35,515 nt of DNA from Candidatus Sungiibacteriota bacterium (GTDB lineage: Bacteria; Patescibacteriota; Minisyncoccia; Sungbacterales; HO2-52-23), in contig JACPMG010000024.1 of the NCBI GenBank assembly GCA_016186095.1, positions 1 to 35,515 on the forward strand, read 5' to 3'. Shown here one piece after another: positions 1-35,515 of this stretch. The notes beneath the pieces are model-generated. The model saw only the letters and a program-made list of their open reading frames with translations, was not told the DNA's origin and did no database searches. The position numbers were made by a program, and so were the translations under genes. Within the stretch, counting starts at the first letter, position 1, and every line of letters starts with the position of its first letter.

Positions 1-240
1 AATCTTCTGCGGACTCTCGGCATCATTGCCGTTCTCGTTGTCCTCATCTACCCGCCGATCCTGGTAGCGCTGACCCGACGGTTGGCGAGTGCACTGGGTC
101 AGGCGCTGGGAGAAGTGGTAGGCCAACTCATCGCGACGGTGAATCCGCTCATCTATCCGGTCGTCGTGATCGCGATCTTGGTAATCGCATACCGGATGAT
201 CTGGCGAGGAATCGCCGGAGGAGGAAGGAGGCGGAGATGA
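1..240 (+). CDS. Partial small membrane protein (5' end outside window)
   Basis: Frame 1 is open from base 1 to TGA 238-240 (NLLRTLGIIAVLVVLIYPPILVALTRR...VVVIAILVIAYRMIW...RRRR*). Two hydrophobic segments. Confidence 0.55.
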   Translation, partial: NLLRTLGIIAVLVVLIYPPILVALTRRLASALGQALGEVVGQLIATVNPLIYPVVVIAILVIAYRMIWRGIAGGGRRRR

Positions 241-392
241 ACCGACCCGCTGCTATTATCATCCTGCTGGCGCTTCTGATCGCGAGCGCCGGGATTGTCC
301 TCGTCCACTCACGGACTGCGAAGTTCGTGACGGACGATGGCCGGCCGAACCACCAGGCGATCCAGCGCCACCTTGGTGGCGCCGAGCCGTAG
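237..392 (+). CDS. 51-aa single-pass membrane/secreted peptide, translationally coupled to upstream ORF
   Basis: ATG overlaps the upstream stop (ATGA), SD-like GGAAGGAGGCGGAG just before it. Translation MNRPAAIIILLALLIASAGIVLVHSRTAKFVTDDGRPNHQAIQRHLGGAEP*. Below the ORF-track cutoff. Confidence 0.6.
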   Translation: MNRPAAIIILLALLIASAGIVLVHSRTAKFVTDDGRPNHQAIQRHLGGAEP

Positions 393-414
393 GTAGACGC
401 CGCGACCAGTAGTG

Positions 415-455
415 AACCGACGACAGGGTCCTATTCCCTCCGTCGGTTCTTCGTT
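415..455 (+). terminator. Intrinsic terminator
   Basis: AACCGACG ... CGTCGGTT followed by CTTCGTTTT. Confidence 0.6.
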
Positions 456-534
456 TTAGGGAGTCCACCAAAAAGTTTGACTTTCAACCAAAAATGGAGA
501 ACTAATATAAACAGCTCGCTCAAGGAGGGGTCTT

Positions 535-747
535 ATGAAATATCACGCAGCCGTAGTAATGCTTCTGCCGTCAATGCAGCTGGAAAAATTGAGTGCCATC
601 AGGAAATTCATGGAAAGAAATGGTATTGGGACCGAGACGTCTCCTCGATACGTAATCCACCGAAATTGCGGAAGGTGTAATACGGCGATACTTTCTAACC
701 GCACCAGATTCTGCTGCCCGTATTGCGGGAAGAAAATCAAAGCTTAA
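535..747 (+). CDS. Small zinc-ribbon-like protein
   Basis: SD AAGGAGGGG upstream of ATG. C-terminal CGRC...CCPYCGKK; followed by a terminator. Confidence 0.6.
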   Translation: MKYHAAVVMLLPSMQLEKLSAIRKFMERNGIGTETSPRYVIHRNCGRCNTAILSNRTRFCCPYCGKKIKA

Positions 748-765
748 TTGCTAGCGGCAGACACG

Positions 766-805
766 ACCAGCGCTGGGGTTTTAACCTAACGCTGGTTCTT
801 TATTT
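766..805 (+). terminator. Intrinsic terminator
   Basis: ACCAGCG ... CGCTGGT then TCTTTATTTT. Confidence 0.65.
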
Positions 806-883
806 TCAAAAAATCATAACAACCTAAAAATTAAGGATCGCTGCGAAACTTTTCTGTTTAAGAGTTTAACGGTTTAAAAATAA

Positions 884-1043
884 AAGTTGGTGGTCGAGCC
901 CCGCTCTTTTGTAAACAATGGAGGACAAAGTTTGCTTGGTTCTCTGCTGTGCAGAGAAAACTTTGTCCGACTATTAGCGAGTTTCGCCGCTGGAGCGAAA
1001 CGAGCGTGTTTACAAAAGAGCGGGGCGAGGAAACCACCAACTT
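884..1043. repeat. Branched palindromic element, copy A (3' of nrdJ)
   Basis: Outer arms AAGTTGGTGGT (884-894)/ACCACCAACTT (1033-1043); second arms CCCCGCTCTTTTGTAAAC (899-916)/GTTTACAAAAGAGCGGGG (1008-1025); inner hairpins 923-968 and 981-1001. Confidence 0.85.
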
Positions 1044-1046
1044 ACT

Positions 1047-3743
1047 TTAGCAACCCCCAGAAGTCGCCCCGCACTGAAAACAAGTTTTGCAGGATCCGGT
1101 CTGCACCATCATTCCCCCGCACTCCCTACATACGCTATCCGCATATACCAAGGGCTTGGCATCCGGAAGTGTCGCCTGCTTCGTAGGCACCGCTCTGACC
1201 ATCGCCTCCACCTCTTTGGGCGGCGTTTTTATCCCCAACTCGTCCAAATCCTGCGGCGATAGAAAACGAAATGCCAAGTAGCGGAAAATATAATCGGTGA
1301 TGGAAGTCGCCACCTGAATCGCCGGATTTTCCGTATATCCTGCCGGCTCAAATCTGCCATAAGCGAATTTTCTTACCAAAGTCTTCAAAGGCACCCCATG
1401 TTGTAAAGCAATAGAACTTACAATCGCAAAAGCATCCAGAAGTCCTGCCAGAGTTGATCCTTGCTTGGACATACGGATAAAAATTTCCGCGCAATCCCCG
1501 TTCTCGTACATACTGTAGGTGAAAAATCCTTCATGCCCGGCAATGGAAAATTTGTGGGTTTCGGAAGGCCGCGTGGGCGGCAGACGCCTTCTGGTCGCTT
1601 TCCCCTCTTTTTTCCCTCCGGCTCCTGTCGAAGTAACATAAGGCTGGGCCGCTTTGGATCCATCGCGATACACGGCAAATGCTTTAAGCCCCAATTTCCA
1701 CCCCATCATGTAGGCCTGCATAATTTCCTCCACCGTGGTCTCATGCGGCATATTAAAAGTCTTGGATATGGCTCCGGAAATAAATGGCTGTACGGACGCC
1801 ACCATTTTAACATGCCCCTGCCAGTGAATAGACCGCTTGCCGTTAGCGGGCTTTGACGCGCAATCAAATACCGCTAAGTGTTCCTCTTTCAATCCGGGCG
1901 CGCCTTCAATCGTTCCGTTCTTTTCAAGATGATCTAAGATCGTTTTAATTTCCTCTTCGGAATAATTCAGCCTCCTTAACGCCTCCGGGACCGCGGTATT
2001 TACAAATTTCATTGTTCCCCCGCCCACCAGATATTTTGTTTTCACCAAAGCAAACTCCGGCTCAACCCCCGTAGTAGCGCAATCCATCATGAGCGCGATG
2101 GTGCCGGTAGGCGCTATTACGGTTACTTGGGAATTGCGCACGCCATGTTTTTTACCAAGCGCTAACGCCTCATCCCACGCGCGCCTGGCCCCCTGATGGA
2201 TTTTTTTATCATACACGCGGTTTTCTCTCACTCTGGCCATGGCATCGCGATGCATAGAAATTACTTCAAGCTGGGGCTCTTTATTGATTTTGTATCCTTC
2301 GTACGGGCCCATGCGCTTGGCAACTTCGGCCGAGTAACGATACGCCTCGCCGCACATGAGAGCGGTGATGGCGCCGGCGGTATGGCGCGCCTCTTCGGAA
2401 TCATAGGGAAGCCCCCAAGACATCAGAAGCGCCCCCAGATTGGCATAACCCAAGCCAAGCTGACGGAAGTTATGCGCATTTTGCGCAATTTTTTCGGTCG
2501 GATAGCTTGAGCCGTCCACAAAAATCTCCTGTGCCAGGATCATAACATCAACCGTGTGGACAAAATCACGCACGTTGAAAGTCCCATCCGGATTTAGATA
2601 TTTAATCACGTTTATGGAAGCAAGGTTGCAGGCGGAATCGTCCAAATGCATGTATTCGGCGCACGGATTAGAGGCATTGATGCGGCCCGTATTAGGACAG
2701 GTATGCCAGCGATTGATCGTGGTGTCATACTGCATCCCCGGGTCTCCCGATTCCCACGCGGCCTGCGCGATGGCTTGCATCAGGTCGCGCGCGCGATACT
2801 CCTGCGCGACTTTTCCCGACTGGATAAAACGCGTGGAAAATCTCTCGTCGTGCTCCGAGGCCTGCATAAATTCATCCGTGACGCGGACGGAATTATTTGC
2901 ATTCTGGTATTGGATAGAGTTCCAGGCCTCGTTATTTAAATCATACATGTTGTAGCCGGCAGAAATCAGCGCCTGCACCTTTTTTTCCTCCTCCGCTTTG
3001 CAACGGATAAATTGCAAAACGTCCGGGTGATCGATATTCATCACCACCATTTTGGCCGCGCGCCTCGTGGAGCCGCCGGCGGCAATCATGCCGGCAATTA
3101 CGTCCGCGCCGCGCATGAAAGATACCGGACCGGACGAATGACCGCCTTTAGAAAGCGTTTCCAGTCGCGAGCGCAACGGAGATAAATTTATGCCCGCCCC
3201 TGATCCTTTTTTAAAAATCATCCCTTCGGTGTAAATCCACTGTAAAATTGATTCCATGCGGTCTTCAACGGAAAGGATAAAACACGCTGAGCATTGCGGT
3301 TTTTCTTCCACCCCGACATTAAACCACACCGGTGAATTGAACGCCGCTTTTTGGTTGATCAAGATATGAGTTAGCTCATCGGCAAAAATATTTGCTTCCG
3401 TGTCATCAGTGAAATATCCAAACTTCAGCCCCCATGCACGGGCGGTATCGGCCACGCGCGAAACCATGGAACGCGCGGAGGTTTCGCGCTCCGCCGACCC
3501 AATTCTCCCTCGGAAATATTTTGATCCGGCGATATTAGCCGCATTGTCGGACCAAAAATCCGGGAACTCAAGTTCCCGTTCTTCCACGTGATTATTAATC
3601 CCGCGTACGGTTATTTTAATTTTTTTCCACGTGATCTCGTCAAAAGGATGAACGCCCTCTTTGGTAAAGAGGCGTTCAAGAGGCAGGTGCGCAGTTTTTA
3701 TTTTCGGTGGCAGAGATATAGGCGCGTGCGCGGTTTTGGGCAT
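1047..3743 (-). CDS. nrdJ: Adenosylcobalamin-dependent ribonucleoside-diphosphate reductase (class II)
   Basis: Class II RNR motifs: NPCAEYMHLDDSACNLASINV, APTGTIALMMDCATTGVEPEFALVKTKYLVGGG, C-terminal Cys-rich tail CRECGGMMVQTGSCKTCFQCGATSGGC. Start MPKTAHAP chosen because the longer ORF (to 3788) reads through a hairpin. Confidence 0.93.
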   Translation of the reverse strand: MPKTAHAPISLPPKIKTAHLPLERLFTKEGVHPFDEITWKKIKITVRGINNHVEERELEFPDFWSDNAANIAGSKYFRGRIGSAERETSARSMVSRVADTARAWGLKFGYFTDDTEANIFADELTHILINQKAAFNSPVWFNVGVEEKPQCSACFILSVEDRMESILQWIYTEGMIFKKGSGAGINLSPLRSRLETLSKGGHSSGPVSFMRGADVIAGMIAAGGSTRRAAKMVVMNIDHPDVLQFIRCKAEEEKKVQALISAGYNMYDLNNEAWNSIQYQNANNSVRVTDEFMQASEHDERFSTRFIQSGKVAQEYRARDLMQAIAQAAWESGDPGMQYDTTINRWHTCPNTGRINASNPCAEYMHLDDSACNLASINVIKYLNPDGTFNVRDFVHTVDVMILAQEIFVDGSSYPTEKIAQNAHNFRQLGLGYANLGALLMSWGLPYDSEEARHTAGAITALMCGEAYRYSAEVAKRMGPYEGYKINKEPQLEVISMHRDAMARVRENRVYDKKIHQGARRAWDEALALGKKHGVRNSQVTVIAPTGTIALMMDCATTGVEPEFALVKTKYLVGGGTMKFVNTAVPEALRRLNYSEEEIKTILDHLEKNGTIEGAPGLKEEHLAVFDCASKPANGKRSIHWQGHVKMVASVQPFISGAISKTFNMPHETTVEEIMQAYMMGWKLGLKAFAVYRDGSKAAQPYVTSTGAGGKKEGKATRRRLPPTRPSETHKFSIAGHEGFFTYSMYENGDCAEIFIRMSKQGSTLAGLLDAFAIVSSIALQHGVPLKTLVRKFAYGRFEPAGYTENPAIQVATSITDYIFRYLAFRFLSPQDLDELGIKTPPKEVEAMVRAVPTKQATLPDAKPLVYADSVCRECGGMMVQTGSCKTCFQCGATSGGC

Positions 3744-3754
3744 GACTTTGAGAC

Positions 3755-3808
3755 AAAAGCTCTCTCTCATCCGCCCCTCGGGAGCCACCCGGATGAAAGA
3801 GAGCTTTT
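3755..3808 (-). promoter_or_regulatory. Long hairpin in the nrdJ leader
   Basis: AAAAGCTCTCTCTCATCCG (3755-3773) pairs with CCGGATGAAAGAGAGCTTTT (3789-3808), just upstream of the probable nrdJ ATG at 3743. Confidence 0.6.
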
Positions 3809-4020
3809 AGAAAAATTTATTGCTCTGTAATATCTCTATATTAATGCGTCCGGGCGCGCCGTCAAAAAATTTCTGTGGATAACTACGAAAGTTTGACAAT
3901 AAAACAAAAAAGTGTCGTCTTCCGACAACCAAAAACGCCCTTGAACGCTACAAAACCTAACTATTTTCTTATAAAACCATGCGGCGGGAATACCACGGTG
4001 AGGAAAGCACTTTCCGGGCG

Positions 4021-5112
4021 TCACTTCCCTTTCCGCCGCAAAAACGCCGGCACCGTATCCCATTCCGACTCCTCCTGCGGAGACACGCCCTTTTCCTGAC
4101 TGGGCTTTTTGGCGGCCTCGCGCTCTTCACGATTCAATGGCAATTTCAAATTGGAATTAGAGTTAAACCCGGTAGCGATCACCGTAATCTTCACCTCTCC
4201 TTTTTTAAGTTTTTCGTCATGCACCGCGCCAAAAATTACTTTGGCGTCGCGATCAATAGATTCGGTAATAATCTTAGCCGCCTCATTAATTTCATACATG
4301 GTAAGATCCGGGCCGCCCGACACGTTAAATAACACTCCTCGCGCTCCATCAATGGAGATATCAAGAAGCGGGGAAGATACCGCGCCTTTGGCTGCGGCCA
4401 CGGCCCGCTCCTCCCCGGTGCCGTGTCCCACACCCATTAATGCGGAGCCCGCATCGGACATGATGGCGCGAACATCCGCAAAATCAACATTGATCACGCC
4501 GGGAGTGATAATAAGATCGGAGATTCCCTGCACAGCTTGCCGAAGCACGTCGTCGCAAATCAGAAAAGCATTGACTAGCGAGGTGTCTTTATTGATGACA
4601 TTTAACAATCGGTCATTTTGAATGGTAATCAGGGCATCCACGCGATCCTTTAATTGATGCCACGCCTCCTCGGCAATACGTCCGCGCTGCGCTCCTTCAA
4701 AACTAAAAGGCCGGGTCACAACGCCAATCACCAAAGACCCTGCGTCCCGCGCAACTTCGGCAATTATAGGAGATGCGCCAGACCCGGTTCCTCCGCCAAG
4801 ACCGCAGGTAAGAAAAACCATATCCGCGCCTTTCAGGGCCTCATGAATTTCGTCTCTATTTTCTTCCGCGGCCTGCCTGCCCACTTCCGGATTCATTCCC
4901 GCCCAAAGCCCTTTGGTCAGATTCTTTCCAATATGAATCTTGTTGCGGGCCTTGGTGAAATGAAGATCCTGCGCGTCGGTATTTATGGTAATAAAATCAA
5001 CCCCGTTGATTTTATGATCAATCATGCGGGTCACCGCCTTTCCGCCGCCGCCGCCTACTCCCACTACTTTTATTCTGGCGTACGTTTCAATATCGGGTTT
5101 AAATTGGGGCAT
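4021..5112 (-). CDS. ftsZ: Cell division protein FtsZ
   Basis: Tubulin signature GLGGGTGSGASPIIAE, T7-like NVDFADVRAIM, C-terminal WDTVPAFLRRKGK. Confidence 0.97.
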   Translation of the reverse strand: MPQFKPDIETYARIKVVGVGGGGGKAVTRMIDHKINGVDFITINTDAQDLHFTKARNKIHIGKNLTKGLWAGMNPEVGRQAAEENRDEIHEALKGADMVFLTCGLGGGTGSGASPIIAEVARDAGSLVIGVVTRPFSFEGAQRGRIAEEAWHQLKDRVDALITIQNDRLLNVINKDTSLVNAFLICDDVLRQAVQGISDLIITPGVINVDFADVRAIMSDAGSALMGVGHGTGEERAVAAAKGAVSSPLLDISIDGARGVLFNVSGGPDLTMYEINEAAKIITESIDRDAKVIFGAVHDEKLKKGEVKITVIATGFNSNSNLKLPLNREEREAAKKPSQEKGVSPQEESEWDTVPAFLRRKGK

Positions 5113-5122
5113 AAATTACTCC

Positions 5123-5253
5123 GGAAACAGCTTTTGAAAATCTTCGTTCCGACCCACCGCGTCGGAACTCATCGCGTGAGCTCCTCGCTCGTCCCGCTTT
5201 CAGCGGGACACCATGGCCGCTCGTCGCTCAAGCGTTTTCAAAAGCAGGTTTCC
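5123..5253. repeat. Branched palindrome in the ftsA-ftsZ gap
   Basis: GCTTTTGAAAA (5130-5140)/TTTTCAAAAGC (5235-5245) enclose hairpins TTCCGAC-n7-GTCGGAA (5148-5168) and GTCCCGCT-TTC-AGCGGGAC (5191-5209). Confidence 0.75.
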
Positions 5254-5369
5254 TTCGTTAGAAACTTCCTAAATGTAGGCTTTAAGCCTTTTTATTTACG
5301 CCCCATACGTAGCATGACGGGCGAAAGTATGCAAGAAGCCAAACTAACAACAATTCCACAAGTTATTAA

Positions 5370-5429
5370 CCCCACACATAACTTTTGCTGCGCGAAGCGC
5401 GAACGGATAAGCAAAAGTTATGTGTGGGG
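5370..5429. repeat. 20-bp perfect inverted repeat in the ftsA-ftsZ gap
   Basis: CCCCACACATAACTTTTGCT (5370-5389) / AGCAAAAGTTATGTGTGGGG (5410-5429). Confidence 0.9.
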
Positions 5430-5459
5430 TAAACAAAAAACCCACAGCTTGTGTGGGAT

Positions 5460-6716
5460 TCACGGAAGCAGCGATTTCAGCCATTTGGCCCAAGCTTTCG
5501 AACCCAGACGCGGAGACGTCCTGCCAACCCAGCCGTAACCGGCAACAAAGCTTCGTTGACCAGCCCACTTGAGCGTTCCCAAGACCGATGCCAAGGACGG
5601 AGCCATGTCCTCATTTAATTGTTCTAAAAATTCATGCGGCCTACCGAGTTCAACCGGCAGCTTCAGTTCACGTTTGGCCATTTCTACCAATCCCGGCAGA
5701 AGAGACGACCCTCCGACAATCACCACGCCCGCAGGCAAAAGTTCTACCCGGTCAATTTTTTTGAGTTCTTTTTGTAAGAGCTCAAAAATATCGCGAAGTC
5801 TCGCTTCAATTATTTCGGCCAGCTCCCGCCGTGAGCACGTTTCCTCGCGCGCGCTGGATGCGCCCTCCCCTTCAAGAAATTCGGCCAGATGTATCGTATC
5901 GCGCTTAGGAGCCTCATGCGGGAGACACGATCCACAGGAGATTTTTACCCTTTCGGCTACGTCAACGCGGGTGCGAAAACCTATAGCGACATCATTGGTT
6001 ATGAGATTGCCACCGATAGGAACAACCCCCGCGTGAACCGGCGCGCCCTCTTCAAAAACCATAAAACTTGCCGTGCCGCCGCCGATATCAAGAAGCATAA
6101 CGCCCAGTTCTTTCTGGCGCTTGTCTAAAACTGCCTCCGCCGTGGCCAGCGGAGAAAAAATGTAATCTTCCACTTGCAGACCGGCCCCTTCCACACATTT
6201 TAAAAGATTTTTTAAAAATGAACTTGAACACTCAATAACCAGTACATCCGCCTCAAGCCGCACGCCATGCATTCCTACCGGGTCCTTGATGCCCGCCTCA
6301 TGATCCACACGAAAATCCCGCGGAATCATGTGAAGAATTTCTCTGTTGGGATTTTTGGGGATAAAAGTCTCCGCGGCGGCAATCGCGCGGCGAACATCCT
6401 CGGGCGATATTTCTCCATCAGCCCGCGATACGGCCACCACGCCCCGCGAGGAAGAAACGGAGACATGCGATCCGCCTACCGCGAGCCACACCGATCTGAC
6501 CGGAACAGCTGCGGCCCTTCTGGCCTCTTCAACGGATTGCTTGATTGCCGATGTCGCATCCTCAAGATCTACAATCACCCCTCGCCGAAGACCCGCCGAT
6601 GGAATATTGCCAATACCCAAAATCTGGAGGCCGTCTTCTCCTTTTCTTCTTTCGGCCACCACGGTTTGCACCGTCGAAGTGCCGACATCTAAAGCTACGA
6701 TGATGTTACGAGCCAC
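5460..6716 (-). CDS. ftsA: Cell division protein FtsA (GTG start)
   Basis: Actin-fold motifs IIVALDVGTSTVQTVVAE, MLLDIGGGTASFMVFEEG, GVVIVGGSSLLPGL; adjacent to ftsZ. Confidence 0.95.
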   Translation of the reverse strand: MARNIIVALDVGTSTVQTVVAERRKGEDGLQILGIGNIPSAGLRRGVIVDLEDATSAIKQSVEEARRAAAVPVRSVWLAVGGSHVSVSSSRGVVAVSRADGEISPEDVRRAIAAAETFIPKNPNREILHMIPRDFRVDHEAGIKDPVGMHGVRLEADVLVIECSSSFLKNLLKCVEGAGLQVEDYIFSPLATAEAVLDKRQKELGVMLLDIGGGTASFMVFEEGAPVHAGVVPIGGNLITNDVAIGFRTRVDVAERVKISCGSCLPHEAPKRDTIHLAEFLEGEGASSAREETCSRRELAEIIEARLRDIFELLQKELKKIDRVELLPAGVVIVGGSSLLPGLVEMAKRELKLPVELGRPHEFLEQLNEDMAPSLASVLGTLKWAGQRSFVAGYGWVGRTSPRLGSKAWAKWLKSLLP

Positions 6717-6721
6717 AATAA

Positions 6722-6838
6722 ACTAAATCCGAAGCACGAAGCACGAAATCCGAAACAACATCTAAATTCCAGTTTACAAAATTCCCGACGTTTAGGACAT
6801 TTGGATTTGTTTCGAATTTCGATATTCGAATTTCGAAT
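6722..6838. repeat. AT-rich intergenic inverted repeat (ybeY-ftsA gap)
   Basis: On the minus strand AAATTCGAA...TTCGGATTT, with G.U-tolerant pairing; fills the gap. Confidence 0.5.
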
Positions 6839-6840
6839 TT

Positions 6841-7245
6841 TTAATGACCTAGTGTCTGACGAAGTATCTTTTGTTCAAGACGTTCTATCTTAGCAGCCAT
6901 AACCCGTGATCTTTCATGATGCATTCCCGCCAAATGTAACATACCATGTAAAATCATCCATGTCATCTGGTATTGGTAGGTATTCCCCTGCTCTTTAGCT
7001 TCGCGGCGGACAACTGCCGGACACACCAAAATTTCGCCGTAATCAGACCCATGCCTAAAAGAGAGAACGTTTGTTGGCTTATTTTTTTGGCGATAAATAT
7101 GGTTAAGCCGTCGCACTTCCTGTCGTGAGACCTCTACAACCTTGATATTTTTAGGCAGCTTTTCACGCAGGCGTGATGGTAAAACATTGACTATTTCCTT
7201 AGAAGATAATATCATAAAAATGGTATTTCCTGCGGAGGATGCCAA
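6841..7245 (-). CDS. ybeY: Endoribonuclease YbeY / rRNA maturation factor
   Basis: UPF0054 signature LHGMLHLAGMHHE; NHIYRQKNKPTNVLSFRH. The true start may be internal. Confidence 0.9.
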   Translation of the reverse strand: MASSAGNTIFMILSSKEIVNVLPSRLREKLPKNIKVVEVSRQEVRRLNHIYRQKNKPTNVLSFRHGSDYGEILVCPAVVRREAKEQGNTYQYQMTWMILHGMLHLAGMHHERSRVMAAKIERLEQKILRQTLGH

Positions 7246-7592
7246 TGGTAAAGCTATTGCTCGCGGCCTTGGCCATTCTCGCGGTTTTAATCGCCTATCG
7301 TGCTATTGAAGAAAGCAATATCGTCCGCGGAGTAACAATAGTGGTACAAACCCCTGACCGTATGCCAATTCCCTACACCATTGTTCGGTTGGGGACGACG
7401 GACGGCAAAGTAACCATCCAGAATCAAACTGATAAAGACGGTAAGCTGAACTTTCGGGAACTCACTAAAGGAACATATTACGTCCTGACCACTCAAGTAT
7501 ACTGTGACGGAGGAAAACGCGGAGTTCAGGCCATGACCATAACTATTGGGCCGGGGCTAAATAACCTCATTCATTACTTCCCCTGCGGATAG
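7245..7592 (+). CDS. Membrane-anchored protein with a beta-sandwich (carboxypeptidase-regulatory-like) domain
   Basis: SD GGAGG before ATG 7245. N-terminal TM, then VRGVTIVVQTPDRMPIPYTIVRLGTTDGKVTIQNQTDKDGKLNFRELTKGTYYV. Confidence 0.6.
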   Translation: MVKLLLAALAILAVLIAYRAIEESNIVRGVTIVVQTPDRMPIPYTIVRLGTTDGKVTIQNQTDKDGKLNFRELTKGTYYVLTTQVYCDGGKRGVQAMTITIGPGLNNLIHYFPCG

Positions 7593-7601
7593 CCATCGGT
7601 G

Positions 7602-7624
7602 CGCCCCTAGCGCACTTTTTTTAT
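7602..7624. terminator. Intrinsic terminator between convergent genes
   Basis: GTGCG-CCCCTAG-CGCAC-TTTTTTTT. Confidence 0.75.
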
Positions 7625-8076
7625 TGCATTATCTTTTTTACCGCCGCGCTTACTCTGTCCCCTCCCGCCTGGCCCTTGACCTTCTTCATCGCCTCTTGCA
7701 TCACGCGACCAAAGTCCTTGATGGTAACTTCTCCTAAGACGGAAATAACTTCTTTAACGACTTTTTCGATTTCTTCGTCAGAAATCTCTTGCGGCAGATA
7801 TACCTCCAAAATTTTGGCCTCCGCAGATTCTTTCTCAGCCAAATCTTGGCGGCCGCCCTTTTCAAATTCAATAATCGCATCACGGCGTTTCTTAACTTCG
7901 GAGCGGATTGCCGCAACAACCTCCTCTTCGGAGAGTTCCTCTGCCTTGCCACTTTTAACCCTCTTCTCAAGCTCTTTATTGTGAATGGACGAAGAAAGCA
8001 TCCGTAAAACAGAAAGGCGAAGCTCATCTTTGCTCCGCATCGCCTCTTTAATATCGTTTTGAATTTTATCCTTCAT
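7621..8076 (-). CDS. yqeY: GatB/YqeY domain protein
   Basis: MKDKIQNDIKEAMRSKDELRLSVLRMLSSSIHNKE...AEAKILEVYLPQEISDEEI...DFGRVMQEAMKKVKGQAGGDRVSAAVKKIM. Confidence 0.93.
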   Translation of the reverse strand: MKDKIQNDIKEAMRSKDELRLSVLRMLSSSIHNKELEKRVKSGKAEELSEEEVVAAIRSEVKKRRDAIIEFEKGGRQDLAEKESAEAKILEVYLPQEISDEEIEKVVKEVISVLGEVTIKDFGRVMQEAMKKVKGQAGGDRVSAAVKKIMQ

Positions 8077-8175
8077 CCCGTTAGAGATTTAATAGTTAAA
8101 CCCTTAATAAATGCACTAGCCATCTACAAAAACCTTGCGGACTCGCATAGAAAATTAGTCAATATCTCTAACGGG
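8077..8175. repeat. Inverted repeat bridging the rpsU stop and yqeY start
   Basis: CCCGTTAGAGAT (8077-8088) / ATCTCTAACGGG (8164-8175). One arm abuts the yqeY ATG, the other lies 6 nt from the rpsU stop. Confidence 0.8.
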
Positions 8176-8181
8176 ATTCAT

Positions 8182-8412
8182 CTATCTTTTATCTTCTTTG
8201 GTAAGTTTACCGAGTTTCTCGAGGTGCGCGCGTTCTTTGGCCTTTTTGATTCGCATCATAGCGCGCTCCCGCACAGCACGTTTCGTGAGTTTTGACTGAT
8301 AGAATCTTGTCCTGCGCGCACGGATCAAAACTCCGGAGAGCTGCATTCTCCTGGTAAAACGGCGGAGCATCGCTCCGGTGGTTTCATTTTCTTTTCTTCT
8401 TACTTCAACCAT
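8182..8412 (-). CDS. rpsU: 30S ribosomal protein S21
   Basis: MVEVRRKENETTGAMLRRFTRRMQLSGVL...RKxKxKRxRA-like basic tail. Confidence 0.9.
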   Translation of the reverse strand: MVEVRRKENETTGAMLRRFTRRMQLSGVLIRARRTRFYQSKLTKRAVRERAMMRIKKAKERAHLEKLGKLTKEDKR

Positions 8413-8420
8413 ATCTTCGG

Positions 8421-8500
8421 CTACGAAATACGAAAAGGTACGAAACTACGAAACCATATTAATAATCTTTCGTACTTTCGTAAAATTTCGTACTTCGTAG
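8421..8500. repeat. CTACGAA...TTCGTAG intergenic inverted repeat, copy 1
   Basis: ctacgaaatacgaaaaggtacgaaac...tttcgtacttcgtag; exactly spans HIT stop to rpsU start. Confidence 0.85.
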
Positions 8501-8506
8501 AGAACA

Positions 8507-8851
8507 TCAGACATTTATCTTTCTCTCCTCCCCTCCTCTCCATCCTCCCAAAAGATGCAGATGTAGATGGTCAATCACTTGTCCTCCTTCTCGTCCTACA
8601 TTAAACACTAACTTATATCCTTTCAAGCCCAGCTCCTCAGCGACTTTCTTTGCCGTATAAATCAGTTTGGTAATAGTATCGCTGTGGTCTGCCTCAAGAT
8701 GTGCGATGGATTGAATATGGACTTTGGGTACAACCAGAAGATGCACCGGCGCCTTGGGATGGATATCTTTGAAAATTTTTACATCCGCATCTTCATAGAC
8801 AGTTTCGGACGGGATTTCGTTTTTGGAGATTTTACAAAAAAGGCACTCCAT
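8507..8851 (-). CDS. HIT family protein (Hint-like)
   Basis: MECLFCKISKNEIPSETVYEDADVKIFKDIHPKAPVHLLVVPKVHI...HLHLHLLGG. Confidence 0.95.
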   Translation of the reverse strand: MECLFCKISKNEIPSETVYEDADVKIFKDIHPKAPVHLLVVPKVHIQSIAHLEADHSDTITKLIYTAKKVAEELGLKGYKLVFNVGREGGQVIDHLHLHLLGGWRGGEERKINV

Positions 8852-8859
8852 CGTTTGGG

Positions 8860-8931
8860 CTACGAAATACGAAGCTTTACGAATATACGAAAATTAGATT
8901 TCGTAATTTTGTACTTTTTCGTATTTCGTAG
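8860..8931. repeat. CTACGAA...TTCGTAG intergenic inverted repeat, copy 2
   Basis: ctacgaaatacgaagctttacgaa...ttttcgtatttcgtag between the HisRS-like stop and HIT start. Confidence 0.85.
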
Positions 8932-8937
8932 CGAAGT

Positions 8938-10242
8938 CTATTTCTTCAATTTCTTCCTCAAAAACTCAATCAGTTTCTCCTGCGCTATGGTCTCCTGAAT
9001 CCCCGACTGCACTTCACGAAAAATAATGGTGCCGTCCAGCGCTTCTTTTTGCCCAAGTATTAGAGCCACTTCCGCCCCCAGAAGCTCGGCCGATTTTAAC
9101 TGCGATTTCACCGAGTCTCTGCCCAGCGATTCCCTGACGGAAATGTCATTTTGACGTAAGAGCTCAAGCAAACCAAAACTTTTTCTTTTGGCTAACTCCC
9201 CAAGCTGCGCCAAAAATACTTTTGGCCTCTCCTCTTCGGGCCGGCTAACACCGCCTCCGATGCATGCCGCGACCTTGTCTAGCTGTAAAATCGCGGCCGC
9301 CGCATCAATACGTTTCCCGGCGATGAGCTCGCCTGCGCGCGACATCCTGCCGCCTTCCCCAAAAATCACAGCGCTCGTTTCTTCCCCCGTAGCACCCGCC
9401 GTGCTTTGTCGAACAGCCAACTCAAAAATCAGCGTCGAGAAAAACGAACCGTCCTTAAAAAGCCGCGAATCAAGAAAATAGGGTACGCGCAATTCATCCA
9501 AAAACTCTAAAACCCCCCGTAGATGCTTTTTACACGCATCACACAAAAAGTCAAGCACCTGGGGGGCGTTGTTGCCAACTATTTTGCACTTCTCCTCGCC
9601 GCAAAACCATATACGAGCCGGGGAACGCTTCGTGTGCCGTTTGCAATTTCTGCAAAGACGAGCGGCGCGATTTCGCAAATGTGTACCAAGCTGCGAGCGA
9701 TAGATGGGCCGACACTCTGCGCATCCCACGGCATTTATGCGGATTTCCACGCTGTCTCCCTTCAAGCCAGCATCTACAAGTCCTTTCCAGATGACCTGTA
9801 TGACCTCTGCCTCGGCAATCGGGCCTTCTTCGCCTATCATCACAAGTCCCCATTCTCCGCGCATCCGAACCTCTTTGCCTCGCGGCGAATCAAGAAAAAA
9901 CCCCTCCGCGTCAAAAAAGAATTTAAGCGGATGCGGGAGATCATTCATTTTGTGAACGACGTATGCCCGCAAAATAGACAAGGCGCCGGAAAAACGGAGC
10001 GCAAATTCGGCGCCCGCCCGAGTCTTACACAAAACCGGCGTCCGCTCATCAAAAAATCCTGCTTTGGCCAGAGGCAAAAATGCGCGAGGTTCTTCCAGAA
10101 AGGAGGTGTGTATTTTTTCGAATCCGTAGAAGGCGGCGATCTCCCTAAACTTATCTCTCAATATCCCCAAGAGCGACTCCTGCGAAGGCAGGCGGTCAAA
10201 TCTGGAAAAAAAATCCGATATGGATGATTTAGGCCTTGGCAT
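8938..10242 (-). CDS. Histidyl-tRNA synthetase-like protein, catalytic motifs degenerate
   Basis: Overall class II HisRS organisation with Cys pairs (CAEC, CRNC, CGEEKC, CDAC) and an anticodon-binding-like C-terminus (AEVALILGQKEALDGTIIFREVQSGIQETI), but class-defining catalytic motifs are altered. Confidence 0.75.
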   Translation of the reverse strand: MPRPKSSISDFFSRFDRLPSQESLLGILRDKFREIAAFYGFEKIHTSFLEEPRAFLPLAKAGFFDERTPVLCKTRAGAEFALRFSGALSILRAYVVHKMNDLPHPLKFFFDAEGFFLDSPRGKEVRMRGEWGLVMIGEEGPIAEAEVIQVIWKGLVDAGLKGDSVEIRINAVGCAECRPIYRSQLGTHLRNRAARLCRNCKRHTKRSPARIWFCGEEKCKIVGNNAPQVLDFLCDACKKHLRGVLEFLDELRVPYFLDSRLFKDGSFFSTLIFELAVRQSTAGATGEETSAVIFGEGGRMSRAGELIAGKRIDAAAAILQLDKVAACIGGGVSRPEEERPKVFLAQLGELAKRKSFGLLELLRQNDISVRESLGRDSVKSQLKSAELLGAEVALILGQKEALDGTIIFREVQSGIQETIAQEKLIEFLRKKLKK

Positions 10243-10245
10243 CTC

Positions 10246-10845
10246 TTAGTAGTCTAAAATGGGCCCGGCTACAAAGCCGAACTGTCTCAACGGCCAAGCG
10301 CGTAACAAGGCGCGCCCGGTTATAAACCTCTTTTCCAGCGGCCCCCAGACCCTGGAATCGGAGCTGGCGTCACGATTGTCTCCCAGGACGAAAAACTGGT
10401 CAGAACCCAAATCCGCGCTGATATCCGGATATGTTAACCGCTCCAAGGGCTCAAGATATGACTCCTCAAGTATAAGACCATCTGGAAAATCCTGGTTTAT
10501 AATTCTCACCTGCCCGTCTTTTACTTCCACGCGCTCACCGGGAAGTCCGATAATTCTTTTGATGAAAAACTGTCTGGGGTCTTTGGGGTAGCGAAAAACT
10601 ATCGCCTCACCGCGCTTGGGGGCGCGAAAATAGTATGACGCTTCGTCAACGATCAGATACTCGCGGTTCTCAAAATTAGGCTCCATAGAGGCGCCACGAA
10701 CAATAAACGGCTGCACCAAAAAATAACGAATAGGGAGGACGATCACCAAAGAAACCAAAAGAACCTTGGCAATTTCCCAAGCTTCTTTACGCCAGCCTCC
10801 GGCCTGCGATTTTTCGTCAATACCCGTAACTTGTTCTTCGGACAT
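10246..10845 (-). CDS. lepB: Signal peptidase I
   Basis: RGASMEPNFENREYLIVDEASYYFRAPKRGEAIVF, FIKRIIGLPGERVEVKDG, FFVLGDNRDASSDSRVWGP. Confidence 0.96.
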   Translation of the reverse strand: MSEEQVTGIDEKSQAGGWRKEAWEIAKVLLVSLVIVLPIRYFLVQPFIVRGASMEPNFENREYLIVDEASYYFRAPKRGEAIVFRYPKDPRQFFIKRIIGLPGERVEVKDGQVRIINQDFPDGLILEESYLEPLERLTYPDISADLGSDQFFVLGDNRDASSDSRVWGPLEKRFITGRALLRAWPLRQFGFVAGPILDY

Positions 10846-10851
10846 AAGTAT

Positions 10852-10879
10852 ATTATACTTACTTTAAATTAAGAATCAA
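10852..10879 (-). promoter_or_regulatory. lepB promoter, predicted leaderless
   Basis: Minus strand TTGATT-N16-TATAAT, then 6 nt (ATACTT), then ATG. Confidence 0.65.
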
Positions 10880-10937
10880 GAGTCAGGAATTATGGAAATA
10901 AATCCTCTTAATTCATAATTCTTAATTCATGATTCTT
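10869..10937. repeat. AT-rich imperfect inverted repeat in the lepB/pth divergent region
   Basis: ttaagaatcaagagtcaggaattatg...cataattcttaattcatgattctt; the right arm contains the pth start codon. Confidence 0.6.
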
Positions 10938-11495
10938 ATCGCGGGCCTCGGTAATCCCGGGGAACAATTTCAAAACACGCGACACAACATCGGCAGAGAA
11001 ATTGTCGAGACCTTCGGGAAACATCACGACTTTCCTGACTTTCGGTTTGAGAAAAAATGGAACGCGCGGGTTAGCGAAGGAAGATCGGGCAAGGAAAAGG
11101 TAGCCGTTTTGCTTCCAGATACTATGATGAATAAATCCGGAAACGCCGTTGGACCGGCCGCACGATTTTTCAAAACGAAATCCAAGGATATTTTTTTAAT
11201 CCATGATGATGCCGACATTCCGCTTGGCCGCGCCAAGCTATCTTTCGGTAAACATTCCGCCGGACACAAGGGCGTGGAGTCAGTGATGCGGGCACTGAAA
11301 ACGCGTGACTTCTGGCGATTTCGCATTGGCATCGCGGGCAGACGAGACATACCTGCGGAAAAGTTGGTGCTCAAAAAATTCACGCCGGATGAACTAAAAC
11401 TTATCAAGAAAATTCAGAGAAAAACTATTGAAGCGATTGAGGCCACGAGCACGGATGGACCGGATTATGCGATGAACAACTATAACTCACAGTAA
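10929..11495 (+). CDS. pth: Peptidyl-tRNA hydrolase
   Basis: MILIAGLGNPGEQFQNTRHNIGREIVE, LLPDTMMNKSGNAV, IHDDADIPLGRAKLSFGKHSAGHKGVESV. Confidence 0.96.
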   Translation: MILIAGLGNPGEQFQNTRHNIGREIVETFGKHHDFPDFRFEKKWNARVSEGRSGKEKVAVLLPDTMMNKSGNAVGPAARFFKTKSKDIFLIHDDADIPLGRAKLSFGKHSAGHKGVESVMRALKTRDFWRFRIGIAGRRDIPAEKLVLKKFTPDELKLIKKIQRKTIEAIEATSTDGPDYAMNNYNSQ

Positions 11496-11526
11496 TTGAC
11501 AAATAGCACAGGGCGTGCTATTTTTG
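11496..11526 (+). promoter_or_regulatory. Overlapping pth terminator and downstream promoter
   Basis: TTGACA (11496-11501)-17 nt-TATTTT (11519-11524). The 17-nt spacer plus -10 also encodes hairpin AATAGCAC-agggc-GTGCTATT followed by TTTG. Confidence 0.6.
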
Positions 11527-11567
11527 TTTCGGTACATTCATCTGCGGATTCGGGACGGAGGTATCTC

Positions 11568-11969
11568 ATGCTACAGTTCCAAGAGAGAATCAAGAAGCTC
11601 CGCAAGGCGATATTTGAAAGACCACGGCATTTTCACGTAATGTCCTCCGGAGATACGGTTCAGGAATGTCTCCGCGTCCTTGAACGGCGGTCGAGCTTGC
11701 CTTCAGGCGATCTTTCGGTCTCAAAGCATCCTCGACAGCACATGGTAGCCAGCCTGATGTTTGATGTATGGATGACCGGTCTTGAATCCAAGATATCGGA
11801 GCGCTGGCGGACAGAGGGAAAAGGCTACGTTTCTGGCCATATTTCCGAGCCTTTTGAAAGAACCGAGCTTTTCCGTCACCGATACTACGGCATTTTGCAT
11901 GTTTCCGAAAACTGCCCGGGTGTTTTTGAGGACGGTGTCTGTAGATCTTGCGGCTATCAAAGTCCATAA
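11568..11969 (+). CDS. Hypothetical protein with C-terminal Cys motif
   Basis: Starts MLQFQERIKKL with SD GGAGGT; ends ENCPGVFEDGVCRSCGYQSP; own promoter and terminator. Confidence 0.6.
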   Translation: MLQFQERIKKLRKAIFERPRHFHVMSSGDTVQECLRVLERRSSLPSGDLSVSKHPRQHMVASLMFDVWMTGLESKISERWRTEGKGYVSGHISEPFERTELFRHRYYGILHVSENCPGVFEDGVCRSCGYQSP

Positions 11970-11974
11970 CCAGT

Positions 11975-12009
11975 CCGCTGAGGTACGCGCCTTAGCGGTT
12001 TTATTTTTG
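11975..12009 (+). terminator. Intrinsic terminator
   Basis: CCGCTGAGG-TACGCG-CCTTAGCGG-TTTTATTTTTG. Confidence 0.8.
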
Positions 12010-12037
12010 AATTTTTCATGCTATTATAGAGTCCGCC

Positions 12038-13993
12038 ATGCAAGAGATGGCAGAACTCTTGATCGCATCCGTCACCCCCCAAAATTTGGAACGGGGCGCT
12101 TTGTGGTTTAAAGAAAATTTTGATTCCATCAAACGCGCGCAGGGCTCCAGCCCCTGGTGGAGTAATAATGCGCTGATTATTGAAAAAGACCGGGTTATAA
12201 AACTATCCGAATTTCTACGCCGACTTGCTAATTTAGGATACGAGCGGGCGCAGGTCGTGGTAGGCAAAGGACTCGTGGCCGTTCACGGAGGTGTGGTGGA
12301 ACTTTGGCCGATCAACACCGAAAAACCGTATCTCGTAGAATTTCTGGGGAATACTATCGTTGAGATCAAAGAGAGGCACGATACGGCAGAAAAAATAAAA
12401 CTCCGGGTCCCTACGCGCAGTATAGAAAAGCTCGCGTCAGGAAGTTTTGTCGTACATGTGGATCACGGGATTGGTGTTTTCAGAGGAGCGCAAAACGAAT
12501 TTTTTGCCGTAGAATACGCACCAGCAAGAATTGGGGGAATGCCGGACATGCTCTACGTACCCGTAGACCAGAAAAATCGTCTTTCCCCTTACGTTGGGTT
12601 GGAAACGCCCCGGATCCACCGGCTCGGAGGATCCGTGTGGCAGACGACGAAACGCAAGGTTAGAGAAGACGCGGAAAAACTTGCCCGAGAACTCTTACTG
12701 CTTTATGCCAAGCGCGCACTGGTCAGGCGCGAACCGTACTGGGGCGATCAAAGCCTAGAGGAAGAAATACGCGCTACCTTTCTTTACGCGGAGACCGAAG
12801 ACCAGTTGCGGGCCGAGGAAGAAATTATGAAAGATCTCTCCGGAGAAACGCCTATGGACAGGGTACTATGCGGAGACGTGGGTTTTGGGAAAACCGAAGT
12901 GGCGCTTCGCGCCGCACTTCGCGCCATAACCTCCGGGAAGCAAGTAGCACTGCTCTCGCCCACTACCATCCTCGCCGCTCAGCATGAGAAAACATTTCGC
13001 GAGCGGCTCCGAAATCTACCGATTAACGTGCAGATGCTGTCTCGATTAACTCCGCCAAGAGAGGAAAAGGAAATCCTGGAAGATCTAAAAATAGAGAAAA
13101 TAGACGTTATCATCGGAACGCATCGGCTCTTTTCCAAAGACGTTGTTTTCTCCGCCCAAGGCGGATCCGCCCCTGGCGGAAAAAATCTGGGGCTCGTAAT
13201 TATTGACGAGGAGCAGCGCTTCGGCGTCAAGCAAAAAGAGCGCTTCAAAGAAATGCGGTCGGAAATAGATATCCTCTCCTTATCCGCAACCCCCATTCCG
13301 AGAACCCTGTCGCTCGCGCTTGCCAAACTGCGCGACCTCTCGCTTATAGAAACTCCTCCTCCCGAACGCCTGCCTATCACTACCAATGTTTTGCCCCATT
13401 CCAGAAAAATAATTGGGCGTGCCATAAATTTTGAGCTTGAACGCGGAGGACAAATTTACTTTCTTCACAACCGCATTGAGACGCTGGGCGTCATCCGCGA
13501 AAAATTGCGAGCGCTGAAAACAAAAAAGCCGCTCCGCATAGCCATGATGCACGGCAGGATGCGCGAAAAGGAAATACTGCAGGCCATGGATTCTTTCCGC
13601 GAAAGAAAATGTGATTTGCTTCTTGCCACCACCATCATAGAAAACGGTCTGGATATCTCCTCGGCCAATACCCTGATCGTGGATGATGCGACGCGCCTTG
13701 GCCTTGCCGAAGCCCACCAGCTACGCGGGCGCATCGGTCGCGGAGCCACACAGGCATTTGCTTATTTTCTATACAAACCTCGGCATTTGACGGAAAAAGC
13801 CGGCGAGCGGCTGGAAGCATTAAAAGAGTACTCCGACCTTGGCGCCGGATACCAAATTGCTCTACGCGATCTTGAAATCCGCGGCGCGGGGAACATCTTG
13901 GGCCGCGAGCAGTCGGGAGCGATTAACAAAGTTGGATTAAATTTGTATTGTCAGATGCTTGCCGAGGCAATCGAAGAAAAACAAATTAAATAA
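12038..13993 (+). CDS. mfd: Transcription-repair coupling factor, short form (RID plus translocase)
   Basis: CarD-like VVHVDHGIGVFRG, MDRVLCGDVGFGKTEVALRAA, IIDEEQRFGVKQKE, LSATPIPRTLSLAL, HQLRGRIGRG. 651 aa only. Confidence 0.9.
   Translation: MQEMAELLIASVTPQNLERGALWFKENFDSIKRAQGSSPWWSNNALIIEKDRVIKLSEFLRRLANLGYERAQVVVGKGLVAVHGGVVELWPINTEKPYLVEFLGNTIVEIKERHDTAEKIKLRVPTRSIEKLASGSFVVHVDHGIGVFRGAQNEFFAVEYAPARIGGMPDMLYVPVDQKNRLSPYVGLETPRIHRLGGSVWQTTKRKVREDAEKLARELLLLYAKRALVRREPYWGDQSLEEEIRATFLYAETEDQLRAEEEIMKDLSGETPMDRVLCGDVGFGKTEVALRAALRAITSGKQVALLSPTTILAAQHEKTFRERLRNLPINVQMLSRLTPPREEKEILEDLKIEKIDVIIGTHRLFSKDVVFSAQGGSAPGGKNLGLVIIDEEQRFGVKQKERFKEMRSEIDILSLSATPIPRTLSLALAKLRDLSLIETPPPERLPITTNVLPHSRKIIGRAINFELERGGQIYFLHNRIETLGVIREKLRALKTKKPLRIAMMHGRMREKEILQAMDSFRERKCDLLLATTIIENGLDISSANTLIVDDATRLGLAEAHQLRGRIGRGATQAFAYFLYKPRHLTEKAGERLEALKEYSDLGAGYQIALRDLEIRGAGNILGREQSGAINKVGLNLYCQMLAEAIEEKQIK
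13151..13180 (+). repeat. Tandem 15-bp palindromes inside mfd
   Basis: TCCGCC-CAA-GGCGGA TCCGCC-CCT-GGCGGA; encodes SAQGGSAPGG between KDVVF and KNLGLVIIDEEQRFG. Confidence 0.9.
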
Positions 13994-14003
13994 GAACCTT
14001 ATT

Positions 14004-14040
14004 GACAATAGAGAAAGCGGTTCCTACAGTGGGTAAAGAC
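14004..14040 (+). promoter_or_regulatory. Promoter of the DegP-like gene
   Basis: TTGACA-17 nt-TACAGT downstream of the mfd stop. Confidence 0.55.
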
Positions 14041-14062
14041 CTTTTAATCTACGGGGGTACCT

Positions 14063-15139
14063 ATGTGTAGCGAAATGAGGCTAGGCGTGCTCATGGCCAC
14101 CACGATAATTATGCTGAACCCGGTACATATCCATGCCGGTCCGCTCATGGAAGATACTTTTATCAAACTCATCAAGTCTGCCAAGCCGGGCGTCGTGCAC
14201 ATTACAACAACCCAAAAACAATTCGACCCTCTCGAGAAAAAAACTCGCTTCGTTATGGGCGTGGGTAGCGGCCTCCTGGTCAATCACGGCGAAAAAGTCA
14301 AGGTGTTGACGAATAAACATGTCGTGGAAGACGCAATCGATATTTCCGTCACCCTTCTAGTCAACAAAAGCGAACGGAAAGTGGCCGCAGAAATTGACAC
14401 GCTGGATAGCTATACCGATCTTGCTCTCTTATCCCTAACGGCGGCCGACCAGCATATTTTTTCTGGAGCACAGACGCTCTCTCTTGGTGGTTCCGATAAC
14501 GCCGAAGAAGGCCAGTGGGTATTAGCGATCGGAAACCCCATGGGCCTTTCCATGACTTCGCAAAAAGGAATCATCAGCGCCATAGGACGGTCCGTACCCT
14601 TGGGCTTCAATACGCCTCCGCACGACTTTATCCAGATTGACGCCGACATCAACCCAGGAAATTCTGGAGGGCCGCTGTTCAATCTAAAAGGCGAGGTAAT
14701 CGGGATAGTAACCGCAATCTATTCCCAAACTGGGCAAAGCGCTGGTATCGGGTTCGCAATACCCGCAAAGATAGCGAAAGACTTCCTGGAGACGCGAGCA
14801 GTTGGAAAAAGAGGCGTTTCCTCGCGCGCCGGATGGATAGGCCTATTGACGCAGGCCGCAGAAGAAGACCTGCTTTCAATTTTTAATCATCCGCGAAACG
14901 CCCTTGGGCTCCTTGTCGCCCGTGTTGACAAACCATCACCAGCGCAGGAAGCGGGTATAAAACAAGGCGATCTTATAACTTCTCTAAGCCGCGATGGCAC
15001 GCCTCTTCCCTTTGAACGAGCTACCGATTTTGAAAGAATAGTTTCCGGCCTGCCCATCGGCTCCATCCTGAATATCACTTATCTGCGGGAAGGAAGGGAA
15101 AAACGGGTCGCCATTAAAGTACACTCAAGACCAGAATAA
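14063..15139 (+). CDS. DegP/HtrA-like serine protease with PDZ domain
   Basis: Catalytic triad context TNKHVVEDA, YTDLALLSL, NPGNSGGPLFN; C-terminal PDZ (SPAQEAGIKQGDLITS). SD GGGGGT. Confidence 0.93.
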   Translation: MCSEMRLGVLMATTIIMLNPVHIHAGPLMEDTFIKLIKSAKPGVVHITTTQKQFDPLEKKTRFVMGVGSGLLVNHGEKVKVLTNKHVVEDAIDISVTLLVNKSERKVAAEIDTLDSYTDLALLSLTAADQHIFSGAQTLSLGGSDNAEEGQWVLAIGNPMGLSMTSQKGIISAIGRSVPLGFNTPPHDFIQIDADINPGNSGGPLFNLKGEVIGIVTAIYSQTGQSAGIGFAIPAKIAKDFLETRAVGKRGVSSRAGWIGLLTQAAEEDLLSIFNHPRNALGLLVARVDKPSPAQEAGIKQGDLITSLSRDGTPLPFERATDFERIVSGLPIGSILNITYLREGREKRVAIKVHSRPE

Positions 15140-15160
15140 CGAATAGCATAAACGATACAT

Positions 15161-15187
15161 CAAAAAGCCCGCCTATGGCGGGTCTTA
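15161..15187. terminator. Bidirectional intrinsic terminator
   Basis: CAAAAAG-CCCGCC-TAT-GGCGGG-TCTTATAT between convergent genes. Confidence 0.7.
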
Positions 15188-15191
15188 TATA

Positions 15192-16292
15192 TTAAGAAAG
15201 AAAATTTCGGAAAGGGTTAACAAGAAGAAGTAAGACAATCATTGCTACAGCAAGATGCCACGCCAGCAGGATCTGCTTGATCTCCGGCTTATAGCCCACA
15301 ATGCGCTGTGTTCTGCCGAGAATGTCTTTCAGCGCGGTTTTGAGCTCGGAACCGCTTCGCCCATCCAAAAATTCACCCCTAACGGTTTTTGCGATTTCGT
15401 ACAAAAACTTGAAGTTAGGTTTGGTCGCTATGATTCCTTCCCGCCTCATCTCATCCTTTCCGGTTTCATATTCGCCGGTGGGTTCTCCCCGCTCGTTCAA
15501 GATGGGAATCCTCGATGGCTTATCAGGATTCCCGATGCCCACCAGATAGATCGAGATACAACGCAGCCTTCGCATACGTGCCGAACCCTCCTCAAGATCT
15601 TTTGTCAACTCATCCTGTTTGCCTACCGGTTCTCCATCAGTAAGAATCACCACCATCCGCGGTACGCAAGGAGTCCCCTCATCGTCTGACAGACCCGAAG
15701 GCGGTAGATATCCGGACGTAGCTATCAAAACACGACCCAGATTCGTACCTTGATTCATGCGGGCCACTGTCTTCTCGGTTATCTGCTCAAGTTCTGCCCG
15801 GAAATTGGCAATCGATTTAACGGTCATGATCTGCAGTGGGACCACCGGATAGGCTTCGTCCCCGAATATCCCGAAAAAAACCTTGTTGTTCAAGAGATGC
15901 GGTAAAAGCCCTTCGATCTCCTTCTTGGCCATTGCGTGCCTGGAAATGTAGCGAACCTCCGCCTTTTCTCCGGCGACAGCTGAAACTGGAACATCCCTGG
16001 CCAAAGAGCTTTTAGACGCGTCCAACCAGACAAAAACGGTCGTGGGCTCAGTTTCTGGCTTGATATCCGTCCAAAGAAACACAACTTTCTGCGCAATACC
16101 AGCCGAGGCTACATAGAGCAATACACAGCAGACAAGAAAAACGATCCAGCGAGTATGAAATATGTTGTAGCGACCACGATTCCAGCGAACCCGGCGGATC
16201 ACCGAAAGCGCGGCAAGAATCACGACGAACCAACCGATGAACATAAACTCTCGAAACATCTCCTTGGATTCAAAAAGAAGAGGGACGCTCAT
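15192..16292 (-). CDS. VWA-domain membrane protein (BatB-like)
   Basis: MIDAS DASKSS, MVVILTDGEPVG, N- and C-terminal TM segments; SD GAGGAG. Confidence 0.82.
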   Translation of the reverse strand: MSVPLLFESKEMFREFMFIGWFVVILAALSVIRRVRWNRGRYNIFHTRWIVFLVCCVLLYVASAGIAQKVVFLWTDIKPETEPTTVFVWLDASKSSLARDVPVSAVAGEKAEVRYISRHAMAKKEIEGLLPHLLNNKVFFGIFGDEAYPVVPLQIMTVKSIANFRAELEQITEKTVARMNQGTNLGRVLIATSGYLPPSGLSDDEGTPCVPRMVVILTDGEPVGKQDELTKDLEEGSARMRRLRCISIYLVGIGNPDKPSRIPILNERGEPTGEYETGKDEMRREGIIATKPNFKFLYEIAKTVRGEFLDGRSGSELKTALKDILGRTQRIVGYKPEIKQILLAWHLAVAMIVLLLLVNPFRNFLS

Positions 16293-16294
16293 GG

Positions 16295-16906
16295 CTATCT
16301 CCTCTTCTCATCTGGTTTATTCTCGGACTTCTTGTCTTTAGACCAAGGAGAGAGCGGATCCCGCTCCATGAATCCCGATGAAGCGCCTTTATCCGCAGAA
16401 AGGCTCGGATTGGCAGCAGCTAACTGTTCCAACCGTTCAAGATTTGCCTTAGCGCCTGCGTGATGCGGATCACCACCCGACGGATCGAGCGTCCGATGCA
16501 ACAAGTCACGAGCCTCTAAGTATTTATCCATCTCCAAAGCAACAACGGCATTATTGTAATTCGCCTTCGCTCTATCAAGCCGGCGTGAACGGCTGAAAAG
16601 CCCTGCCGCGCGCGCATAAGACTCGCGCGCTTTGGTTTTCTCCCCAAGAGAATACCACGCCTCCCCCTCTATAAAGGCGATCTCCCCGGCGATATTACTC
16701 ATGAAAAACGGCGTTCCCCACCAAAGCGGGAAAAGAAAAACAGTCCGCCTCAATGCTGTCGCGCTGTTGAGTGCCGCAGGGTAACTGCCCGTAGCCAGCT
16801 CCTCTTCCATGCGGGTTCTCGTCTCCCGATACTGGAAAGCCGCCCAAGAGAAAAAGAGAAGAAGAATAGCCAGAAAGGCCGGCAATATTTTTCGCCCAAC
16901 GCTCAT
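16295..16906 (-). CDS. TPR-like membrane protein (BatC-like position)
   Basis: N-terminal TM, helical repeat region AWYSLGEKTKARESYARAAGLF...AKANYNNAVVALEMDKYLEARDLLHRTL; SD AAAGGAG; 4-nt overlap with the upstream gene. Confidence 0.75.
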   Translation of the reverse strand: MSVGRKILPAFLAILLLFFSWAAFQYRETRTRMEEELATGSYPAALNSATALRRTVFLFPLWWGTPFFMSNIAGEIAFIEGEAWYSLGEKTKARESYARAAGLFSRSRRLDRAKANYNNAVVALEMDKYLEARDLLHRTLDPSGGDPHHAGAKANLERLEQLAAANPSLSADKGASSGFMERDPLSPWSKDKKSENKPDEKRR

Positions 16907-17979
16907 TGGCGTACTCCTTTCTTCTTTCCCCTAATGCGTATGAAAGTAACTGCCATCACTATATATGCGCCCGTAAGAAACGGCAAGGCCCAACCGAATT
17001 TGTCGAAAACAGCCCTGGTGGTGCTGGATATTTCCACCACCATTTCTCTGCGTTCAATCCTGTCAATCGTATCGTAGAACCCGGCGATTTCGTCATAATT
17101 CTTACCCCTGAAATACCCGCCACCGGTTTTCTTGGCGGCCATTTTCATCTCGTGCTGACGCGCCTCCGCCGTATCCTGTGAAAGTCCCGTGGCGCCGGTG
17201 GGATCAAGAATCCCCACATACATTCTAATTCCCAAAGCGATCACTATCGACATTGCTACGCTCGGATGAAGGCCCGTATTGTAATAGCCGTCCGTGAAAA
17301 AAACCATCACCTCATTCTCTTGTTTTCCAAGCAGACCCGTCACATACAAAAAATACGTCCGTACTCCTTCCTTCATCTCTTCGCGCAGGCGTAAGAGATC
17401 AATAAAGATTTTTTTCTTCTCCATGGCTTGTAACTCCCGTTCACGTAACGCAAACGCCGTGGTCCAGATGCCCTCACCTATCGCCGTGTGCGAACCAAAC
17501 ATCCCCGACTGCAAACGGTCAATTGCTTTATGCATTAAAGCAATATCGGGCGTTAAAGGCTGAATCACGCGTGCTCCGCCCTCTTGACCCGGAGAACCAC
17601 TATAGGCCGTAAGACACATCCAGTCGCCCTTCCGCTTGTCTACAAAAGCATGAAGAATCTCTTGCAGTCTTTTTACCCCTTCACCGGACATACTCGTAGA
17701 CATGTCACCGACCACACAGATTTTCCTTACTTTTTCTTTGCGCTGAAACTCGCTTTTGTCTTCGAGGGGCCAGGCAACTATAATTGTCGCCGCCAGGAAT
17801 GCCGCACTCCAGCTAAGAACTGTCGCTGTCTGCCATATATATCTAAAGAGCCTAGCCGCGGTCGACTCCCTGACAACCATAAGCGACGGGATTGGGATGG
17901 CGCGGCGCACCCGCGGGAAAAGCAAGGGCAAAAAAACAAGCAGAGCGAGCAAGAGCAACGCCGGCTTTTCGAAGTACAC
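16903..17979 (-). CDS. VWA-domain membrane protein (BatA-like), GTG start
   Basis: CVVGDMSTSMSGEGV MIDAS, VMVFFTDGYYNTG, flanking TMs. SD AAAGGAGG upstream of GTG (VYFEKPALLL); the ORF track extends to 18045. Confidence 0.82.
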   Translation of the reverse strand: MYFEKPALLLLALLVFLPLLFPRVRRAIPIPSLMVVRESTAARLFRYIWQTATVLSWSAAFLAATIIVAWPLEDKSEFQRKEKVRKICVVGDMSTSMSGEGVKRLQEILHAFVDKRKGDWMCLTAYSGSPGQEGGARVIQPLTPDIALMHKAIDRLQSGMFGSHTAIGEGIWTTAFALRERELQAMEKKKIFIDLLRLREEMKEGVRTYFLYVTGLLGKQENEVMVFFTDGYYNTGLHPSVAMSIVIALGIRMYVGILDPTGATGLSQDTAEARQHEMKMAAKKTGGGYFRGKNYDEIAGFYDTIDRIERREMVVEISSTTRAVFDKFGWALPFLTGAYIVMAVTFIRIRGKKKGVRQ

Positions 17980-18014
17980 CGTTACACCCCCTCCTTTCTT
18001 GTCAAGGGTCTCCC

Positions 18015-18065
18015 GCGGAAAGATTCCGCAGGCGGAAGAGCGCATACAAATGTACGCTTCCGCCT
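18015..18065 (-). promoter_or_regulatory. Candidate alternative-hairpin leader of the batA-like gene
   Basis: mRNA-sense segments AGGCGGAAG / CTTCCGCCT / GCGGAA / TTTCCGC can pair 1:2 + 3:4 or 2:3. Confidence 0.45.
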
Positions 18066-18098
18066 ATTGATCCCCGTTATAGACATATAAAAAATAGA

Positions 18099-18136
18099 GG
18101 AGGGCCGGACCGTCCGCTAGAACGGATCGGCCCTCC
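18099..18136 (-). terminator. Intrinsic terminator inside the Bat-like operon, after the BatD-like gene
   Basis: GGAGGGCCG...CGGCCCTCC with inner CCGT/ACGG; minus-strand U tract CTCTATTTTTT. Confidence 0.75.
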
Positions 18137-18178
18137 GGATTGAACAAAATCGTACTGAAAACTAGTAACCGTCTTGAT

Positions 18179-20032
18179 CTACCGCCCGAAAACCATCTTT
18201 ATACGGATCTTAACACCAAGAACTTTCTTGCCGATCGCGGTTTTTAGTTCTGCGCGCTTTATGCGCGAAAGAGCTTTGAGGAGAGATTCGCATTCGCCCG
18301 GGGCGAAAGCAATTTCCGCGTCATACCCATTTTCAATTATGAGCCGCTCGACCCGCGAAAGCAGACCGAGAATATCACTTTCTGCCCGATACTTTTCGGC
18401 AAACCAGGCTCGGAATCGCGCCGAGTGCGCGAAAGCGCCGGGTATTCTTGCGGTGACACCAATATAATCGCGTATGGCAGACGACACCTCGCATGCCAAG
18501 ACAGCAGTGGAAAGACGCGTACGTCTTAGAGCTCGGATCGCGCGACGCTTCATGCGAAAACGTCCTAGCAGAGATATATGGCCAGTCTTCCTGCGCCTCA
18601 CCACATACACCATGCCCTGACCAGCATAGAAAAGAACGATGATACCGCTAGCCAACATGGGGGCCATAACCATCCAGTCGCCGATTGAATAACTAAAGAA
18701 TTTTTGTTCTTCCTTTCTTGCTGAACGCCACCGCTCAACCGGCTCAAAATGTTTGCCTACGACGACGGAAGCGAACGGAAAACGGATTTCCGGTGCCATG
18801 ACGTAAAGGACTTCGCGGGAAAGATCGCCTATCTTAGCATAAGGAATTTTCTCTGCTGAAAGGACCGCCTCGTCGGCCGGTACGCCAAGATAGGAAATAA
18901 TTCCGCTGTATTCAACGATTCTGGCTCCTTCGCCTTCAAGGACGCGCACCCGCATATCCCAGAATCTAAATCCACCCCTGAACTCACGTACTCGCATCTC
19001 GCTAAGATAGTCATCCGGCATGATGTAAGCAGGATCCAATAGTACGCGGAGTTCGTATGGAATCGGGTCTCCCATGGCAATCTTATGTACAGAGACATTG
19101 GATTCCACGGCAGCACGATCTTTACGAATTCTGAAAGAGTCGGTATGGACCTTGCGAACCGCGGCATCATCACTCGCCGTATCGCGGTAGCGAATCGTGA
19201 ACGGAGGCACCTCATGAACACCGAGAGCCATCGCTTTTGGCTGGCCGAGCGAGAGAATAATACGCCTGTGCAAAACATCGAATCCTTCGGTCTCGCTCAT
19301 GACCAGAGGCCGATCAGACACCCAACCAGAAACTTTACTCACGTCGTTCCAGATAGGTTCAACCCCCCGAAGATAAGCAACGTCAATATAGACAGTTAAA
19401 CGCTGGGTCCCTACGATTACCGACGTTGCTGGTATGGCACGTACCTCAATAGCGGGATATGACTCATAGTGCTCTGCGGCCTTAAGGGTTGTGGAGAGAT
19501 GGAATCGCGCCGGTTCACCCCCGCGTTTCACTACCGACTTTTCGTGGTCAAAATTGATCACAAAAAACGTCCCTGGCGAGATAGCGGTGAAATCCGCACG
19601 CACAACGAAAGAAACCTCTGCCGTAAATTTGAACCGCTCGGAGAAGATAACTGTCCCACCCTCTACTACGCCCGACGAAAGCTTTTGGTCTTTTTTCGGA
19701 TCTACCCGACCGTCGCCATCTTCATCCCTCCACAACGTATAGCTTTCAACACGAGGAAGCTTTCCGCTCTTAGTGTCTATATAAACTCGAAATGCAATAC
19801 GTTCGGCAGTAAACTCTGCCCCGTAGACCGTGAACTTGAACGCGAAAAGGTCCGCGCCCAATGCCTTACGTTCTCCGCGGAAAACATTAGCGGGATGGTC
19901 CTTTGCGTGAGGACTGACGCTTACCATCGGCGACGAATCCTCAGGAGACCCGTTCTGAGCTAGCGCCTCTGTAGCCGTGAGACTGACGAGGACGCATGCC
20001 ACTAGCAAACTATTTACGTTTTTCCGGGACAT
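18179..20032 (-). CDS. Large secreted/membrane protein, BatD-like position
   Basis: Signal peptide, beta-rich ectodomain, one C-terminal TM (WMVMAPMLASGIIVLFYAGQGMVYVV), cytoplasmic tail; SD AAGGAGGT. Confidence 0.6.
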   Translation of the reverse strand: MSRKNVNSLLVACVLVSLTATEALAQNGSPEDSSPMVSVSPHAKDHPANVFRGERKALGADLFAFKFTVYGAEFTAERIAFRVYIDTKSGKLPRVESYTLWRDEDGDGRVDPKKDQKLSSGVVEGGTVIFSERFKFTAEVSFVVRADFTAISPGTFFVINFDHEKSVVKRGGEPARFHLSTTLKAAEHYESYPAIEVRAIPATSVIVGTQRLTVYIDVAYLRGVEPIWNDVSKVSGWVSDRPLVMSETEGFDVLHRRIILSLGQPKAMALGVHEVPPFTIRYRDTASDDAAVRKVHTDSFRIRKDRAAVESNVSVHKIAMGDPIPYELRVLLDPAYIMPDDYLSEMRVREFRGGFRFWDMRVRVLEGEGARIVEYSGIISYLGVPADEAVLSAEKIPYAKIGDLSREVLYVMAPEIRFPFASVVVGKHFEPVERWRSARKEEQKFFSYSIGDWMVMAPMLASGIIVLFYAGQGMVYVVRRRKTGHISLLGRFRMKRRAIRALRRTRLSTAVLACEVSSAIRDYIGVTARIPGAFAHSARFRAWFAEKYRAESDILGLLSRVERLIIENGYDAEIAFAPGECESLLKALSRIKRAELKTAIGKKVLGVKIRIKMVFGR

Positions 20033-20874
20033 TAGGCACCACCTCCTTTCTGGCTTTCGCCCGTTGCCCGGAGTTTTCGTCTTTCGAAAAGTATGATCAG
20101 CTTGTTAATTATCGCGTCCGGGTTATCGCCAGTGGAAAATTCCTGCCAGTCAACGCCAAAACCGCTAAGAACTCTCACGGGGTCTGGGGCGCCTATCACC
20201 GTTCCGACACCATGCTTTTCGGATTCCACGTCCATAAACTGTATGGTTCCAAAACGCAATGGCTTCTGCGGCTCCTCCGCCGGCTCACGAATAATACAAA
20301 ATATTACGTCGTGTAGTCGGAAGATCGAACTTAACCTACTCAGTTCTCCGCGTTTCCAGAGAAGATCGGTAAAAATGAAAACAAGTTGAGGGGGACGCCT
20401 CACCCTACGAAGCACAGCGCCTATACTCGCGCACTCTAAAGAAGAATGCTGCGGGCGGAATTCTTCCAACTTACGTACCACAGAAGTGACATGCGCCGTG
20501 CCGCACCCCGCCATAATCTCCATCTCGAGCCGAGAAGTTACTATGGAACAGGCAAAGTGCGCGTTGTTGTCAGAGATATGCTCGGCCAATATCCTCACTA
20601 GGGCTAGAAGTACGAAGCGCTTCTCCTCCATTGATCGCGAAAAATCACAAATGAAGTGACCGGTAAAACCGGTGGGAGGACGCGTGATTTTGACCATCGG
20701 CATGCCGCGCCTAGCCGAGAGACGAGGATTTATCGCCTCCGGAGGATCACCCGGCTGATATTTACGAATGACTTCAATCTCATATCCTTCAAACCCGCGT
20801 CTGCGGCTTCCAAAATCTCCAAAAAATTCTTCACTAAGAAGACACTTCAGACGGAAGTTGATCTTTCGTGACAT
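20032..20874 (-). CDS. DUF58-type VWA-like protein
   Basis: FGDFGSRRRGFEGYEIEVIRKYQPGDPPEAINPRLSARRGMPMVK and MIDAS-like DFSRSM; SD CAGGAGGG. Confidence 0.87.
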   Translation of the reverse strand: MSRKINFRLKCLLSEEFFGDFGSRRRGFEGYEIEVIRKYQPGDPPEAINPRLSARRGMPMVKITRPPTGFTGHFICDFSRSMEEKRFVLLALVRILAEHISDNNAHFACSIVTSRLEMEIMAGCGTAHVTSVVRKLEEFRPQHSSLECASIGAVLRRVRRPPQLVFIFTDLLWKRGELSRLSSIFRLHDVIFCIIREPAEEPQKPLRFGTIQFMDVESEKHGVGTVIGAPDPVRVLSGFGVDWQEFSTGDNPDAIINKLIILFERRKLRATGESQKGGGA

Positions 20875-21896
20875 TACGCCCTCCTGAAAAGCGGTGTCTG
20901 GTCAACAATGTCCGATAGAATTTCTTCAACGCTCCTCCGATCCGTATAGGTCTCATCATGGACTTGCATAAGCATGATGCGAAGCCGCATCACGGGCTCA
21001 AATTCGGAAAGCACGTGCTTTTCAGTCACCATGTCATCATCCGCCAGAAACGCTGCGGTTTGCGCCGCGCGCGCAAGATCAATTCCTGCGCGATGCGATG
21101 CGCCGTAAAGAACCGAGTGTTCAATATGTGTAGCGAGGACAAGCCCGGTGATGTAGTCGTTGAGCGGCGAGCCCTCCTCAATCACATAGTTATCCGCGAT
21201 GAAGCTTGGCATCTCCTCAATTCTGGCGATATCAAGAACCTGCTCCGGCTCTTCAGCACCTATGGGCATAGGACGCGCGTAAAGCTTCCGTTCAAGTCCT
21301 TCCGCAAGCCGCCCTACGCGGATACTGCGAAAGAAGCGGTCGCGCTGACCTACGGGTAATTCGTAAAGCACCGCTCCGACCTCCTCGGCTATATTGGTCG
21401 TAGCCATTACTACAAAAGGTCTGGGAAGCGGGTGTGTAACACCTTCTTCCGTTACCGTGCCTTCAGCCATTGCCTCAAATAGCCGCGATTGGGTTTTGCC
21501 GGGAGCCCTGGTAATCTCATCTGCCAGGACAAGATTCGCGAAGAATAATGGTCCGGGCTTAAATACGAATTCCTTTGTAACCGGATCCTGCACGGAGCTG
21601 CCCGTTATGGAGGCCGGATCCAAATCAACGGTAAACTGGATTCGCGATGCTCTAAGACCAAATACTCTTGCGAAAGTTGTCTTGACAAACTCTGTCTTGC
21701 CCAGGCCATGCGCGCCCTCAATGAGAAGATGACCTCCGTAGGGGTCACGCGGTTTTCTTCCCGGCGCTATCAGACAGGAAATCGCCGCGTCTATGAGATC
21801 GTTCAAGCCAAGAATCTCTTTATGCATCTCCGCTCGCGCTCTATCCAATAGATCCAAAAATCCACGTCGCTTCATCCGCGTCTCGGTATTGTGCAT
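20874..21896 (-). CDS. MoxR-family AAA+ ATPase
   Basis: Walker A GAHGLGKTE, Walker B LVLADEITRAPGKTQSRLFEAMAEG, NIAEEVGAVLYELPVGQRDRF; SD AAGGAG. Confidence 0.93.
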   Translation of the reverse strand: MHNTETRMKRRGFLDLLDRARAEMHKEILGLNDLIDAAISCLIAPGRKPRDPYGGHLLIEGAHGLGKTEFVKTTFARVFGLRASRIQFTVDLDPASITGSSVQDPVTKEFVFKPGPLFFANLVLADEITRAPGKTQSRLFEAMAEGTVTEEGVTHPLPRPFVVMATTNIAEEVGAVLYELPVGQRDRFFRSIRVGRLAEGLERKLYARPMPIGAEEPEQVLDIARIEEMPSFIADNYVIEEGSPLNDYITGLVLATHIEHSVLYGASHRAGIDLARAAQTAAFLADDDMVTEKHVLSEFEPVMRLRIMLMQVHDETYTDRRSVEEILSDIVDQTPLFRRA

Positions 21897-21954
21897 GACG
21901 TTAATTCTCCTTCCACGTCAAGGAACTTGCGCCCACCCTAGCAAAAAGCCCCGG

Positions 21955-22080
21955 TAAAGGTCAAGGACACGCTCCTCCTTCGCCTGATGGCTTCGGAGGA
22001 CACGGCAAACTCTATCCTTAGGGATAGAGTCGGCTCCCGCTGAAAGCGAGATTGCCCTTTCCTTTCTGGGACTCACGATA
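21955..22080. repeat. Multi-hairpin intergenic region upstream of dprA
   Basis: ACTCTATCC-TTAG-GGATAGAGT, CTCCCGCTGAAAGCGAG, TCCTCC...GGAGGA, enclosed by GGCAA/TTGCC. Confidence 0.5.
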
Positions 22081-22133
22081 GGATAAGCCTATAAACTATT
22101 ACTACTGTAGAGCCACCCTATTTGACAGTCAAG

Positions 22134-22162
22134 TTGCCCAGAAGTCAAAAATGATATATACA
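22134..22162 (+). promoter_or_regulatory. dprA promoter, predicted leaderless
   Basis: TTGCCC-17 nt-TATACA-7 nt-ATG. Confidence 0.5.
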
Positions 22163-22169
22163 AAATTAA

Positions 22170-23258
22170 ATGGAGGCGACTGACCTAAAATTTCTCAATG
22201 CGCTAAATTCCATTCCCGGCGTGGGATCGGCAACTTTGCGAACTCTGAAAAATCATTTCGGAACGTATGAGGCCGCGTGGCGCGCAACCGAGCAGGAACT
22301 TGCTCAAACGGGAATTACCGCGAAAGCATTGCAATCTATTTTATGGAAGCGCCCCTCTCTTCACCCCGACCGCGAACTGCAAAAGCTTGCCAAAGAAAAT
22401 ATCTGGACACTTACCGAAGACGATGAGAACTATCCTTCATATATAAAAGAAATAACAAACCCCCCGGTAATACTTTATGGAAAAGGGGCGATGCTCGATG
22501 AGCGCATATCCATCGGCGTAGTCGGCACCAGACGCCCCACCGCCTACGGGATTGAGGCAACCCAAACTATTGTACGCGAACTTGCCCAAGCCGGACTTAC
22601 CATAGTAAGCGGCCTTGCTTCAGGAATTGATGCCAGGGCGCATGATACTACCGTTGAGGCCGGAGGAAAAACCATTGCCGTTCTCGGATCAGGCCTTGAT
22701 CACTACTCTATTTTCCCGCCGGAAAATCGGGGTCTGGCGCGCAGGATCGTTGAAGGGGGCGGAACGCTTCTTTGTGAATACGCGCCCGGAACTCCGGCGG
22801 TAAAGGAACACTTTCCGGCCAGAAATAGAATTATCTCCGGCCTATCCCGCGGGGTTCTGGTAATTGAGGCGCGGGAAAAATCCGGCGCCCGCATCACCAC
22901 GCGTATGGCTATGGAGCAAAATCGCGACGTGTTCGCGCTTCCCGGCTCCATCTTTTCCCCGACTTCGCGCTGGCCGCTCATGCTGATACAACAGGGTGCA
23001 AAACTGGTAACATCCGCCCAAGACATTTTAGAGGAGCTGGGAATAGAGTATAATAAAGATAGCGCACAAAAACTTAATGAAATATTTGGAGAAAATGAAA
23101 AAACGCTGCTGGATATTTTGGAAGCGCCGCTGGGAGTTGACGCCCTTAAAGAAAAAACCGGCCTGGCCACCGGAGCCATCATGGCCACGCTCTCTATGCT
23201 GGAGCTTAAAGGTAGCATAAGAAATCTCGGTGGCGACACCTATCAAAAAATAAGCTGA
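22170..23258 (+). CDS. dprA: DNA processing protein DprA
   Basis: ISIGVVGTRRPTAYGIEAT, IVSGLASGIDARAHDTTVEAGGKTIAVLGSGLDHYSIFPPENRGLARRI, FPARNRIISGLSRGVLVIEA. Confidence 0.96.
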   Translation: MEATDLKFLNALNSIPGVGSATLRTLKNHFGTYEAAWRATEQELAQTGITAKALQSILWKRPSLHPDRELQKLAKENIWTLTEDDENYPSYIKEITNPPVILYGKGAMLDERISIGVVGTRRPTAYGIEATQTIVRELAQAGLTIVSGLASGIDARAHDTTVEAGGKTIAVLGSGLDHYSIFPPENRGLARRIVEGGGTLLCEYAPGTPAVKEHFPARNRIISGLSRGVLVIEAREKSGARITTRMAMEQNRDVFALPGSIFSPTSRWPLMLIQQGAKLVTSAQDILEELGIEYNKDSAQKLNEIFGENEKTLLDILEAPLGVDALKEKTGLATGAIMATLSMLELKGSIRNLGGDTYQKIS

Positions 23259-23262
23259 CCGA

Positions 23263-25281
23263 ATGAAAAAAAGTTTAATAATCGTTGAGTCTCCGACTAA
23301 AAGCCGCACCATCTCCCGCTTCCTCGGGAGCAATTTTGTAGTGGAGTCCTCCTACGGACATGTGCGCGATCTGCCTCGCTCCAAACTCGGCGTGGACGTA
23401 GAAAACAATTTCGAGCCGCAATATTTAATCCCGCGCAAAGCCGCCCCTAATGTCAAAAAGCTGAAAGCCGCGGCCCAAACGGCAGAAAAAATAATTCTCG
23501 CGACAGATGAGGACCGCGAGGGCGAGGCCATAGCCTGGCATCTTATATCAGCGCTGGGCCTGGAAGACAAGCCCGGCGATAAAATCGAGAGGATCGTATT
23601 CCACGAAATCACCAAAAAAGCTATAGAGGAGGCGCTAAAAAAACCGCGCGATCTGGACATGAAGCTGGTAGACGCCCAGCAGGCACGAAGAATTTTAGAC
23701 CGGCTTGTAGGATATAAACTCTCCCCGTTTTTATGGAAAAAAATATACCGGGGTCTTTCGGCCGGGCGCGTGCAATCGGTGGCCGTGCGTTTGATCGTGG
23801 AACGCGAGCGGGAAATTCAGGAATTCAAACCGGAGGAGTACTGGACGATTAGCGCATTACTCAAAAAAAATAAAGATGAATTTATAGCCGGCCTCGCAAA
23901 AATTGGCGGAGAAGCGCTGGACAAATTTGCCATAAAAAATTCCCGAGAGGCCGGAGAAATAGTTAAAAATTTGGAAGACGCGGAGTGGACGGTAGAAAAT
24001 GTAGAAAAACGTGCGGTATCAAAAAATCCATCACCGCCCTTTACCACCTCAACCCTCCAGCAGGAAGCATTTCGGCGGCTCGGATTTTCGGCCAAACAAA
24101 CCATGATGTTGGCCCAACAACTTTATGAGGGAATGGAACTGGGCGAAGGGCCGGTGGGGCTTATAACCTACATGAGAACCGACTCCGTCAATCTTTCGGA
24201 GGAGTCTTTAAAAGAGGCGAGCGGATTCTTAAAAAAAGAGGTTGGAGAAAAATATGCGCTCCCCTCGCCTCGCCGATTCAAGACCAAATCCAAAGGCGCG
24301 CAGGAGGCACACGAGGCCATCCGCCCGACTGACCCCTGGAGAACGCCGGAATCCGTAAAAACTTTTCTGGACCGAAGGCAGTATCGCCTTTATGAACTAA
24401 TATGGCAGAGATTCATCGCGACGCAGATGCCGCAAGCGATTTTCGACAGCACAGCTGTCGAAATCGCAGTTACTAGTAACCAGTTACCCGTAACTAAATA
24501 CACTTTCCGCGCCACCGGACAAACGCTGAAGTTTGACGGCTTTCTCAAAATCTATCCGACGAAGTTTGCCGAACTTGAGCTTCCGGATTTAACACCCCAA
24601 GAAAAACTTGAACTGAAGGAGTTAAAACCCGAACAGCATTTTACCGAGCCGCCGCCCCGCTACAACGAAGCGTCTTTGGTAAAGACGCTCGAAAAATATG
24701 GCATTGGCCGTCCTTCCACTTACGCTCCCACTATTTCCACCATACAGGATCGCGGATACGTGGAGCGCTACGAGCGGAGATACTTGAGGCCCGCCGAAAT
24801 AGGTTTTGTGGTAAACGACATGCTGGTGGAACACTTTCCCGAAATTGTTGATATACAATTTACCGCCAAAATGGAAGAGGAGCTGGATGAAATCGCCGAA
24901 GGAAAAAGGCCGTGGCAGCCGGTGATCCGCGAATTCTACGAACCCTTTGCCAAACACTTGGAACAAAAGTACGAGGAGGTGGAAAAACATGCGGTCACCG
25001 AGACCACCGATGAGATTTGCGAGAAATGCGGGAAACCCATGGTAATAAAACTCGGCCGCTTTGGGAAATTTTTGGCCTGCTCCGGATTTCCCGAATGTAA
25101 AAATGCCAAACCCATTAAGACAGCGCCCGAGACCATAGATATGAAATGTCCAAAATGCGTAGAAGGTGATATTGTCATCCGCAGAACCAGACGCGGGAGA
25201 ATGTTTTTCGGATGCTCGCGTTATCCGGAGTGTGATTTTGCATCCTGGACTGATCCGAGAAAAGAAAAGACGGAGAAATAA
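23263..25281 (+). CDS. topA: DNA topoisomerase I
   Basis: LIIVESPTKSRTISRFLG, DEDREGEAIAWHL, GLITYMRTDSVNLS, two C-terminal Cys4 zinc domains. Confidence 0.97.
   Translation: MKKSLIIVESPTKSRTISRFLGSNFVVESSYGHVRDLPRSKLGVDVENNFEPQYLIPRKAAPNVKKLKAAAQTAEKIILATDEDREGEAIAWHLISALGLEDKPGDKIERIVFHEITKKAIEEALKKPRDLDMKLVDAQQARRILDRLVGYKLSPFLWKKIYRGLSAGRVQSVAVRLIVEREREIQEFKPEEYWTISALLKKNKDEFIAGLAKIGGEALDKFAIKNSREAGEIVKNLEDAEWTVENVEKRAVSKNPSPPFTTSTLQQEAFRRLGFSAKQTMMLAQQLYEGMELGEGPVGLITYMRTDSVNLSEESLKEASGFLKKEVGEKYALPSPRRFKTKSKGAQEAHEAIRPTDPWRTPESVKTFLDRRQYRLYELIWQRFIATQMPQAIFDSTAVEIAVTSNQLPVTKYTFRATGQTLKFDGFLKIYPTKFAELELPDLTPQEKLELKELKPEQHFTEPPPRYNEASLVKTLEKYGIGRPSTYAPTISTIQDRGYVERYERRYLRPAEIGFVVNDMLVEHFPEIVDIQFTAKMEEELDEIAEGKRPWQPVIREFYEPFAKHLEQKYEEVEKHAVTETTDEICEKCGKPMVIKLGRFGKFLACSGFPECKNAKPIKTAPETIDMKCPKCVEGDIVIRRTRRGRMFFGCSRYPECDFASWTDPRKEKTEK
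24467..24495 (+). repeat. GTTAC/GTAAC palindromic repeat inside topA
   Basis: CAGTTACTAGTAACCAGTTACCCGTAACT; encodes AVTSNQLPVTK before YTFRATG. Confidence 0.6.
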
Positions 25282-25309
25282 AGCAGCGCCCGCGATGGAC
25301 GCTTATTGA

Positions 25310-25498
25310 CTAACTCTGCTTAGAGAGTGAACTCAAACTGTACCACTCCGGCTCAGCTCGTGCCTCTAGATCTGCGACCAGAAACCCTTTATAGGTATCT
25401 ATTTGGACAACAACACCATTTATCACGCCTGCTTTTCCGCCGGTCGCTCTTACTCGATCCCCTATCTTGATACCAGTACCAGGCATTTGCTTATACAT
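25310..25498 (-). CDS. Small basic protein, KOW/SH3-like
   Basis: MYKQMPGTGIKIGDRVRATGGKAGVINGVVVQIDTYKGFLVADLEARAEPEWYSLSSLSKQS; SD GGAGGAG; promoter TTGACA-N18-TACCGT on the minus strand. Confidence 0.6.
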   Translation of the reverse strand: MYKQMPGTGIKIGDRVRATGGKAGVINGVVVQIDTYKGFLVADLEARAEPEWYSLSSLSKQS

Positions 25499-25569
25499 AG
25501 CTTCTCCTCCTAGCCGAAAGAACGCTCATCAACGGTAGCAAGCGAGTGAGTCGGCTGTCAAATTAAAAC

Positions 25570-25604
25570 AGCGCCGCGGGTCGAGCTAAACTCGATAGGG
25601 CGCT
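25570..25604 (-). terminator. Nested intrinsic terminator
   Basis: Minus strand AGCGCC...TCGAGTTTAGCTCGA...GGCGCT then GTTTTAATT. Confidence 0.65.
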
Positions 25605-26017
25605 TACGTCTTTTTCCCTCCTTCGAAAAATCCGGCTCTGGTCAATTTCTCCATCAGCTGGCGCTGCTTGAGAAAAAAGATTTTTAGACGGACGGCGTTA
25701 CGGAATATCTCGAAACCAAAGATCAGGTTCGCAAGCTTATCAAAAGACAACTCTTGGCGGTGACAAAAACCCGCTCCTGGCGCAGCCGACATCCTTGTAT
25801 CCCAGTCAAATTTGTCACATCCCAACTTCGGGCAGTAGAAAATCGCTGTGACACCATGCGCTTCCGCAATCGCTTCATCATGAAGCTCATGAAGAGGGAC
25901 GCCATCATGCCGCGTGCAGTATCCAGGTTTGGCCGGGGCATGCTTGCCGCACCACTGGCTTGGATCGCGGGTAGCAACACCGGCAGCCAAGCTTGGCGTC
26001 AAACCATCGAATTCCAT
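25604..26017 (-). CDS. Hypothetical His/Cys-containing protein
   Basis: MEFDGLTPSLAAGVATRDPSQWCGKHAPAKPGYCTRHDGVPLHELHDEAIAEAHG...; SD AAGGAG; terminator downstream. Confidence 0.5.
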   Translation of the reverse strand: MEFDGLTPSLAAGVATRDPSQWCGKHAPAKPGYCTRHDGVPLHELHDEAIAEAHGVTAIFYCPKLGCDKFDWDTRMSAAPGAGFCHRQELSFDKLANLIFGFEIFRNAVRLKIFFLKQRQLMEKLTRAGFFEGGKKT

Positions 26018-26028
26018 CACGCATCTCC

Positions 26029-26056
26029 TTGAAAATAGGACCGAATTTAATATACA
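26029..26056 (+). promoter_or_regulatory. relA/spoT promoter
   Basis: TTGAAA-16 nt-TATACA; ATG 26068 begins 11 nt after the -10. Confidence 0.55.
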
Positions 26057-26067
26057 ATATGCTCACT

Positions 26068-27789
26068 ATGAGCGCAACCTCACTACTTGAAAAATTAAAA
26101 ATTCAAGCCCGTCCGACAGAAGATCTGGAATTGGTAAAAAGAGCGTATGACTTTGCCGCGCAAGCGCACGAGGGACAGAAAAGAAAATCCGGGGAACCAT
26201 ATATCATACATCCCCTGGCGGTTGCCGAGCACTTGGTAGAACTAAATCTTGATACACCCACTATTGCCGCCGCACTCCTGCATGACGTCGTTGAGGACAC
26301 GCGTTACACGCTACACGATTTGCGAAGCGAATTCGGAGATGAAATCGCCTTTTTGGTTGAAGGTGTTACCAAACTTGATAAAATTCGCTACAAGGGCACC
26401 GAGCGCTCGGCCGAATCCTTGAGGAAAATGTTTCTGGCCGTGGCCGAGGACGTGCGCATAGTTCTTCTGAAACTGGTGGACCGGCTACACAATATGAAAA
26501 CCCTACGACACGTTGCGCCCGAGAAACAAAAAAGGATTGCTTTAGAGACCCTGGAAATTTACGCCCCGCTTGCTTACCGCTTGGGCATCGGAGAACTTAA
26601 GGGGCAGCTTGAAGATCTTGCTTTTCCTTATGTTTATCCCAAGGAACACGAATGGCTTGAGAAAACGGTTCATGATCACTTCCACAATCGCCGCCGATAC
26701 GTTGAAGGCCTTAAGCCGGTCGTGGCCGAAGAGCTAGTCAAGGAAGAAATCCCCTTTTTGGATATCCACGCGCGAGCCAAACACTATTACTCTCTTTACA
26801 AAAAAATTCTTAAGTACGATATGGATATCAGTAAAGTGTTTGACCTGGTGGCGTTGCGGATTATTCTTCCTAACATCGAGCAATGCTACGCAGCACTTGG
26901 CGTCATCCACAAAATATGGAGACCGGTGCCCGGACTCGTAAAAGACTATATCGCCCTTCCCAAGCCCAACGGCTATCGCTCGCTGCACACCACGGTTTTT
27001 GGGCCAGAAGGTCGCACCATAGAATTCCAGATACGCACAAAGGAGATGCACGAGGAGGCGGAAAACGGTATTGCCGCGCATTGGGCTTACTCGGAAACCA
27101 AGGGCACACCGGCCTATACAAAACATCTGACATCATTTGCGCCGCAAAAAGAGCTTCTCTGGATTCATCAACTTCGTGAATGGCAAAAAGATTTTGAGAA
27201 TCCGGATGAATTTCTGGAATCTTTAAAAATAGATTTCTTTAAAAACAGAATTTTTGTCCTAAGCCCCAAGGGCGATGTATTTGATCTCCCGGAAGACGCT
27301 ACGCCTATTGATTTTGCCTACCATGTGCACAGCGATATCGGAAACACCACCACGGGCGCCAAGGTAAACGGAAAAATGGTAGCGCTGGACCATACTCTGA
27401 AAAACGGGGACGTGGTGGAGATTCTTACACAGAAAAATAAAAAACCCAGTTCCGGCTGGTTGAGTTTTATAAAGAGCGCTCAAGCGCGAAAGAAAGTTTC
27501 CGCCTTTATGAAAAAAGCGCGCGAGGAGCGGCTATTTGAAAAACCGGGCGGGGAGATAGCAGAGCTCCGCCTTAGCGCACAAGATCGATTAGGGCTTCTG
27601 CGCGACGTATCTTCCGTTTTCGCGCGGCAAAAGGTTAATATGAAAAACGTGGCGAGTGACACCAAAAATAGATTCTATCCGCTGTTCGTAATCCAGGCCT
27701 CGTTTAAAAGCCGCGCGGAGCTTGAGAAAATGATGGTGAAATTGAAAGAGGTAAAGGGAGTGGAGGAGGTAGGGTATAAACTGCTTTAG
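26068..27789 (+). CDS. relA/spoT: RelA/SpoT (p)ppGpp synthetase/hydrolase, compact form
   Basis: HD domain AAALLHDVVEDT, synthetase VKDYIALPKPNGYRSLHTTVFGPEGRTIEFQIRT, TGS IFVLSPKGDVFDLPEDATPIDFAYHVHSDIG, C-terminal ACT. Confidence 0.95.
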   Translation: MSATSLLEKLKIQARPTEDLELVKRAYDFAAQAHEGQKRKSGEPYIIHPLAVAEHLVELNLDTPTIAAALLHDVVEDTRYTLHDLRSEFGDEIAFLVEGVTKLDKIRYKGTERSAESLRKMFLAVAEDVRIVLLKLVDRLHNMKTLRHVAPEKQKRIALETLEIYAPLAYRLGIGELKGQLEDLAFPYVYPKEHEWLEKTVHDHFHNRRRYVEGLKPVVAEELVKEEIPFLDIHARAKHYYSLYKKILKYDMDISKVFDLVALRIILPNIEQCYAALGVIHKIWRPVPGLVKDYIALPKPNGYRSLHTTVFGPEGRTIEFQIRTKEMHEEAENGIAAHWAYSETKGTPAYTKHLTSFAPQKELLWIHQLREWQKDFENPDEFLESLKIDFFKNRIFVLSPKGDVFDLPEDATPIDFAYHVHSDIGNTTTGAKVNGKMVALDHTLKNGDVVEILTQKNKKPSSGWLSFIKSAQARKKVSAFMKKAREERLFEKPGGEIAELRLSAQDRLGLLRDVSSVFARQKVNMKNVASDTKNRFYPLFVIQASFKSRAELEKMMVKLKEVKGVEEVGYKLL

Positions 27790-27792
27790 GTT

Positions 27793-27885
27793 GTTTAACG
27801 GGTTCCCTCGCCCCGCCCTTGTCCGCTCAAAAAGGTAACCTCTCCTTCATTTCGCGGACGAAGGGCAGGGCTCGACCCGCTAAAC
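27793..27885. repeat. Branched palindromic element, copy B (3' of relA)
   Basis: GTTTAACGGGT/ACCCGCTAAAC outer arms; GCCCTTGTCCGC/GCGGACGAAGGGC inner arms; shares CCTCGCCCCGC and GGGCTCGAC with copy A. Confidence 0.8.
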
Positions 27886-27991
27886 GTTTTTGGCGAAAAC
27901 ATAAAAACGGCGCAAGGCCCTCGAAAGGCATGGCAGACTCGTTTTAAAAACAATTTAAAGGCGTGGAGAAAATAGAGAAGAAACAAAAAAT

Positions 27992-28024
27992 GGCCCGTGA
28001 GTCGAGCTGAGCTCGACGAGGGCC
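27992..28024 (-). terminator. Nested intrinsic terminator
   Basis: Minus strand GGCCC...GTCGAGCTCAGCTCGAC...GGGCC then ATTTTTTG. Confidence 0.7.
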
Positions 28025-28038
28025 GATCTTGCTTTATC

Positions 28039-28281
28039 TTAGGAAGAGCTGAACGATATCCAAAGAGCTATTCCGGTGCTCACCACAATAGCTGTCGCAA
28101 TAACTCTCGCAATAGCCGTATGCTTACGGCACGATACGTACTTCCCGCCGATATTGTAGCAACCACACTGGTGCGCTTTATGTGAAGGGTTTTTCCCACA
28201 AAACTCCATTCTCCCGTCCGCAAATGACCAGCAACCACATGCGTAACCGATACCACTGATTCCGCCGTCTGTCACGCCCAT
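28039..28281 (-). CDS. Cys-rich small protein with C-terminal TM
   Basis: MGVTDGGISGIGYACGCWSFADGRMEFCGKNPSHKAHQCGCYNIGGKYVSCRKH...ARVIATAIVVSTGIALWISF; SD AGGAG. Confidence 0.6.
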   Translation of the reverse strand: MGVTDGGISGIGYACGCWSFADGRMEFCGKNPSHKAHQCGCYNIGGKYVSCRKHTAIARVIATAIVVSTGIALWISFSSS

Positions 28282-28316
28282 GTGCTTCTCCTATTCAAAC
28301 TTGTACTAAAATCAGC

Positions 28317-29327
28317 TTATACTTCTCTTATCAGTTTGTCCAGTATCCCTCTTAATTCCTCCTCCGAGTAAAACTCCACCACAATTTTTCCGCGCTCGCC
28401 TAATCTTTCAAGTTTCACTTTAGTGCCAAGCTTCTCTTCAAGCCGATGCTGCCAGGAACGCATCTCCGGGTCTTGCACCGCAGCCGGTCTGCGACGCGGC
28501 ACAAAAATTTTACCGGAAACCTGCCGCGCCCTATTTTCCGCCTCGCGCACGGTCAGACGATCCATCACCACGGCGTTATAAACTTCCGTCTGTTTCGTTA
28601 AATCATCACCTGCCATCAGAATCGCCCGCGCATGCCCTTCGGTGATTTTTCCGGAGTGCAAAGCTCCCTGAATTTCTGAAGGAAGCGAAAGAAGACGCAG
28701 GGTATTGGCAATGAGCTCGCGCGATTTTCCAATACGCTCGCCGATTTCGCGCTGTACCAGATGAAACTCATCAATCAACTGCTTGAACGCCCGCGCGCGC
28801 TCCATGGGGTTTAAATCTTCGCGCTGAACATTTTCAATTAAAGCCAGCTCCAGCCGTATACGATCATCCGGAATACCGCGGCGTATCATGGCCGGGATTT
28901 GTAGAAGACCGGCTAGCCTCGCCGCGCGCCACCTTCTTTCCCCAGCAATCAACTGATATCTCACGTCTAAACCCGTAGGGGTTTCAATCTCGCGTTTAGT
29001 TACCAAAATCGGCTGTAATACTCCGTGTTCTCGTATGGAATTTGCTAAATCTTTAAGCGCACTCTCGACAAACTCCCTTCGCGGCTGAAAAGGATTGGGT
29101 TCTATCTTTTCCACCTCGATCCAAAAAACCGAATCGCTCCTTTTGGGGGTGAAGTGATCCTGGAAATTGGAAACACGAGGCCTGCCCAATTCGGATAAAA
29201 AAACTTTTGGCCTTTCCTCCTGTTTCGGCTCGGATAAATTCTCCTGCATAGTATCTGAAATAGCCGGCACCTCGTCCGGTTGTTTGTCTGGAATTAATGA
29301 CTCCAATCCCTTTCCAAGTGGCTCCAT
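28317..29327 (-). CDS. parB: Chromosome partitioning protein ParB
   Basis: PNPFQPRREFVESALKDLANSIREHGVLQPILV, YQLIAGERRWRAARLAGL, HTH. Start set to MEPLGKGLESLIP; the ORF extension to 29390 translates a repeat. Confidence 0.95.
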   Translation of the reverse strand: MEPLGKGLESLIPDKQPDEVPAISDTMQENLSEPKQEERPKVFLSELGRPRVSNFQDHFTPKRSDSVFWIEVEKIEPNPFQPRREFVESALKDLANSIREHGVLQPILVTKREIETPTGLDVRYQLIAGERRWRAARLAGLLQIPAMIRRGIPDDRIRLELALIENVQREDLNPMERARAFKQLIDEFHLVQREIGERIGKSRELIANTLRLLSLPSEIQGALHSGKITEGHARAILMAGDDLTKQTEVYNAVVMDRLTVREAENRARQVSGKIFVPRRRPAAVQDPEMRSWQHRLEEKLGTKVKLERLGERGKIVVEFYSEEELRGILDKLIREV

Positions 29328-29334
29328 AGTGTGG

Positions 29335-29405
29335 CTACGAAATACGAAAAAATACGAAACTACGAAACCGGTTTTCGTATATTCGTACACTTTCGTATTT
29401 CGTAG
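29335..29405. repeat. CTACGAA...TTCGTAG intergenic inverted repeat, copy 3
   Basis: ctacgaaatacgaaaaaatacgaaac...actttcgtatttcgtag between parA stop and parB start. Confidence 0.85.
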
Positions 29406-29408
29406 AGA

Positions 29409-30185
29409 TCATATTTTCCTAATGCCCTCCATTCTCAATATCTCCTCCGCCAACTGCCTATACGCTTTGGCCCCGTGCGAATAAGGATCGTACTGTAAAA
29501 TGGTCTTCCCAAAAGACGGCGCCTCGGCCAAACTAACGTTTCGCGGAATTACCGCATCAAAGACATAGCCCGGGAATTTACGGCGAATCTCCTTGGCCAC
29601 CGCGCGATGCAATCTAGATTTTCTATCATACATAGTAAGAAGCGCTCCCATAACGGCCGTGCGGGTTTTTAAGTTTGTATTAATAAGCTGAACGGTGCGC
29701 ATTAAATCCGCTAGCCCCTCCAGCGCATAATATTCGCACTGCACCGGAATGATAACCTTGCCTGCTGCGACCAGAGCATTCAAGGTAAGAAGGCCCAAAC
29801 TCGGAGGAGAGTCAATAACGATAAAATCGTATTTTCGACGGATCGGCTCCAAGACCTCCTTTAGTTTATACTCGCGATTTTTTATGTCAACAAGCTCAAC
29901 CGCGGCTCCGGCCAGCGCGGAGGACGCGGGTAAAATATCAACGCCAAGTATCGGAGTTTTCCTAATCGCGTCCTCCGAAGCCACTTTCCCTATAAGCACG
30001 TGGTAAATGCTTTTTTCAAGCCGCCGCGGGTTCAGACCGATGCCGGAAGTAGCGTTGGCCTGCGGGTCGATGTCAACAATCAAAATCTTCTTGCCCAGAG
30101 CCGCAAGAAAAGTTCCGAGATTGATACAAGATGTACTCTTTCCAACCCCGCCTTTTTGATTACATAATGATATGATCCTTGCCAT
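29409..30185 (-). CDS. parA: Chromosome partitioning ATPase ParA/Soj
   Basis: MARIISLCNQKGGVGKSTSCINLG, ILIVDIDPQANATSGIG, FIVIDSPPSLGLLTLNAL. Confidence 0.97.
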   Translation of the reverse strand: MARIISLCNQKGGVGKSTSCINLGTFLAALGKKILIVDIDPQANATSGIGLNPRRLEKSIYHVLIGKVASEDAIRKTPILGVDILPASSALAGAAVELVDIKNREYKLKEVLEPIRRKYDFIVIDSPPSLGLLTLNALVAAGKVIIPVQCEYYALEGLADLMRTVQLINTNLKTRTAVMGALLTMYDRKSRLHRAVAKEIRRKFPGYVFDAVIPRNVSLAEAPSFGKTILQYDPYSHGAKAYRQLAEEILRMEGIRKI

Positions 30186-30232
30186 ATTCGTGTGGGCGCA
30201 TTCGTGTTGCCGCAGCCGTAGGCGGAGGCGCG

Positions 30233-30280
30233 CTATTCGCGTGCTCCTTTTTGATTACAGAGAGAAATGATCCGCGCCAT
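30233..30280 (-). pseudogene. Relic/duplicate of the ParA N-terminus (15-codon mini-ORF)
   Basis: ATG GCG CGG ATC ATT TCT CTC TGT AAT CAA AAA GGA GCA CGC GAA TAG = MARIISLCNQKGARE*. First 12 residues identical to ParA. Confidence 0.85.
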
Positions 30281-30288
30281 GTGATCTC

Positions 30289-30317
30289 ATATTAAGATTT
30301 TTGTAGAAAATTTTCAA
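30289..30317 (-). promoter_or_regulatory. Promoter upstream of the mini-ORF/parAB
   Basis: Minus strand TTGAAA-17 nt-TAATAT-8 nt-ATG. Confidence 0.65.
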
Positions 30318-30320
30318 TGG

Positions 30321-30349
30321 TTGAAATTTTCGGGATTTTGGGATAAAAT
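30321..30349 (+). promoter_or_regulatory. tRNA-Leu promoter
   Basis: TTGAAA-17 nt-TAAAAT-8 nt-tRNA. Confidence 0.65.
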
Positions 30350-30357
30350 TGTCCTAT

Positions 30358-30441
30358 GCCGCGGTGGCGGAACCGGCAGACGCACGGGACTCAAAATCCC
30401 GCGAGGGTAACCTCATGAGAGTTCGACTCTCTCCCGCGGCA
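30358..30441 (+). tRNA. tRNA-Leu (anticodon CAA), 3' CCA not encoded
   Basis: Acceptor GCCGCGG/CCGCGGC, D-arm, anticodon loop CTCAAAA, long variable arm, T-loop GTTCGACTC. Confidence 0.95.
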
Positions 30442-30457
30442 TATCGAATCATATCTT

Positions 30458-30487
30458 TCCGCCAAAGGCGGATCGTCCTCTGGCTGA
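30458..30487 (+). repeat. Tandem 15-bp palindrome, second unit degenerate
   Basis: TCCGCC-AAA-GGCGGA followed by TCGTCC-TCT-GGCTGA; same layout as in mfd. Confidence 0.75.
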
Positions 30488-30517
30488 AATTTTAGGGGAA
30501 GAAAATTTTTTAATCAC

Positions 30518-31411
30518 ATGTTTACTACAAAAACCTATACAAGAGACTTTAAATATTTTAAGGAAAAGTACGATGAAAGCATGGAGCGCATGTTTGCGGC
30601 GGTCAGCGATCTCTATGCGGAATACTGGAATGATTTTTTTCATTTCGCGTTGTTTAAGAATGAAGATGAAAGTTGGGATTCGGCCTTTAGAAATACCCAC
30701 AAAAAGTATTTGGAAGCCCTGCGGATAAAAGATGCGGGCAAAGTGCTTGAATTGGCTTGTGGAAGAGGCGGTTTTACAAATGTCCTTGCCGAGAATACTT
30801 CCGGTGAAGTTTTGGGAATTGATATTTCTCGTTCCCAACTTTCACATGCCAAGAGATTTAAGCGGCCGAATTTGCGTTTCCAACACCATGATATTATGAA
30901 GGTTGATGAGCTTGGAGAAACGTTTGACGCGGTAGTTTTCATGGATGCCGATTGCTACTTACCCGATAAAAGATTAGCTGTTGAAAAAATCTCAAAAGTT
31001 ATGAATCCGGGGGCTCGTTTTCTTCTGCTCGGATGGTGCAAGCAGAGCGGGCTGAACCAAATCCAGGAAGAACTTGTTTTGCATCCATTTATGAAGTATT
31101 GGGCTATCCCAAGTCTCGAAACGCAAGAAAATTACAAGAAGTATTTTGAACAGAGTGGTTTCAAAATAATTGAGATTACGGATTTGAATAATCAAGTCAG
31201 ACGAAATTGGGAATTTGGTTACGAATCGGCGCTGAAGGGAATTAAGAAACTTTCGTTCAAAGATCTTCCGCGTTTCATTTGGAAAGGCATGAAATTGGGA
31301 AGTGACGGAATTAAACTTATCAAAGAACAATTTCCAGCGGCTATCTATATCAAAGTCGGCTATGATGTTGGTTTTCTCCGCTATGTTTACTTCTTGGTAG
31401 AGAAAAAGTAG
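30518..31411 (+). CDS. SAM-dependent class I methyltransferase
   Basis: VLELACGRGGFTNVLAENTSGEVLGIDISRSQLSHAKRF, FDAVVFMDADCYLPD; AT-rich codon usage. Confidence 0.85.
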   Translation: MFTTKTYTRDFKYFKEKYDESMERMFAAVSDLYAEYWNDFFHFALFKNEDESWDSAFRNTHKKYLEALRIKDAGKVLELACGRGGFTNVLAENTSGEVLGIDISRSQLSHAKRFKRPNLRFQHHDIMKVDELGETFDAVVFMDADCYLPDKRLAVEKISKVMNPGARFLLLGWCKQSGLNQIQEELVLHPFMKYWAIPSLETQENYKKYFEQSGFKIIEITDLNNQVRRNWEFGYESALKGIKKLSFKDLPRFIWKGMKLGSDGIKLIKEQFPAAIYIKVGYDVGFLRYVYFLVEKK

Positions 31412-31437
31412 ATTTGATTGGTTTTTAGAATTTGCCG

Positions 31438-31472
31438 CCCCATACTTCGCCAAAACTTCGTAGGGCAAGGCA
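31438..31472 (+). repeat. TTCGC-AAA-CTTCG repeat, intergenic copy
   Basis: CCCCATACTTCGCCAAAACTTCGTAGGGCAAGGCAA, about 23/28 identical to the PAP2 copy over ttcgc...gcaa. Confidence 0.6.
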
Positions 31473-31495
31473 AAAAACTTGCTTGTCCGCCGTCC

Positions 31496-31531
31496 AAATT
31501 CAATACGCCACCCGGGTGGCGTATTGAATTT
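31496..31531. repeat. 36-bp perfect spacerless palindrome
   Basis: AAATTCAATACGCCACCC|GGGTGGCGTATTGAATTT. Confidence 0.9.
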
Positions 31532-31618
31532 AGACGTATCTATAACAAAAATCCCCCGGGCTTTTTTATTTTTGATAACTATATATACTATCAACAGAAC
31601 AACCATCTGGGGGGGCGA

Positions 31619-31975
31619 ATGGATACTTTTATCAAACTTACCGATGCGGCGGTCAGAGCGATAAAAGCGGACGCGGGAAATAAAGGGATCTCTTTGAGGG
31701 AAGTTTATCTGCGCGTTGGGATTTCGAGCGCGGCATGCTGCGGCTTCTTATATCTTCTGGAGTTCACAAGGGAAAAAGCTCCGGATGATCACGAACTGGA
31801 GATCAGCGGTATCAAGGTGCTGGTTGATAATAAAAGCCGCCCACATCTTGAAGGCGCCGAAATCGATTACGTAACGGCAGGCGATCTTCTTGCGGCCGGC
31901 TTTACTTTCCGTAATCCGAATGCGCCGCCGGCTTGCGGATGCGGAAAAACACACTCTCCTGATGAGGAGAAATAA
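31619..31975 (+). CDS. HesB/IscA (A-type) Fe-S cluster protein
   Basis: MDTFIKLTDAAVRAIKADAGNKGISLREVYLRVGISSAACCGFLYLLEF...IDYVTAGDLLAAGFTFRNPNAPPACGCG. Confidence 0.88.
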   Translation: MDTFIKLTDAAVRAIKADAGNKGISLREVYLRVGISSAACCGFLYLLEFTREKAPDDHELEISGIKVLVDNKSRPHLEGAEIDYVTAGDLLAAGFTFRNPNAPPACGCGKTHSPDEEK

Positions 31976-32133
31976 TGATCACCTTGTCGGAGGCCATCAT
32001 CGGCGGCAGCATCGTAATCATTTTCTTCCTCGTCCTTTACGGCTTCATCTTCTTCGGAGTAATCTTCACCCTTACCGAAACGCTGCCTAATTGGTGGAGA
32101 AACCGAAAAAAGAAATCGCCCAGAGCGGCCTAG
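31975..32133 (+). CDS. 52-aa membrane protein coupled to the A-type protein
   Basis: TAATG overlap; SD GAGGAG; MITLSEAIIGGSIVIIFFLVLYGFIFFGVIFTLTETLPNWWRNRKKKSPRAA*. Below the ORF-track cutoff. Confidence 0.7.
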   Translation: MITLSEAIIGGSIVIIFFLVLYGFIFFGVIFTLTETLPNWWRNRKKKSPRAA

Positions 32134-32145
32134 GCCGCTCTTTTC
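32122..32145 (+). terminator. Intrinsic terminator
   Basis: AGAGCGGCC-TA-GGCCGCTCT-TTTC; overlaps the stop codons of both convergent genes. Confidence 0.65.
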
Positions 32146-32720
32146 ATTTTTCTAAACTTCCGAAAAAGAAAGTGGATGGTAAAAGCGGTCCCTACGCCCG
32201 CAATCGCGCCCGCCAAAATGTCGCTTGGCCAATGTACCCCGGCAGCCACGCGGCCAAGGCTGATGGAAAACGCCGCGAGAAAAAATAAAATGCTCGTTTT
32301 TGGATAGTAAAACGAAACCGCAGTCGCCACGGCGAAAGCAAGAGAGGCGTGTCCGGAGGGAAAAGAGCCTCCGCTTACGTGGGGAATGAGTTGAGTTATG
32401 TGATCCGCTCCCGCCTTCGCTAAAGCTTCGGCGGGCAAGTCAAACGGCCGCGGACGATTGTAGGAAAAACGGATGAGCTCGGTCACGACGAAGCGCGCGA
32501 CAAACGCGGAGACAAAAGTAAAAATAAAAAGCTCGGTATTGCGCCGCCTATAACTCCTGAATTTCGAAACAAGGGTAATAACTACAAATAGCGCCACGGC
32601 GGCCATCACGATATACCAAAGATAGGTTGCGCAAAAAATTATCAGCGCATCCCACAAGGGGCGTACTCCGGCCCAGGAGTTTAACCAACGGAAAATTGTA
32701 ACGTCCCAGTACTCAAACAT
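32130..32720 (-). CDS. PAP2-family phosphatase
   Basis: NRPRPF, SGGSFPSGHASLAFA, RVAAGVHWPSDILAG. Confidence 0.93.
   Translation of the reverse strand: MFEYWDVTIFRWLNSWAGVRPLWDALIIFCATYLWYIVMAAVALFVVITLVSKFRSYRRRNTELFIFTFVSAFVARFVVTELIRFSYNRPRPFDLPAEALAKAGADHITQLIPHVSGGSFPSGHASLAFAVATAVSFYYPKTSILFFLAAFSISLGRVAAGVHWPSDILAGAIAGVGTAFTIHFLFRKFRKMKRAA
32410..32435 (-). repeat. Palindromic repeat inside the PAP2 gene
   Basis: CCCGCCTTCGCTAAAGCTTCGGCGGG; encodes PAEALAKAG between RPRPFDL and DHITQLIPH. Confidence 0.75.
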
Positions 32721-33546
32721 TTTTCAATTTCGTAAGCATAACTAAGTTTTTGAGTAAAACCGCGACCGTGACCGGCCCCACGCCTCCCGGAATGGGTGTG
32801 ATAAAAGAAGCTTTTGGCGAAACCGAATCAAAATCAACATCGCCAGCTATTTTGCCTGCGGACTCTGAAGTGCCAGCGTCAATAATTACCGCGCCCTCTT
32901 TTACCATATCCGCGGTGATAAACTTTGGCTTGCCGATACCCGAGATTATAACGTCGGCGCGCCTCAAAAACTCCTCCGGATTCTTGGTGGAGCTTCGCAC
33001 CACGCTAAAAGTCGTTTTCTCATTCAGAAGCCAGAGCGCCATGGGTTTCCCAACTAAGTTTCCGGCGCCTACCACCGCGATATATTTATTTTTATAATCG
33101 ATCCCGTACTCTTCAAAAAGTGCTCTTGCCGCACCTACCACCGGCGGGAAAATAGCGCTCTTGCCCGTAACAAAATTGCCTAAGGCGCGCGAGGACAACA
33201 TATCTGCGTCTTTTCCGGGGGTAACCGCGTTCAAAATATACTGCGAGTTTACGTGTGCGGGCAAAGGCAACTGCACGATAACGCCTGTATTTTTTTTCTC
33301 ATGTACGATCTCCGCCAGACGCTTGCGTAATTCATTGGTGGTAACTTTTTCCTCAAAAGGATAAATACGCACCTCAATACCCACCGATTCCGCGGCTTTC
33401 TTTTTTTGCTCAATAAATTTCGCGACCACCGGATCCTTGCCGACTACGACCACTGCAAGTCGCGGTTTTTGAGCCACCCCCAAAACTCCCTGCTTCACTT
33501 CCTCCAGTATTTTTTTTGAAAGTTTTTTGCCGTCAAGAAGAATCAT
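32713..33546 (-). CDS. folD: Methylenetetrahydrofolate dehydrogenase/cyclohydrolase
   Basis: VIVQLPLPAHVN, PGKDADMLS, VVGAGNLVGKPMALWLL, FITPIPGGVGPVTVAVLLKN. Confidence 0.96.
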   Translation of the reverse strand: MILLDGKKLSKKILEEVKQGVLGVAQKPRLAVVVVGKDPVVAKFIEQKKKAAESVGIEVRIYPFEEKVTTNELRKRLAEIVHEKKNTGVIVQLPLPAHVNSQYILNAVTPGKDADMLSSRALGNFVTGKSAIFPPVVGAARALFEEYGIDYKNKYIAVVGAGNLVGKPMALWLLNEKTTFSVVRSSTKNPEEFLRRADVIISGIGKPKFITADMVKEGAVIIDAGTSESAGKIAGDVDFDSVSPKASFITPIPGGVGPVTVAVLLKNLVMLTKLKNV

Positions 33547-33576
33547 AATATCTTACAAAACGGTGTTTACCAAAAA

Positions 33577-33602
33577 TTGAGGGGCCTGGCGGGCCGCCTC
33601 AA
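33577..33602 (-). terminator. Intrinsic terminator overlapping the stop codon
   Basis: Minus strand TTGAGGC...CCTCAATTTTTGG. Confidence 0.6.
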
Positions 33603-33901
33603 TGTCCTACGGCGACAAATCGATGCAAAATATAGAACCGGATCAGATATCCCTTCCCATCTAGCAGCTCAAACCATATGGGGTCATCATAATTTTGCAG
33701 CACCCTTTCTTCCCCTCCAAGACGAATAGTCATAGTACTGGTATCTTTGTCGGGAGCGGCAATTACTTCCGCGTCTTCTGGGAAACGACTAGGAGGCTTA
33801 TTTTTCAGAACCGCGATAAATGGCTTGCCGTTATCCTCGGGGTCCAGAGTCCGGGTATCCAATTCGCCTATAAACTCGACCGCGATTCTCTCCAGCTCCA
33901 T
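33599..33901 (-). CDS. Hypothetical protein
   Basis: SD AGGAGA before MELERIAVEFIGELDTRTL...; own terminator. Confidence 0.5.
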   Translation of the reverse strand: MELERIAVEFIGELDTRTLDPEDNGKPFIAVLKNKPPSRFPEDAEVIAAPDKDTSTMTIRLGGEERVLQNYDDPIWFELLDGKGYLIRFYILHRFVAVGH

Positions 33902-33982
33902 CCTATCTCTCCTATATATTCTATTCACTGATCTATCTACAGACTAACACATAAATAAACAAAAGGGAAGCATTAAATCTTC

Positions 33983-34162
33983 CTATTTTATGATTTCCTC
34001 GAAAAATCGTAAAAGCTCTTTATGCCTTTCCTGAAGCTCACCGCTTAATGCCCCTATCCGACCGGCTATGAGCCAAGCAGAATCCAGCGTCCATGTTAAT
34101 AGCAATAAACCTAATACTATGGCCCCGAGGATCAAAAATCTTTGCCTAGCTAGGATTCTCAT
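33983..34162 (-). CDS. 59-aa single-pass membrane protein
   Basis: SD AGGAGG; MRILARQRFLILGAIVLGLLLLTWTLDSAWLIAGRIGALSGELQERHKELLRFFEEIIK*. Below the ORF-track cutoff. Confidence 0.65.
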   Translation of the reverse strand: MRILARQRFLILGAIVLGLLLLTWTLDSAWLIAGRIGALSGELQERHKELLRFFEEIIK

Positions 34163-34217
34163 CCCAACCCCCTCCTGATTCTTTTTAAACTATAGCGCCT
34201 TCGGTTAAAAATAAATA

Positions 34218-34235
34218 GGAAGCGCGATGGCTTCC
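34218..34235 (-). terminator. Intrinsic terminator
   Basis: GGAAGC-n6-GCTTCC then TATTTATTTTT on the minus strand. Confidence 0.55.
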
Positions 34236-34241
34236 GGTATT

Positions 34242-34490
34242 TTATAATCTTTTGTGGACCTGCCAAGACAAAATTTTTGGTTGCGAAGTATCGGTGACTA
34301 ACGAGGCGGTCTGAAATTCACATCTAGCTTCCCTCGGCGTCTTACCGTTGAGTGGGGTATATACTGGACCTGGGGCACCCATGACCATCTCTGTCGCTTG
34401 AAACCGATTGCTCGCCAAAACCCTGACTACCAAAAGACGATCGCCCATCTTAAAGCTGACTTCATATAGTCTTATTGAAACCTCCTGCAA
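34242..34490 (-). CDS. Hypothetical protein, start uncertain
   Basis: Contiguous ORF after glyA; SD AGGAGG lies in the glyA C-terminus, but no in-frame ATG at normal spacing. Confidence 0.45.
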   Translation of the reverse strand: MQEVSIRLYEVSFKMGDRLLVVRVLASNRFQATEMVMGAPGPVYTPLNGKTPREARCEFQTASLVTDTSQPKILSWQVHKRL

Positions 34491-35515
34491 AGATCTTTTA
34501 CCTCTTTGTTTATAACACGCGGGTTATTCTTTATCAACGTCCCATAAATCAACCGCGCAATATCTTTCATCTGTTTTTCTTTCATTCCCCTAGTCGTAAC
34601 CGACGGCGTGCCGATGCGGATTCCCGAAGGATCAAAGGGCGAGCGGGTATCGTATGGAATAGTGTTACGATTTACAACGATCCCTACTTCTTCCAGCCGG
34701 TCTTGCGCTTCGCGTCCGGAAATTCCCATATTGGTCAGGTCGATCAACATTAAATGATTGTCCGTGCCGCCAGAGACGAGATTAAGCCCTAGTTTCGTCA
34801 ACTCTCGTGCCAGGGCTTTGGCGTTTTTTACAATTTGTTTCCCGTATTTTTTGAATGAGGGCTTCATTGCCTCGCCAAGACACACCGCGATCGCCGCGGT
34901 CTGATTGTCATGCGGCCCGCCCTGCAAAGCAGGAAAGACCGCCCTGTTGATTTCTTTGGCCATGTCAATTCCGTTGCGTTTGGCAATTTTCGATTTGCGA
35001 TTTGCGAATATAATCGCGCCCCTCGGCCCGCGTAAAGTTTTATGAGTGGTCGTAGTTACCACATCGGCGAGGGCCTGTCCGCCTCTGGCGGAAAACGGCA
35101 ATGGATGCGCTCCTGCGGCAATGAGTCCGGCAATGTGTGCCATATCCACCATGAAATACGCGCCAACTTCATCCGCAATTTTTCTAAACTTGTTGAAATC
35201 AAAAATGCGAGGGTAGGCGGTGGCGCCGGCTACAATGATTTTTGGTTTTTCTTTTCGCGCAAGCTTTCGCACCTCCTCGTAATTAATATAACCATCACGG
35301 CCCACCGTATATTGTACGGATTTATAAAACCTCGCGGAAAAATTAACTTTCCAGCCGTGGGTCAAATGTCCGCCAAAAGGTAAACTCATCCCCATGATAG
35401 TATCGCCCGGATTTAACAGCGCGTAATATACCGCCATATTCGCGGGCGATCCAGAATAGGGCTGTACATTCACGTGCCAGTTTTTACCCAAGTGAAACGC
35501 TTTTCGCGCACGTTC
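34472..35515 (-). CDS. glyA: Serine hydroxymethyltransferase (5' part outside window)
   Basis: ERARKAFHLGKNWHVNVQPYSGSPANMAVYYALLNPGDTIMGM, MVDMAHIAGLIAAG, DVVTTTTHKTLRGPRGAIIF. Frame is open to the window edge. Confidence 0.96.
   Translation of the reverse strand, partial: ERARKAFHLGKNWHVNVQPYSGSPANMAVYYALLNPGDTIMGMSLPFGGHLTHGWKVNFSARFYKSVQYTVGRDGYINYEEVRKLARKEKPKIIVAGATAYPRIFDFNKFRKIADEVGAYFMVDMAHIAGLIAAGAHPLPFSARGGQALADVVTTTTHKTLRGPRGAIIFANRKSKIAKRNGIDMAKEINRAVFPALQGGPHDNQTAAIAVCLGEAMKPSFKKYGKQIVKNAKALARELTKLGLNLVSGGTDNHLMLIDLTNMGISGREAQDRLEEVGIVVNRNTIPYDTRSPFDPSGIRIGTPSVTTRGMKEKQMKDIARLIYGTLIKNNPRVINKEVKDLCRRFQ
35078..35092 (-). repeat. 15-bp palindrome inside glyA
   Basis: TCCGCC-TCT-GGCGGA; encodes part of FSARGGQAL in a normally compact stretch before ADVVTTTTHKTLRG. 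Confidence 0.75.

Follow-up and report, generated by a model that had tools for sequence, protein, structure and literature searches.

A 30-bp double-hairpin element in frame in mfd and other core genes of Patescibacteria, probably a non-autonomous mobile DNA

The mfd-like gene of the window (the whole 35,515-nt stretch of DNA analysed) contains a short palindromic segment that is read through in frame and adds ten residues to the encoded protein. This locus raises the question of what the segment is and how it came to lie in such a gene.

Anatomy of the element and its copies in the host genome

The segment has the sequence TCCGCCCAAGGCGGATCCGCCCCTGGCGGA and, consistent with the initial annotation, the translation of the mfd ORF reads it as SAQGGSAPGG. 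The annotation had described it as a tandem 15-bp palindrome. Two palindromic units are indeed present, but they do not form a direct repeat of a 15-mer. The layout is TCCGCC-NRA-GGCGGA/TCCGCC-TYN-GGCGGA, that is, two abutting hairpins with 6-bp stems and 3-nt loops and without a spacer. Because the loops are mirrored, with NRA first and TYN second, the segment is one 30-bp inverted doublet that is alike on both strands. When up to one mismatch was allowed, TCCGCCNNNGGCGGA had four matches in the window versus 0.12 expected. The partly decayed two-unit copy previously noted after tRNA-Leu was recovered by the covariance model described below (Table 1).

Table 1. Coordinates of the element, its parts and its local copies in the window. 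Slashes in peptides mark element boundaries.
Feature	Position	Strand	Description
mfd-like gene	12038..13993	+	651 aa; matches to UvrB-interaction, CarD/RID, DEAD and Helicase_C domains; element = residues 372-381
30-bp double-hairpin element (inverted doublet)	13151..13180	.	in mfd; encodes S-A-Q-G-G-S-A-P-G-G on +; covariance model 52.5 bits, E 1e-12
Hairpin 1	13151..13165	+	stem TCCGCC/GGCGGA, loop CAA
Hairpin 2	13166..13180	+	stem TCCGCC/GGCGGA, loop CCT (mirror-type loop)
Left flank of insertion site	13145..13150	+	GTTTTC; family consensus R-W-N-T-T-Y
Right flank of insertion site	13181..13186	+	AAAAAT; family consensus R-A-A-N-W-Y
Element copy, partly decayed	30458..30487	.	3 mismatches; 16 bp 3' of tRNA-Leu(CAA) 30357-30442; covariance-model E 1.3e-8
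Half element, one intact hairpin	35078..35092	.	in frame in glyA/SHMT (34472-35491, -), HPLPF/SARGG/QALADVV; other half eroded

To place these copies in context, the host genome (680 kb in 32 contigs) was searched and the stretches around matches were inspected. TCCGCCNNNGGCGGA had 30 exact matches in the whole genome versus none for a reversed-pattern control. Twenty of the 30 pair into 10 exact 30-bp doublets, five further doublets carry 1-3 mismatches, and the covariance model detected ~20 doublets at E below 1e-6. In the doublets, an NRA loop generally precedes a TYN loop. The exact 30-mer with the loops of the mfd copy, proposed earlier as a query, is single in the genome; it is the doublet with other loops that is repeated. 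As had been anticipated, insertions also occur in other ORFs, with in-frame copies in gyrB, atpA, atpB, nth, argS, dnaJ, infB and the genes for a sigma factor and a leucyl aminopeptidase, in addition to mfd. Long, 51-bp forms of the element were observed at L033:1591-1641, L022:1520-1570 and L016:1555-1605, in which a 21-bp second palindrome (CTGCCCGACCGGCAGGCGGGC) is nested centrally and the frame is kept. The 20-mer core of the nested palindrome has five matches in the genome.

So short a sequence, containing GGATCC, might be an adaptor or oligonucleotide introduced during sequencing or assembly. However, loops differ between copies, decayed copies exist and the reading phase is biased. Moreover, some insertions are common to related genomes and the element was seen in many independent projects. 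We consider the probability of an artefact negligible.

Other palindromes occur in the window. Within the ORF of a PAP2-type phosphatase at 32130-32720 (-), the segment LPAEALAKAGADH is encoded by the inverted repeat CTTGCCCGCCGAAGCTTTAGCGAAGGCGGGAGCG, which may represent another in-frame palindromic insertion. Positions 31491-31536, in the 5' part of ORF 31418-31975, comprise a 46-bp near-perfect palindrome (CGTCCAAATTCAATACGCCACCC / GGGTGGCGTATTGAATTTAGACG, 96% complementary) whose core 12-mers recur in the genome stretches examined. Finally, three copies of a long inverted repeat composed of CTACGAAATACGAAA units, at 8409-8503, 8848-8934 and 29323-29408, lie between genes or at gene ends.

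Pairing and distribution of the element family

Without regard to the loops, 1.23 Mb of sequence was scanned for two abutting perfect 6-bp/3-nt hairpins. The scan yielded 164 TCCGCC/TCCGCC doublets and 13 perfect doublets with at least one other stem, the latter versus about 0.07 expected from base-pair odds. The other stems include TCAGGC/CCAGGC, CTCGCC/TGCGCC and TCACCC/CCAACC, and most of these doublets keep the NRA/TYN loops. With the loop order swapped, the number of matches fell from 19 to 2, each of which overlaps a real element. When 18 diverse copies were used to build a covariance model, this model matched 26 of 43 relatives; the exact 30-mer is present in 10 of these 43. In genome G037, the model detected ~23 elements although the genome has no TCCGCC/TCCGCC doublet; the copies read there have CCAGCC/GGCTGG or TCAGCC/GGCTGA stems, mostly together with TCCGCC/GGCGGA. 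The element had no significant match in Rfam. Overall, pairing defines the family to a greater extent than the letters of the stems do.

One long hairpin was considered as the conserved fold and rejected: the two-hairpin fold pairs 99.5 versus 83.8% of variant cells. This count is in part circular, as the two-hairpin fold had itself been the criterion for selecting the variants; the unbiased part is the excess of 13 over 0.07.

The exact doublet was found in 18 of 93 relatives and in 28 of 380 genomes sampled throughout the phylum, the highest number in any one genome being 19 copies. In a collection of species genomes, at least 118 stretches contain the element. Among the matches listed, Patescibacteria are represented by Kaiserbacteria, Doudnabacteria, Uhrbacteria, Nomurabacteria, Giovannonibacteria and others. 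Outside Patescibacteria, the matches listed include Omnitrophota and Kiritimatiellae, with several cases each, as well as Lentisphaerae, Auribacterota, Margulisiibacteriota, Firestonebacteria and Ignavibacteria, and single bins of Chloroflexota and Deltaproteobacteria. The single cases outside Patescibacteria are weak because bins can be contaminated. Viral carriage was considered and rejected, with 1 match in 2.9 million viral contigs. A search of the open-access literature found no paper with these sequences or peptides in this sense.

Insertion sites and reading phase

The initial annotation had expected the ten residues to be absent from most Mfd relatives. Mfd sequences that span the site are available from 18 relatives within the family or order; all 18 lack the ten residues, and most of these proteins read F/KNLGL across the site (the slash here and below marks the junction). 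In one example, with 70% identity, the empty site reads KDTVF/KNLGLVIIDEEQ. Alignments of the host Mfd with its best PDB matches likewise contain exactly ten gap positions where the element lies. Extra residues are also present at the elements in GyrB and AtpA of the host genome, and the 9-10 aa are missing from solved structures of these two proteins and of Mfd. Mfd was also modelled with AlphaFold2 from a 12-sequence alignment (mean pLDDT 76). In this model, a short helix (362-365) and a strand (384-390) flank the element, of which residues 373-381 have a pLDDT below 50. The segment is thus modelled as a low-confidence loop between helix and strand before motif II, and the plain reading of the model is that of a tolerated flexible loop.

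Mfd orthologues L260 (G003), L269 (G005), L271 (G006), L278 (G009) and L280 (G010) have other in-frame insertions of 15-35 aa at different positions, which most neighbours lack. Several of these are visibly palindromic, such as AACCCCGTTAGAGAT...ATCTCTAACGGGGTT in G009. Palindromes inserted in frame thus seem to be frequent in this group and to extend beyond one element family.

Filled and empty versions of a site were compared at several loci. L115 contains two tandem copies of a segment, one filled and the other empty, with 31 + 19 identical flanking bases. The intact tRNA-Ile of L047 has 12 + 10 bases around the site in common with a remnant that lies downstream of it; for the intact tRNA-Asn of L020 and its damaged copy, the figure is 20 + 6. 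The net difference in each of the three pairs is 30 bp. Among congeners of genus g245, rluD-like and gltX-like genes, named from their translated context, have gained a net 30 bp in one species. Two further genes of these congeners are less clean: nusA differs by 33 bp, not 30, and gyrA, filled in two species, by a net 15-18 bp, not 30. The target-site duplications that the annotation had suggested looking for were absent from the filled and empty sites in L115, L047, L020, rluD-like and gltX-like. As far as aligned sequences can show, one genome has the element where its relatives have an empty site, exactly 30 bp having been added without duplication and preferentially at TTY/RAA. The mobility that had been put forward earlier as an inference is therefore supported by clean filled and empty pairs and by presence and absence among congeners.

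The preference for TTY/RAA was derived from the flanks, in which position -2 is T in 83%, position -1 is T or C in 84%, position -3 is T in 58% and position -6 is a purine in 71%. The resulting consensus, RWNTTY/RAANWY, reflects a symmetric bias that is the same in coding and noncoding copies. The preference is weak, at about 4 bits, and represents a leaning to TTY/RAA, not a fixed site. Intrinsically palindromic target sites were ruled out, the left and right flanks having no complementarity beyond the consensus. Several noncoding copies lie in the T-arm-like GGTTC/RAATCC of tRNA remnants. No interrupted intact tRNA gene was found, the tRNA-like insertions being in T-arm remnants or a damaged copy. 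A variant doublet with TCAGCC/TTCGCC stems was observed in GGTTC/GAATCC of tRNA-like T-arms in two genera (L020:1631-1660 and 2047-2076; L326:482-511); one interrupted tRNA-like copy with this variant also has a palindrome in its D-loop region.

The loops and reading phases were examined in 145 distinct exact doublets. Read in the NRA sense, the third loop base is A in 94% and the second is A or G in 90%. Ninety-four of the 145 lie within ORFs of at least 150 aa, where phase 0 (S-A-x-G-G-S-A-x-G-G) is represented by 84, phase 1 by 6 and phase 2 by 4; a few of these ORFs are not genes because ORFs were called by length alone. In a strict set, limited to ORFs that are 200 aa or longer and in which 40 or more residues separate the element from each end, phases 0, 1 and 2 account for 60, 2 and 2 copies (60/64 in phase 0). 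When these ORFs were scored with a weight matrix of the target, the predicted share of phase 0 was 50-54% (p about 1e-12 or less versus observed), so the target preference explains only part of the bias. Among the strict phase-0 copies, the residue before the element is F in 32/60 and the residue after it is K in 32/60. The other two phases encode RxRRIRLxR and PPxADPPxA, which are arginine-rich and proline-rich, respectively. These data show that genes retain the element almost exclusively in one phase, which yields SAxGGSAxGG whichever strand is read. Judging from the phase bias, insertions in the arginine-rich and proline-rich phases would be purged, so that core genes would collect the element as a harmless flexible linker.

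A single coding phase, together with a stable RNA hairpin, might instead indicate that the element is retained because it is useful, be it as a linker peptide, as an mRNA hairpin that paces translation or as a regulatory site. Stem conservation over diverged flanks is in keeping with such a role at two common sites. In G291 and G442, gyrA has a common insertion in which all 24 stem bases are kept while the loops differ and the flanks have drifted; the cysteine desulfurase gene of G000 and G003 has another, with all 24 stem bases kept and 67% identity around the element. Flank identity at the two common insertions is roughly 67-75%. By contrast, the genes hit are unrelated, the sites are set by the target motif and neighbours have the same gene without the element. 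Many copies are noncoding or in tRNA remnants, decayed copies exist, and the phase bias is what tolerance alone predicts. Retention for usefulness is therefore improbable. Nevertheless, intact stems over drifted flanks suggest maintenance or repeated insertion and not simple decay, which counts against our preferred explanation, insertion of a mobile element. They may mean that the hairpin is under constraint, that hairpin-templated correction takes place or that the same site was hit more than once.

A cysteine desulfurase-like gene also has a 42-bp palindromic insertion directly 5' of a variant element that encodes SAGGGPASGW (L005:1459-1530). G003 (L327) has this variant element but not the 42 bp.

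Candidate mobilising machinery and comparison with known elements

According to these comparisons, the element is very probably a non-autonomous mobile DNA of exactly 30 bp, consisting of two inverted abutting hairpins. Its exact size, its duplication-free insertion at a short target and its paired stems suggest that an enzyme recognises it as a folded hairpin and inserts it in trans. The machinery would recognise the hairpin folded in single-stranded DNA or as a cruciform, because the stems vary while pairing stays. An HUH/Y1-like single-strand transposase acting in trans might fill this role, since there is no duplication, the ends are hairpins and the target is short; a Y1/HUH transposase is thus a natural, if weak, candidate. 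Neither a mobilising gene nor an autonomous copy was found. Contig C8 has two inverted hairpins separated by 6.2 kb; an autonomous element bounded by them was considered and rejected, as the hairpins belong to two copies of a longer intergenic repeat and not to a transposon. These inverted copies (L034 ~1480-1680 and L035 ~1320-1620) are of a roughly 150-bp palindromic intergenic repeat that has a central TCCGCC hairpin and no Rfam match.

A similar overall plan is that of REPINs, which are defined as two inverted palindromes able to fold, with compensatory changes, and as non-autonomous; in Pseudomonas fluorescens, the ends of group I start 71 bp apart (PMC3116915). The definition quoted from PMC3733652 adds a tag, GTAG or CGTC, beside the palindrome. 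If the element were a REPIN, it would be a REP doublet moved by a resident RAYT, a Y1 tyrosine transposase. The two inverted hairpin-forming palindromes, the compensatory stem changes and the absence of a target duplication all agree with this explanation, and Y1 genes were found in 15/18 element-bearing versus 43/75 other relatives (Fisher p 0.057). However, in the phylum-wide set Y1 genes occur in 14/27 element-bearing versus 5/15 other genomes, which is not significant, and they were undetectable in G211 (9 copies) and G243 (8 copies), both of which are element-rich and 96-97% complete. Further, none of 20 regions around Y1 genes contains the 30-bp element; the hairpins there have other sequences (ACTTGG.., CTATAGAGG.., TTACGAGG..). 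RAYT/Y1 is accordingly unlikely to be the mobiliser, the first association being weak and not significant across the phylum, and Y1 genes carrying palindromes of their own. The element also differs from REPINs in having no spacer, in its length of 30 bp, in its TTY/RAA flanks without a GTAG/CGTC tag, and in being mostly intragenic and in frame (94/145) where REPINs are extragenic. A REPIN origin is unlikely.

The failure to find a mobiliser is compatible with there being no dedicated transposase. Repair might capture hairpin oligonucleotides or template-switch products at AT-rich breaks, with hairpin-templated correction keeping the stems perfect. This mechanism would also account for perfect stems with varying loops and for clean insertion without duplication. 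Against it, distant phyla share an exact 30-bp unit whose NRA/TYN loops are constrained, and a defined TTY/RAA target is seen alike in coding and noncoding sites; both observations argue for a specific enzyme. We consider repair capture doubtful, on a par with the REPIN explanation, and favour insertion of the folded hairpin in trans.

The initial annotation had likened the element to the Rickettsia palindromic elements (RPEs). RPEs are palindromic repeats of about 150 bp inserted in frame in unrelated genes, to which they add a conserved peptide (PMC10969869). The likeness holds for the mode of action, as the 30-bp element is likewise a palindrome in frame in many unrelated genes and adds a conserved peptide, but not for membership: RPEs as described are ~150 bp long, defined by sequence and found in Rickettsia, whereas the element is 30 bp, defined by pairing and present in Patescibacteria and several other phyla. 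The element is therefore a member neither of the RPEs, which differ in size and host, nor of the REPINs, which differ in location, tag and RAYT linkage. Double-hairpin elements of Allomyces mitochondria and the GC clusters of yeast are short hairpin doublets or GC-rich clusters with evidence of mobility (Paquin et al. 2000, as cited in PMC7218506). By that description, they share with the element two adjacent hairpins and presence/absence variation between relatives, but they are organellar, whereas the element is bacterial, of a fixed 30 bp, inserted at TTY/RAA and compatible with the coding frame. Shared ancestry with the fungal mitochondrial elements is unlikely because the type of genome is different. 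Miniature elements of the IS200/IS605 type have hairpin ends, no target duplication and a short fixed target. The element resembles them in its duplication-free insertion at a short target, although its target is a preference and not fixed. It differs in that no HUH gene or autonomous copy is linked to it and in that its hairpins are mutually inverted rather than same-strand repeats.

More broadly, the copies in Patescibacteria and other phyla could constitute a double-hairpin superfamily, defined by pairing and loops, that inserts without duplication by an unrecognised mechanism and adds GGS-type linkers to core proteins; we regard this wider proposal as evenly poised. The question that it poses is which enzyme puts a bare 30-bp hairpin pair at TTY/RAA without duplication. 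If correct, the element would be among the smallest mobile DNAs described, and the most conserved proteins of small-genome bacteria, including gyrase, ATP synthase, Mfd and tRNA synthetases, would have been edited without breakage. The copies would then represent a natural, genome-scale record of the tolerance of essential proteins for 10-residue loops, as well as a marker of recent insertion for uncultured bacteria.
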